64,000 nt of DNA from Trichodelitschia bisporula (Eukaryota; Ascomycota; Dothideomycetes; Phaeotrichales; Phaeotrichaceae): contig ML996689.1 of NCBI GenBank assembly GCA_010356995.1, positions 1,808,405 through 1,872,404 on the forward strand, written 5' to 3'. Below are positions 1 to 64,000 of the stretch, piece after piece. The translations under genes and the position numbers were made by a program. The stretch's first letter is position 1; each line of letters starts with the position of its first letter. Below the pieces are notes generated by a model. That model did not search any database, had not been told where the DNA came from, and worked only from the letters and a program-made list of their open reading frames with translations.

Positions 1-2
1 CA

Positions 3-656
3 ACCACACAGGGCCCTGCCACCACCGTCGCTTCGATAAACGAAGTCGCCAAGAGTTTCAGCGCGACCATGGGAGCCGTGTGCCATAACCTCAGCGGCTA
101 CAAGCCGGTCAACAAGGCGTACGTGAAGGAAGCTCTCAAGCCGACAATCAAGCTTGCCATTTCGTCTCTCAAACCGCGTCCCACGCCCGTCTTTCTTAGA
201 ATGTATACCGAAGATGACGAGAAGAAGTCTGGCAAAATTCTAGCTGACAATCACTACTATACGGATAATATAGTCCAATCAGGCGATGTTATAAACTCTA
301 AGCATGTCGGCGGCGTTGCTAACAAGGCTGCTCCCAGTGTCGACAACAAGAAGGCCGTTATGATTCAGGACTACGCTGCCGTCGAAATGATGAGGGCGGC
401 GGCAAAGACGGAATACGGCCTGATCGACAGGAAGATATTTGCAGAGAGGGCGAAGAAGAAGCGTGATCAGGCCAAGGGCAAAGTGGTCAAGCGCTGCGAC
501 CCCGAGCGGTGGCATATGCGCCGCAACCCAAAGTACAAGCGTGACACGACTGTGGCGGCTACGGAGGCTGCTCAGTCGACTGCGTCTACGGAGCCCACCA
601 CGGAGGCCGCAGAAGCAAACGAAAAGTTCGCGAGCGATCTCATGCAACTTAATTAG
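3..656 (+). CDS. Hypothetical protein, probably 5'-partial at left edge
   Basis: No family recognised. The first visible Met codon is at 69, giving 195 residues, but the same frame is open without a stop to the left edge of the window, so the true start or an upstream exon probably lies outside. The product is rich in Lys and Ala. Its middle third is hydrophilic (residues about 95-150, with a basic run KKKRDQAKGKVVKR that could act as a nuclear signal), and it ends in a Thr/Ala/Glu-rich tail. No signal peptide or membrane segment is visible. It lies next to the small charged alanine-rich genes at 2029, 3344 and 5000 and resembles them only in composition. An intron cannot be excluded, because a GTAAGT follows the stop. 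Confidence 0.5.
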   Translation, partial: TTQGPATTVASINEVAKSFSATMGAVCHNLSGYKPVNKAYVKEALKPTIKLAISSLKPRPTPVFLRMYTEDDEKKSGKILADNHYYTDNIVQSGDVINSKHVGGVANKAAPSVDNKKAVMIQDYAAVEMMRAAAKTEYGLIDRKIFAERAKKKRDQAKGKVVKRCDPERWHMRRNPKYKRDTTVAATEAAQSTASTEPTTEAAEANEKFASDLMQLN

Positions 657-936
657 TAAGTGACTCTTGAAACTGTTGAATTGGGCGATGACTTACGGAA
701 ATATTCATGTTGTTGAGCACGGAAATGAAGTTGAGGAGTACAGGAGCTGGTCGGCCCTAGACCGGCAGATTTGGGGTTGGCTTGATGGTTTGCCACCTCG
801 TCGCAAGGCTGCTCAATCTTCCACTTGAGCGAGGTTATGTGTTGGGGCGGTGGAGTATGTAATTCAGGTCTGCGGGTTTGATGGTTGAGATGTCTGGCAT
901 CGGCCTTTCAAGTCAACTGCACGTGGAGTTTAGCGA

Positions 937-1084
937 GATATGATATCCGTCCCATTGCCTCAGGGACTTACTGGATGTGATATACGTCCCATTGCTCCAG
1001 AGCCTTGTTGGATGCAATATCCCTCCCATTGCTCCCGAATTCTCGCCGAATATGCTATCCGTCCGAATGTCCAGGATTCTTGCC
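937..1084. repeat. Degenerate 37-bp tandem repeat, array 1 (4 units)
   Basis: Four contiguous 37-bp units begin at 937, 974, 1011 and 1048, followed by a decayed fifth start at 1085. The conserved core is close to GATATCCGTCCCATTGC, and each unit opens with GAT/GAATATGATAT. Unit ends vary more (CTTACTG, CTTGTTG, CTCGCC, CTTGCC). The same unit recurs in arrays 2 and 3. Confidence 0.8.
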
Positions 1085-1526
1085 CAATATGATATATAAA
1101 TTCTATTTAATGTCCAATGCGGCTCCCGAGGGACCATGTAGACAGCCTATAGCAAAACTATGTTACAAAATGGGCATCTAAGCTAAAAGAAAACCCAGCG
1201 TGGGGAAAAATTTCTTTGGGGAGGGGCTCTTCGGGCACGTCCCAAAGCATATCTGGTGAGGTGTTGGTGGGTTGTTGTTGTTGATCTGGTACTACCCGAA
1301 TATTAGACTCTGTGAGGTCGGTATTCACTTCCTCCTTCCTCCTTCCCGGGGCCATCTCCTGGAGTTCGGGGCTCTCTGACGTGCCTTCGATCGAGCTCCG
1401 GCAGCGTGCGCAGGTATTCCGAACGCGGCGTTGTCCGCATCGAGATGCCGTACGGGTAACTTGGGCTATGAAGCTGGCAGAGGGTGAGGCATGTGGTGCA
1501 CGCATGGTGTGCTCAATTGAGCTGCC

Positions 1527-1675
1527 GAATATGATATGCGTCCCATTGCCCAGGAATCTTGCCGGATGTGATATCCCTCCTATTGCTTTAGTCTCATGTC
1601 GAACGTGATGTCCGCCCCATCGCCCCGTGGTCTTACTGAAAAGTGACATCTGCCCAACACCCTCCACTCTCGTTG
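1527..1675. repeat. Degenerate 37-bp tandem repeat, array 2 (4 units)
   Basis: Units start at 1527, 1564, 1601 and 1638 (37, 37, 37 and 38 bp). The first three keep the ATATGATATNCGTCCCAT core of array 1. The last unit and the following 1676-1720 stretch are decayed but align with the end of array 3, including shared runs such as CCAACACCCTCCA and ATGCCCCCAA. The array lies about 350 bp upstream of the small gene at 2029. Confidence 0.78.
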
Positions 1676-2028
1676 AGAGGATATATCGCATCCCATCCCC
1701 CTCCGGATGCCCCCAACGCCGCGCTGAGGCCACCGACGCACGACTATCGTGACGAACGTACCTTCCCCCGAGGAAGCAAACCGTATCGATGAGCCCGCAC
1801 AGTCACCACACTGCGTGAAGGGTACGGAGGCACGATAGTCCGTGACCCAAGCGTTGCTCGTGAGGTTGTAACCATATTGCAGTGCTGGCGCAGTCCATCT
1901 TTCCACCAAGTCCTCAATTCCTCAGTCCCCGAAGCCCCTCAATTCCCCAAAGTCCCCGAAGCCTCATATCTTCGAACGCCTTCAAGCAATCCAGCGACGA
2001 GAAAATCAGAGATCCCACCGCAGCCAAA

Positions 2029-2337
2029 ATGAAGATCACTGTCGTCGAGCACCTCTACGCCATGGACACAGAGCGCGAAGTTGGACGCCTTGCACGCTCT
2101 ACCAAGAAAAACGCCTTGCGCCATAAGATGCAGCAAGACATCAACGACTTGGCCCAGGACCTGATCGACGATCAGGAGGCCGTCATCGCGGCGCGCGAGG
2201 CTGCTGAAGAGGAAGTGGGCTTCAACTACAATGCGGTAAGTCACCCTAACGAACGACGACGTAAGACGTGTGCTGACAGCCGATAGCCGTTCGCTTATCG
2301 ACTCAAGATTTCCAGCAAAGGTGGCGAGATGGTCTAG
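2029..2337 (+). CDS. Small charged protein, tandem family member A (two exons)
   Basis: The proposed exons are 2029-2235 and 2287-2337, giving an 85-residue product. The intron starts GTAAGT and ends GATAG. The start is the first ATG (context CCAAAATG) after a pyrimidine-rich leader. The product is largely helical and highly charged (EREVGRLARSTKKNALRHKM, then Asp/Glu/Ala-rich), ending in a short basic exon-2 tail RLKISSKGGEMV. There is no signal peptide or known domain. The intron is nearly identical to that of the gene at 3344 (shared tract ACGAACGACGACGTA), and both exon-2 frames begin with Pro, which supports gene duplication and this splice choice. Function is unknown. Array 2 of the 37-bp repeat lies upstream. 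Confidence 0.6.
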
Positions 2338-2827
2338 GATGTTGGGATGCGGTACTTGGCATGTGATATGATGTGTCGACAAATCTAAAGCGCTCCAGCG
2401 TTTTGTTTCTCGTACATCTCCCTGAATCAAGCACTCTTTTTGGTCTCCTCAATTTCTTTTCTCAATCTGCGCGGCTTGACGTGACTCGTGCTTTCATATA
2501 TTGACTCGATCGCCCGGCGTGATATCCGAAGGCCATCGCTGGCGACGGCGGCGTATTATCGAAAGGCAGCATCCTGCTGCCCAAAGTATACCGTCTCGGT
2601 TCCAATAGCGCCGATTTCGTAAAGCCAGATGTCGTAAAGCCAGATTTCGTAAATCCAGACCTAGTGGCACATGTATCTGCACGTAAGGCATATACCAGCC
2701 CCACGAACCCGGAAGCCCCATCTCTTAGAGAGAACACAAGTGCGGGCCGGTGCGTGCGGGCCGGTGCGTACGGGGCTTCGCGGGGCTCTCGGATGCGGCG
2801 TTGCCTGCGCTCCGATGCTGATGTGCC

Positions 2828-2940
2828 GAATATGATATCCGTCCCATTTCTTTCGATTCTTGCCGAATATGGTGCCCGCCCAATCGCCCTGTGCTTTTGC
2901 TGACACCTGATATATGCCCCAACACCCTCCATACCCATTG
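2828..2940. repeat. Degenerate 37-bp tandem repeat, array 3 (about 3 units)
   Basis: Units begin at 2828, 2865 and 2902 (37, 37 and 39 bp). The first matches the first unit of array 2 almost perfectly (GAATATGATATCCGTCCCAT). The array ends in the same CCAACACCCTCCA tract as array 2 and stands about 400 bp upstream of the second family gene, so array and gene were duplicated together. Confidence 0.75.
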
Positions 2941-3140
2941 AGGGTAAGATATCACGTCTCATCACCCCCGAGAATGCCCCCAAGCCGCGTTGACGCCGCG
3001 GAAACATGAATACTCGTGAGGAAAAAGCCGCGCTCGCGGCGGCAAACCTACCACGAAGCCCGCATGCCTTCCGCATTTGAGTGCACGGAATACCGGAATT
3101 CCGCCCACAAAACGCTGCCCCCTTGGCGTCAACACTGTGC

Positions 3141-3148
3141 TATAAAAG
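3141..3148 (+). promoter_or_regulatory. TATA box of the gene at 3344
   Basis: TATAAAAG lies about 200 bp before the start codon. About 40 bp downstream begins a C/T- and A-rich leader, and a predicted 5'-UTR intron separates this leader from the ATG, so the spacing to the start of transcription is normal. Confidence 0.55.
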
Positions 3149-3343
3149 CCTGTACAGTTGTTCCCCAGCGCATTCTCTGCATCCACACGCATGTCCATCA
3201 ACCTGAAAATCTCCAATCTCGACCTTCTTTCAAGCTCCGTGAAACTCAACAACCCGAACAGGTAAGCAACCTCGTTGACGGCTTTAGAGCCCCCCCACGC
3301 CCAAGCAAGTCCGCAGACCAAGCTGCTAACAACCACCAGCAAC

Positions 3344-3635
3344 ATGGCCCCAGAGGGGTCATCCATGCAGACCACGGGGGTCTCTCGCCCTCGTGCGAAG
3401 GCTGCGACTCGGCGTATTCTCATCAAGGCGGAGGCTGCGATGAAAGTCAACAAGATTGAGGACGAGCAAGCTGCGGCTGCGGCTGCTGAAACAACTGGTC
3501 AGGAGTGGGATGGGACACTGCCGGTAAGTCATCCACGAACGACGACGTAGGAGGTGTGCTAACAGCCACTAGCCGCTGAAGCTTCGGATCTATGTTGGTG
3601 GTCCAGACCGCGTTCAGTGGACCATCGGGGTTTGA
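3344..3635 (+). CDS. Small charged protein, tandem family member B (two exons)
   Basis: The proposed exons are 3344-3523 and 3573-3635, giving an 80-residue product. The start ATG follows the acceptor of a predicted 5'-UTR intron directly. Exon 1 encodes a basic segment (RPRAKAATRRILIKAEAAMK), then an acidic and poly-Ala stretch. Exon 2 encodes LRIYVGGPDRVQW and a stop. The intron is nearly identical in sequence and position to that of the gene at 2029, and exon-2 reading frames agree, which marks the two as paralogues although exon 1 has diverged strongly. No known domain or signal peptide is visible. Rapid divergence of exon 1 against a conserved intron is unusual and could mean relaxed or diversifying selection. 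Confidence 0.6.
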
Positions 3636-4083
3636 AGATCCTCTTTGCTGCGAACATCATGAACTATTTTGAAGCGCTCTGGCGCAGATAGTTCTACGAC
3701 ATGGTTCACAATCAAGCTCCTGACCGGCTGTCCTGACCGGCTCTCTTATTCTGCGTGGCTTCCGTAACCTGTGCGGCTTGACATGACACTTCCTTTCGTA
3801 TATGTATACGTCCGCCCGGCGTGATATCGTAAGTCCATCGCCGGCGACGGCGACATGTTGTCGAAAGGTGGCATCCCGCAGCCCAAAGTATACAGTCTTA
3901 GTCCCGATGGCCTCAGTTTCGTAAATACCAGTCCCAGTGGCACATGCATCTACATGCCAGATATATACCCCAGGAACCCACAAGCCCCATCTCTTATATA
4001 GCACACAAGCCTTCACAAAAGACTCTCGTACCTCAAGTATAGCTCGCCGGCAGTGTGCCGCATGAGTCAAGTCTTGATCGTAG

Positions 4084-4350
4084 ACTTCGACTCATGCGGA
4101 AGAGTACGATGTAGCATCAACGAAGAAGCCGGCGAAGCATGCGGCGCGCGGTGCAGCTCGTGCTGCCCTCGAGGCGCTGGTGTGTAAAGCTCTTGACGCG
4201 GAGCTGGCAGTCATTCAGGACGCCCGATATGAGTCCGCCGTCGACACTGAGTACAAAGCAGCCATGGCATTCAGAACAAAGCCACCGTCGATGACTCTGC
4301 TGAAGTCGCCCTTGCGCGACGTGCTTCTCAGATTTAGGCGACGAGCCTAG
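4084..4350 (+). pseudogene. Broken third copy of the small charged gene family
   Basis: An open frame of 88 codons, bounded by stops at 4081 and 4348, encodes Ala/Lys/Glu-rich sequence (for example KKPAKHAARGAARAALEAL, then DAELAVIQDARYESAVDTEY). It resembles the central part of the protein at 2029 (STKK..., QEAVIAAREAAEEE). There is no in-frame ATG, and the duplicated promoter DNA (3765-4010) runs straight into it without the repeat array, TATA box and leader seen in the intact copy. The likely cause is a deletion joining promoter to mid-gene. It could instead be an internal exon of an unrecognised gene. Confidence 0.45.
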
Positions 4351-4999
4351 ACGGAGGGCGACTGAGGCCACTGCACTGAGTGCAGCCCGAGATCCAGGCA
4401 CGCTGAAGATCAACAATCTTCGAGAGTCTGCCATCATTTTGAGACACCATCTTCAACCGCTGGTTTCACTGGTCACAAAGCCGGATGCCGGCATGGTTGT
4501 CCGAGGGGGTGAAGCGGGAAAGTAATCAAAAACTCTGCCGGACAAAGACCATCTATAGATGAAAGAGAGCTGTTCTCCCCGTCCTCACGGCCTAACCTGT
4601 GGGCGGAGTTTGCATCCGAAGCTTCGCACACGTAGATGTCCGCGAAGATTTTACTTCGAAACTGGACGGCCATGGTGCTGAACCTGCACATGAAGCTGTC
4701 TTCTCGAATCCCCTGGAACATGTCGTCCAGGTCTCGTCCAGGCGGTGGCCAAGCAACGAGCTCGCAGTTAGCGATCATAACCGGAAGTACGGGGCCGTAG
4801 ACGGTCCTCTCCTGGCCGCGTCCGCACTTTGCAGAGTCGCCAAAAAGTCTCCAGGAGATAGGGGGCTCGAGGACGCCTGCAACCACCCCAGGACCCTGCT
4901 CTGCAAACCCCACCAGCATCGTTGCCAACAAACGCCCCATCAGCAATACTCCCAGCGACACCAAAGACACCCGCGACCGCGTCACAAAGGGAAAAAAAG
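4351..4999. other. Gene-free spacer upstream of the Ala-rich gene
   Basis: No supported gene. Overlapping open frames on both strands (4473-4985 minus, 4599-5003 plus) show no family likeness or convincing start context. The last 150 bp is a C- and A-rich leader that suits the promoter and 5'-UTR of the gene at 5000. Confidence 0.5.
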
Positions 5000-5554
5000 A
5001 TGAAGCAGTCCTCGATGGCCCCGGAGACGACGGAAGTGGAAGAGAAGACCTCGACGATGACGAAGACGAAGATCACCGACAAAATCTCTGGCCCGAAGAA
5101 GCAGCCGTCTAGAGCATTCTACAAGAAGGCTAAGTCCACCAAGCGCCACGATCATCATACGGCGCGCGCAGACGCCAAAATGATGGCCCGCAACTCGATT
5201 GATGACGAGAATGATATTCTCGAGGATATTCGTCAGGACTTCGAGGAAGCGGGGGCGGGGGATGCGGTCGTCGCTGCTGCACAAGCTGAGCTCTATGGCA
5301 TGAATGACTCTCGTTCCGACACCGTCGCCGAAGCCGGTGATAAAGCTGCTACCGAAGCTGTCGACAAGGATGTTGCTAAAGCTGGTGACGAGCCTTCTGC
5401 CGAAGCTGCTTTCAAGGCTACTGTCGAAGCTGGTAATGAAGCCGCTACCATCATGGGCGGCAAAGACGAAGGCAATGCCGGCCTCGATGCTAGAGCCAAC
5501 GTTGTGACCAGCACCGAGAACATGGACAACGAAGCTACCGGCCATGACAACTAG
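5000..5554 (+). CDS. Alanine/glutamate repeat-rich hypothetical protein, 184 aa
   Basis: The start is the first in-frame ATG, preceded by GGGAAAAAAAG, a good fungal context; upstream in-frame codons give only a TTG. The N-terminal half is basic (KKQPSRAFYKKAKSTKRHDHH). The C-terminal half is a run of degenerate 8- to 10-residue units built on E-A-G-D/N-E/K-A-A-T (about residues 100-160), typical of a low-complexity coiled or disordered region. There is no signal peptide. The segment STKRHDHHTARADAKMMARN followed by an IDDEN motif is weakly like the family at 2029 (STKK...LIDDQE). It may therefore be a distant, expanded member; this is inference only. The long minus-strand frame over it is a compositional shadow. 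Confidence 0.55.
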   Translation: MKQSSMAPETTEVEEKTSTMTKTKITDKISGPKKQPSRAFYKKAKSTKRHDHHTARADAKMMARNSIDDENDILEDIRQDFEEAGAGDAVVAAAQAELYGMNDSRSDTVAEAGDKAATEAVDKDVAKAGDEPSAEAAFKATVEAGNEAATIMGGKDEGNAGLDARANVVTSTENMDNEATGHDN

Positions 5555-6065
5555 GTATGTGACACGGGCGGAAAAATAGTGAACTCTTCGTTAACAGTCG
5601 CCATGAGTAGGCACGCAGCTCAAACCCACTTCTGAACGTCCTCGACATCCGACCCGTCAAGGAAAGCTCGGGTTCGAAGGACAAGATGGCGGGATCAAGG
5701 ATGGAGGCGGAAGTGCGATGCCCATAGTTTGAAGCAATGAACATCATGCCCTGAACCCTGCCGTTTACAGCTTGTCGTGAGCCCTCCTGGGCAGCATGTA
5801 GGCGTCCATGGTGATTTGCCGAAACCATCATCATCGGTGGTGAAGTTCTCCAAAGTAGCTTTCGTCCGAAGCCATTGGAGCAAACTTCTGTCGTCCCAAG
5901 TCCTTTCAGATGCTCTAGTTCGGAACCGCATAATCGTGACTCCGCGCAGCGAAGTAGGTCCTCAACTCGCGCCGTCGCAAAAATCAAACCAGCATTCCAC
6001 CTTTTTCTATCTGCCACATCCTTTTCAACCACACCACCAACTCGAAAAACAGGACTCGCTCCAGG
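5555..6065. other. Intergenic region upstream of the 561-aa gene
   Basis: No gene is supported. The final 100 bp is A/C-rich leader sequence leading to the ATG at 6066. Open frames on the minus strand (5535-6386) are shadows of the neighbouring coding regions. Confidence 0.5.
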
Positions 6066-7751
6066 ATGGCTCGCAAGAAGCGCGCTAAGGGCGGGAAGAA
6101 GAAGAGTGGCGTTTCCGACGCCAATGAGAGTGCCCCTGACCACAGCAGCAACAGCCAGAACGGCGGCAGGGATACCGGGGCCAGTCATGATGCCTCCAGC
6201 AGCAACAACAACCACCACAATGCCGGCATCACTAACCCAACGGTGCCCACCCTGAGTTGGGAGCTTGTGAAGGCCTACTGCATCGCAGCATTCCCCCCCG
6301 AACACGGCGACTCCGAAGGTATGGCTCGCGGGATATACACGGGCGTCCATATGTATCTCGCGTGTTATCCGGATGCGGCGGGGCATGTGGAGGAGCTAGA
6401 ATCCGAAATGCGTTCCATCGTAAATTCCGGTTGGAAAATGGGGTCAGCTGGTAACGCGAAGACGAAGAGTCTTGCTCAAGTTCTTTTTGCGAAACTCATG
6501 GGTATCATGGGCATCCAGGTTAAGGACGCGACAACTGGTGAGAACCTCGTTGAAGATGGCAGAATTGCGGACCCAAAGGATCTCGCGGCTCTCTGGCAAG
6601 CCGTTGCGAACGAAGCGGCGAGTGGTGTCGATACCGGCCATGAAGTGCGCGCCGCAACTCCGGAAAACCCCCTGAGTCCCGCCGAAAACGCCTCCAATGA
6701 TGATCAAGCGTCGCCGACTACGGACGACCAGCATCGCGCGGACATCATCGCTCAACATCGCGCGGACATCATCGCTCAAAATCGCGCGCCCATCATCCTT
6801 CAACACCGTCTCGCTACCAATCTGGGAGCCAATGCCCCAACCAGCCACCAACGTCATGTTGTGGACGGCGAAGTTGTCCATGTCCCTATCAAGGACCGTC
6901 GTATTCGTCTTGACTTCCTTAATGATTGTGAGCTGCCCCGTCACTGGGATCGGCCGGGTTCAGGTACGATATATGGTCAACACACGACGTACTACGTCGT
7001 CGACCCGGGCACTGGTCTTCCTGTTCTACCGAATTCTCGGATGCCGGTCGATCGAGTGGCTCGCCGCGCTAGCATCCAGGAGGAAAGTGGGTTCGGGGGC
7101 GTCGAACGTCCAATTGCCGATGGAGAAGAGCGTGCCGATGTTGAAGTCCACGGTGAAGAGCTCGCTCGCCCTGGTGTTGAGTTTTCGGATGTTGAAGAGA
7201 GCACTGCAAGCCTCGGAGCCACCCTTGACAACACCCTTGACAACATATTAGCTCGCGCTGCTGAATTTGCGGCAATAGTAACCCAACTCCATACGGCTAG
7301 GAGTTCCGAGAGTGATGGGGAAGAATCGGCGTCCGTGGCTCACCACTCAGCTCCAGGTGGTGGGGTTACTGACGAGACAACCGAGAACGTGATTCCCTTT
7401 GACGACACATGGGCTCCAATTATCGAGTCCGTAGAAACACAAGGCCGCCCCTCCAGCAGTTCCGAGCGTGCTGTGGAAGAATCAGCGTCTGCGGCTCATC
7501 CATCAGCTCCAGGCGTTGGAGTTGCTGACGAGGAGACCACCGAGAACGCGATGACCTTTGACGACGAATGGGCTTACATTGTCGAGTCCGTGGAAACCCA
7601 AGACCCCCCTGTCGGCAGTTTCGAACGCGTTGAGGCACCGTCCGTGTCTGTCGCCTACACCCCTATGCCAGGAGGGTGGGTTAGCGACGGGGACACTACT
7701 GAGAGCGAGGATTGGGAGGCCATGGGCCCCACTCGGACTGGGACTTGGTAA
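6066..7751 (+). CDS. Hypothetical protein with two kinds of internal repeats, 561 aa
   Basis: No family recognised. A lysine-rich N-terminus (MARKKRAKGGKKK, possible nuclear signal) is followed by an Asn/Ser/His-rich linker. A globular-looking segment follows at about residues 60-165 (TLSWELVKAYCIAAFPPEHG ... VLFAKLMGIMGIQVKD). Near residues 222-247 there is an 8-residue tandem repeat QHRADIIA, QHRADIIA, QNRAPIIL. From about residue 419 to the end are three repeats of about 50 residues, each with E-E/P-S-A/V-S-x-A, a Pro-Gly turn, D-E/G-T-T-E, then an acidic DD-x-W-A box and ESVETQ in the first two. The frame is intact and intron-free. The acidic Trp-containing repeats could be protein-binding motifs; function is unknown. 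Confidence 0.65.
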   Translation: MARKKRAKGGKKKSGVSDANESAPDHSSNSQNGGRDTGASHDASSSNNNHHNAGITNPTVPTLSWELVKAYCIAAFPPEHGDSEGMARGIYTGVHMYLACYPDAAGHVEELESEMRSIVNSGWKMGSAGNAKTKSLAQVLFAKLMGIMGIQVKDATTGENLVEDGRIADPKDLAALWQAVANEAASGVDTGHEVRAATPENPLSPAENASNDDQASPTTDDQHRADIIAQHRADIIAQNRAPIILQHRLATNLGANAPTSHQRHVVDGEVVHVPIKDRRIRLDFLNDCELPRHWDRPGSGTIYGQHTTYYVVDPGTGLPVLPNSRMPVDRVARRASIQEESGFGGVERPIADGEERADVEVHGEELARPGVEFSDVEESTASLGATLDNTLDNILARAAEFAAIVTQLHTARSSESDGEESASVAHHSAPGGGVTDETTENVIPFDDTWAPIIESVETQGRPSSSSERAVEESASAAHPSAPGVGVADEETTENAMTFDDEWAYIVESVETQDPPVGSFERVEAPSVSVAYTPMPGGWVSDGDTTESEDWEAMGPTRTGTW

Positions 7752-9762
7752 AGGTTGGTGATGGGTCCGGAAGCGATGAGCCGGGTGGCTAACCTTTGCT
7801 AGGACATGACTGCAATGGGGTTCGAATGTCCGGGGTCCGGGCGTACAACCGATACAGAAAGGGGGGGAAAGCTGAAATGAGGGCGACTGAGTGAATAGTT
7901 AAGAAGGGCGCTTTGTGTTGTTCTTTGACCGTTCGACAGATGAGATCTGAATTCAGATGCTTCCGTCCATGGCTGGCAATTGACGTGATGACTTTGACAG
8001 AGTTAGCAGAAAGCATGAGAGTTGAATACAGTCAACACGCAACAAGGAAGGTCAACGAGATGACAAATCATGAGTAGGATTGAGTACGAGATGCTCGACG
8101 GCAGAGTATGAGATGCTCGACGGCAGCGTACAAGACGTCAAACCCGAATGGAGCTCACAGACGACAGATCCGGCCACCTGAATCGCTAACCCCGAGACCC
8201 CCCAACTCCAAGCTCACATCACGAGTTCCGATCAGCGCCAAAGACGGACGGCACGGAGAATGATGTCCTTGGTGCCAAAGCGACAGCCACAGAGTCTAAT
8301 AACTGCACCATTAAGACCACGGATGGGCGTCGCGCTTAGGCCAGTGCTGGTTGCCGGAGACACCAAGTCAACAGCTGCGTCGCCAAGTGCACGAAATTAA
8401 GAGCAGCAGCGACTCTGAGACGCAGAAAAACGCACCACCCGCTCTCAAATCCCATCGACCGAAATCGGATATTCCCATCAAGCATCGGCATTGCCGCCAC
8501 CACTGGGCGCGGCTGACAGCTCGGTCGCCTTCTGGAACCCTTCCTGAAGCGTGCGGGTGCAAAACGTGAAACACAAGGGGATGGGTCGCATTGGCTTTTC
8601 ATCTACTCGAAGCGTTTGCACCGCGAAGCCGGTCGGCCGTTGGAGATGATGGTGTGCGCAGCATGTAGGTGAAGGTGCTGCCGTGCCAAGTGGCCGCGAT
8701 GGACTCCAGGGCGGGTATCATCGACGTGCCAATGTGTGGGGAAATGGAGGGATACGAGAGGCTTCAATGGCAAATCACTAACATGGCTGCTACCGATCAG
8801 AACGGTGGGCGTGGGAAAAGGTGGAGGTGCATCACTGCGAGTCGTCGGACGTTTGAGGAAGACTCCTGGGCCGGCCCATTGTTTTTCCAGGGCCGCGACC
8901 ACAACACCAAGGCCAACACCAAGACGAACTGCATCACGGGAATCGGCAGGGGGCCATCGGCACAGACCATCGCCCACCGCTTCTTGCAGCCGAGGCGGGC
9001 CGTGTGCTCTGCGACGAGAAAGAGTTTCCTTATGCCTTGTCTATAGTGTTGTTCCTACCCGTGCTCTCTCAGCAAGGTGCCGAATTCCGAGAACGTGACA
9101 GCCGACCCAGCGATCCAACTCAGCTCGTCAGAGTGCCAGGACTCGAGTAAGGCTCAGTTCAGTTACACTTTTGGCCCTGGCTCCTTCATTTTTCCTCTAG
9201 AGTTTGGCTGTCCATTACTCTCACCTGTCAACCGCTAAGCTCAGTTCCTTGCCACAACCATCTCCAGCTAACCCAAGGCTCAGCCATACACCCACCAAGC
9301 ACCACAGTGTATCAGGTCACCTAACCCTCAAATGTCCACCGCAGACTCACATATACAGCGGCAAACTTCTAAATCGTAAAACGTGCAATCCATATTAACT
9401 CTCCCCGATTTTGGCTTCCCCATTCGCCGCCCCTGCCAGGCACCGTCCCAGCGCGCTGGTCGATCACGCACTCCCTTCCTACCGCCACCCATCGCGCGGC
9501 GGGATATGGCTTGTGCTTCTCCCCCCGTCCCATGCCATCCGTTGCACCCCGCAATATGGCCTGTGCAGCCTCGCCCCTCCACGCCCGGAAGCTGCGCAAC
9601 CGGCGACCAGGAACCGAAGTCCAGAAACCTATCTCCCATCTCCAGCGCTGTATATAACACCATGCCCTCCCTCCCTCTCTCCACATCCAGTCAAGCATCC
9701 CATTTAATCTTTCGTTTCTCTTACCCTCGTTACCAACCACATTCCATTCCATTCCATCCACC
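7752..9762. other. Two-kilobase gene-free spacer
   Basis: I see no convincing gene. Small frames at 8336-8977 (minus) and 8669-9098 (plus) overlap one another and show no domain. A 22-bp direct repeat, GAGATGCTCGACGGCAGNGT, occurs twice in tandem at 8088-8131. From about 9200 the DNA becomes C-rich and promoter-like, with TATATAACACC at about 9650, which would suit the peroxidase gene at 9763. Confidence 0.55.
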
Positions 9763-11153
9763 ATGCACCCCACTACCACCCTCCTCATCCTCCTCTCCTC
9801 CACCGCGGTGCAGGCCATCGCCTCCCCCTCCGTCCCAGACACACACCTCGCCGCCCGCCAGAACCGCGACGGGCGCCGTCCCGGCGACGGCGCCGGCGGC
9901 AACGGCCCCCGCCCCTCCGGCCCGTGGCCCAACCCCTCCGCCTTCCCCGGCGCCGGCTTCATCGGCCAAGGCCCGCCCGCACCTTCGGGTCGTCCCCAAG
10001 GCCAAAACCAGCAAGGCGGGCAACGCGACGGCGCCGCCGCGCCCAAGGGCCCGAACGGGCCACAGCCATCCCGCTCCCCGACCCCGTCTACCAAGCCCCC
10101 GACCGGCCCACCGCCCGGCGCCAGTTTCCCGGGCATGCCAAACTTTCCTGGCATGCCGGGTGGGTCGCCGAATATGCCTGGCGCGCCGAATATGCCTGGG
10201 GCTCCGCCGAAGGCGCCGGCGGGTGGATGTCCGGCTATTTGGTTCCAGATCAGTAAGGACTTGACGGGGGAGTTCAGTGATGGCGGGCAGTGCAATGATT
10301 TTGCGCGCGGGGCGATCAGGGCCGTGTTCCATGACTGCGGGGCGTGGAAGAAGAGTCTGGGGAATAATAACAATGCGGGGTGTGACGGGTCGCTGTTTCT
10401 TGCGAAGGAGGAATTGAGCAGGCCTGAGAATGCGGGGTTGACGGATATTGTGCCTAAGCTGGGGGCACTGGCGCAGAAGTATAATGTTGGTGTTGCGGAC
10501 TTCATCCAATTTGCAGGAGGTAAGTTTCTCCCTTCTCACGCAAGAGCTATTGAGCTAACCCCACCGCAGCCCATGCAGTCAAAACCTGCCCCCTCGGCCC
10601 AATCGTGCGCATCGGCGTCGGCCGCAAAGACAGCAGCGTCGCGAACCCACCCAACCTACTCCCCAACCCGAAAGCCTCCGGCGACTCCATCTTCCAGAAC
10701 TTCCAGGACAAGGGGTTCAGCGCCGTAGAGCTGGCCGCGCTAATCGGCGCGCACACTTCCGCGAAGCAGTTCGTCCAGGACCCGAGCAAGGCAGGTACTC
10801 CGCTGGATACCACGCCGGGGACGTGGGACGTGGTATGCACATTCCACACTTCACACTTGCAGCTGGGGCATGGCTAACGGGGATAGGCGTTCTACGGCCA
10901 GGTGCTCGACAAGTCAGCGCCGTTCATCCTGGCCTCTGACCAGGCGCTCTCACAGCAGGCTCAGGTCGGCCCGGCGTTCAAGGCGTTCGTCAATCAGCAG
11001 GCGGGGTGGAATGCGGCGTTTGCGCCGGCGATGAATAAGCTCGGCCTGTCTGGGGTTGATCCCGCCAGCCTGGTTGACTGCACGGCTGCGCTGCCGGGGG
11101 GTGGACCGCGGAAGTATATGGCGCGTCGGCAGGAGGAGGGGTTGCTGCGGTAG
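9763..11153 (+). CDS. Secreted haem peroxidase, class II (ligninase-like) type
   Basis: Exons 9763-10519, 10570-10832 and 10887-11153 give 428 residues. A signal peptide (about 1-20, TLLILLSSTAVQAIA) is followed by a proline/glycine-rich, low-complexity stretch to about residue 150, containing GMPNFPGMPGG-type repeats, and then a plant-type peroxidase domain. Distal Arg186 and His190 lie in RAVFHDC. The structural calcium/disulphide segment CDGSLFL follows. Proximal His314 lies in LIGAHTSAKQF. Splice site 1 restores AGAHAVKTCP, as expected for the family. The enzyme should use hydrogen peroxide to oxidise phenolic or similar substrates outside the cell. I see no certain Mn-binding site or surface-Trp assignment by eye. 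The long Pro-rich N-terminal linker is unusual for class II enzymes. Confidence 0.9.
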
Positions 11154-12164
11154 AGCGTGTCTCGGCCACAACGTCTAACGTCTAAATTGTAATGGTTGCT
11201 TTTTGGGGGGGTGAAATGGATGGGAGGGATGGACTGGTGGTCTCTTTTTTTTTACTTAGGCAGTTTATTGAATGAATTGAATGATGCAGCGCATTTTGGC
11301 GAGCCTCGCGAAGTGGACTTGACGTTGGGAGGCGAGGCGTGCCCTACCGGAGCGGCGCATGAATGCGCGGGCCGCGCCGGGGCTGGGCAGGGGTGGGACG
11401 GGGAAGGTTTGGAGAAGGGTTTAGCGGGATCGGAGATCGGGGCGGGAGGTCGGTGCTGATACAGGGGCTGGGGTGCGATATGTTTCTTGTTAAGGATTAC
11501 TTAATGGGTGTGGTATTAACTGTGGGGCATGGACTCCGCATGCTGGGTGGAGTCCGGAGCTCGTTCTGGGGCTGGAAGGCTGAGGCTGGCCGAGATCCAC
11601 TTGGAATGGCGTGTTGTCGGCGTCGGCAAAAGTGACGTACGTTGGAGAGGTTCGAGGCTCGACATCTCCGCTTCGGGAACGGTAGGCCCAGACTTGGTGA
11701 TGGGTTTAACGATGGCTTCATATCTTCGGTTTGAGTCGCAGATCGAACCGAGAGCTGACTATTGAACAGACAATTGTTATTCTCTTATTTCGAACCGTTC
11801 TTCGCCTCCGCTAGCATATCCGGATTTATCAGATATGTTCAATTGATAATACCGTGTTCGTTCTCACGACTTCGGGCTCGCCTTTAGACTCTCACCAATA
11901 CTACGGGCAGGCCTACTGTTGTCCACTCCACTCATCAGCTCCACCTCTGCTGCTCTCCACCTGCTAATCCGGAGCAGCATCCAGACCTTCAAAAAAGCCG
12001 ATCCGCCATGACACTGGGTCTCCGACAGCGTGCTAACCGGACAGATATAAGCCCGCATCCCCAATCCCCGATACCTCGCCAACTCCCTCCCCGACTCCAA
12101 CTCGTGTCACTCACTTCCAACCCCGAACCATACCAAAGCCTTCCTCGTCAGCATCACGCCAGCC
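11154..12164. other. Intergenic region after the peroxidase
   Basis: The region holds the presumed 3'-UTR of the peroxidase, with T-rich DNA near 11240, and the promoter of the small secreted protein at 12165. No gene or RNA is recognised. Confidence 0.5.
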
Positions 12165-12770
12165 ATGCGCCCTCTCACCCTCCTCCTCACACTCCTCAGC
12201 ACAACCTTAACACACGCCTCCTCCCTCGTCAAACCACATTCGTGCCCGGCACTGCCCAAGGGCCATCTATCACCTCACTCAACCCACCAAATCTCCTACA
12301 ACACCCCCTGGACCCCCTACGCCCCCAACAAATTTGCCCTCCTAACCCCCCACGACCACTGCACCCTCACAACCTTCTCCATCCCGCCCTCCGCATCCGG
12401 AAAAACCTGCACGTTACTCTTCTCCATACCTCCCCTCGCACCTGGTAAAATCGGCGGCTGCGGCGAAGCCACCTACCTTTTCAGCGGGGGGGGGACGTTC
12501 GAGTTCTACGCTTATGGCCCCGGGGTGGGGGAGGGGATTAAGGAAAAGGGCGTAAGTTACGTGGATCAGGCGGTGTGGCCCGGGGGTGTGGTTAAGGAAA
12601 TGAGCGTTGTGCCGGGGAAAGTGTACACCGTGTGGGAGGGCGCGTGTCGTGTGGGCAAAGTCGCTGGGCGGATGTGTTCGCGGGATACGTATCTCGGGTA
12701 TTCGCTTGGAAAGGGCAAGGAGGAAAAGGGGGCCTGTAAGGTGGGCATGTTTGTCGGGATCGGAAAATAG
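12165..12770 (+). CDS. Small secreted protein, But2 C-terminal-like
   Basis: This is an intron-free frame of 201 residues. The signal peptide is clear (MRPLTLLLTLLSTTLTHASS, about residues 1-20). The mature part has five or six Cys, and a pattern of polar beta-strands with C-T-L-L-F-S-I-P-P near residues 82-90 recalls the Ubiquitin-3-binding protein But2 C-terminal domain found in many small secreted fungal proteins. Membership is inferred from this pattern only and needs a profile search. It lies tail to tail with the acetyltransferase at 12833, only about 60 bp away. The role is probably extracellular (cell wall or effector-like), but no function can be read from the sequence. Confidence 0.65.
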   Translation: MRPLTLLLTLLSTTLTHASSLVKPHSCPALPKGHLSPHSTHQISYNTPWTPYAPNKFALLTPHDHCTLTTFSIPPSASGKTCTLLFSIPPLAPGKIGGCGEATYLFSGGGTFEFYAYGPGVGEGIKEKGVSYVDQAVWPGGVVKEMSVVPGKVYTVWEGACRVGKVAGRMCSRDTYLGYSLGKGKEEKGACKVGMFVGIGK

Positions 12771-12832
12771 TCGGCAGCTTCCTCGGCTGCACCAAAAGTC
12801 TATTCATCAATGTACATAACCTATCACACTCT

Positions 12833-13807
12833 TCACTCATACGGACTGGGAATCTCAATCCTCACCCAATACACCACACCTCCCCTCCTGCCCCCCGCCT
12901 TCACACACACAGCATTACTCCCCCCATTCCCCATCCCCACATCGGCATGCGCATACCCCCCACCCAACCCCGCGGCCCTCCCCACCACCCATCTTACAAT
13001 AGCCTTCGCAATGCCCCTCCTCCTCCACTCCTCCTCAACACCAAGACTCGTCACCGACCCATCCAGCCCCACAAAACCCCACCCCACCAACTGTTCTCCT
13101 TCATACACCCCTACCGACTCTAAACCGGCCATCGTGCCCTCCCCGCGCGGGACCTCCGTCCTTTCCAACACAGTCTTTAGATCCTGTCTCCGAACCGGAC
13201 TTTCCATCCTCAACCCCGCCGGCAGCGCCGCCTCCCCCTCCCCCTCCTGCGGCTGGAAGATATACTTCCAATACCCCTCCTCCAAACCCGGTAAATCCCT
13301 CGCCACCCACCCCCTCCCATCCAGCACCCTCGCCGGTCCCTCCGCCAAACTCCCAATAAGCAACGGCTCCCTCCCCTCAGGAGGAAAATACCGCCCCGTC
13401 CTCGCCGGCCGCGCCTCCACCGGAGGAAGAGGCAACCCCGTCATATACGCGACCAACTCCATCAACGCTTCCGCACACGCGGGGCACACATCGCGCGGCT
13501 TCTCCTTCTCCCCCTCTGCCTTCTCGTGCACGGTCTCAGCGGCCGCAAATCCAGCGCAGCGTCCTGGTGCGGATCCGGAAACGAAGATCCAGCTCTCTGT
13601 TTCGGGGCGGTGCGAGCGGTCGAGGTAGGCGGCGGCCCAGCATTGGGGGGGAGGGGAGGAGGGCGGGAAGGTTGCGAGGATGTGCGAGTGTGGGGTGGGG
13701 GTGGGGTGCGAGAGGCGGGCGGTGAGGGGGAGGGAGTGAGGGAGGAAGGCGTGGAGGGCGGGGAGGAGGGTTTGGCCGGAGGGGGGGTGCTCGTATATCT
13801 CGGTCAT
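12833..13807 (-). CDS. GNAT-superfamily acetyltransferase (FR47/GLYAT-like)
   Basis: A single exon encodes 324 residues. The C-terminal third carries the GNAT fold: VTSLGVEEEWRRRGIAKAIV contains the acetyl-CoA pyrophosphate-binding motif (R-R-x-G-I-A), preceded by the beta-strands LVGWGFVGLDGS, and the family's Asn-Ser-x-x-V pattern follows (GGSNAVCVKAG). The N-terminal region (SWIFVSG near residue 72, PACAEALMELVAYM near 110) fits the substrate-binding half of FR47/glycine N-acyltransferase-like proteins. The substrate is unknown, probably a small amine or amino acid. No signal peptide is seen, so the protein is probably cytosolic. Confidence 0.75.
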   Translation of the reverse strand: MTEIYEHPPSGQTLLPALHAFLPHSLPLTARLSHPTPTPHSHILATFPPSSPPPQCWAAAYLDRSHRPETESWIFVSGSAPGRCAGFAAAETVHEKAEGEKEKPRDVCPACAEALMELVAYMTGLPLPPVEARPARTGRYFPPEGREPLLIGSLAEGPARVLDGRGWVARDLPGLEEGYWKYIFQPQEGEGEAALPAGLRMESPVRRQDLKTVLERTEVPRGEGTMAGLESVGVYEGEQLVGWGFVGLDGSVTSLGVEEEWRRRGIAKAIVRWVVGRAAGLGGGYAHADVGMGNGGSNAVCVKAGGRRGGVVYWVRIEIPSPYE

Positions 13808-14022
13808 CGTAACAAATGGTGGTGGGGAGAAAAGTTGGTGAGCGAGGGAAGTTGGTGACTTAACCTTGGTGGGGTGGAGATGTAGGCAGCACTTCCCCGC
13901 CGAGCAGCAGGGGATAAAAAGCGGGTGGCTTGCCTAGCGCGAACGCGGGGCAAGGCTGAGACGCATGAACAGGACTAACAATAACCACGAACTCCACCTA
14001 GGAAGAAAAGAGAAAACTAGAA

Positions 14023-15296
14023 CTAAACCCCCCACACAACGCAGGTAGCCTGCTCCGCCCCCATCCGCATCTTCACCCGCGCAACCTCCTCATCAAAAAG
14101 ATCACTCCACCCATTCCTCTTCAACACCACCACCGCCCCACTCTTCTGCAGCGCAACCGCCATGAAAACCCCATCAGCGGACACCGCGAACGAGCGCGGG
14201 AACGAGCCACCGGCGCGCTGGAGCGGTTGTTTGACGAGTAGCCCCGAGGGCAGGATGGCATATGTCATGAGGCTGTCGACGGACGGGTTGCGGCCGAAGG
14301 ATGCGTCGTTGCGGTTGCTGACGATGAGGTTGGATTGGCCGAGGGTGTTGGTCTGCGTGGTCAGCTTCACGCTTTATTAACGAGAAGGGGGGGGGGGTGG
14401 GGAGGGAGTACCGTAATCGCAATCTCCGCCGGCGCAACCAGACTCGCCCCATCAGGCCCAACCAGCCTCTCCCTCCCCTCAGGCAACGTATCCCACCGCC
14501 CAACCTCATAAAACGCAATCTCCCGCTCCGAGCGATGGCTCACCACATACCCCGCCACATCCCCCGCCAACTCCCCAACCAGGTAAAACATATAATCCCC
14601 ATTCCCCATCGGCCCCGGCGAGAAAACACCATGCCTGGGCCCAGTACCCTTCGGCGTCTTCAGCGGCGCCAGCGGACTCAGCAGCCCATTCCCCTCCACG
14701 TAAAAAACGTGCACTTGATCGAATCCCAAATCCGGCACGAGCAGAAACCTGCCCGACGGATCCAGTAGCACCTGGTGCGGATGCGGCGCCTCCTGCCTCT
14801 GCGCAATCTTGCCCGTCTCAAACCCCCAGCCCTGCCGCTTGAAATCGAAGCTCTGCAACAACTCCAACTTCCCCTTCGCCCGGCGGTACGTCTGCAGTGC
14901 GCTCGCGCCGTAATGCGCGACCGCAACCGCACTCCCGTTGCCGAACACCACGGCCGAGACACCGCCCTGCAGCGCCTTGACCCGCGCTGTCTCTTCTAAG
15001 TTCCCGCCTGATTTGACGTCATAGGCGACGAGCGTGCCGTTCGGGCTCCCGCCGATGGCCTCGTCGACGAGGAACAGCGTATTGGACGCTTTGTCCAGCG
15101 TAAGCCAGGACGGGGAGTTGGTGCTCGTATTCAGCGCGCCAGTCTGACGTAGCGCGTACCCGCCGCCGGCGGGCTTAGGGCCGAACTCGAGGATGCTGAT
15201 GTTGCCAGCCCAGTTACCAGAGCTGTAAGAAGAGACGTAGAGCGGCGTAGCCGAAGCCAACTGGGAAACGAGCATGAGGGGCGCTACGAGCTGCAT
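14023..15296 (-). CDS. Secreted lactonase-type seven-bladed beta-propeller protein
   Basis: Exons on the minus strand are 15296-14412 and 14352-14023, with a 59-bp intron in phase 0, giving 404 residues. I chose the Met at 15296 because it opens a signal peptide (MQLVAPLMLVSQLASATPLY); a further in-frame ATG upstream would bury it. The protein has repeated propeller-blade strands, including the family hallmarks APHPHQVLLDPSGRFLLVPD and GPRHGVFSP, and a conserved SNR in the last exon. It belongs to the lactonase / 3-carboxy-cis,cis-muconate lactonising family (Pfam Lactonase), which opens or closes lactones or acts as a 6-phosphogluconolactonase relative. The secreted fungal members have no defined substrate. 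Confidence 0.85.
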
Positions 15297-15693
15297 TGTG
15301 TTGATGTTTGTGGGGTGTGGTGGGAGCGGAGCGGCGGGCCGGGCCATTTTTGTAGAACTAAATTAGGCGGGGGCAACGTGGCCGTGGCTCTTTCATTCTC
15401 GTGTGGGGCAGGAAGGCTGGGCGGCATTTCAGCCGCTCACGTGAGGAGCCTTGTGTGTGGTATTTCGGACGACATCACGACAAACACTGGCAATTGTCTG
15501 ATATCTATAGAGTCAAGATGACCCGGAAAAATGTTCTCGGGGTTTCCACACTGAATGGCCGGCGCGTCATGTTGCTGTTGTCTTCAACGCGTTTTCCTCA
15601 ATGTCTTCCTCTTCTCCACAACAGCACAACCATCCCCATTCATCTCCACCCCCCCCCATTCCCACATCCATTTGACTTGCATTAGCCTTCACC
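15297..15693. other. Divergent promoter between lactonase and IDO-like fusion gene
   Basis: This 397-bp head-to-head spacer has no gene. A C-rich leader with CACAACAGCACAACC runs up to the ATG at 15694. Shared upstream sequence could couple the two flanking genes. Confidence 0.5.
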
Positions 15694-18600
15694 ATGGCGT
15701 GGCACGCCGTAGAATTCACTTCGGTCCCACCCGAATATCCAAACACCCAATTCTACGACACCGCCGGCCCTCACCTCCCCCTCCCCGGTCTCGACCCTCC
15801 TCATCGCGGAGTCTTCGATCTCCCAGTCTCCTACCCTCCAGCTCCCGCCATAGCCTCCGGCTGTGACAAAAAGAACGCGACTCTGCATGCCTTCCACGTA
15901 ACCGCAGACCGAGGCTTCCTCCCGCGAGTAGACCCAGTCACCACCCTCCCCGCCGCCTTCTCGCCCCTAGAATCCCTCCTCCAGCGTCTCCCCATCCGCC
16001 GCGCCGACGGCACACCGGGACTCCTCGCCTCGCAGTCGCTCATCGACGCCGTCTTTTCGGAGTTGCCTGATCTGAGCGAAGAAATCGACACGCACGTAGC
16101 CGACTTGCCGCTGATGCTGGCGCTGTACCGCGACTACTCCTTCCTCGCGACTGCGTTCCTATTCGAGCCGTGCTTCACGCGGCGCCGCTCGAATCGGCAC
16201 TATGGAGTCGCACGCATGATGCTCCCGCCCTGCATCGCGCGTCCACTGGTCAAGCTAGCGCCGTTCTACAGCGAGGGCCCGACGAGTCCGAAGCCGTTCA
16301 TGGAGCACCTTGGTTCACTGGCTTTGTACAACTGGCTTTCGACCGGCGGGAAGAGCGTAGCACCGATTCGGTGGTTTGAGGACAACCGGCCTGGGTCGTG
16401 GGAGGCGGAGTACACGTCGCTCTATGTGAACCTCTATCGGAAGAGCACGGGTCTTGTGGCGATGGCGGTGAAAACCATTACCGGTGCCGCGAATGCCAAT
16501 GTGCTTGAGATGAAGTGGGCATTGGAGCGCCTCGAGGAGGTGCTCAAGGAGATTAACGGGCTCATGAAAGGTATGTCGCGCTCACCGAGGGGAGTGCACG
16601 CTAACGTTCCAGACATCTGGGTCTCCCGCATTGCCAAAGAGCGCCCCTCCTTCGCGACATTCCTCCTCAGCCTCGGCAGCCCGGGCATGTTTCCCTGCGG
16701 CGTGAGCTACGAAGGCGTACGCGAGGAAGCATACTTCTTCACCGGCGAAAACGGCGCGCACGACATTCTGGTACGTCCTCCCCATATCCCACTGAAGCTC
16801 CCCTGCTAACAGCCCAGTTTGCTACCGCCGCCGCGGTCCTGCAGATCCCTACACCCTCTTCCGCCGACCTCCCCGAGCTGACAGCAGATGCCGACTTCCA
16901 TGCCTTCCGCCCAGGCACGCACGGCAAATTCCTATCCTGGCTCTCCGGCGCCGCGGCGGTATTCAACGTCCGCTCCACCGCCATCGCCGACCTCTGCGCC
17001 GCGGACGCCTACGCGCGCTGCGTGGACCAGGTTCGCTCATACCAGTGGCGCCTGTGGTCGGTGCAAAAGGAGGCCTCTAGCTCGCGCAGCGATGCAGTCT
17101 CAGAGACGACTGAGGCCAAAGACCTGAACGCTACGCTGGAAGTCCTGATTGCCCTGGATGATCAACATCTGCTGCTGGGCCACTGGGAGGATAAGATTTC
17201 CACCATCCGTGCGCAAAAGGCGGCTCTTGAGATAGAGCGCTTTGGGGCGCGCGAGGCGGCGTCGCGCATGTATGAGTACATGTCTGCACGCGAGAATCAA
17301 AACGCTAAATATGAGGCTGTTGTGGACGAACAGGTTGAGCAACTGGCGAGGTGGAAGCTTGGAGAGAACGAGTACCTGGCAAAGAGGCGCGCGTGGAAGG
17401 AGAACGCTCCGACTAGGGCCGAGAGGCAGGAGCGCGCAGAGGAGAAGAACGAGGAGTGCATGCACGAGTTGAAGACTAGGGAGGCAGCTTGGGCTGGTGA
17501 CAAGGAAGCGGCGAGAGTGATCAAGAAATATGACGAGGGGCGGTTGAAAATTATCGCGCTGAGGTGGGAGGCCCGTGAGCGGAAGGCAAAGCAGCGGGAG
17601 TTGCAGATTAAGGGTGCATCGCAGAAGAAGAAAACGGAAGAGGAAAATCGCAAAAAGGAAGAGGCAGGCAAGGTCAAGACGGAAGAGGAGGGCATGGCCG
17701 AAAATGAGGAGGCGATGGCCGAGGACGAGGAGGAGATTCCCGAGGAAGAGGAGGCGATGTCCGAGGAAGAGGAGGACGATCACCGCATGGAAGAGGAGTA
17801 CGCCCTCCATATGGAAGAGGACGTTCTCCTCCGTATGGACGAGGAGGTGATGACCAAGGAAGAGTATAGCCGTCTCCGCCTGGAAGAGGCCATACGCGAC
17901 GACCTGGCAGAATCGCTTGCCTTCCAACGCAAGCTCGAGGAGTGGATCCAGCGGGGGGACGCAAGCAATCACTCAGAGAAGTGCGAGGAGGCCGGAACTC
18001 AGTTGGAGGCCGCAACGGAGGCGAATGATGATGAGTTCATGCAGCCTTCACTCGAGGGTGCTGCGGGGGCGGTTCAGCATGCCGCAGGGCCTTTCCAGTC
18101 CCCAGGGCCGTCCCAAGACGACTGCGCGCTTTACATCGATGCCCAAGTTGACGAGGACGGCAATGAGGAATGGAGCGCCGCGGACCCTTTTCACGACTCC
18201 AAGCAGCTGCTCCCCACGCCTGCTGCGCACGACCAAGACGATTTCGCGCTTGAAAGCGATGACTCCCCGGGCCCGTCCCAAGACGACTGCGTGCTTTACC
18301 GCAACCTTGAATCCGATGAGGAGAGTGATGACAGCGAGCATCTGTACTCCCCGGGGCCTTCGCAAGACAACTGTCGGCTTTACACTGGTGTTCAAGCTGA
18401 TGAGGAGGGTGATGACGAGGATACCAACGCCGCAGGACCTGTCCAGAGCGACCTCGTTATGCCGCTCATCGTGCTCAACGGCGATGCCGAAGTAGATGCT
18501 GAAGGTGACAATGAGGATCAAAACGCCGCGGGCTCTTCCGCGGACGACGCTCAGCAGGCGCTCCCGGCGCCCGTTGAGGACGGGGATGACGACTGGGCGG

Positions 18601-18797
18601 TTTCCAGCGACGATGAAGATGGTGCTTCTGTTAGCGTCAGCACTGAGGATAACGAAGAGGGCGGTGATGTTAGCCGCATCACTGAGGTTCATGAAGATGG
18701 TGACGGCATTGAGGATGACGAAGATGGTGATGATGTTAGCATCACCATTTCGGATTTTGAGGCGTGGTACGCTGGAGAGGGTGAAGACTATTTTTAG
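15694..18797 (+). CDS. IDO-like domain fused to an acidic coiled-coil repeat tail, 1004 aa
   Basis: Exons 15694-16570, 16613-16770 and 16818-18797 (introns 42 and 47 bp). Residues 1 to about 430 match indoleamine 2,3-dioxygenase, the haem enzyme that opens the tryptophan indole ring: YRDYSFLATAFLFEPC, then LPPCIARPLVKLA, SLALYNW, GVSYEGVREEAYFF, HGKFLSWL and DAYARCVDQVRSYQWRL. The human enzyme has its proximal haem ligand His346 in RSYH; here that residue is Gln421 (codon CAG at 17043). The glycine-rich SAGQS loop is also replaced (ENGAHD). IDO proteins are usually about 400-450 residues. This one continues in frame for about 570 more: a charged coiled coil (about 440-640), poly-Glu stretches, then three SPGPSQD-D/N-C-x-LY repeats in an Asp/Glu-rich tail. 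It is probably catalytically dead or altered; the fold assignment is firm, the role unknown. Confidence 0.8.
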
Positions 18798-19284
18798 TCG
18801 GTCCTCAGTCGAGAGTTTGAAGATGGCTAGCGTGAGTGTGGCTCGTGGGTTCATTCTTGAGCCTTCAGCTATGCTTGAGCGTGAGCTGCATGCTTGATGA
18901 CTCTCATGTTCACGGCGGGGCGTTGGGCGGTCTTTTCTAGCTTTGAGATACCCGAGATACCCTCAATGAAGTTAGCGGCTTGATAGCAATGTGTGTTTTA
19001 AACATTTTCCAAGGCAAAAGTGTGCTCGGGGCTTGTTGTAGTCGAACCATGGCCACAAGCCTGCTCCAAGGAGAGCCCATGCTGAGCAGAAGTCAGCTTT
19101 AGTCGCCCTCCTGATATAATTGGTGGAAAGGAACAGGAGGCGAACTCATCATATAATAGTAGTGCAAACCGTGACATAGACCTAGCTTGCGATAGACACC
19201 GTCTAAAGGCAGATAGTCACCCAGCGCACCAGCGACATGAAAGCATCAACGTCCGAAAATGTACAAGTATCCCATCTATGCCCC
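18798..19284. other. Tail-to-tail spacer
   Basis: The region contains only the presumed 3' ends of the IDO-like fusion gene and of the gene on the minus strand at 19285. I see no gene, tRNA or repeat. Confidence 0.5.
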
Positions 19285-19996
19285 TCACCCAACCGCCCAT
19301 TCCTCCTTCCAAAAGGCCAACATCCCCTCCGCCTCCGCCTCGTCCATCCCAGTCATCTCCAACGTTGTCTTCGCCCGCGGGTCTGCACCCATACAGGCCA
19401 TATCAGCAAAGCTCGGATAAGCTTCTGTCAATCTCAGAAGCGCAGCATCGCTCATTGGTGGGGCCATTGTGCAACTCCGCACCAAGTCCAGCCTATCCAG
19501 TACCTGCGGCTTGGGTCCATTCTGTCGACGGCTTTCACGATACTGAGTCACTAAAGCTCCTAGCTTTTCCGGGCTGTCGAGGACCACTGCCGGCACGTTC
19601 AGCGCGAGCATGCACAAGCGCAGCTGCAGGGCGGAGAGTGCATTGGCGGCCGGGGCACGAGCATGGACGTCGATTGCGGGGAACAGAAAGACTATGAGGG
19701 TGTGGGCACAGCCGGTGAGCGCGGCGAGGCGCTCGATGCGGATAATGGTGGAGGCTTCGCGCGAGGAACTCATGCCGTCCGGCGATACAATGAGAATGGA
19801 GAGATGGTCATTGCGGGAGAGAGGAATTTGCAAGTCGTGGGTTTGGAGGGAATTTTCTAGGGAATGAGCGAGTGTTGATGCCGGATAAGGTTATGGGGAG
19901 GGTACCTTTAAGGCCCAGCCGAGATTCATCAGCAACTATGGCTGCCACGAGGCGGCCACATGACGGCCGACGCCGGAGACTGGAGCAGAATGTCAT
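19285..19996 (-). CDS. Hypothetical protein, 220 aa, two exons
   Basis: The proposed exons are 19996-19906 and 19856-19285 with a 49-bp intron (GTACCC to CCTAG). Joining them keeps the frame through ENSLQTHDLQIPLSRNDHL. The product has a compact alpha/beta segment (LSILIVSPDG ... IIRIERLAALTGC, then LIVFLFP ... LALNVPAVVLDSP) and a helical C-terminus with SDAALLRLTEAYPSFADMAC. The layout vaguely recalls a degenerate XPF-type nuclease fold plus helix-hairpin-helix, but no catalytic motif is visible and I assign no function. The start is uncertain because no strong start context precedes it. Confidence 0.55.
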
Positions 19997-20997
19997 GCTG
20001 GCGGCAATGCTTACGAGTGGTGAGAGTGGACGTCATGGTGTTGAAGCTGTCAGTTGCTTGACTCGACATGGGAAGGGAAGGAGCGGGCCACAAAGCGAGA
20101 CATGAGACATGACAACGGGAAGGGACGAAGAAGGATTGGGGAGGAAGGATCGATGGATGCATTCGAGACAAGATAAGGGAAATAAGGAAGGCGTGGCCGA
20201 CGGCACGCGGCATGACGAAGTTGGTTGAAATGTTAGAAGAAGCGCCGAATGCGGAGAACAGCGCTTATGCATCGTTGTTTTTCACTGCAGCCGAAGTCAT
20301 TTCAACTCCAGCAACCCCACGAACGAGCACCTGTATATTGTTGCATTTCACTACCAAACGCCCTATTATATACACTCCCCCTCCATTAACACGCCCCCAA
20401 AAACTAGTAGCATCGAACTGGTGGCGCTTGTAGGGCGCCAGGCGCGTTTGCTGCAGGGCTGGTTGGGCTTGAAAGGTGTTGGTTGGTTGGCGCCAGTTCG
20501 ACGTACCTGAGGTTTTCTGGAAGGCCGCGTTGGAGAAAGCCACCAGACTGCCCCCCAAGCTCCTCCCAAGACCCTCCCAACTTTCCACAACACCCACCCC
20601 GTAGCTACCAATCCCGCCGGCACAGGCGTGAGATTCAATAGCTTCGCGAAGTGTCAATCTTCACCATCCATCAACTCTCCTCTACCCCCCGCCATCCTCT
20701 AACAAGTCACCGTCATTGAATAGAGGGCAACTTAGTCACTTCCGCTTCCTGGGCACCCACCACCACCCTGCATGCCCTGCTTCCCGACCAACCCCACCCG
20801 TGAAGCGCTTCCGACCATCGACTGCATTGCCCCCGTCCTGTGACAACTGACGCCGGCAACATCAACCCTTCCACTCTCTCTGCCGTCCACCCGTCATCTC
20901 TGTCATCTTCTCCTCGCCACCTCCGCAAACCTCATCCATCAACACCCCCCTGCGTCTGCGTCAGTGGCTTCCCGTTGCCTTCTCTCCCCATCGCACC
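19997..20997. other. Divergent promoter region with long leader of the Btz gene
   Basis: This one-kilobase head-to-head spacer has no supported gene. From about 20640 to 20997 the plus strand is rich in pyrimidines, fitting a long 5'-UTR for the Btz-domain gene. A TATATACACTCC tract lies at about 20370. Confidence 0.5.
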
Positions 20998-23001
20998 ATG
21001 TCATCCACTCGCCGCCAGAACATCCTGAGACGTCGTCGGCGCGTCGAAGACGAGGGCGAGGATGAAGGTTCCATCGCTGCCGACCTGATTGATGACTCGC
21101 AGAGCGACGCCTCGCTGCCGAGCGACCTTGACGACGATGCCGACGCAGACGACAGCGACCTCAGCGATACCGAGGGGCCCAATGCCGTCGACAGCAACAT
21201 CAAGGCGAGCAAGCCGAACGGCGCTGCCAAGGTGCAGCTTCCTCAGGCGGCGCAGACGGCCGAGGTGCACGACATCACCTTTAGCTCGATACAGGACACA
21301 GAAGTCATGATGAACGGCCTGAAGCTTTCTGGATCGGAGGAGGCCATAGACTTTGACACACTGGAACAACCAAAGACAGAGGTCAAGGAGCGCAAGGCGC
21401 GACCCGAGGCGGAGGAACGGCCTAAGCGGGACCACGAAGAGTACAAGAAGAAGCGAGATGCCGACCCGGCCTTTGTGCCGAACCGGGGCGCCTTTTTCAT
21501 GCATGACCACCGTACGGCCTCGCCGGGCCATAACGGCTTCAGACCGTTTGCTGGCCGAGGGCGCGGACGAGGACGGGGCGGTATCGGGGGACCCTATGCT
21601 CCCGCACCGTACGTTGACTCTCCCGTTCCTGTCTCCACTAACAGCCGCAGTCCTGCTGTACAGCCCGAGCCTGCAAGTGGCGTCTGGGCCCACGACCTGC
21701 ACGACACGCTGCAGGAGCCGACCAAACCGGGTGCACAGCAGCCGAGGCAACAACAGAAGCCGGCACCCACGGCACCCGCAGCCGCAGGCCCAGACACACC
21801 GGCCCTCCCCGTGCGTCAGTTCTCAACGACAAAACTTCTCGGAAATATCCAAATCCGCGTCTCGCTCCCCGGCATGAAGGCGCCTATAATATTCCAGGGC
21901 GTGCCCTACCACCAGCACACCAAGCTCCCGAACCACCGCCCGCCCCTTCGCCGCGATAAGCCGGTCCGCATATCCCTTCCCGACAAGCCGCCACGCTATA
22001 TTTTCCCTGCGACAGAGCGTTCGTTTATCTTCATACCTCGTGCGTTGCGGCCCAACCAGCAGGGCTTCGGACGCGGAAAGGGCCGCGGCATGAGTTCATA
22101 TGGCGGATTTTCGAGCCGCCGTACGAGTGCATACGGTGGCAGCGTATACTCTCCCAGCATCGCCGCCATGAGCCGGCGGTCATCACTGGCGCGGGAGTTC
22201 AACCGGGACGGGCTTGGATCACCGACTGGCCCCGCGAGACCGGTGGTTCGCCTGCCGCCGGGCTCGCAACAGCACACGGCGGTCGGTACGCCGGTGCATC
22301 ACCCAGCCACCATGTCGGGCCACAGCACGCCCATGACGCCGCACATGCAGTCACATGGGTACCCGATGCCACAAAAGCCGGTGTTCCGCGAAAACTGGGC
22401 ACACCAGCTGCACCAGCCGCGGCCTCAAAAGACCATCTCGGTGGCGGGCATCGAGTCACCGGCATCGAACATGTACAGCCAAGACCATCAGCCGTTCCAG
22501 CACCAGTTACCAGCTCACGTCAACGGTGAAGCTTTCTACCCCGGTCGCGGTCAGTATCCGACCCAAACGGCGGGCAGTACGCCACTGTCCAACATTCCCG
22601 AGCGCGCCATCCACGCGCAACCCTTCCAGCCCTTCCAGCAAGCCTACCCGCAGAGCTACTTCTACCCGGGTCAGCAGGCGTATGCCGGCGGACAGGTCAT
22701 TGCACCGATGCTGGTGCAGAACGGACAGCAAGGATATCTTGTGCCGACGATTGCGCCCGCCGGGCCGCCCGCCGGGCCGCCCGCCGTGCAGCCGGTGCAA
22801 GGGACGGTTGCCGGGCAGCAAGCCATGGTGGCGTACGAGCAGAACGGCATGGTATACTACTACGATCCCCAGGCGTATGGGGCGGCCCCGGAGCAGGCGG
22901 AGAGTTTCACGCCGGCGCAGAACTACGCTGTGCCGGTGATGAATCCGAATGCGTACTACTACCCGCAAGTTCCGGGAGCAGTATACTACCCGCAGCAGTG
23001 A
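20998..23001 (+). CDS. Btz/CASC3-domain mRNP protein, 667 aa
   Basis: This is a single-exon frame. The N-terminus has a basic run (RRRRR) and an acidic region (residues 20-60). The conserved Btz (Barentsz/CASC3/MLN51, SELOR) core lies at about residues 135-175: a charged helix, then DPAFVPNRGAFFMHDHR, matching the eIF4AIII-contacting segment of CASC3 (pattern NPAYIPRKGLFFEHDLR in animals). An arginine-glycine tract (GRGRGRGRGGIGG) follows at about 187-200. The remaining 450 residues are Pro/Gln/Tyr-rich and disordered (prion-like QPFQPFQQAYPQSYFYPGQQ). It probably joins nuclear and cytoplasmic mRNPs through the eIF4A-type helicase. A full exon junction complex is not assured in this fungus, so a role in mRNA localisation or decay is inference. 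Confidence 0.85.
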   Translation: MSSTRRQNILRRRRRVEDEGEDEGSIAADLIDDSQSDASLPSDLDDDADADDSDLSDTEGPNAVDSNIKASKPNGAAKVQLPQAAQTAEVHDITFSSIQDTEVMMNGLKLSGSEEAIDFDTLEQPKTEVKERKARPEAEERPKRDHEEYKKKRDADPAFVPNRGAFFMHDHRTASPGHNGFRPFAGRGRGRGRGGIGGPYAPAPYVDSPVPVSTNSRSPAVQPEPASGVWAHDLHDTLQEPTKPGAQQPRQQQKPAPTAPAAAGPDTPALPVRQFSTTKLLGNIQIRVSLPGMKAPIIFQGVPYHQHTKLPNHRPPLRRDKPVRISLPDKPPRYIFPATERSFIFIPRALRPNQQGFGRGKGRGMSSYGGFSSRRTSAYGGSVYSPSIAAMSRRSSLAREFNRDGLGSPTGPARPVVRLPPGSQQHTAVGTPVHHPATMSGHSTPMTPHMQSHGYPMPQKPVFRENWAHQLHQPRPQKTISVAGIESPASNMYSQDHQPFQHQLPAHVNGEAFYPGRGQYPTQTAGSTPLSNIPERAIHAQPFQPFQQAYPQSYFYPGQQAYAGGQVIAPMLVQNGQQGYLVPTIAPAGPPAGPPAVQPVQGTVAGQQAMVAYEQNGMVYYYDPQAYGAAPEQAESFTPAQNYAVPVMNPNAYYYPQVPGAVYYPQQ

Positions 23002-24901
23002 TGCTTCTTTTCGGCGATGCTAGCGCGGTGAAGGGAGAAGTGGGTCTGGGGGACTGGGATTTGCAATTCATTGGGTGGTGCGGGAGTCTTTCTGCTCTCA
23101 CGGGCTTTTTGTTGGCAGCTTTTCGGAGTTACTAGATACACCCTTTATTCTCTTCGAAGTCACTTTGGCGAGCTGGCAGCACAGCTTACGGGACACCTTC
23201 CTTTGTGCATGTGAGTGGGGAGAGATGGAGCGAGATGGTGTGGAAGGAAGATGAGAGTGGGTCGGAAGATATGGGGAGAAGCTGTGGGGAGAAAGCGACG
23301 AGTGGGGTGGAGGAGAGAGTGGAGTTTTTAAGAAAGTGGTCGACGGCGAAGAACGGACACACCCGCAACTCAATAACCATTTTTCAGTGGGAGGAAGTGG
23401 ATGTCGTAGCGTGGGGGCGGGGGGGGCGCGCTGGGGATAGGAAGAGCTAGGGCAGAGGAGTAATCAAAGGTGCTATAGACCAGGCTGATTGATGAATCCC
23501 TTTCCATGCGGCTCTGTTGACGGGTGACTGTGGTCGACTAAAGGGCTAGAGGAGTCGGGACAATGCGAGGCGCGGCGCCGATGGCTGATAAGTATGGCTC
23601 TCCGACCGGACAACGGTCCAGCGTTTGCACATTTGAGGTGGCAGGGCCGCGGGGCGGTGATTAGGATGAGTTGGCTCTGGAGGAGGGAGGGATTTTGAGC
23701 GTTGTGGGGGATGGATTTCAAAGCCAATGGAGGGCGATGGAGGGTGAGAGATGCAGATAGAGGCTGATGGAGTGTGGCGATGGCATGTTGGACAGATTGT
23801 GGTTGCCGTACCGTACCGTGCAGCAGGCGCTGGAGGTTGCGTGGACGTGCAGCCTGGCATACTGTGCACCGTAGTGGCCTAGTTCTAGCGACCGGCGATG
23901 GTGTTCCTACTGAGTTCGCCATTCTGTGGTACCGCATCGGTACCGCATGGCCCTATGGTACCTCCGAGTTCACCGACCGACACCGACATCTCAACCTGGT
24001 GCAACACCTGACACCATTGGGGCCAAGCCATCGCGAAACACCGACTTTCCGACAGCTGCACGGCGGATGATTGGTTGGATGGGCGAAGCTCTAGAGCGGG
24101 GTGAACAGTGCAGGCTAGACCACAGTCGGTTAGACACTCGTCGTCACCTTGATCTCACATATGCGATGGTTAGGCTGTCAGGCAGCGGTCAGGCAGTGGT
24201 CAGGCAGTGGTCAGGCAGTGGTCAGGCAGTGGTCAGGCAAGTTGTCAGGCATACCTGAGCAGCTCCAGTCCCGTGCCATGTCGCTGTGTCGCTCCCTCCC
24301 CTCCGTCTCCCTCATCTCTCCCTCACTCCCTCACTCCCTCCCACCCCCTCCCCTCCCCTCCCCTCCCATCTCCATCATCAACCTCCCACCTCTCCACCTC
24401 TCCATCTCTCCATCTCTCCAACATCTCCTCTTCCGTGTCCACCTCCCATCTCTCCGTCTTTGCTGGTCTTTGTGATTCTGTCCATCCATTTCACCTGTGC
24501 TTCGTACTGTGAGAAAAGAGTGTCAAAAGAGGCAAACAACGCCCCCCCCCCCCTCCCCCCAACAGAGTCCCGTGCCAGAAGTCAAATACCAGTCGCCCTC
24601 CCACCCTTGGTAAGCTTGCTCGCCTGCCTGCTGGATCCCGCCCTTGATCAACCTCCCCTCTTCCGCTCACCTCCACCTTACAATCTCACCACCTCCACCC
24701 TCCGTTTCCCTCCCACAATCCATCCACTTCAACCACTTCCATCACATCTCTCCTACTCCTTCTCCTTTACTGTGTCTGCTCGCTCGGACGTCGTTCACAA
24801 CTCAAATTCGAATTTCTCTTTGTCCCTCCGCAGGGCTGAACACCCCGCTTGCGAGCTAGGCTACCATCCGCCAGTTCCCGTAGCAATCAACTCTGCCCAA
24901 C
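23002..24901. other. Gene-free spacer with short tandem repeats and a pyrimidine tract
   Basis: No gene is supported over 1.9 kb. The region holds a run of TACCGTACCGT at about 23805, an 11-bp repeat array at 24177-24250, a long CT-rich stretch at 24285-24470 (TCCCTCACTCCCTCACTCCC-type microsatellite), and a C9 run near 24545. The last 250 bp, pyrimidine-rich, is probably the 5'-UTR of the NBR1-like gene. Confidence 0.5.
24177..24250. repeat. 11-bp tandem repeat GGTCAGGCAGT
   Basis: About six consecutive copies of GGTCAGGCAGT are nearly identical, with one G/C change in the first and divergence in the last. The array lies about 650 bp upstream of the NBR1-like start codon and is next to the CT-rich microsatellite. 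Confidence 0.85.
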
Positions 24902-27900
24902 ATGTCTACTCCAGCATCACAACCTCTGATGGTCGGTCCGGACACTCTCATCAGCGTCCGCATCTCGCTGCAGGGCATCACTCGTCGCTACAAGATGTCG
25001 CTGTCGGAGCTGACGCCTGACGTCCTCCCTGGCAAGGTGCGTCGCTAGCCGCCAGGCTGCAGCCTACCCCCGAAACTTGACCTCACCCAAAAAACTAACT
25101 TCACCAGCTTCGCACCCTTTTGGGCATTCCTGCCGACCGCGAGGTGCTGTTTGAGCGCTACTCCGACTCCGCTGCCGCCTACGTGGCTCTCGACCCCAAC
25201 GGCAGCTCGGCCAGCTACAAGACGTTGCACCGCGCCGCCAAGGCCAAGCTCAAGCTGCGCCTCAAGGCCACGGTTCCTGCGGGCGATGGCGACAATGATG
25301 CCGTGCCCTTTGTGCTCAAGAAGCATGTCGAAGCACCGGCGCAGATTCCGCTCTTCGATTGCGTTCCTGCACCGGCTGCGCCTCCCCCCACTTCACCTTC
25401 CGCCTCAACTGCTGAGGCGGAGGCCGCCCCAGTCGGTGCCACCCCACCTGCTCTTGGCACGCCCGAGGCCGAAGTCCAGCAGCAGCAGGAGCCGACACCA
25501 CCCAAGGAGCGTTCCGTCATGGAGCAGCTGCCGAACGGCGATGTGCGCATCGCGGTTGAGGACCTCCCCAAGGTAAACATGCACGTCCTCCGTAACCTGC
25601 TTCGGTCTCATTCGGAGCAGCTGCCCGTGCAGCTTCCACCGCGCGTGACGGCGCAGTCGACGTGGTCTGTCTTCTGCAACGTGTGCGATACACCCATGAT
25701 CAATGACCACTTCCACTGCAACACGTGCGACAACGGCGACTACGACCTGTGCCTTGAGTGCGTCGCCAAAGGCAAGCACTGCCTTGTCGACTCGCACTGG
25801 CTCGTCAAGCGTCGCATCGTCGACGGCAAGGTCGTGTGGAACTTCTCGGAGAAGCTGCGCAGCCGCTCGCTGGTTCAGCACGAGATGCCGGGCGCCTTCA
25901 CGGAGGACAAGAAGCCGGAGCCGGAAGAGCAGCGCACGTGCAACTGCTGTGTCACTGGTATGCTTTTTCGTAAATTTCGTGTTACGGGCGGAGCTCTAAT
26001 TACCATTTAGCCTACCCTGAGAGTCACATGTTCTTCTGCGCCGACTGCGCCGATTACGACCTCTGCACCCGCTGCTTCGAAGAGAATGAGCATGGTCACC
26101 ACCCAGGCCATACATTCCAGGCCGTCCGCATGGAGGGCGAGATGGCGGGCGCGCTCAAGAGCCTGTGCACCCCCGGTCGCGGTGTGCACCACCCGGCCAC
26201 TTGCGACGGCTGTGACAAGACCATCTGCGGCGTGCGCCACAAGTGCCTCAACTGTCCCGACTGGGACTACTGCTCCAAGTGCATCAAGGATGCAGCGAAG
26301 ACGCACCCGAAGCACCGCTTCGCGCCGCTGTATGAGGAGATTGCGGAGCCGCCGTACAACACAGTGCGCCACAACAACGTCTACTGCGACGGACCACTGT
26401 GCAAGACGGGTAACAAGACCATCCTCGGTGTCCGCTACCGCTGCGCCATCTGCCATGACACCGACTTCTGTGCCAACTGCGAGGCGAGCCCGCAGAACTT
26501 TCACAACCGCACGCACCCGCTCATCATGCTCAAGACACCAGTGGCCAACTTCAGCGTGACGACTATCGACGACACGAAGGAGCTGATCCGCGAGATGCAC
26601 CCGTACCGCTCGAATAACACCACGTCGCCGACGCGAACTATCGCTGAAATCCAGCCGACGGAGCCGAAGGCGGTGTCGGAGAAGATCAGGGTGTCGGACC
26701 TGCTGCAGAAGCCGGCTTCGGAGAAGATCAAGATCAAAGACCTTGTCCACCCTGTCGACACACCAGTGCCAGGCTCTGAGGGTCTGCAGGCATCCTTTGT
26801 GCGCGACACCATCGCCGACGGCACAGCTATGACGGTCGGTCAGCAGTTTGTGCAAGTGTGGACGCTGCGCAACCCCGGCCCGCTACCGTGGCCTGCCGGC
26901 TGCCGCGTGCGCTACATTGGCGGCGACAGCATGCTGAACATCGACATGAACCAAAACACCCATGCCGACATTTCTGCAGCGGCACAGAGCAACATCATCG
27001 AGCGCCCGGTCGAGGCCGGCGAGGAGATCTCGTTCCGCGTCGCCATGAAGGCCGACGGCCGTGAGGGCCTGCAGATTTCGTACTGGCGTCTCAAGACGCC
27101 GGACGGTGTGCCGTTTGGCCATCGTCTTTGGTGCCACATTACGGTGGCGAAGCCGGCCGCTGGCACCGCTCCTACGGCCGAGACGACACCCGCCCCTGAG
27201 CTCCTCAACAACATGCTACATCGTCGCGAGCAGCTGGAGGATCGCATGGCACGCCTAAACCGCAACCTTGTCGATAACCATCGCCGCTGGTGCGAGCAGT
27301 CGACGGCGAAGCGCGAGGCGCGGTTGGCTGAGCGCACCGAGGCCATGGCGCGTGCGCGCATGCTGCACAACCTTCACTCAACGATGCCCCCTGAGCTTGT
27401 TTCGGAGCACACACGGCGCATGCAGGCCCATCGCAAGATGGCGCTGCGAGGCCACGCAAAGCCGACGGACGACCAAGAGTCTGAAGTTGGTTCCTCCTTT
27501 GTCCCCCCCAGCGGCTGTCAGCGCCGCCAAAACCACGGCGAACTCAGTAAGGCGCGCCATGCTTCAACCCTCGATGCCTTGGACTCGGCGCGCGAGAAGG
27601 CTTTGGCCGCGAGATCGGCGATGACGGCCACGATGGAGGCCGAGCAGCGTGAAGGGCGTGTGGCGGACATGCGTGAGATGCAGAACCAGGTCCGTGAGAA
27701 GATGGCCGAGGCCCACATGCGTGAGGTTGCACGGGCAGCCCGCATGGAGGCTCTGCGCATGGCGGCGTCGCTGCCCACTCCCCCGAAGTGGGCGGCGAGG
27801 GAGCAGCAGAAAATGGACACCAAGGAAGCGGCGATCGCCCCGACTTTGGTTGGGTACCATCCGACGGAGATGGCCAACAATGCCCCTACCCAAGCTGAGG

Positions 27901-27993
27901 CTCCGCAGGTCGCAGAGGCTACGAATGAGGTTAAGCTGGTCGAGAAGGCGGCTGATGTTCCGGCTCCGGTTGTGGCTCCAGTTGCTGAACTGG

Positions 27994-28027
<34 letters not shown>

Positions 28028-28340
28028 TGCGATGGCGGCTGTGGCTGCTGCTGCGGCTGCGATTACGGCTGAGGCTGCTGCTGCGATGGCGGCTGCGGCT
28101 GAGGCTGCGGTTGCGAATGCGGCTCCCGCTGCGGCTCCGGTTGCCGAGCTTGCGGCTCCGGCTGAGGAGATGAAGAACGAGGCAGAACGCAGTGTTCCCC
28201 CCACCACGCCTCTTGTTGAGGACGTGTCTGACTCTGACACGTACGAGGAGCTCGACGCCGAGGACGAGACGTGGCAGACAGACGAGGAGTATGATATTCT
28301 GGACGCGAGCGACGAGGAGGCGCCTGTCGCGAAGAAGTAG
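24902..28340 (+). CDS. NBR1-type selective autophagy receptor, four ZZ fingers and FW domain
   Basis: Exons 24902-25036, 25108-25957 and 26011-28340 give 1104 residues. The order is: an N-terminal PB1-like segment (residues about 15-100); ZZ zinc fingers at about 230-275, 322-365, 386-435 and 450-495, each with paired C-x2-C motifs such as CNVCDTPM and CDGCDKTICG; then the Four-Tryptophan (NBR1) domain at about 590-710 (FVQVWTLRNPGPLPWPAGC ... ISYWRLKTPDG). A helical region, an Ala/Pro-rich repeat (about 977-1045) and an acidic C-terminus follow. That C-terminus carries two Atg8-binding (AIM/LIR) candidates, YEEL at 1073 and YDIL at 1089, both in Asp/Glu context. The protein should link cargo to Atg8 on the phagophore or vacuolar sorting vesicle. 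Exon 3 is continuous with exon 2 across a phase-1 intron that restores CNCCVTAYPES. Confidence 0.9.
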
Positions 28341-29786
28341 GTTTGCAGAGGATTTTTGGGCGTGGGGATCAAATTGCCAGCTCTTTCACGGTTTCTTTGT
28401 CATGGCTCTCTACTTACCTGCTTAGTGTGGTTCGGCTCATGCGTTGCTGTTGTTGGGGGGACATACGTTTGCGCCGCCGCGGGGGAAATGCAAAAGGGGA
28501 TATGAAATTGTAAACGCAAAAAACAAAAATCACGGGAAGGTGGTAGCGGTGAGCAAGTGGTCACTCATTGTGCTACCTGCGTGTTGTTTTGGCCTTTTGG
28601 CGGCGGGGCGATGTTAGTCACCTAGGTTCTGTAATGAGATTTATGGGTTTTTAAAAGAGTGAGTTGGTGATTTCGGGTCCTTGCGAGTGGGACTGTTCCT
28701 GCGAGACTTTTTGAGTTGGGGCCGGTTAGGCCTTGAGACTGGATGAGGTATCACGGTCGAGTTGTAGGGAGGCGGGGCTTCGTCGGAAGTATTCACGCAC
28801 GCATGCTGACTTTAAGCCAGCAGCTCTCCATTTTATGCCCTATCCTACCGTACGGCCCGTCCGCGTCACGCGTCTACTACGTGGAATATCAGTCTCGAAA
28901 ATAAGTTCGTAATGTCATAAGCGGCACCGCCGCCCATCTCCGGCATACCATCCCTTTCACAGGAGATGGAACCGTCCATCCCATCCCCCGGAACCAGTGT
29001 ACCATCCACCTCTCCCCATACTCCAATACTTTCCATCCGCAGCCGGTATGCAAAAAGTCCACGTAGACCATAACTCCTTCCTCCTCCACACAGCAATGCC
29101 CTCGAACAGCCGGCTCCCGCGAACCCGCGAACGAGCTCCGGCTCCGTCGCCGTCTCACATCCACCGACGACCCTTACCGAGTCCAGACGGCCGCCTACAC
29201 GCTGCCCGCATACTCGGACCGAAGTCCCGGCACAAAGGCTAGAACTAGGGAGACCCGATCCATGTGCTAGTTCCGGAATCCTGGCGTTGCACTATCCACT
29301 TTTTGCAATTATCCGGGTGTTTTGAGCGTTAAGGACGGGCGAGGTGCTTGGTTTCCTGTATGGACGGCTCTGGGTCGGGGATTGTGTACAGAGGCCTGGG
29401 GTCAGGGGGTTGAGCATTTTATGGGACGGAGGGTTTGGGAGTAGCTGCCATAGCGCCAGGTATCGTGGCCGTGGAAAACCAAGGAGGACCAAGTCCAAGG
29501 GGCAATGGGCAGTGAGTTATATCCAGAGTCCAAAGGTCAGGGGCCACACCACCTTGCAGTCATCGGCACTGCAGATCGGCAGAGTTTAAGTCATAAATTC
29601 ATCCCGCACTGGTAACGCCTTGCAATCACGGCAGACCAATATCAGTCACGTCCTTTTATGCTACGTGACACAATTGAGCCCATTCCACATGCCCTAGACA
29701 CGAACGAGCCAAGCCACGTGTTCCCACATACGAATAAGCCCATCCATGCAACAACCACCGACACAAAGCAGTCAGAGGCGAGTTGC
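28341..29786. other. Gene-free spacer between convergent genes
   Basis: The region holds the 3' end of the NBR1-like gene and the 3' end of the eL15 gene, with about 1.4 kb between. The few short frames (28866-29242) have no domain support. No tRNA or repeat was recognised. Confidence 0.5.
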
Positions 29787-30663
29787 TTAACGGTAACGCC
29801 AGAGCGACAGGGTGTTGTGGCGCTTCCACGTCTTGCGGCGACCGGCCGTGGTCTTGTTGTAGCGATGGCCCTTGTTGAGACCACGCGACTTCTTTCCCGT
29901 GGCAGTAAGGCCGCGAGCCTCGCGGTGCTGCGGCCGTCAGCGCTCCCATTCTCCGAATCACTCTACTCCGAAAACAACGTACCTTGTGGACAGGGTTGCA
30001 GATCCAGTTGATCCGCGCATCGCGGCGGATGGCCTTGTGCTGGGGGTCGACCAGGATGACTTCGTAGTACTTGTACGTAGAGTCCTGGTTGATCCAGTAC
30101 GAGTTGAGAACGCGCAAGTTGGGGCAACGGCGGCCGACACGCTCCTCGGCGGTGGAGCGAAGCGAGCGCTGGTACTTGAGCTGGTTCACACCCTGGTTCG
30201 TCGGCTTGCCTGCGGGAATCAGCATTACTCCACTACCGTTACTCAACAACCATAAGCTTACCGTAGGTGGCACCCTTGGGAACCGGGCGCTTGCGACCAC
30301 CGCGGCGGACGCGCACGCGGTAGATCGCATAGCCCTGCTTGGCCTTGTACCCGAGACGGCGAGCCTTATCGGGGCGCGAGGGACGCGAAGCACGGTGGAT
30401 AACATGCAACTGGCGGAGCTAGCGGTGATGCACTCTCAGCAAAGTTCAACGAGTACACCACAGCGCGAGAAGGTCCTCAAGCGCTGGCTAGATTTTCACT
30501 CACTTCCCAGCAGCGGACGCGCAGAAGGAAGCGCAGGACATCCGACTGCTTGCGCTTCTGCAGCTCCTCGACATACTTGAGGGCACCCTGGGAGCGTTAG
30601 CTATTGCGTGCGGTGGAGGGATATGTTAGTGCGCCTGTGAGTCTGCGCATTGAGGCATACCAT
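29787..30663 (-). CDS. RPL15: 60S ribosomal protein eL15
   Basis: The minus-strand exons are 30663-30661 (the ATG alone), 30587-30504, 30418-30262, 30209-29983 and 29927-29787, totalling 203 residues, the normal length. All junctions restore the conserved sequence: [44 protein letters not shown] and NPVHK|HREARG. The introns are 73, 85, 52 and 55 bp. An intron directly after the start codon is known in several ribosomal protein genes of fungi. The protein binds 25S rRNA deep in the large subunit. None of the introns shows C/D or H/ACA snoRNA boxes by eye. Confidence 0.96.
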
Positions 30664-30960
30664 TTTGCTGTTGAACTAAACGTTAGCCGGCGACGGTCGT
30701 GGGTATGGTTGGGGACGGAGAAGAGGTGGTGAGAATTTCGGCTCGAGAAGTTCGTGTGTGGGATGACTAATCTGCGGGCCTGGGCTTGGCACGGAGGAAG
30801 TTCACCGAGCTCCGATCGCGCTTATCGCTTGTCGCTAATTGCCTCTATACGGCACCCGAGCGCTTCTTGTTGCACCACTCTCTCCGGCACAGTAGTCATA
30901 TGCTCATGGACCACAGCACAGATTTCATAATCATTTCATCCGAAACATCCTCCTAGGTAT
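30664..30960. promoter_or_regulatory. Promoter and leader of the eL15 gene
   Basis: This spacer of just under 300 bp separates the eL15 start (30663) from the 3' end of the membrane protein gene at 30961. Both genes read to the left. I see no consensus ribosomal-protein promoter box with confidence; the region is purine-rich on the plus strand near the start. Confidence 0.4.
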
Positions 30961-32298
30961 CTATGCGCGGTGATAAAGTGATTGAGACGATGCGCTGCTC
31001 GCATGACTCCAATGCCTCTGCACTTCCACGCTGCTCCCCCGACTCGGTATCTCGCTCCTCTGGCTCTCGACATCCGCGATGCGTGACGCCGCGTCGCCAC
31101 TGATATCGCCAAAATGAAAGCTGCTTCCCTCCTCGGCGGCCGCCGTCTCCTCCATCCCCCCAGTGACAATGACCATCGACTTCGGCTCCTCTGGGCCCCT
31201 CCATGGCAGCTCCATCTTCTCTGTCGTCTTGTTGAGCGATCGTGAGTAAGTTCCCTTGCTGCCGAACTTGTTCCGCCAGCTCGAAGGTAAGCTTGCATTC
31301 GACTTCGACCTCGTCACCTCCAATAACTTCTTGAAGAAGATCTTAAGCGCTGGGGCCGATGCGCAGATGAGCGCCACGTGAGACTCAATTGTCAGCCACG
31401 TCCACCCGTTCCACGATTCCCACGTCATGTCGTACGTGGTAAAATATATGGGCATAGTGACCGTGATGCGGATAATGGCGCATATACACAGACTACCCAA
31501 TCAGCTTCGCTCATCGCACGGTAACCTACTCACAAGAAGCCAACGCCGAAAATGAGGACGAGGGCAAGTTTTTGACGCCGCGGGATCCGCACGTTCCAGA
31601 ACAGAACCATTGGTATGCCGCAGGCCAAGAAGTCTTGAATGGCGCTGGCGACAGCCGCGGCGATCAGGTCGGCGGGCTCGTCGATGCAATGGTACTCGTT
31701 TGTCGAGCGCCACACCAAGTCGGCGAGCATCCAGTACGCTTTGAATGGCCGGCAAGTCAAGAAGAGAACGGTGGAAAAGACGACAAAGTACAAAACGACG
31801 AAGATGATGGCGCCGTGTACGACTCGACGGAACGTCTTGGTAACAGTGCCGGCGGCCAGGCGGTGGTAAAAGAGGAGGATGGAGATCTTTGTCGTCGACG
31901 TGGATAACATGTACAAGAACTCGATGACCATGGTGATTTTGCGGCTGTCGACGAGCACCTCCTGTGTGTTGTCCCACAAGTGGCGGTCGAAGCCATACTT
32001 TTTTGACGAAAGACACAGCGCGACAGCGAGGCCCGTCAGCGGCACCTGCGAGTGTTAGATCCAATCATCCGCAACTTCTTCATCCACTGACCAGATTGAA
32101 TATGATGAAGTAATCATCCAGGCCCGAATTCTTCGTCAGGATAAAGCGCGCATATAGGCGCAGGCCGACGACAATATACACCAGGCCGAGCAGCACACAC
32201 ACCAGAATCACCAGGCTCCATCCTCGCGTCTCCGGGTTGACGTAGTTAGGCGTCCACGAAAAGATGAGATCCAGCGGGGGGTACAAACCACCGGGCAT
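30961..32298 (-). CDS. PTH11/rhodopsin-type seven-helix membrane protein
   Basis: The exons are 32298-32092, 32045-31534 and 31492-30961, giving 416 residues (introns 46 and 41 bp). Hydrophobic helices include SLVILVCVLLGLVYIVVGLR, TGLAVALCL, EFLYMLSTSTTKISILLFY, GAIIFVVLYFVVFSTVLFL, AVASAIQDFLACGIPMVLFW and LALVLIFGVGFF. The hallmarks of the fungal rhodopsin-like integral membrane family are present: LYARFILTKNSGLDDYF after helix 1, KISILLFYHRL, and CIDEPADLIA before helix 5. The cytoplasmic tail (about 120 residues) is Ser/Glu-rich. There is no CFEM domain at the N-terminus. Such proteins are thought to act as G-protein-coupled-like receptors in surface sensing; the ligand is unknown. Confidence 0.85.
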
Positions 32299-35102
32299 GC
32301 TGGGAGAACATGGACGTCGAAAATTGATCCGTGGTGAAGCTCTCCGACCGGGGCTGCGACGTGCTATGCATCTTAAACTCGAGCACACTGTCTGATCGCC
32401 CAATGTCCGTAGCTATGGGCGAGTCAGCGCCACGCAGCGCCACCTTGCCGGCTTCTGTTCTGGCGTATGCACATCGCAAGGGAAAATTACAAGCTTTTTC
32501 TCATCACATGCGGAGTGCCGGCGCCCAGTGGCTGTTGTTGCGAGTTTGCGACGGGATCGCGGTCCGCATCCCGAGCTTATCATCTTCGTGGATACCCCCC
32601 TCCAGCCTCGTACAGTATCCTGCACGCCGCAGGAACCGTGATCAGTACCTCCAGTGGGTGCACGCTACCCCGTACTTTTTCAATTAGAATTGCATTGCGG
32701 GGAAGATGGGGCTTCGAGTCAACAGCTCTGTTTCGAGGGGAGCGGTTCACATGAGCCGAGAGCACAGTAAAGCGAGGAAGCGTCATGCAGCTTCTTATTG
32801 GATACACACCTCAGCATGTGGGTCTTAGCGAACCTTGATTGAATTAAGCGGAAAACCTAAAGCCCAGCATCCAATGGGCGCATTTACCCATCGTAGTCGG
32901 TCCAGCCATGAATGCCGCCTCAAGGCAAATTCCGGGAGGATGCCGAAGGGATTGGCACAAGCATGCGGGATTGTCAGACGTTCGGCATGCAGGACTGTTT
33001 CTCCATCCTCACATTCTGCATTCGATCGGGAAATTCTGGTAATCGATCACCATTCATGCCTTTCTTTTACTTGGTTTGTGAGGAGACTCGATTCTGGGCC
33101 GGTCCGCACCAGCTACCGTACTGAGGGGCCGAACGCCCTGAGCTGACCTCGGCTCCCCACAAACTTTAACTTTCTAGCGATAACACGACCAACCTCCGGT
33201 GCGGAAGCCGTCCGTCCATCCGGCGCTACCGTATACTGGTACCGTTCGTGAACGTTCGGCCGCGCGTTCCTTCACCTTTTCCCAGGGGCGCGGAAATCCT
33301 CATAGCAGCAGAGAACATCGCGCCCTTCAACCCCAGATCCAAGCTGAATCCCTGAATCTGGCCCCGCGCACATCGATTTCTAGCTTTTAAACTTCGCGTT
33401 GGGACACCCGCAATTGTTTGAGTATTTCTTCGCAGCCCAATTAACCTTGCTGATGTGATTCTAGGACTGACCTTGCAGCCCGCATGGCGAATCCGAAACG
33501 TCGGCCCTCGCATTGCGCACACTGCGCGACTCGCGCTGCATGTGCGAGGCGAACCGCGCCTTGGCCTTCACGGGCCCCATCGTCAAGTTCGGGCCACATC
33601 GAGAAGTTGGAGCCGGTGACTTGAAGAACTGTCAGGCCACTCTTTCCGTTGGTGAGAACTCAGAGCTTGAGAGATCAACGCAACCATGCGGAAGAAGAGT
33701 GCGACCTCGTTACACTTCTTCACCTAGCCGCGCCACCTTTTGATGGCATATTCCGATGCCGAGGTCGGCGCAACGGTAGCCTTAACGGCCACCCGCTGGA
33801 TGCGCATCCAAACTGCCAACCCCATCTCTAATGATCCTGCCGATGTTTACCGTACGGTCGAATGCGAAGGGGGGCGTTCGCCTAGCTCCAGACAGCACGT
33901 CCGCGACTTGGATTCTCACCAGGATTGGCAGCGCCTGCTTCGGACCCGGGTGTGAGGCTACATACCGTACCGTACGATAGATCGGGTGGAGCGCAAGGAC
34001 CGGGTCTGCGGCTAGAACTGCGGGGATTAAGCTTCGCTTGGCTTTGCCGGGGTGGGGGGGGGGGGGGGGGGGGGGGGGGGGCTTGGGGTTCTTTCAGGAT
34101 TCGGCTGCAGCGACGACGTTGAAACGGGGCTTGTGTCGAGTGTCATGTGTGATGGGCAACAGGGGCGAGGGAGTTCGAGTCCGCCTCCGCCTCCGCCGTT
34201 GATGCAGGAGGTGGGGAGGAGAGCTGAGTTTAGCGGCGCGTTTATGGCGTGTCAAGGCGTTAAACTTGCGCGTATGCGAGGAGCGAAGGCTTCGAGGTGT
34301 ACGGCGGATGTTGATCAGTGGCCTGGATACTACCGGCCGGCATATTCCGGGATTTGGTTCTCGTGCCCCGGATTTTATCTCCACAGCCGGTGGCACTATG
34401 TAGCGCCAAAGGTGCGAGCCGTTTCGGTAAGGCCCAAGGCGTTTTCGGGCCGGTTCTTACTGTGCTAAGCGGGAGGGAAAGAGAAGGGTGTGGTGAGGCA
34501 AAGGATCGCCGTTTTTTGAGCGGTTTGGTATGGCATGGAGTGTATGCGGAGGAGTAGACACGCGACCTTCACTGCGGTATCCTCCGATATGCAGGAGGCA
34601 GGTTCGCAGAAATCGCACTGCCAGTGGTGCTTGACATGCAGATTCGGTTTTGCAGGGGGTGGTATCAAGCAATGGGATCTGTCACATCAAGCTTTTTTTC
34701 CATTGGCAGTTGAGGCATCTACGCCCTTTACGATATGGGGAGGTAGGGAGATCATTATTGCCCACCGGCTTTTCGTCATTCGGCCCTGTTCGATGGGGGC
34801 ATTAACTTTGGGAGCCACTACATACGTAGTATGTCCCCCCAGAAGCCTATGTCCCCGGATTTACTGTACATCCGTAAGGTAGCGCTTCACCTTATGATTC
34901 CCCGCTCTACAGTAGTAGTGTTTCGATGATGCTCTCTATCAACGTCTATATGTACATTGGCGGCACTTGACGGGCGACCCTAAGGAATTCCGTAGGACTC
35001 CAGTGATCGACTCCACGAGGCTGAAGAACTCGAGCCCTTGCCAACCTGCAGCGCTGATCAGGGTTCATAGTTCATTTCCTCCGAGGCTCGAAACCTCCCC
35101 GA
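32299..35102. other. 2.8-kb gene-free spacer
   Basis: This is the largest gap in the window. Frames are short, overlap on both strands and lack domain support. It contains several TACCGTAC motifs (33114, 33228, 33849, 33966), including a perfect palindrome ACCGTACGGT at about 33850, a run of 28 G at 34054 and an ACTACATACGTAGTATG near-palindrome at about 34817. Decayed transposon DNA is possible, but no coding trace is visible. Confidence 0.5.
34054..34081. repeat. Poly-G run of 28 bases
   Basis: An uninterrupted stretch of about 28 G follows GCCGGGGT. Such a run can form G-quadruplex structure and often marks sites where assembly length is unreliable. Confidence 0.9.
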
Positions 35103-36193
35103 CTATCCAACAGTCTTCTCCTTCACAATGTCAGCTTGCACCACCTTAACGTCCTCAGGTCCCTCCTGCCGTCCCACAAAACCACCATCGAGCACCGCAA
35201 TCAACTCGTCCAGCCGAGTAATAATCAAATCCGTGTGCACATGCTCAGCAAGGTGTTTGTTTGCCTCATTGACCAGCAACACCGTAGCCGCGCCCGCGCG
35301 GTACCCAGCCGTCATATCATCGATGCTGTCACCCACCATGATCAAGTTATGCGCCGAAGGGAGGCCCCACTGCGCCGCGATATGCAGGATCCCCGCCGGG
35401 TGTGGTTTAGGCGGACGAAACTCGCGGGTTCTATATCGTCAGTCACTGGCGCTCTCGGTAAGAGGGAAATAGAACATAAGCCACGCACATAATCGGCTCA
35501 AACAGCGTACCCGGCATAAACGTCTCAATCAAATGCGCCACCGGCGTCCTGCACCACATCAGCATCCCATCAGACCAGCCCACGAGGCCACGCACTCAAA
35601 GTTCCGCGTACATATCCCCTTCCGCATCCCCCGCCCCTCAAGATAGCCCATCAACTCCAGCAATCCGATCTGCGGCCTCTGCACGGCCATCGCCTCGCTC
35701 TCAATCGTGCGCACCGCCGCCATGGCCGTTTCTTGTGCCTCGGGCGTAGGCAGCGCGTAGATGTGGTCTAGGATGTCGGTTGTGCGTGGGATGCCGAGGG
35801 CGGCGCGCATTTGCGCGAACATGTAGTTTTGCGGCTCGCCTAAGTGGGGTGCGTTAGCTGGCCAGTTTCCAATCTCGTCTGTAAACTCTCCACGGCGTGG
35901 AGTGAAATATCAAGCTTACATAGCGTGCCGTCGACGTCGAATACCACCCCCGCTAGCTCCTCTCCCCCATCTTTCCCCGCGGTCCGCAGCGCCGGGTTTA
36001 GCGCTTTGAACCGCCGAGGTCGGGGGTGGCGGGTTGTCGGCTCGAGGAGGGTTGCGACGGTGGCGGTTGGGGTCGTGGTGGACATACTTCGCTCTCTAGA
36101 TAGTGAGTAATGGAAGAGCTTGCGGTACACGGTGGGAGTGATTGCTCGTGGAAGGCAGTGTAGTGTGCGGTGGAGGTGAATTGGAAGTGACAT
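35103..36193 (-). CDS. HAD-superfamily hydrolase (phosphatase)
   Basis: Four minus-strand exons (36193-35920, 35839-35596, 35548-35489, 35430-35103) give 301 residues. All four HAD motifs are present: VFDVDGTLC (nucleophile and acid-base Asp) near residue 85, ICTRN (motif II), the Lys in FRPPKPHPAG (motif III) and IMVGDSIDDMTAG (motif IV). The helical cap between motifs I and II (PQNYMFAQMRAALGIP ...) puts it in subfamily I, like phosphoglycolate or short-chain sugar phosphatases. I chose the start at 36193 because it opens a basic, hydroxyl-rich N-terminus that could target mitochondria; Met at 36085 is the alternative. The substrate is not predictable. Confidence 0.85.
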
Positions 36194-36720
36194 TTCGATT
36201 GATAGTGGGCCTGCAGGGCTGAGGTGGGCTGGGCAGGGATGCATGGTGGGATGGTGGGGTATTTATGCCGGGGGTGGGGTGAGGTAAACGGCATCGAATG
36301 ATATGGACATCATGGAGAGGTTGAATAGGAAGAGCTGATAAGATATTGGTCGTTGAGCTTGATAAGACGAGTACGGATGTAGACCGTGTGTAATTGATCG
36401 ATATGTGCCTTGATTGCAACCTTGAGCACGTTATCTAAAGGTGAGGTGGAAATAAAACCAAAGGCTGGACCTCATGATGATGTACTGAGGCTCGTCTGGA
36501 GGGCACAACATGTACAGTACTGAAGGCACTAGCTTGTAGAAGTATCTGGATCATTGTAAGGCCATCTGGTCCACACCGTGCACAAATACACTGCGCCGGC
36601 TGAAGTGCTGGTTCAGACATTTTGAACGCCTAGGCTTCGACCTCATGAGGCTGACGCCCCCGATGTTCCACAAGGCCAGCCTTCTGTCCCCTTCGTAGTA
36701 TACCACAGTGGTATCTCCAT
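36194..36720. other. Spacer between two minus-strand genes
   Basis: The region holds the promoter of the HAD hydrolase and the 3'-UTR of neighbours. No gene is supported. Confidence 0.45.
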
Positions 36721-38121
36721 CTAATCGTCAAACACCACCTTCTTCCCTGTCCCTTGCACAACCGCTACACTAGCCCGCTGGGCATTCATCAACGCTGCGC
36801 CAGGTCTGATAGTCCGCGCATCAACCTTCTCATTCAACATCACATCCCTCTGCGCACGGCGCGCCTCCCGTCTCCGATCATGAGCCTTCTTTCTGTCCCC
36901 TCCTTCAGCCTCAGCGCCCTCTCCATCCCCAGCGGCACAGTCTGCTTCAGGTTTTCCTCCAAAGCGTTTCTTGTACCGCACGCTCGCATCCTCGGCGAAT
37001 TCGACGCGGAGGGTGCGGCCATGAAGGCGGTTGACGAACCACTTGCGGGGCTTGGGAGCTTTCTTCGCCTTCTTGGTCGGCTTGCTCTTGGGTTTCGCAT
37101 CCGAGTCAGAGCCAGAGGCCGAGCCGGCGTCGGAGGCGGCGTCGCTGCCCGCCTTTTTCTCCTCCGCCTCGTCATCTTCGGACGAAGACTCAGAGTCAGA
37201 CTCCTCTACTGGCTTGTAGGTGTACCCGCGTACCGCATCCTCGCCCGCCGAGAGGTCCTTGAACGTCACCCAGGCAAAGCCCTTGCACTTCCCCGTGTCC
37301 TCAAACGTGGCGAGATGCACATCAACCACCTCCCCACAGTGAGCATAATGCTCCTCCAGATCTTGCTTCGTGACGTCGAAGCCTAGATTGCCCACAAACA
37401 CACGCCTGCTAGGTGGTTTCTCCGGATTGCTCCGCCCTGTTGTCACCTTCCCGTCCTTCCCGGTTGTCTCCGTCCCCTCAGCAGGCTTCTCCGGCCGCCC
37501 AGCAAAGTTGTCCGCCCGCTTGATCAATACGGCGCGCCCGCCGAGCAGACTCTCGCTCAGCTCAAGGGCCGACTCCAATTGTTCCCGCTTCTCAAAGTCC
37601 ACATATGCAAACCCCTTGTTCGTCGGCTTGACCGCCAGGCGAGGGCTGCGGCCTGCGGGTACCGGCATGTGGATACGCGTGATGGCCGAGGGAGGGATGG
37701 AGCCATGGGCCTCGAAAAAGGTCTTCAGTGAGTCCTTGGTGGTTGTCCATGGCAAATTGCCGATCCAGATACTGTGCGGGGAGCGCTTAGCGGGTTGCTT
37801 GTCGTCGGGGTTGGGCTGATCTTCGGCATCGTCGCCTTTCGTCTCGTCGTCAGAGTTGTCGGCGCCGTCAGCGCTTTTGCTCTTCCGTGCCTTCTTCTCG
37901 CTCTTATCCTTCTTCTCACTCTTCGATGGCTTGACCTTCTTCGCCCGTCGAGCCTCCTTCTTGGACGGCGGCTCCGGCAGCGTGAGATCGATCTCTAGCT
38001 CCGGTTCGTCCTTCGCGGTGCGCTTGCGCTTCTTCGTCTTCTTCGCCGTGTCAGCGGCTCCGGAGTCGGAGGTATCCGCCGTAGCAAGAACCATGGGGTC
38101 CGGTTTGGGAGATGAGGACAT
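36721..38121 (-). CDS. NOP13: Nop13-like nucleolar RNA-binding protein, two RRMs
   Basis: A single exon encodes 466 residues from the Met at 38121, chosen because the further-upstream frame lacks family likeness. A long Lys/Glu-rich N-terminus with several nuclear-signal-like stretches (KKTKKRKR, KKEARRAKK) precedes RRM1 (about 117-205, SIWIGNLPW ... GFAYVDFEK) and RRM2 (about 240-320, RRVFVGNLGF ... KGFAWVTF). An acidic Ser/Asp/Glu insert interrupts the end of RRM2 before the conserved NRLHGRTLRVEFAED and a basic tail, a layout typical of the fungal Nop13/Nop12 group involved in pre-60S assembly. Function is inferred from family likeness. Confidence 0.82.
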   Translation of the reverse strand: MSSSPKPDPMVLATADTSDSGAADTAKKTKKRKRTAKDEPELEIDLTLPEPPSKKEARRAKKVKPSKSEKKDKSEKKARKSKSADGADNSDDETKGDDAEDQPNPDDKQPAKRSPHSIWIGNLPWTTTKDSLKTFFEAHGSIPPSAITRIHMPVPAGRSPRLAVKPTNKGFAYVDFEKREQLESALELSESLLGGRAVLIKRADNFAGRPEKPAEGTETTGKDGKVTTGRSNPEKPPSRRVFVGNLGFDVTKQDLEEHYAHCGEVVDVHLATFEDTGKCKGFAWVTFKDLSAGEDAVRGYTYKPVEESDSESSSEDDEAEEKKAGSDAASDAGSASGSDSDAKPKSKPTKKAKKAPKPRKWFVNRLHGRTLRVEFAEDASVRYKKRFGGKPEADCAAGDGEGAEAEGGDRKKAHDRRREARRAQRDVMLNEKVDARTIRPGAALMNAQRASVAVVQGTGKKVVFDD

Positions 38122-39026
38122 GATGTGCTTGTCGGGGGCGCGATGTGATGTGAGTGCCGGAGTGGTTGGTGGTCGGTGAGAGGGTGAGGCTGGACGAGCT
38201 TCGAAAAAAAAAATGCGAGGCCAACGCTTGGGCCTTTCTCCACAGGCTTGGCGCTTGGCAGCAAAGATCGGGGTGGAACGAACAGAACTGATATTCATCA
38301 ATTGCAGGTCCAGTTTTGAGGTTGACGGTTCATAAAGCTGTTGGTGTTTAGGATTCAATCTTGGGCATGTGCTGGCCGAATTTCAAATGGATCAGGCCAG
38401 ATGATGAATTTTGGCGCAATTTCTAGCAAGGCTGAAGGGGATACATAAAACTCCAGCCTTCAACCATGCGACACATCAAAGGTGGGAAGCACCACGAAAG
38501 AGGATCACAAAACCACCACCATAATACCGCTTCGGGAGGAGAAATGTTGGGCAGTGATAATTTTCTCATAACCAGACGGTCTTACATTGCCGACTAAGTA
38601 TTACAAATGAGATATCTACGATTCTGTATCATGAGGAATGGGGATGAACCAGGAATTGGTTAATCGCAAAGCTGGTGACAGCGTGGGAATGGTCCTAACA
38701 GAGCTGCCAACAACCTCGGACAGCTCTGCCAAAAGCTCAGATCGTGGATGGAGAGATGTCGTTGCAAGAGACGTCGTTGCGGCAAGCGTCAGATGCTCGC
38801 CGTGTTCCCCACACGCAGCTTTTGCGCCTGCCTCGGCAGGCTAGACGGCTGCGCTTCTGCGCTTACGACCTCCAACATTTTGTGCTTGTAGCATTCAGTC
38901 GCATATAAGAGTTGACATTGCACTTCCAGTGAGATTGAATTTGTACTTTTATAGTCAGGTCTACCTAGACAACCGTCCGCATCCGCTCCACCAAGCAAGG
39001 CCGTCCTTGCCTCCATCACCTTCACC
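38122..39026. other. Divergent promoter region
   Basis: A head-to-head spacer of about 900 bp separates the Nop13-like gene from the enoyl-CoA isomerase gene. No gene is recognised. Confidence 0.5.
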
Positions 39027-40005
39027 ATGTCCACCGAAACCTTCGACTACAAGTACTTCAACGTCACCTTCCCAGCCGAACATGTCGCGGTTGTCGAAAT
39101 CAACCGGCCGGAGAAGCTCAATGCCTTCGTAGAGGAGTACGTCTGAAGCCCACAAGCCTCGGAGGCATTTCGCCTCGAGTGCTAGATTCCCGAATCTCGC
39201 TCGCATCTAACCCCCATAGGATGTGGCACAACCTCTCCAAAATTATAACCCGCCTCTCCCTCTCCCCCACCATCCGCTCCATCCTCCTCACGGGCGCGGG
39301 GCGCGCCTTCACCGCCGGCCTCGACGTACAAGCCGCCTCCCAAGGCCCCACCCTCAACACCGGCGCCAGCGCCAACAGCGACCCCGCCCGCCTCGCCCTG
39401 CACCACAAAGCCCACATCCTCGACTTCCAAGCCTGCATCACCAGCATCGAGCGCTGCGCCAAACCCGTCATAGTCCTCCTCCACGGGATAAGCTACGGCC
39501 TGGCCATCGACATCAGCGTGGCGTGCGACGTGCGGCTCGCGACGGCGGATGCGCGGCTGTGCATCAAGGAGGTTGATATCGGGATTGCGGCGGATATTGG
39601 CACGTTGACGCGCTTGCCCAAGGCGGGTGTGTCTATGTCGTGGGTTAAGGAGGTTGCGCTGACGGCGCGCGAGTTTGGTGCCGAGGAGGCACTGCGGGTC
39701 GGCCTTGTATCGGCTGTGCTGCCGGACAAGACGAAGGGCATCGAGGCGGCGCTTGATATTTGCCGCACTATTGCGAGCAAGAGCCCGATCGCGACGCTCG
39801 GCACCAAGGAGCTCATCAACTACAGCCGCGACCACACTGTCGAGGAGGGTGAGTTTGTTTTCTACGTGTTTACAAAGGCCCCGCTCACACAGCAGGTCTC
39901 AACTACACGGCCGTGTGGAATGCAGCCATGCTGCAGACAGGCGACGTCAAAAGCGCGTTACTATCGGGTCTGCAGCGGAGGAAGCCGACTTTCGAGAAGT
40001 TGTAG
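39027..40005 (+). CDS. Delta(3,5)-delta(2,4)-dienoyl-CoA isomerase (ECH1-like)
   Basis: Exons 39027-39136, 39220-39848 and 39896-40005 give 282 residues of the crotonase fold. EINRPEKLNAF is the entry strand. The oxyanion hole is formed around GAGRAFTAGLD and LLHGISYGLAID. Of the three acidic residues used by mammalian ECH1 (Asp176, Glu196, Asp204 in rat), all have matches here: the Asp in GLAID, the Glu in IKEVDIG and the Asp in AADIGTL. This supports dienoyl-CoA isomerase, acting in oxidation of odd-position double bonds of unsaturated fatty acids, over plain enoyl-CoA hydratase. The C-terminus is FEKL, which is not a canonical PTS1, so peroxisomal location is unproved. Confidence 0.88.
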
Positions 40006-40125
40006 TCACATCACGCAATGTAGTTGTTTGAAGCCGCTTATTGACCGACGGAAAACTTATGCCAGATCACCGTGAACGCACTTCACGCCGTCAATTCGTG
40101 CACCATAACCATCCCAACCCCGAAC

Positions 40126-41325
40126 CTAACCCCGCGACATAACGCCCCAGGCACGGATCTTGTTGTCCGTGTACCCGGCGAACAGCGTCTGGCCGTCCGC
40201 GCTCCACGCCAAGCTCACGCACTCCGGCTCCCGGCTCTTCTTGCCCACCTCGACATACTCCGGCTTCAGCTCATCAACCTTGCTCTTCTTCTCAAGGTCG
40301 AAGATGATGATGCTGCTGGCCGTCGCGGCGCAGAGCCAGTAGCGGTTGGGAGAGAAAACGAGAGCGTGGATCTCGTCACCGGCGGTCAGCGAGTAGAGGT
40401 GCTTCGACTCGTTGAGGTCCCACAGCATCGTGGTGCCGTCCTTACCGCCGGACGCGCAGAGCGAGCCATCGGGGGAGATGGTGACAGTGTTGATGTAGCC
40501 GGTGTGGCCAATGTGGTCGGTTTGGATCTTGCAGGTGGCCAGTTCCCAGACCTGGACCGTTAGCGGTGCCAACTGGTTTTGCGTGAAGATAAGACAGGAG
40601 GGATATTCAATCAGAAATTGGTGTTGTTGGTCTCATAGCAAAAGCTCTGAAGTAGCAAATACATGTGTAGCATCATTGAAGCAAGGGGATAAAAAAGAGT
40701 GCACGTACCTTGACGATCTTGTCCCAGCCAGCGCTGACAATCACCGGGTTCTGCGGGTTCGGGCTGAAGCGCACGCACGAGACCCACTCCGAGTGGCCCT
40801 TGTCCGTGATGGTGTACTTGCAGTCACCGAGCGTGTTCCACAGCTTGATGGTGCGGTCGCGCGAGCCGGACACAATCTGGCGGTTGTCGGCGGAGAAGGA
40901 GACAGACAGCACGTCGTTGGTGTGGCCGACGAAGCGGCGCGTCGTGATGCCGGTCGACAGCTCCCACAGCCGGAGAGTCTTGTCCCACGACGAGGAGAGG
41001 GCGTAAGCGCCGTCCGAGGAGATGACCTTTCTTCTCGTCAGCGAATTTTATGGCGCCATGAGGCGGTACGTACGCAGTCGGACACGATGTGCGAGTGCCC
41101 GTGGAGGCTGCGCTTCGGGTAGCCGTAGGACGTCTCGTCGCGCGTGAGGTTCCAGATGATGAGCGTCTTGTCACGGCTGGCGGAGAGCAGCATGTTCGGG
41201 CTGGCTGGTTAGTCGTGAGGCTATCGCCGATGGGCAAAAACTCACTTCTCCAAGGACGTCGCGAGCGACGTGACCCAGCCGGAATGGCCCTCGAGGGTGC
41301 CGCGGAGAACCAGTTGCTCAGCCAT
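40126..41325 (-). CDS. cpc2: RACK1/Cpc2 WD40 ribosome-associated scaffold
   Basis: The exons are 41325-41246, 41200-41074, 41026-40709 and 40551-40126, giving 316 residues, the usual RACK1 length. Seven WD repeats are readable, including [64 protein letters not shown] and [11 protein letters not shown]. Introns are 45, 47 and 157 bp; the last is unusually long and contains a C/D snoRNA. The protein sits on the 40S head near the mRNA exit channel and links kinase signalling to translation. The yeast (ASC1), Neurospora/Aspergillus (cpc-2/cpcB) and animal genes are orthologous. Confidence 0.96.
40606..40680 (-). ncRNA. snR24: C/D-box snoRNA, U24/snR24 homologue, in RACK1 intron
   Basis: Within the 157-bp third intron of the RACK1 gene. 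Reading the minus strand: terminal stem TTCAA, C box as ATGATGC, then TATTTGCTACTTCAG (the antisense element near-identical to yeast snR24 and human U24 ATTTGCTA), a C'-like TATGAGA, the second guide CACCAATTTCTGA ending in D box CTGA, then TTGAA, which pairs with the 5' TTCAA. Yeast snR24 is in the intron of ASC1, the RACK1 orthologue, so the host gene agrees as well. It guides 2'-O-methylation on the large-subunit rRNA. The D' box is weak. Ends are placed from the stem and are approximate. Confidence 0.88.
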
Positions 41326-42051
41326 ATTGGTGATGGACAACTGAGAATTGGCGGGTGAATTGGTGAGCGCGGATGGATGAGGAGGAGCTGCAGGTTGAAT
41401 TCACTTTACGAGTGTGCGATTTTCCAACATCCCCTGCTCGCTTGCGCTAACCGTCTTGGGCTTGGCGCAGTCCATGACTGCCTGAGGCGGGAACAGCGGG
41501 GTTGGCGCTTTTGAGAGGCAGGATATTTTGGCATCGGTGATATTCGCCGTAGGAGTCCACGCGAGAAGAATCGAGGCAAAGGATTGAAATAGAGACGACG
41601 AGGCAACCGCTGCAGCTCTCAATGGGCAAGCTCTCCCTTTTATATGCGGACAGGATGCTGAACGGATGTCTATCTGGTGCCAAGTGTACGCTTGTCAAGA
41701 CAAATCTCCGGGCGGACTGTTGCTCGCAAGTGGAGAGATATGATCAAAGCAGACGCCTTCGTGTCCACGGAGCGATCACATCGGTGTACAAGTGAATTAG
41801 ATCAATTCCTTCTGCCATACTGACATCTAACTTAATTCATGGAAACCTTCTTGCCACCAACAATGCACCACGGCCAGATTGGCTTGCAAGGACAAATGTG
41901 GTCAATGTCGGCACAGTACTCCGCACATCGGTGGTACATGTGCTCACCGAGCAATGACATGGTCACGATACTCGATGATAGACGCGCAAGCAAGTATCAA
42001 TCACAATCCTGAGATAAAAAGCAATATTCAGTGAATGGAAGATGCGGAGTA
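41326..42051. other. Promoter region of RACK1 gene and 3' end of Tfb5 gene
   Basis: This 726-bp spacer lies between two minus-strand genes. Short frames in 41401-41698 have no domain support. It probably holds the long 5'-UTR of the RACK1 gene. Confidence 0.5.
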
Positions 42052-42358
42052 TCACTCGGACTCTGAATCCTCGGCCTCACGAACGGTCTCCTTCAGTTGC
42101 TGGCGGGATCAGCAAAATGTATTGGAGTCGAAGCGTGACGTACCTCCTTGAGCCGTCGTTTGAGCTCCGCCAGCTTCCCCTCCTTCACTAAGCAGGTCCC
42201 GCTGTCGAGGTCCTCGATGATGAACTCGTTCCTGCCCTCGTCGATCTTGCGAATGATGGCCATGATGGATTCGTCACACTGGACAAGAACACCTGCGTTG
42301 CTTAGCATTGTCATGACTGGGAGAGGAAATGCGGACCCCGGGTAGCCTTGGGAGGCAT
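42052..42358 (-). CDS. TFB5: TFIIH subunit Tfb5 (TTDA/GTF2H5), 72 aa
   Basis: Three exons (42358-42337, 42292-42144, 42099-42052) with 44-bp introns give 72 residues. The sequence MPPKATRGVLVQCDESIMA, then IIEDLDSGTCLVKE, matches the small TFIIH core subunit that stabilises Tfb2/p52 and helps nucleotide excision repair and transcription initiation. The length and the acidic C-terminus (EAEDSESE) fit the family. The start is fixed by the short first exon ending in a split Gly codon that restores RGVLVQCD. Confidence 0.93.
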
Positions 42359-43264
42359 GACGGTGGGTAGCAATGGGGTATGGAGTAGACAGAGACGTAG
42401 GGAAGCGTAATGTTTCGGGGCTGGATGGTGTGAATGTTGTGGCTAAATGGAGCGGTGGTTATCACGATATGCAGTACTTCGCTCCTTCAAGACGCCGGTA
42501 AACTCTTTCTGCTTTGGCACCGCTGGTGGAAGCTGCTCGATTGCTCGCCTTAAGTACCAGATATCAGGTTAAAAGGTACACGTACTGCGTACGTCAGCCA
42601 AACCTCTTCAGATCTGCCTCTCGAATCTCGACATCGACTCGGACCTTCACTCGCAAAGTCGTCGTCCAGAACCCAAGCAGATTCACACCAGCAAACAAGC
42701 TCATGCATCGTTAAAAAGCTTTCCCCGATACAGACGCGTGGCGGACAGAAAATCCACTTGAAGGCGACCAGGCCGTTTTCAGGCACGTTATTACGGCTGC
42801 ACGCGGATTGGCGCCTTCTCCTCTCCGCCAAGGCGTCACGACCAAAGCGACGGGGTTGTCGCAACTCAACTCAAAATCCAAGTCTCATCAACTCCCCAAC
42901 AACCCGTTCCACCGCTCCGTTTGGCTTCTCCATGAAACGTTGGTTGCTCGCTCGTTGGAAACCTTCCGCTTCAATTGCCTCTTCACGGTGAATGCAGGCC
43001 GCTCTTCGGCCTCGTTCTTCTCAACATCTCTTGACGCCGGCCCTTGCGCCTTCCCCGCCAGCCGCCAGCCGCCAACCGCCCGCCAGCGCCAGTGGACAAG
43101 CTGAGCTCGAGGCTTATCTCCTGGCGCTAACCGCCACGCAGCCTCGCCGCAACCCCTCCGCGTTTCGACCTCCTGGGTGTGAAGACGAGTTCATCGTGCC
43201 TACAAAGTGACACTCAACCTCCGCCTTCGGACGCACCCTGCGTTGACCTCAGACATCTGACACC
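42359..43264. other. Divergent spacer between Tfb5 and the PPxY membrane gene
   Basis: A head-to-head region of about 900 bp. Small frames in 42514-43210 are not supported. A near-microsatellite CCGCCAGCCGCCAGCCGCC lies at about 43055. No RNA gene is recognised. Confidence 0.5.
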
Positions 43265-43927
43265 ATGCGCCGGCAGGGACACCCGACGTGCGTCCGCATG
43301 GTGTCGTTCACGGCACTGCTGTACAATCTCTTGCTGAGCGCTTTGGCACAGTTGACAACGCCTCTTTCGTCCGTTCCGTCCTCCTTTTCGACCGTCACTC
43401 GACCGACCTCCACAACATCCTCGGCCTTTGCCTCGAACACAACATTTGGGCTCAATGCCACCCTTCCCGTCGACATCCGCCCCGAGGCGACCGACAGCGG
43501 CCCCGATACATCACCAGGGGGAGATGATGACGATCCCATAACGGCCCGGCGGGCGACCATGCTGAACTACTACTTCGTCTTCGCCGCCCTGCTAGTGATG
43601 TTCATGTTCCTGGGGGCATACCTCCTGCACCTGCGCAAGAAAAAGATAAAGGAGCGCTCGCGGAACAGCGGACACAATGCGCTCGCGCGGGATCTCGACG
43701 GCTGGGTTGGCTCGCGGCGATGGATGTACGGGAACTGGCGCCAGGCTCCACCGCCACGGCAGGAAGGACTGAATGAGCTGGGCGAGGCCCCGCCGCCCTA
43801 CAAGCCGGAGCCAGGCCAGGAGCTGCCGCAGATTCCGTTGCAGACTCTGGCCCGAGACCCACAGGACAGGGCGAGCCCGCCTGACTACGAGGCAGTAGCT
43901 GGGCATCTCGACGAACCACGGCGGTGA
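43265..43927 (+). CDS. Single-pass membrane protein with PPxY motifs, 220 aa
   Basis: The N-terminus is a signal sequence (MVSFTALLYNLLLSALAQ if the second Met at 43298 is used; the upstream ATG at 43265 gives the longer form). A Ser/Thr-rich outer segment (residues about 30-95) suits O-glycosylation. One transmembrane helix follows (YYFVFAALLVMFMFLGAYLL), then a basic stop-transfer (RKKKIKER). The cytoplasmic tail has two PPxY motifs, PPPY and PPDY, which bind WW domains of NEDD4/Rsp5 ubiquitin ligases. No named family is recognised. It could be an adaptor or a substrate for ubiquitin-dependent trafficking. Confidence 0.7.
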   Translation: MRRQGHPTCVRMVSFTALLYNLLLSALAQLTTPLSSVPSSFSTVTRPTSTTSSAFASNTTFGLNATLPVDIRPEATDSGPDTSPGGDDDDPITARRATMLNYYFVFAALLVMFMFLGAYLLHLRKKKIKERSRNSGHNALARDLDGWVGSRRWMYGNWRQAPPPRQEGLNELGEAPPPYKPEPGQELPQIPLQTLARDPQDRASPPDYEAVAGHLDEPRR

Positions 43928-44362
43928 TGGACCACGACGACTGGCAGGCAATGGCTGACCGGACGGAAGGCCATGAGGTCGTGACAAACGAAGGGACCGA
44001 ATCTATCGCAAGCCGCTGGCAGTCACTATATCATTTGCATCAAATGGCGTTACGACATGTTACGAAGGGCGGGTATGGCGTTAATATGGGACCGGAGACT
44101 TGCTCCAGGATGGGATGGAGTCAGTGCGTCCAGTGAGACATGACGTATCGCTGGCGCAGGATTGTACTTAATGGATTGACATAGTGCACACAGTGCCATA
44201 GGAATATCAGACGTCTCTTGACGCATACTCCTACCCCATGCTTCCCATGTCTATTGTCTCCCAGGCAGCAATTCGGATCCAACCCTTGTATACACTGACC
44301 GTATTGTATAACTACACCGTGAACGCCGCCCGTGTACGCCATACCGCGCGCGAAAGCATCAA
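43928..44362. other. Tail-to-tail spacer
   Basis: The region holds the 3' ends of the PPxY membrane gene and the Alg13 gene. Nothing else is recognised. Confidence 0.45.
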
Positions 44363-45046
44363 TCAATCGAGATAGCCTGACTCTTCATCCAGTATGCCAA
44401 CGAGGCCGCGGGCCCGGCGGTGGACGCCACTATTCACCGGCGGCCACTGCTGGTTCTTCTTGTGTAGAGTATCCACCGCCTCGAGGGCTCCTTCCAGGTT
44501 ACTGCCCGGTTAGCCACCGTTCTGCTTATAGTGGGGTGTTACCTCAAGTCTGCGTGCACGACGTAGCCTTGCCCTTCCAGTGCCTCGGCCAGCTCGACCT
44601 GATGGTTGTCCAGTAGAGACGGGTTCGGCACGACGATGATCGGCGCGTTGACGCGGAGAGCTTCTAGGATGGAGCCGGAGCCTTAAACATCAGTCCGTGC
44701 ATACGAAAGTAATGACGAAAATACCGGCATGTGTAATGACAACGCCATCGGCGCGCCATTCGGGCTTCTGACGCGCCATCAACATGTCATCCTTGAGCGA
44801 TTCCTTAAAGGCGAAGCCCACGACGTCCAGTTTGAGTTCGTCAACGAGGTCCTCATTTGCCTGCGCTAGCAGCTTCGTGAAGACATCGTTGCTATTGCCG
44901 TACTGCACTCGAAGCGAAGTGAAGCCTGACTTCTGGAGCGCGCAGAGGAACGCGGGGTTTAGGACGGCGCGTACGAGATCGTCGAATTGAGCGGTTGCCC
45001 CGATTGTAACGAAACAGCGCCGCTCGAGCGGAAACTCGCTTGTCAT
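44363..45046 (-). CDS. ALG13: UDP-GlcNAc transferase catalytic subunit Alg13
   Basis: Three exons (45046-44725, 44681-44543, 44501-44363; introns 43 and 41 bp) give 199 residues. The product matches glycosyltransferase family 28 C-terminal half: [14 protein letters not shown] at the start, then [15 protein letters not shown] (sugar-nucleotide loop) and [21 protein letters not shown] (the family's catalytic-site signature). Alg13 is cytosolic, is held at the ER by Alg14 and adds the second GlcNAc to dolichol-PP-GlcNAc. Splice junctions restore [11 protein letters not shown] in the expected place. Confidence 0.92.
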
Positions 45047-45250
45047 GGGTGAATTGGGCTCAAGCGTGGCAGAGTACTGATGGTGAACGTGGGGTAGCAA
45101 ACAGACAGGGCACCGGCTGTTTGACAGCTCTTGCGAATCATGTCGGCCGGAGGTTCGGCCCCACCGCACAGACCTCACCGCCCTGCCACGACCGGCAGAA
45201 TTGTCTATCTACGAGTTTGCGTGAGCTTCGCGTCACCGTCACATCACATC
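45047..45250. promoter_or_regulatory. Short bidirectional promoter, Alg13 and mS35 genes
   Basis: Only 204 bp separates the two start codons of divergent genes, so this interval must hold both core promoters and leaders. No canonical TATA box is seen. Confidence 0.55.
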
Positions 45251-46909
45251 ATGGCCTTTGCCGCAAGACGAATCTTGCGCAGTGCGCGACCGCTCACGCG
45301 CCTCACTCCCCAGTACCACGTCCGCCGGCCTTGTCCCGCCATCGCGCCCTCCCGCACGCTCTCCACTACCGTTCGCCGACCCGCTAAAAACCCGTTCGAC
45401 AAGGACGAGGTTATCATACCGACACCCGAACAGGCCAAGCAGATTCAAGCATGGCAACGCGACCTCGGCCTCAGCGATGAGGAGCTCGTCTACTACACCG
45501 ACAAGTATCCCGGCATTGACGCCGTTGTCATTGCGAACGTCAAGCAGGGCAACATCACCGAGGCGGACATCCCGGCAGCCATTGCCGCCCGACAAGGGGA
45601 ACAGGCTACTGGGGATGGACTCGAGGAGCAGGAGGAGGATGTCGACCTGGATGACTTCATGAAGGACCTCAAAATTGACCCCGAGAAGCTGGAGCACCTG
45701 GGTATTAAGCAGGAGGACTTCGAGATGTTCGCGCAAGAAAAGGACGAGCCTGACTTTGACATGGACGAGATGGAGAAGGACCCCGCACTGCGCGAGATGT
45801 TGGAGTCGTTCGAGAAGATGGACGAGGATCCCGTGACTATGAAGGCGATGATGGACAAGATTATGGGGGATGTGTCGGCCGAGGACTTCCTCTCCGCCCT
45901 GTCGGAGGAGGAGCGCGCCGAGCTGGCTGACCCCGAAATCCAACAGGGCATCGAAGAGATGTTCAACGACGAATTCAAGGAGCTGCGCCGCGGTGCCGAT
46001 GATACGTATGACCAGGTGGCGTCGGACGAGACGGGTGAGGTGCGCGTCTACAACCGCAGCCGCACCGAGGACGAGTTGTTCGGCGCAGACACGCCCGGGC
46101 GCTGGAAGCAAATCATGGGCATCATGGGCACGCCCGATAACGAGAAGGAGATCGAGCAACCGGGTTTTTGGAATTACGAAGAGGAGGAGGGAGCGGAAGA
46201 AGACGAGGAGTTCCAGGGCGACGACATCACGAGCATGGGCCATGGTGAACTGGACCAGCACCGCGAGATCCGTGAGTACCAGCGCATGGCGGCGTGGGAG
46301 CTGCCGCTGCTGAATAGTAGGTGAGCCCGCCGCGGGGGAGGACGCGCTGACGATACAGGCCTCGCGAAGCCGTTTGAGCCGCCTGCCGCTACCCAGCCGC
46401 TGCGCTTCCGCTACACGACTTACATGGGCGAGCAACACCCTGCGGCTAAGAAAGTGGTCGTCGAGTTTGCGCCCAAGGACCTACCGGATTTGACCGATGT
46501 CCAGCGTGACAAACTGATCAAGCTGTGCGGTGTGCGGTACAACCCCGGCACGGAATCCGTAAAGATGAGCTGCGAGGCGTTTGAGACCCAGGCGCAGAAC
46601 AAGCGGTACCTCGGCGATTTGGTCGACACGCTGCTGGACGAGGCTCGCGACCCGAAGGACACGTTCGAGGATGTGCCCTTTGACTTCCGGCATCATCAGC
46701 CGAAGCCCTTCCACGCTTTTCCGGATGAGTGGCGCTTGACGCCGGAGCGGCGGGCGAAACTAGAGGCGAAGAGGAAGTTGGCGATTGAGGCAGATGCGCA
46801 GCGCGAGGCGGCGGGCCAGTTGGTAGATGGAACGGCGGTGATTACGGAGGGCTTGAAGATGCGCGGGGCGGCGGAACCGATGCTGGTGGGGGCGGGCCGG
46901 AGGTCATAA
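45251..46909 (+). CDS. RSM24: Mitochondrial small-subunit ribosomal protein mS35 (Rsm24-type)
   Basis: Two exons (45251-46316 and 46359-46909) give 538 residues. The donor GTAGGT was chosen over the overlapping GTGAGC because only it keeps the frame into LAKPFEPP. The N-terminus is an Arg/Ser/Thr-rich mitochondrial presequence (MAFAARRILRSARPLTRLTP). A long acidic, helical middle follows (about 110-260). The C-terminal MRP-S28/mS35 domain contains RFRYTTYMGEQHPAAKKVVV and KLCGVRYNPGTESVKMSCE, characteristic of the family. It functions in the mitochondrial 37S/small subunit. Confidence 0.88.
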
Positions 46910-47220
46910 GGGTTGAGCAATGGATGCTGATGGGGACGTTGGTCATGTACATACGTGGCAACGGCGCAGCATTGGACGAACAGTGAACAGCTTCATTGTA
47001 CGTGTACTAGGCTAACTGTATTACCATAGGAATCGAGGTCGTGATCGTGAACCAAACATCAAGCATCAAACATCAAACATCAAACATCGTACAGGTCATC
47101 AAGCCAAACCGCTCAAAACGAGGACGACAGCTTCCCGAAAAAGTGCGCCAGCCTGTGATGGTGGGCGCTTTCGCCGCTATTTCCCATCAGCATCTCGCAG
47201 CGATATGTACTCACGCCTCA
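46910..47220. other. Tail-to-tail spacer with CATCAAACA microsatellite
   Basis: The region contains about four copies of CATCAAACA-type units (47054-47088) and otherwise only 3'-UTR sequence of mS35 and the aspartic protease. Confidence 0.55.
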
Positions 47221-48682
47221 CTAAGAGCCCTCGGCCGGCGGCACGGCAAGGTTCTGCTCCTTCTCGATGCGCTGAATAGCGCCGAAGCGCTTGTTGCCCA
47301 TGTCGAAGATCTCTTCACGTCAGCGCGGGAAAGAGAAGGGTGTGAGGAAAGACATACCGCATAAACTCCCTTGAGGAACGTCCCGCCTAGGATATCAAAG
47401 TCGAGGTCGCCGCGCGACTGAATCCCACCATAAATCATGCCATTGCCAGCATCAGCAAAGCCGAGGTCCTCCTTCTGGACGTGGAACAGCTTGTTGCCGA
47501 CAGCAAACGCAACGTCGGGCAGCTGCGCCGCCTTGGTCTTCGCCGGGAAGACATAGCCCTGGTTCGTGCTATCGTACTTGGCCCCTGGAATGGCCTTGTA
47601 GATAGCGTCGACGACGCTGTCCTCGACGAGCGCGAGCGTGGTGCCCGTGTCCGCGATGGCGGTGTTACCCGAGCGCTGAATCGTCTTCCCGTTGATGCTG
47701 TAGCTCGCGCTGTTGAACTGCCAGAAGCCCTGCGACGTGTCCACGGGCGTGTATGACGGCTGGGCATTGCCATTCGCCTTCAGCGTGTCCTGGTCGATGT
47801 ACCCGAACGTGTAGAAGGACTCGCCCTTGTCCGCCTCGTTGGCGTCGCGCCAGCTGCCGAGGTAGGCCGTGAACAGCGCCTGCGAGATGCCTTTCTGCGC
47901 GACCATGTTCTCGACCGGCGTCTTCTGAGGTGTGGGCTTGATGGTGTTGAGCTGGCCCCACGCGAGGCCGAGAAGGCCATCGCCCGCGCTCTGCACGAAC
48001 TGCGCCGACATCTGCTTCGCGAGCTCGACGGCCTGCCCTTCGACGCTGATGCCGCCGACGTTGAGCGTGTCGGTGCCCACGTCACCGGACGCGGACGAAT
48101 TGTCGCCGTACTGGATCTTCCACGTGCTGCCCGTAAGCTTCTTCCAGGAGCTCGACTTGGCAGGGTTAAAGACGTTGTGCCCCTCCGAAGACTGCGAGAG
48201 CGTGTTCTTGGGCAGCTCCGTCGACCACACCCACAGGTCGCTCGAGCCGGTGTCGAAGTCGAGGTTCACAGTCTGCGCGGGCGTGCCGATGCCGACAGGG
48301 CAGAGCCACATGGAGTCGTTCTGCTGGTCGTCGGCCGTCACGTCCCCTACATTGCCTTCAGCATCAATCGTCTTCATGAGGGAGGGCTCAAAAGTGGCGC
48401 GACCTCCGATCGGCTGCTGCTGTTGCTGGTCTGGGACGTGCTCATGGTCGTGGAACTCGTGCAGCCCACCCTTGCCGTATTTGCCTTGCGTGTGGACGTG
48501 ACCGCCGCTGAAGTAGGGGCCCTCCTTTGTGGGGTGGATGTTGTCTGGAATGGTTAGTGAGGAAGCGAGGGTGGGAGTGGTGCAGACGTACACTTCCTCA
48601 ACAGCCAAACGTAGGACTTGATGCCCGAACGCTTGTAGTTATGGTTGAAGCGGAGTGGAATGCGGGTGAGGTTGGACGCCAT
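47221..48682 (-). CDS. Pepsin-family aspartic protease, no signal peptide seen
   Basis: Exons 48682-48592, 48544-47358 and 47310-47221 give 455 residues (introns 47 bp each). Both catalytic motifs are present: DFDTGSSDLWVW and AIADTGTTLALV. The flap region follows (TWKIQYGDNSSASGDVGTD), and the C-terminal GGTFLKGVYA joins IFDMGNKRFG across intron 2. The propeptide has a poly-Gln/His stretch (HDHEHVPDQQQQQ). The N-terminus, MASNLTRIPLRFNHNYKRSG, is hydrophilic and lacks a signal peptide, as in the podosporapepsin-like subgroup of fungal A1 proteases. It may be intracellular or secreted by an unusual route. Confidence 0.88.
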
Positions 48683-50355
48683 GATGTCTGGATAACGGAA
48701 AAAGCAAGTGGTTGAGGTGCGCTTGAGGTAATGAGATAGTGGGTTTGAAAGCAACGAATCTGAGTTGCAGAGGATGGTTGGAGTAAATTGAGGACGAAAT
48801 CCCAAGTCAAACAGAGTTTATATGCTACGTTGGTACCTGCCATGACGAAACCAGGCAATCGCAATGCACACCCCAGCCTACACTTACCAATCGGGGAGCA
48901 TGTCCGAATCAGGGAAGCAGCGTCTCTAATTCGTGTCTAATGCGTGCCTGGAGAAAACGTGCGGTGCTAACAAGCTTTTTGCCCGCAACACAGCCGCGCG
49001 GGATCTCCACCAGCCAGGCGGGCAAGCCCCAAAGCGGCAGCTAATGCCAGGACAGGGCCGTGCCGATCCCCGCAGCCAACGTCGTCAATCGCTTACGTGG
49101 TGGTAGTGATGCGGGAGATGGCCCTGGGCGAGGCTTGACCTGTCAGTGTCATTGGCGCCTCGTTGTTCGGAAGCCAGAGCTCGGTACGTCATCCGGGACT
49201 GTCCAGTTGGAAGCCGGGCCTGGCGATAGTCGCCCCTGCCAACCCTCTCATTCCGGCATTCTGATGGTCGAACCAAAGAAGACTGCAATTTCCCGAGCCC
49301 AGAGTGGATACGTGTATCAGTGAGAAGGCACATTTGGAACTTTATTGGCAGAGAATTAATTTATTCGCGCAAGACTTGCTTTTCCCCCACGTCACTAGCG
49401 TTTGCTGCACGGCGCCGGAAGTGATGGAGTTGTTTCGCGTCTTCTTGACCTTAAGAGCATGTCTGACGGAAGAGATTACTGTGCATCGCACTCCTGCAGG
49501 TCAGGAATATCGGCAGGGGAGTCGAGACTTTGAAGCCGACAAGGCTGGCCGAAAACTTTCCACCCACACATAAAAGCACTTGTCATCGTCTTGGGATTAA
49601 CGACAAACTTGGCCGCAATGCCTCCTATGATGATAGCACCGTTGATCCCCTCAATGAGCTTGATTTAGAACCCGTAGAGCAGTTTGTCCAGAGCAAGGGA
49701 GTTTGGCATCGCCTAGCATGATAGGTCAGTATCTCTGCTCCTATGGAAGACGACAAACACGCACCACCCAGATATTCGTTTTGACAATTGTATAGAACGC
49801 AGCGTAGATCTGATCTATTACAATAAATTCGCCCGAGAGTGCGTAAAACTCCGCTTAAATGGATTCGACTTCTTCTACGTAAGATTTAGCGACCATGGGG
49901 ATAAGTTAACATAGCGGCATTTGCCGGCGAGACGACTCGATGATATGGTAGACTTCATTGCGCTGAGGCTTCGAACCCTATCGTTCAACTTTTGCACCAT
50001 TTACCGCAATAATAGGATGTCCAACGAGCAGCGCTGCATCTGGCCCTTTGAAGGTCTAACGGTTGCCGTTCAGCAAGACTGCAGTCATGGAGCCAGTTCA
50101 GACATCATACTACATCATTCACAAGCAATTGACGACACTGTCAGATATTTGGCCGCCTGTGATATTTCGCAAGGTTATTTCGAACGGGTTACAAGGTTGG
50201 TGGATGGGCTTCTCCCCTCTCTTCGCCCTGTTCATCAAGCCGCCTTCATGAGAATCAGAATCTCCGATCAACGAGTTCGCATCTTCCTCTTCGCTGCTGT
50301 CCTCCTCCTCCGAGTCATCGTCCGCCGCATAGGGATCCGGCGGTGGAGGGGCATC
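48683..50355. other. 1.7-kb gene-free spacer
   Basis: The region holds the promoter of the aspartic protease gene and no supported gene further along. Frames of up to 170 codons (49921-50433) lie partly opposite the gene at 50356 and lack domain support. Confidence 0.5.
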
Positions 50356-51053
50356 TCATTTGTTGATGAAATTCCTGTAGAAGTGGGGCTTGTTTTCGTC
50401 GTGCAACAGGTTCCCAACGCGGCGATGCTTTGATGGCAGGTCTTCTATGCACTTCCAGCCCGGACCGTTTTCCTTCCAGAAGTAGTTGCCTACAACATAG
50501 GCGGAACCGATGTACGCAAGGCCAAGGAGTGCAAGCTCGCGCGTGAAGGCCACTTCGGAATGCTCGCGGAGTGCGACAGGGAGAGAGCGGATCGTGTCGT
50601 AGCAAGATTCCAGGTATGCAAGAAGAGTGGGCACCGAAACGAACTCGGACAAGCACTTGATTTGGGTCGTGTGCTTCTTGTTCATCGGATCAAACATGAC
50701 GAGGCTGCCGGGCATGATGATGACGCGGGGCGAGGTATCCTTCCCAACAACCGCACATTCCGGAAATTCCAGAGTGTAGCAAGAAGTGGGAATATTGCAG
50801 ACCGGCGGTAGGCGCATGAAGGAGGGCTTGTCGGCTATGATGGCCTCTGCTGCAACGTCAAGCTGGTCGTGCACAATGACGAAGGCGATGATGTTGAAAG
50901 CCAAGGTGGGGGGACGCGAAATGCCGCGGCCCACAAGTGGTCTCCCCACACAACGTAAGGTATCGAGCGGCTGCTGAGTGACGAGGAATACTCGAGGATG
51001 CTGACGCCGCAGTCCTCAGCGCGTTGACGAGGAATGGGCCCGTGAGCGACCAT
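50356..51053 (-). pseudogene. Conserved fungal protein gene with a one-base frameshift at a G6/C6 run
   Basis: The start at 51053 (MVAHGPIPRQRAEDCG) is followed by a frame that reads ILEYSSSLSSRSIPYVVWGD, then HLWAAAFRVPPPW, and then loses sense. The other frame carries on from TLAFNIIAFVIVHDQL to the stop at 50356. The switch point is a run of six C on the minus strand (50908-50913). One extra base there would read through. The joined product resembles a fungal hypothetical family with the pattern IPxVVWGxxAxxxxGVPT. The cause may be a homopolymer error in the assembly or a true disabling mutation. A 35-bp intron that would also fix the frame is too short to be likely. Confidence 0.5.
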
Positions 51054-51686
51054 GGTGGCGAAAGATGAGGGTTTCGTTTGCTTTGTGGTTGAGGAAAGAA
51101 AGCAGGTGAAGTGTGGAGGTATCGAAGCAGTTGGAGTCAGCGACCAAGTATGGCGGAAGAGGACAGGTGGAGTGGTGACTGAAAGGGCGGCGGTCACCAC
51201 GTCGGGGCACGGTACCAGTATGTGCGGTGGTTTGGTGAACGGGCCTGGCCCGATGGGGTCCCTCCTGCCATCACAACCGCCTTCCTGTACAGACTCAACT
51301 CATGTACTGTACTCCGTAGGTACTTCGTACAGCGGCCTCAGACAATCAGCTTGGAGTGTCACACAGCGGCATTACTACTGCAGGTCCCATGCATGCTCGG
51401 TCAAGGAGGATGCGCTGACGGTTAGCGGCATGAGGATGAAGGCATGTCTAAGGCACACATTGAGCTGCCATTTGTCCATACGCTGACTACTTTCATCCGC
51501 TCATCATCAGGTCTTCACTATACATAGCTCCGCCAGCGCATAGCGTTGTCGGCCGGCGCGGTCCCAATTCGTCGCCTCTGTCGGTCGGTGATGTCAATGA
51601 CGTCATCCCATGTCCATCCGTCTCAGATCCGCATTCATCATGCGAGAGCGATACCAAAGCGGCCAGTCAAACAAAGGCCACAGCGC
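51054..51686. other. Gene-free spacer
   Basis: The region holds the promoter of the frameshifted gene and the 3'-UTR of SDHAF2. I see nothing else in it. Confidence 0.45.
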
Positions 51687-52658
51687 TCAAGAATCAAAGC
51701 TCTTTATCGGGGGCATGAAGCCCAATCCGCCACCGCTCTTCGCCTTGTCATCCCCACCGGCGCTCCGATCCTTGACGTGCTGCCGAAGTAACGTCAAGAT
51801 CTCGCTGTCCTTCCAGCGAGCGGGGACAGGACGGTACGCAGGCTTGAAGGTGCCCACAGTCTGCGCCCATTCTCCGGGTCTGGGGGACTGTGGAGGAGGT
51901 GCCGCCTTGCCCTGTGCGGCGGGCGTGGCGGTCTCAGGACCGGAGCCCTCGGCCGCCTCCATTGACGTAGGCGTAGGCTCTTGCGTCGCCCAGTAGTAGA
52001 TATCCCAGTCGTTTTCGTCCAGGAAGCGGTCATATTCTTGGAGCTGCTCCGGTGTCATGGCAGCGAGATTCTCGTCGGCGAAGGTGGAGAGAAGGAGGTC
52101 GCTCTCGAGGGTACCGCGCTTGCGGCTCTGATCTGGGGAAGTCAGTGGGGCAGTGGGGCGAGTGGGAGCGTGGAGGAGCTGCAAAAATATTTGCGCAAGG
52201 AGTGAGAGTACAGCGAAAGAGTTGCGAGGACAGGACTTACAAAGGAGGCGGGCACGCATCGTGTTCGGGTCCTCACCTGAGCGATGCAGCGGCTCAATGC
52301 GAAAGGAACCACCCTCAATCTCGCCCACCTTGAGCTCGCCGCTCTGGGCCCCATCCGTCATGTGCTGCATTCGGGGGGGATCATGGTCTGCTGGCTCGAA
52401 GTTCGGGTCGGCGGCGGAGAGCAGCTCGGGCGGCGGATGGCCCTGGCCAACGCTCGGGAGGTCGTTGGCGATGGTTGAGGTAGTATTTGTGAGATGCGGA
52501 TTCAACGGCTTCTCGGCTTTGATGCGCCGGTACTCGGCGGCAGTATCTTGATGCCGGTCATTGTGCCCAGAGCGCACTGCGGTGATACTGAAAGCGCGGG
52601 ACCTAGGGACGCGGGGTGCGGAGGTCTTAAGTGTGCGGAGCGCAAACTTGAAAGCCAT
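51687..52658 (-). CDS. SDH5: Succinate dehydrogenase assembly factor 2 (SDHAF2/Sdh5)
   Basis: Two exons (52658-52241 and 52132-51687; intron 108 bp) give 287 residues. An N-terminal presequence rich in Arg and Ser/Thr is followed by the SDHAF2 core: [20 protein letters not shown], then [20 protein letters not shown] and WDIYYWATQ, spliced exactly at the Tyr-Gln. The factor is needed to attach FAD to Sdh1 in the mitochondrial matrix. The C-terminus is a Pro-rich fungal extension. The start at 52658 is the first ATG in frame. Confidence 0.93.
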
Positions 52659-54851
52659 GGAGAGCAATTGGAGTGGGGTCCGTGAAATTGGCAGAAATCG
52701 ACGTCCAATTGGCCAACGCGATTGCTGTGGGCAGTATTCGATACCGACGATGGGTTTGCGAAGCTCAGGTTGAGGTGTTCGGTGCGAGTTTTGGTGCTAT
52801 CTCTGATAAATTTGCCCTGACATCACCCGGCGTCGGCGCCAGACGGGGGCTGCTCAAGTCCGATGGGCCAAGAGCGCCAGCCGCTTTTCTGGGGGCACCT
52901 CTCCAGCTTCACGATACAGTACATCTCCGCCCTCAGTGACTACGTCCATTGCAGGAGCAGCCGTTCTTGAGTCGAATTTGGTGCTACTGCCTCAAAATAT
53001 GACTTCTATAATCGTGTGTTCGATGAGAGTGCTCTTACCGCAGTCCCATTTGCGCCTCAGAGCTTTCAGGATGCCGCATAGCCGTTGACAGCGATTTCGC
53101 AGACGAGAGGAAGGGCAACCACCCGCGCTGTGTTCTCGCAAAGTTTTCAGGGAAAGATCCAATGCTACTTCGTGTGCTCGCTGGAGAGTGCCGTGTGAGT
53201 CTCTCTCGCTGCACGGGTTCCTGTCGAGCCTGACCAAAGTCCTAAGCAAAAGCGGCCTCATCAACATGGACATCTTTCAAAACCCTCCGATACTGGACAT
53301 TCCCCGAAAGTGATGGTTGTTAGCGGAATACCCCCCACAAACGGCACATGGTGCTGTAGTCGGCCTCCGGGCCTGCAATCTAAACGGTTCCGCTCCCTTC
53401 CCAGCCCATCTCACAACTCGCCGGACTTGTTGGCGGTTCCGTTCCCTGGCCGAGCGAACACAGCATGTCCTAGATGGCATTATTAAGCCACTCCGAGCAT
53501 ACCTGCTTATACTCCGATGTAACGGCCCCCGGTCGTTCAGCTCCTACCGCGGACTCCGGCAAAGGCTGCGCCGGTTCGGCTGAGGAGCCGAGGATGAAGC
53601 CGAGGTCGTGCTTCGTCCTCAATGTGTGCCATGATGATCAGCACATTCGTCTGCCTCGTATTGCCCAGTCTCCCACTGCTTCTAAATCCCATGTCCGACA
53701 TAGTGACTTTACCGTACGTGTCGTAAACCGGAAGTCTCTCTCGCCCATGCCACCTCTCGCCGCCATCGCTGACGAAGATGTCCAGTTGTTGCGCCTCATC
53801 ATGGCGTTGGTGGGATGGTAATGATATTGAACCTACTCGAAGGGTATTCTTACTCCCGCCGCCCACTGGTCCTACGTCCCTCCTCTTCATCAAAGGTGGT
53901 GGGCATAAAACTGTTGGTATAGTGGAAAACAAAGCACTGTTACGATGGAAGAAGCTACATGAGATATTTCTGCGCCGAGCGCGTGCCAACCTTCTCTCTG
54001 CAGTGCATACATCCATACCAGCAATGAGATCGACTTCGTTGTCTGGCACGATCCACTTCCTGTAGTATGAGTCTTCTCGGGGTGACAAATCAAGACTGTG
54101 GCCCAATGCGCTCTAATTTTCTTCAGGTACGAAACAGCTTCAGCCGATGTAAAGGGTGAGCCAGCGTTAGTCTACTGCCGCCAGTATCCTCTGCAGCGTT
54201 TTTGTCGCTGCCATCAAGATTGAGTATCGCTGCGGAGCCGCACTTAGTCAGCATAATTGCCTTGAAGCCTCAATCACTCGGCCGACGAATGCGGAATGCC
54301 GGATGCAGCGTCGGAGCAACGAGCCGCTCATGCACGTCACAATGCCATTGAGCTCACCTTAAACCGAAGGCGCATTCCGCTAGCTGACTGTCATGGCTGC
54401 TGAGCTCGAAGCTTGAGCTTGCCCCACCAATTGCATGGCTGTGACAACGAGCATGTCCATGACAATGCGACCAGGAGCATCAGGCTGAGGCTTGGGTTGC
54501 ATGCACAGCCCTTGAAACAAGCTTGGTATCGCAGGCCATCGCATGACCTTCGCGGAGGCAGCCTGACGCTTCCCTCATGTTGCGGCTCAAAATCCTCCCA
54601 CATGTGCAAAGTCACCACATACCGGCTCCCAAAGGCTTTGTCCACCCGCAACCGGAATGCCGCGATTCACGGCAACGGCGAAAATTCCCCAGCCTCCGAA
54701 CTGCGCAGGTTTCCGGGGCAGCACATGGCTGCTATTTGGAGAATGGAATGCTTCCGCCAGCCAGGAGTTGCCACGAAAAAGTATATATCGCACTTGCACA
54801 AGCCCTGTATCGTTGCTTTTGAGAGCCTGATCACCCTTGACCTCTGCAGCC
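52659..54851. other. 2.2-kb spacer, upstream region of wetA
   Basis: The region lies head to head between SDHAF2 and wetA, and the long interval suits a developmentally regulated promoter. A 189-codon minus-strand frame (53537-54106) has no domain likeness and is not accepted. CATTCY sites lie near the wetA end and are described separately. Confidence 0.5.
54293..54788. promoter_or_regulatory. wetA upstream region with five CATTCY sites and TATATA
   Basis: CATTCY, the consensus bound by the TEA-domain regulator AbaA in Aspergillus, occurs at 54293-54298, 54373-54378, 54654-54659, 54740-54745 and 54745-54750 (most on the minus strand; the last two overlap by one base). A TATATA at 54783-54788 lies about 70 bp before the ATG. 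Known Aspergillus wetA promoters have such sites. Conservation here is inferred by sequence only. Confidence 0.55.
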
Positions 54852-56171
54852 ATGATTCGTCACCATCCGTCGTGCCCTCAGCCGAGCCTGTCCCAGTTGG
54901 GCGAGGACTTTACCGACTGGACACAGGAAAACATCGATGATCTATTCGAGTACTTCATCAATCCTGAGTCGACACGCGTCCCGTTCACCGACGGCCTCGA
55001 CCAACGGGACCAGAAACTAGCACAGGACCTGCTATCCTTCTTTGATGCAGACTGTGGCGAGGCTGACGACAAAGACTGGGATTCTAGGCTGGATCTGCTT
55101 CAAAGGCCAGCCTTGTGCGCGGATCATTCATCCGTAGATTACGACGCTCATAACCCGCCCTCGCCGTCGCCCCCGCAGCGCCATCCCGCGCGACTTCCGT
55201 CTTCTCCGTCAACATCCCGCGTGCGGGGCCCTCAGCTGTCGCTGACCATTCGCTCCAAACCCAACCACCGCAGCCGCGCCGTTTCCGCCCGTATCCAAAA
55301 GACGCGCAAAGCCTCGCACTCGGCGTCGCCCAAGATGTCCTCGCCACGGAAATCCGCGCCACGCACCCCGCTGGATCACGATTTTGCATTCCAACAGTAC
55401 GGGTTCCCGCCCTACGACTACATGCCTATCCCGTCACCGGGCTTCGACCGCGCCCCTCTGGGGGTCGACCGCGATGACCTCGGCCCCGGCGGTCTCCAGC
55501 GTCCACTCGAGCGCCCGTTATACCTGACCCCACCACACACAAACCCTCTTCCACCGTCCGCTTGGGACACACCACGCTCCGACGAAGACAACTGGATGAT
55601 GGGTGGCTCGAACCCCGCCGTTACCTGCGGCGCCGCGGCTGAAAACGTCGGCCTGGGCATCACGGCAAGCTTTCCGCCGATGTTCTCACCGTCGCCGACA
55701 CACCCACGCTCAAGCCCGCGCGTGCTGCGGACTGCCAGTTGCGACGTGCTGCGAACCGCCAGCTGTGTCGCTGCATCACTCGGCGCCATGCCACCGCCGG
55801 GCGTTCCGGAAATGCAGCCCGCCTTCTACCGCGCCCACCCGCGCGACCGCTCCATCGCCGTGCCCATTGCGCAAGCCGAGTCACCGCCGCTTCCACGCAC
55901 GCCACACCGCCGCACCAAATCAGGTTGCTACACACGACGCAAGTCTATGGGCGCCGTCGAGTTTTCGCAGGTGGGTTTCGTCAACTTCACACCGGAGGAC
56001 AAGCGCAAAATTTTGAACGGCGTCGCGCCCAGTGGGAGCAGCAAAACGAAGGCGCGTCGCGAGAAGGAGGCGGCGGAGAAGCAGCGCAAGCTGAGCGAGG
56101 CCGCACGGAAGGCGGTCATTGAGGCAGGGGGGGATGTTTCATTGCTAGAGCGGAAGCTGGCCGCGGGGTGA
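54852..56171 (+). CDS. wetA: WetA conidial maturation regulator
   Basis: An uninterrupted frame encodes 439 residues from Met at 54852 (the upstream TTG/CTG codons are disregarded). The N-terminus is acidic and hydrophobic (NIDDLFEYFINPES), as expected of WetA's activation-like region. The middle is Pro/Ser-rich and disordered with basic SPRK segments. The C-terminal domain is diagnostic: VGFVNFTPEDKRKILNGVAP followed by SGSSKTKARREKEA, the conserved DNA-binding module of WetA in Pezizomycotina. WetA acts last in the BrlA-AbaA-WetA chain, controlling spore wall maturation and metabolic dormancy. A repeat VLRTASCDVLRTASC in the middle is a small local duplication. Confidence 0.92.
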   Translation: MIRHHPSCPQPSLSQLGEDFTDWTQENIDDLFEYFINPESTRVPFTDGLDQRDQKLAQDLLSFFDADCGEADDKDWDSRLDLLQRPALCADHSSVDYDAHNPPSPSPPQRHPARLPSSPSTSRVRGPQLSLTIRSKPNHRSRAVSARIQKTRKASHSASPKMSSPRKSAPRTPLDHDFAFQQYGFPPYDYMPIPSPGFDRAPLGVDRDDLGPGGLQRPLERPLYLTPPHTNPLPPSAWDTPRSDEDNWMMGGSNPAVTCGAAAENVGLGITASFPPMFSPSPTHPRSSPRVLRTASCDVLRTASCVAASLGAMPPPGVPEMQPAFYRAHPRDRSIAVPIAQAESPPLPRTPHRRTKSGCYTRRKSMGAVEFSQVGFVNFTPEDKRKILNGVAPSGSSKTKARREKEAAEKQRKLSEAARKAVIEAGGDVSLLERKLAAG

Positions 56172-56864
56172 TCATAAGGGGGCGTAATGGGGCTGATGCA
56201 CTCTTGGGCAAGGTTCAATGGAACTGAATCAATGGGACTGGAGGTGGAAGCTGTATTTCAATGAGCTATCTGGCAATGGATAGTCGAAAACGTATCTGGG
56301 ACCGTTAGCATCTGAGGGCATGGAGCGCTGGTGCGGCAGGCGCATGGTGGGGACGTACTTCAGTCTGTAGGCGGACACTTTAAGAGATGCGTTTGCAGTT
56401 GCACCATTCATCAATCGTGAAGACGCCGCTTGGAACCACATAAACCCAACTGAGCAAGTCAGGTCAACTAATCGGCGGTTGATGCAAATAACTCACCGCC
56501 AAAAACACAAGGAAGCCGTAAGCCTGACATGACTGTTATGGTCAGTACGTGGCGCTCGAGGGGCTATATTCTCACAGTCGTGAAGCGTGAACCACGTGTT
56601 GACTAAGGCGTTCTGTAAAAATCAGTACCAGTACTGGAGAGGAGCGGCAGTGCGGACTCAAGTGCTCTACAGCCTCCCGTGCGTCTAATGTACCCGGCCT
56701 GGACAGACAGCATGCAATACCAGATGGCGGGTGCAACTCCAGAAAGCAGGCAATCCCATATGGCAGATTCAAGAACAGATGGCAAATGCAAACACAACCA
56801 GGAAACCTCGGTGATTCTTACAGAGGAGGGCTTGTACCAAATGCACTATGTGCAAGATACCAAG
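56172..56864. other. Tail-to-tail spacer after wetA
   Basis: No gene is seen. The region contains only 3' regions of wetA and of the zinc-cluster-like gene. Confidence 0.45.
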
Positions 56865-57931
56865 TCATACGGTCGAGTGCTCGGGGATAAGAGTCAATGG
56901 GTCCTGGTTGTCCATGTGGTTTCCCTCCTGAAGCAGATCGGAAAGGAAAAATGGGAAAGAATAGCCAGTTTCCGGGGGACGGCCACTTCCATCCGGGGTA
57001 ACTCCGTTGGTCATGGTCCCCACGGCAGAGCGCCCGCTCGGAAGATACTGGTACGGTAGGTAGGCAAGGTTGGCAGACAGAAGACGTTCTGCAAAAGCTA
57101 TGCCACCCCAATCCTCGGAAACCGGTTGGGGGATATGAGGGATGGATGTCGACGGCCCACTGCTGGTTGGCAGGTAACCCGACAGATCAATCGCGGGTCC
57201 ACTATCAAACCGGTCCAACGGGAGGTGGATATTCCCAGAAACATGGCCAAGTCTGGAGGACATGGGATCCAACGGCTCTCCAGAACTGGGGACCAAAGCA
57301 CTTCCAAAATAAACGTCCGGCTTGGTTACGGCTGTGGCTCTGACCGTCTTGGGAAATGAACTCAGCTGCGGGAGAAATCCACTTGACTGGCTCTCCGGAG
57401 TGAAAATGGCATCCGGATATTCGTCCGGCACAGAGGAAGAACTGCAGCTCCGAAGGGTAGGTTCACCCGCCGGGGCCGACTCCGGGAGGCTTGTAGAGCA
57501 TTGTATATTCGAAGGCCGGGACGACGTACGCGACTTTTTCACTCTGGCATCGCGCTGAGGCCCCAGAGGGTGGTTGCGGTTGCACTAAAGAGTTCAACTC
57601 GGCTTCAAGAGGGGTGGAACGAGCATACTCTTTTTTTTTGCCCTTTGCATCGCGTGCAGGCCCCCCGAGAACGCATCATTTTGGTATCTCGCTTCTCCTC
57701 CTCCGTCATTGCGCGCCGGGCCGGGGGAGTTTTGGTCGGCTTCATCTTGGAATCAAATGTCATGACATACTCCTGTTTGACAGGCGCCGGACCGGGCTCC
57801 GAGGCGGTGGCATCGGCTGAAGTCGACCTAGACCGAGAGACACATTCCCGAACCAGCATTTCCAGATCGGCACGGGACATGGATCGTAGCTCAGCATCGG
57901 ACAAAGTCCTCTTCCTCTCGTTGGGTAGCAT
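56865..57931 (-). CDS. Zinc-cluster-like regulator with a half-cluster, 340 aa
   Basis: Exons 57931-57629 and 57584-56865, with a 44-bp intron that restores KKR|CNRNH, give 340 residues. The N-terminus is charged, with a short helix. A segment RSRGACTRCKGQKKRCN matches the first half (C-x2-C-x6-C) of a fungal Zn2Cys6 DNA-binding domain, with the usual basic residues. The second half (C-x5-12-C-x2-C) is missing: the following NHPLGPQRDARVKK has no Cys. In related proteins the equivalent PLGP is followed by C-x-x-C. The rest is Ser/Pro-rich and disordered. It is either a degenerate transcription factor or the exon-2 boundary is wrong. It starts head to head with the Erv25 gene. Confidence 0.6.
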
Positions 57932-58455
57932 TGTAACAGTGGGGCGAGAATGATGGAGTCGAGGAAAAAGGTGAGGCGAGCTAAAGAGCTGGAGCTATAT
58001 GTCATCCAACAGACTCCGCCACTGAAGGAAGTGGTCAGCATGCTATATGAGAGGACTCAGCCGCCTGGGGAATTCTTCGAGCCCCGACGCCTACTTTGCT
58101 CACGGCGTTGTCAGCAGCGACATGGCTGGCCGAGAGTTTGGCCGCGCCACAAAGGGCATCGGCACTGAGGCCGCCTGGTGCATCGGAGCCCAAGCCGAAT
58201 AAGAGATGTAGTGGGACTGCAATATGAGTGGAGGGCAGCATCAGGCTCAGCTAGGGGGAAGATACGAGCTGCGTCGAGATGCTTGTCATCTTGGTGTTGA
58301 GCCAAGTTGCCTCGAGTTTGCCTTGATAAACTACAGGGGGCATCCCTACCGTCCCTCACTGGCCAAGCCACACCCTTGGCGGCCAGCGTTGCAGGCCCCC
58401 TTTTGGGAACAGCCAAAGTGTTATTCTGTCCTCCAACTCCGAAAAGCCATCAACA
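57932..58455. promoter_or_regulatory. Divergent promoter of zinc-cluster-like and Erv25 genes
   Basis: A 524-bp head-to-head spacer with no internal gene. No strong regulatory element is identified by eye. Confidence 0.45.
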
Positions 58456-59235
58456 ATGTCTTCTGCCTTGCGTTTGTGCAGCTTTCTGCTGCTGTGCGTC
58501 GTTGTCGCCGCCCTCAAGTTTGATGTTCCCGCCCACAGCGGCCACGAATCGGCCAAGCACGAGCGCTGCATCAGGAATTTTGTCGCGAAAGACCAGCTCG
58601 TTGTGGTGACCGCGATCACGGATGGATATAGAGGGGATGGCATGCAACTGAATCTCAATGTACGTCGCCGTCTGGCGGCCGACGAAAGCTGACGCCGCAG
58701 ATCCACGACGCCGTCGGCAACCAATATGGGCGACCGAGGGACGTTGCGGGCGAGAACCGTTATGCCTTTACATCGCACGCCGACTCCGCCTTCGACGTGT
58801 GCTTTGAGAATATCATGACGAGTATGTTGGTTCCACCCTGTATGTGCCCCGCTAACCCTCACCAGAGCACATCTCCGGCAACCCCGCCCGGCACGTCGAG
58901 CTCGATGTGGACATTGGCGCAGACGCGAAGGACTGGAGCGAGGTGCAGGCTGGCGAGAAGCTGAAGCCCGTGGAGACGGAACTGCGCCGCATTGAGGAGG
59001 TCGTGGCCGAGATTGTGTCGGAGATGGAATACCTGCGCTCGCGCGAGCAGAAGCTGCGGGACACCAACGAGAGCACCAACGAGCGCGTCAAGTGGTTTGC
59101 GATAATGACAATGGGGATGCTGGTTGCGCTCGGCGTGTGGCAGGTTGTGTACCTGCGTGCCTACTTCCGGTTAGTGGCGGCGGCTGTGGCAAGCAAGACG
59201 AGGCTAACTTGTGCAGGTCGAAGCATCTTATCTAG
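58456..59235 (+). CDS. ERV25: p24-family cargo receptor Erv25
   Basis: Exons 58456-58659, 58701-58821, 58866-59169 and 59217-59235 give 215 residues. Features in order: signal peptide ([20 protein letters not shown]), GOLD domain ([20 protein letters not shown] ... [15 protein letters not shown]), a coiled-coil region ([20 protein letters not shown]), one transmembrane helix ([20 protein letters not shown]) and the cytosolic tail RAYFRSKHLI, with the FF-like/aromatic COPII signal (YF) of Erv25. Introns of 41, 44 and 47 bp are placed where family residues join. It cycles between ER and Golgi with Emp24 to package GPI-anchored and other cargo. Confidence 0.94.
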
Positions 59236-60412
59236 GTTCGGGCAGGGCATTGCAGGAGCGGATTGTGTAGATTCAATATTGACGACTGGTGTGCATCAAT
59301 GGGCGCGATGTGATGCGTAGGCGCATGCGTGCGAATACATGGTTTGGGGTCGAGGAGCTGGCAGCTCAACATTTGGCGTACTGCTAACAGATTTCTGTGT
59401 TTGCGTCCGTGGTCGGGTCCATGGGCGGTTCCATGATCGCATACTAGCAAAGAGAGACGCCGCACTCGACATCAGCTTTTCACCTCGTGCCGCCTGGATT
59501 CCCATGTTCGGCGTCGCACTAGGGCACTCGCCCTTTAAGCAGATGTTCTGTGTCAAAAGCTCGACGAATGCCCGATGATTTCAATTCCGGGGACTCCATA
59601 TTCTGATGTGCAGTCGCTTTGAATTGACTATTTGGCCCTGATCTAACTTACTGCTTCCCCACGATCGCCGGACCCGTTCGACAAAGCCGGCTAACCGCTA
59701 GCCAACGCCTGCCAAGGTGTAGAAAGGCGGGGCGGGCTGCTGTGCTATCCATGACCGGCATTTCGATGTAACCGTCGCGGACTTGCGTGCGCTGGTCTCG
59801 CTGACAAGCATGACCTCTGAATGTCAGGGTGTGCAGCTTCACATGCTGGTTGAAGCTTTGGGATCGTGGACGCGATTTTGCTGGGCAAGGGCCCTTGCTC
59901 GACTCCGCCGAACCCCATTCGGATGCCGCATAACAGGCCAGACGTTTGCGGCGCCGGTTTCCAAGCTGTAGATGCATCTCCTGCTGCTGCCTAGTGCCAG
60001 AGCCGCAGCACCGCCGCAAGTAGAGAAGGCCCGGGGGATTACTATCACAACGTGATGGCTAGCATTGGTGTTATCTGTCAGGGGCGTGCAAAAGTGTGGA
60101 AGTCACGATGGGTATGGTGCAGGCATGAACAAGTTACTTCCACAAAGATCTATCTGAAGAGCGAGCCGCCAGACTCTTGAGCAGATCGCGCTGCCATCTG
60201 CCTAAGGCACGGCGGGGTGCGGGAAGGCTGGCGTGACGTGACAGCAGCCGCGGGGGAAGATCGCGGGGAGCCAATGAGGTTAAGGCCCGGCATTAGTCTC
60301 CCACGATACGATCCCCCCTTAAGGGGCGAGCTCCTGCGAGCCAGCCCTACACCTATTGCGCCGCCCTCAGGACCTCCAAATGCCCACTCTAAGATCCCAC
60401 TCCAAAATCCCA
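59236..60412. other. Gene-free spacer, including probable 3' end of retroelement 1
   Basis: No gene is supported. Downstream of the chromovirus stop (read on the minus strand) a polypurine-tract-like CCCCTTAAGGGGGGAT lies at about 60311-60326, about 90 bp past the stop, as expected just before a 3' LTR. I cannot define the LTR itself. Confidence 0.5.
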
Positions 60413-62653
60413 TCAAACCTCCTTTTTTAACACCATCAGGGCCAATCTTGCTGCAATGTTGTCCTCCACATCCTTCTCCCAGGCATCCCAAGTCTCGGAG
60501 GTATACTTTTTGAATGACTCATGTGGTCCCGGTTTGGATTGATATGTGCGGTGGAAAGCCGCTATCAACGCCGGGCATCCCACCAAGTCATCCCAGTCGT
60601 ACCACTTCCGGTCATCAGGCCAGCCTCTCCACTTCACCATGTACTGCAAGTACTCTCTTTTGCCCGTCAACGGGTCTTTCTTCCCCTTGAACACCCGCGA
60701 ATTCAAGACCTCTTCAACTTCCCACTCTGCTTCCCCCTCGTGCACTTCCAACGGGCCTGGCTCTTCCTCTTCTTGGCCCAAAACCGGGGGATCCGCGTGG
60801 TGCAGGAGCACCGGATGAAACCATGGGAAGATCTTGAACGAGGGAGGTAGCTCCAGCTTGACAGCGCTACCGTTCTTTCCAACGTCAATCACTTTGAACC
60901 GGCCCAGGTTGCGGTGGTCGAGCTTGCGGCTTGGACGGTTTGTTGCAACATTCCTTGCATCGAGCATAACCATGTCACCAACGCGGAACTCGGGCGCTGG
61001 GATGCGATGTCGATCCGCGTACTCCTTCTGCACAGCCTGAGCCCAGGCCATTTGATGCTTGAGTGTTTCGCGGACTTTGATGATGCGGCTGATGATGCGG
61101 TCAACTTGTTGTCGTGACAGCTTGTCCTTGAATGTCAAGTCCTGGTCGCCGGGCTCTGGCGGCTCAATTCCCCAACATGGCACGTAACCCTTGGTGGCCT
61201 CGAACGGGGCAAAACCGGTTGTCGCGGATACACTGGCGTTGGCCTCAAACTCGGCAATGGGCAAGTACGCGACCCAGTCGTCCATGGCAAAGTTGACGTA
61301 CGCCCTGAGGTAGGATTTCAACCAGCCGTTTGCCCTTTCCGTCTGACCATCGGTCTCGGGATAAAAGGCTGTCGACAGCTTTGGGGTTGTGCCAATCCTT
61401 TTGCAGAGGCGAGCCCAGAAGTGGGAGACGAACTGTGATCCGCGGTCGGAGATGATCGATCGGGGGTATCCTTCTTCTCGCCATATCCATTCGAGGAAGC
61501 GTGCAACCACGTACTCGGTCTCCAAGTTCTCCATTGCGATGAAGCGCTTTCGTTTGGAGAGACGGTCTACGACCACGAGAATGTGCTCGTAACGGACGCC
61601 GAGAAAAGTGCACACCGGCAATGGTGTGATGAAGTCGAGGGTGATATCTGTCCAGTATTGCGCAGGAATGGGGAACGGCTTGAGTAGGCCTTGCTTGCCT
61701 TCGGAGTATGGCTTGCTCATCTTGCAGCGCTGGCAGCCCTTGACCCAGTTTTGCACCGAGGCGTGCAGTCCAGGCCAGTAGTAGTGTCGGGAGATCTTGC
61801 CGTAGGTTGCTTCTCGACCAGCATGGCCGCCGACAGGGGAAGCGTGAGCTTGACGGAGGATTTCGACACGGGCACCGAGGGGAGCGAAGAGCTTTCCTGC
61901 GTGGTATAGTAGGTCCTGCCCATTGTAGGGGATGATCTCACAGGCGGCGAGCTCAAGCTTCGTAGTACCAGCAATGAGATCGGAAGGGAGTCGACGCGTG
62001 CCGCTGCGCTCGGCGTCGATGATTCGCTGGAGGTTCCCGTCGTTTTCGTACTCGGCAAGGACAAGATCGTGGACCGATGGGGGAAGGGGCTCGCGTTCGT
62101 CGTCCTCGGCGGATAGGACCATGAGCAGCGCCGTTGCCTGAAGACTGGACATTTCCGGCTCCTGTTCCATCAGCAAAATGGAGGCGAGGCGGACCGCCGT
62201 GTGCGAGGATGTCGAAGCGTCCCTGTTGCGGGCTTGAATCATTTCCGGCTTGAGCACCGTCTGGCGCATGTACTGCGAGCGCGGGTCTTCTGGACCGGGA
62301 AGGAAGGTGGAGTGGCGGGTGAGGCTATCAGGCTTGGTGCTGAGCCTGCCCGGCCGATGGATGATTCGAAAGTTGAACTCCGATAGAAACTCTGCCCAGC
62401 GCGCTTGTCGCCTGGTGAGGTCCTTGGACGACATGAACCATTCGAGATTGCGGTGATCGGAGAGGATACGGATGGGATCCTCAGGGCGATTGCCGGACAG
62501 CTCAGGGCGCCATTCTTCAAAAGCGCGGATGATGGCCAGCAGTTCCTTGTCGTAGATTTCGTAGTTGCACTCCGCTGGGCTCATCTTTTTGCTCATGAAC
62601 GCCACGGGGTGCAATTGTTGGAAAGCGGTGGCTGTGTTCAGCCTTACCCAGGT
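60413..62653 (-). mobile_element. Ty3/Gypsy chromovirus pol fragment: RNase H, integrase, chromodomain
   Basis: A 733-residue open frame (first codon with family likeness about 62614; open to 62653) reads as the second half of Pol. RNase H: LHPVAFMSKKMSPAECNYEI and YDKELLAIIRAFEEW. Integrase HHCC zinc finger: HASPVGGHAGREATY ... CQRCKMSK. Core DDE residues: the Asp of WTDITLDFITP, the Asp of IISDRGSQFVS and the Glu in YPETDGQTERANGW. C-terminal chromodomain: LQYMVKWRGWPDDRKWYDWD. There are no stops or frameshifts, and C-to-T decay is not obvious. Gag, protease and reverse transcriptase are missing: upstream of 62614 the frame is disrupted within about 40 bp. The element is thus 5'-truncated or was interrupted. 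Confidence 0.93.
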
Positions 62654-63089
62654 TCAGCCACAGAGCTCGAGTACAAGTAGACTCGGGATCCCTATCTCTT
62701 TGACAATTAAGCAACTTGTTCATGGACAGACCCTTGGTCCAACTTATGATGCTGTGATGTCTTCATTGATCACTCATCCCCTTTCAACAGCAATACTCCA
62801 TCGTCCCCTTTCTGCGAGAGAATGGCGGCCACAACATAGTCAGATGCTGTCACCGTCAACAATCACGCATGCACGATCAAGATGTGGGTAAGACGTAGAT
62901 TGTAAAGCTACGGAGTAAAGGTGTCAGGGACTGCGGGTAAGTAGGCCTGGTGTACGAGTGTGAGTTTGGCGGCTTGGCACAGCGCCAAGCCCCATACAAA
63001 CCCGGTGATGGTGCGAGCCCATGGAGCAACAGAAACCGGGTGTCATACCGTGACACGACCCCCCCCCTTCGAAAGAATGCCCCCCCCCC
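62654..63089. other. Junction region between the two chromovirus fragments
   Basis: The region contains decayed RT-RNase H sequence of element 1 near 62654-62690, then spacer, then the candidate 134-bp LTR of element 2 at 62922-63055, and G-rich polypurine runs (C-rich on the plus strand) at 63058-63093. Confidence 0.55.
62922..63055 (-). repeat. Candidate 3' LTR of retroelement 2 (134 bp)
   Basis: On the minus strand, about 40 bp after the stop codon at 63090 and immediately after a polypurine tract (GAAGGGGGGGGTCG), the DNA begins TGTCACGGTATGACA and ends 134 bp later in CCCTGACA. Both ends are TGTCA/TGACA, the inverted ends typical of Gypsy LTRs. The short length suits small fungal LTRs. 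The matching 5' LTR would be outside the window. Confidence 0.5.
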
Positions 63090-64000
63090 TCAGCTGTTAT
63101 TGGAGAGACGATACATCTCATTGGCAATCTCCTCCCAACTTTCCTTGTTGCCAAAGCTCGGGTGTGGACCGGCCTTTGTCGGATTGGCACTGTGATAGGC
63201 TTCGAGCAAGCCCCGGCATCCGACTGTGTCCCAATACGGCTGCCATTGAGGGTTCTTGTTCCAATCAGGGAAGCCGGAGTACTTGATCTTGTACTGTAGT
63301 AGCTTCCGGCGGTGCTTCCCGCGACGAGTGTCGGACGGATCAGCCTCCCGAGGAGCCCACCGACTGTCCGCAATCTCCTGAACGATCCATTCGGGATCTC
63401 CATCTTCCGTGACAATTGGTTCCGGAGTCTTCTGTCGCTGCCCGGTGATTGGTTCCGCGTCTGCTAGCTCTAAGAACCAGTTGTGGAACACAGGGTGGAT
63501 CTTCATTGTGTCTGGGAGCTCTAACTCGCAGGCGCTTCCATCGACTACTCGCAAGACCTTGAAGGGTCCCATGCGTTTGTGATCGAGGGAACGGCTCGGG
63601 CGTTCTGTCTTGATGTTTCGGGAGTCCAGGAATACGTAATCCCCAGGCATCAGCTCCGGGGCAGGGAGACGCTTCCTGTCGGCAAACTCCTTCTGCCTAG
63701 CCTGACTCCACGCCAGGTTGTCCTTTAACATGCTCTGGAGGCAGCCGATGCGCTGCACTAGCTTATCCGCTTTATCAACTTCGAGCTTCACGTGCGCAGG
63801 TCCACGCGGTACAGGGGGAAATTCTGGTTGCAACCCCGCGTTCGGAATGTACCCTTTGGTGGCCAGGAACGGCGCGATGCCTGTCGACTCGCTAGGTGCC
63901 GCATTGGCCTCAAACTCGGCGAACGGCAGTAGATCTACCCAATCACTCTGTACGTAATTGGTGAAGCAGCGTAAATACTGCTTTAGACCTGCGTTTGCAC
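63090..64000 (-). mobile_element. Second Ty3/Gypsy chromovirus, integrase C-terminus and chromodomain, partial
   Basis: The open frame runs off the right edge of the window. From the edge it reads through the integrase core end (YVQSDWVDLLPFAEFEANAA), then the integrase C-terminal region (LPAPELMPGDYVFLDSRNIK, PFKVLRVVDGSACELELP), and ends in a chromodomain (DPEWIVQEIADSRW ... LLQYKIKYSGFPDWNKNPQW). It is clearly different from element 1 in sequence, so this is another family, in the same orientation. No disablement is visible in the part seen. Confidence 0.92.

Follow-up and report, generated by a model that had tools for sequence, protein, structure and literature searches.

A gene at positions 15694-18797 of the forward strand in the window (the whole 64,000-nucleotide stretch of DNA analysed) appears to encode an indoleamine 2,3-dioxygenase (IDO) of the gamma type that has lost its haem apparatus. 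Residues ~60 to 493 of the 1004-amino acid product correspond to a derived IDO-gamma domain, and a tail of ~511 extra residues begins at the natural gamma C-terminus. The sequence gives good support to a loss of the chemistry. The fuller reading that we favor, for which we judge the chances to be about even, is that this protein is a haem-less IDO-gamma pseudoenzyme and probably a protein-binding factor. Protein binding is suggested because the small domain is better kept than the rest of the IDO region, and because the tail is repetitive and acidic.

The gene span given in a preliminary description of this locus was confirmed, as was its claim of one fused, stop-free frame leading into the tail. 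We distinguish three exons. Exon 1 (15694-16570) encodes residues 1 to 292, which include an N-terminal stretch of ~59 amino acids without gamma homology, the small domain (60-232) and the start of the large domain. Exon 2 (16613-16770) continues the large domain and carries Ala307 (codon at 16654), in the column of human Arg231, and the loop ENGAHD (338-343). Exon 3 (16818-18797) contains the C-terminal part of the IDO domain (16818-17261, residues 346-493, with Ala350 at 16830, Gln421 at 17043, Leu424 at 17052 and a lost TGG loop) and the entire tail in one frame without a stop until 18795-18797. The introns between them, also on the plus strand, are 42 nucleotides (16571-16612, GTATGT..CTAAC..CAG) and 47 nucleotides (16771-16817, GTACGT..CTAAC..CAG) in length, and removal of either leaves a junction that is ungapped in alignment with gamma relatives. 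Intron 1 is itself stop-free, and its retention would add 14 residues. The first two-thirds of the domain are joined to exon 3 through removal of intron 2, whose signals fit and across which the protein alignment is ungapped. A scan of the whole gene for intron signals yielded six candidates, namely these two and four overlapping alternatives. The tail contains no intron with the scanned consensus signals, and introns with other signals would escape such a scan. The context of the start codon (ATG) is CACCATGG.

When scored with codon statistics taken from seven further presumed genes in the window, the proposed frame is the best of the six in 12 of 13 segments, each 75 codons long and together covering residues 1-975. 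Only residues 1-75 depart from this, and their coding score is the weakest. In simulations of drift on the first 490 codons, which follow a rough model, the mean number of stops was 9.8 at 45% identity and 11.5 at 35%, and not one of the 500 runs made for each level stayed free of stops. The stop-free frame, in-frame repeats and consensus introns argue for a translated gene, although its constraint may have been relaxed recently.

Membership in the IDO superfamily is indicated by a match to the Pfam IDO model (PF01231) at 41.3 bits, compared with a curated cut-off of 26 (E = 1.1e-10, residues 64-419). A protein search with the domain found 15 relatives among ~8000 candidates scored, and a second search, started from an alignment, found 8 proteins among ~8000 candidates scored, all of them within the same 15. 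Two relatives, P0001 of Mycena amicta and P0002 of Lophium mytilinum, are named "indoleamine 2,3-dioxygenase gamma type". We aligned the 12 full-length gamma relatives, leaving out P0013 and P0014, which are too short for the haem helix, and P0015, a distant IDO with its own His in the corresponding motif. The domain is 31-38% identical to these 12 sequences over its length to the natural C-terminus and 17% identical to the canonical IDO that this genome carries on contig C16, and is therefore closer to the gamma type, which the preliminary description had missed. It also shares with P0001 and P0002 the loop frame GE-x-GA-x-D and a sequence signature of the gamma small domain. In a tree of the gammas with the C16 protein as the sole alpha/beta-side sequence, the position of the gene among the gammas has low support (51). 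The alignment with P0001 runs in frame to the last residue of that protein, at 17261. A predicted structure for the read-through of exons 1 and 2 has a mean pLDDT of 58 (75-96 over residues 81-160), and the 50 PDB matches listed for it are IDO1 or IDO2, with TM scores of 0.32-0.41. According to the accessible text of PMC4191572, IDO-gamma is an enzyme of low catalytic efficiency in Pezizomycotina, and low-efficiency IDOs are conserved despite degrading tryptophan poorly, in a role described as not well understood. The step from such an enzyme to a dead one is thus shorter than it had seemed.

In this gene, the residues that bind haem in IDOs and the counterpart of human Arg231 are replaced. 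The segment from R418 to W425 aligns without gaps to the gammas (RSYQWRLW here, RDFRWRHW in P0001), and Leu424 occupies the column of the axial haem ligand, human H346, which is His in 12/12 aligned gammas and in the C16 IDO. The preliminary description had correctly recognized that the axial His is absent, but had assigned its position to Gln421, three positions out of register. RSYQ resembles human RSYH by chance, since both the ungapped 12-sequence alignment and a profile alignment with human IDO1 put Gln421 in the Arg343 column, and all 12 gammas carry their His three residues further on. Arg343 and Asp274, whose column holds Ala350, are intact in 12/12 gammas and in the C16 IDO. The same is true of Arg231, which is needed for substrate binding and activity (Ala307 here), and of S263 (Asn339). 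Tyr240 stands in the F163 column, where one identical residue is found across 12/12 gammas. Tyr244 is in the S167 column, which is His in 12/12 aligned gammas. The TGG loop, identical in 12/12 gammas, has become TTE, a change in two of three letters. The human columns show the same pairing with human IDO1 in the PDB profile alignment; the human numbers R231, S263, F163 and S167 are partly presumed. Mutants of His346 are reported to lose haem and activity, and Asp274 to form a salt bridge with Arg343, the pair holding a haem propionate (accessible text of PMC6072487).

The codons for Leu424 (CTG) and Ala307 (GCG) are two substitutions away from any His or Arg codon, respectively, and a single-base error therefore does not explain either residue; the codons for Ala350 and Gln421 lie a single substitution from Asp and Arg codons. 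The loop ENGAHD, previously contrasted with human SAGQS, is indeed changed, but the better comparator is ESGAND, invariant in the 12 aligned gammas. Because just two of six residues differ from ESGAND, most of the difference from SAGQS is ancestral and a trait of the gamma type. By its sequence the protein is a pseudoenzyme in the sense of a homologue of an enzyme without the catalytic or cofactor residues, and haem-based oxidation of tryptophan has very probably been lost. The earlier proposal of a catalytically dead IDO relative with a tail stands on stronger grounds, given changes at the His, the Asp274-Arg343 pair, Arg231 and TGG. Of the two roles then offered, adaptor or sensor, that of an adaptor would fit the better-kept small domain, whereas sensing of haem is unlikely now that the residues holding it have been lost.

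Conservation is uneven along the domain, and the earlier phrase "intact in layout" suits the small domain but not the large one, which is degenerate. The 12 gammas share 127 invariant positions, not counting the initiator Met, and 66 of these are kept here: 36/46 in the small domain (60-232), 16/36 in residues 233-345 and 14/45 in residues 346-490. The boundary between the small and large domains is a presumed one. The small domain is better preserved than the large, haem-binding domain (36/46 versus 30/81; Fisher p = 8e-6, for columns that are not independent). Identity among gammas is similar in all three parts (0.48-0.59, four comparison sequences), which implies that the small domain is not simply slower-evolving. 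Part by part, the branch of this gene measures 1.18, 3.34 and 4.14 on a fixed tree, with 4.2, 4.5 and 5.1 for the remaining tree, and even the small-domain branch of 1.18 is the longest tip (others are 0.02-0.39). Identity relative to that among gammas, in windows of 30 residues, is 0.83-1.16 over residues 60-209 and 0.50-0.68 over 210-389. It then reaches 0.97 at 390-419, falls to 0.26 at 420-449, where the haem helix and TGG loop lie, and continues at 0.69 and 0.47. Exon shuffling was rejected as the source of this pattern, as the drop occurs near residue 210, inside exon 1, which extends to residue 292. Nor is there support for the haem pocket having been lost in preference to the rest of the large domain (9/12 pocket versus 42/69 other columns lost, p = 0.28); against all other columns the comparison is 9/12 versus 52/115 (p = 0.047). 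As regards a selected non-catalytic function, uneven constraint and an intact frame are observed, from a single sequence.

The tail was previously described as ~570 residues of coiled coil with repeats. A long tail is real, but ~511 amino acids lie past the IDO homology. Its first part (17262-18029 (+), residues 494-749) is charged and predicted helical, with Glu-rich repeats of 21-24 nucleotides at 17681-17889. The second part (18030-18797 (+)) is acidic and predicted disordered (750-988), followed by a short helix (989-996). The net charge of residues 500-1004 is -101 (K+R minus D+E). An AlphaFold2 model of exon 3 (mean pLDDT 62) contains helices up to residue 749, has low confidence over ~750-988 and ends with the short helix, and it has no tail fold match in the PDB at E below 1 (best E 1.0). 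Helices are thus predicted, but coiled coil finds weak support at best: in the three helical stretches, 617, 699 and 875 of 1000 shuffled sequences had an a/d heptad register at least as good as the best one observed. Two of 32 periodicity tests gave low values (residues 727-749 at a period of 3.5, 24/1000; residues 574-642 at 3.67, 13/1000). The tail is better described as charged helix than as coiled coil.

The three SPGPSQD[D/N]C-x-LY repeats noted in the preliminary description are present at residues 773, 828 and 856 (18099-18383 (+), with copies starting at 18099, 18264 and 18348), and a degenerate fourth copy is found in the DNA at 18219. Searched as DNA, the pattern PGPSQD[D/N]C has three matches in the 25.65-Mb genome, all in this tail, whereas the control has 0. 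Six repeat families, which overlap, occur in the tail, and the distance from one copy to the next is divisible by three in 19 of 19 cases, which looks like a pattern of frame-preserving growth in translated sequence. No paralogue of the tail was detected in the organism's own genome among 7 candidates scored. The preliminary description had called for homologues with the same fusion, and a full-length search (words from the first 500 residues, ~8000 candidates) returned none at E 0.001; this is weak evidence, as none of the three protein searches returned the gene itself.

The main rival to our reading is that the gene is in decay. An unneeded gamma gene would be eroding in its large domain, would have lost its original stop, and would now read into a functionless repeat expansion. 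The loss of almost half of the gamma-invariant positions (66/127 kept), a long branch in every part of the domain, a tail rich in repeats and the failure to find a homologous fusion among ~8000 candidates all agree with such a history. However, there are 0 stops or frameshifts in 1004 codons, compared with ~10-12 stops expected under drift in the first 490, and the small domain remains close to gamma-level identity; the repeats are all in frame and the introns have consensus signals. We regard decay as rather unlikely, though it is the strongest of the alternatives. The domain might instead have been repurposed to bind or convert a ligand, with some other small molecule or a metal in the pocket and the tail as output. 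This is compatible with overall retention of the domain to its C-terminus and with the polar or aromatic residues newly present at pocket positions (Tyr240, Tyr244, Asn339 and His342). Yet the large domain is degraded throughout, with the lowest ratio, 0.26, where the haem helix and the TGG loop lie, and a new conserved site cannot be inferred from a single sequence, so we consider repurposing improbable.

We find it harder still to credit an artefact of the gene model, in which two genes or an unseen intron would make the tail separate from the IDO protein. The link between the first two-thirds of the domain and exon 3 does depend on the predicted 47-nucleotide intron, but a single exon and a single stop-free frame hold both the C-terminal end of the IDO domain and the tail, P0001 can be aligned up to its final residue in the frame of the tail, and the tail lacks the scanned intron consensus. 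A frameshift concealing a normal C-terminus was also rejected, since six-frame tblastn recovered just a chance-level match of 8 residues to HPTATGGS in another frame (17204-17227, E 3.5-6.8), with a stop following. Several observations count against the haem-less, protein-binding pseudoenzyme that we prefer: its small-domain branch is the longest tip, its pocket was not lost preferentially, residues 1-75 have a poor coding score, and the tail has neither a homologue in its own genome nor a fold match in the PDB.

The canonical IDO of the same genome (L005 on contig C16, ~2138-3690) has a predicted length of 503 amino acids, one 49-nucleotide intron and its own C-terminal stretch past the TGG loop. 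It belongs to the same superfamily (PF01231, 408 bits) but, unlike the gene described here, it keeps the columns of human F163, S167, R231, S263, D274, R343 and H346. Its TGG motif is present, and the alignment puts TGG in other columns. On contig C24, a 44-amino acid stretch (L006:1933-2064 (-)) is 66% identical to the C16 IDO and is probably a gene fragment, as a search of the 4-kb locus did not find the remainder of such a gene. Within the window, the neighbor of the IDO gene (14367-15362 (-)) encodes a 7-bladed lactonase-like protein (PF10282, E = 3.2e-42), and a haem peroxidase-type gene (9658-10728 (+); PF00141, E = 5.4e-9) has a Pro/Gly-rich N-terminal stretch. A long open frame at 5958-7751 (+) has internal repeats (QHRADIIAQ and SAPG..VETQ units), and 6051-7748 has no match in Pfam. 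Other features are an NBR1-type protein with an Ig-like domain and three ZZ-finger matches (25974-28340 (+)) and a Ty3-type retrotransposon frame with RNase H, integrase and chromodomain matches (60413-62653 (-)).

If the haem-less pseudoenzyme reading is correct, an IDO-gamma gene gave rise to a protein that would bind no haem and oxidize no tryptophan. Its small domain could act as a protein-binding module, with the large-domain remnant as a frame, and the acidic tail, in which the peptide SPGPSQD[D/N]C-x-LY recurs, could be a multivalent docking or charge platform. The canonical C16 IDO would do the chemistry and could supply the pathway. The protein would then operate permanently in an "apo" mode, as mammalian apo-IDO1 is described to do and as has been proposed for IDO2. 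Signalling by apo-IDO has precedent (PMC11593294, PMC6072487), and in the accessible text of PMC8097162 and PMC11593294, IDO2 and apo-IDO1 are credited with haem-independent signalling, and IDO2 is called a sort of pseudoenzyme and likened to a frozen apo-form. We intend this as a comparison of how the proteins may work, not as a claim of common ancestry of function. The likeness also has limits, in that crystal structures of IDO2 with L-Trp exist, by the titles of the PDB entries matched, whereas the haem-ligand column is lost here, and those portions of the two papers describe no comparable tail. Typical fungal gammas such as P0001 and P0002 also differ from this protein, which lacks the equivalents of the axial His, Arg343, Asp274 and Arg231 as well as TGG, has a degenerate large domain and adds the tail. 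No IDO without the haem ligand or with a tail is described in the literature covered, which was largely non-subscription and included passages of PMC4191572, PMC6072487, PMC8097162, PMC5786828 and PMC11593294.

A bolder proposal, which we offer tentatively and with appreciably less confidence than the pseudoenzyme reading itself, is that the haem domain is collapsing, whereas the haem-free small domain, still close to the constraint seen in gammas, has its own selected function that has outlived the enzyme and is itself tethered to an acidic repeat tail as a non-animal counterpart of apo-IDO signalling. If true, a naturally occurring IDO with its haem apparatus gone and its small domain preserved would argue for a non-catalytic role of that domain, and would provide a fungal test case for haem-independent IDO action.
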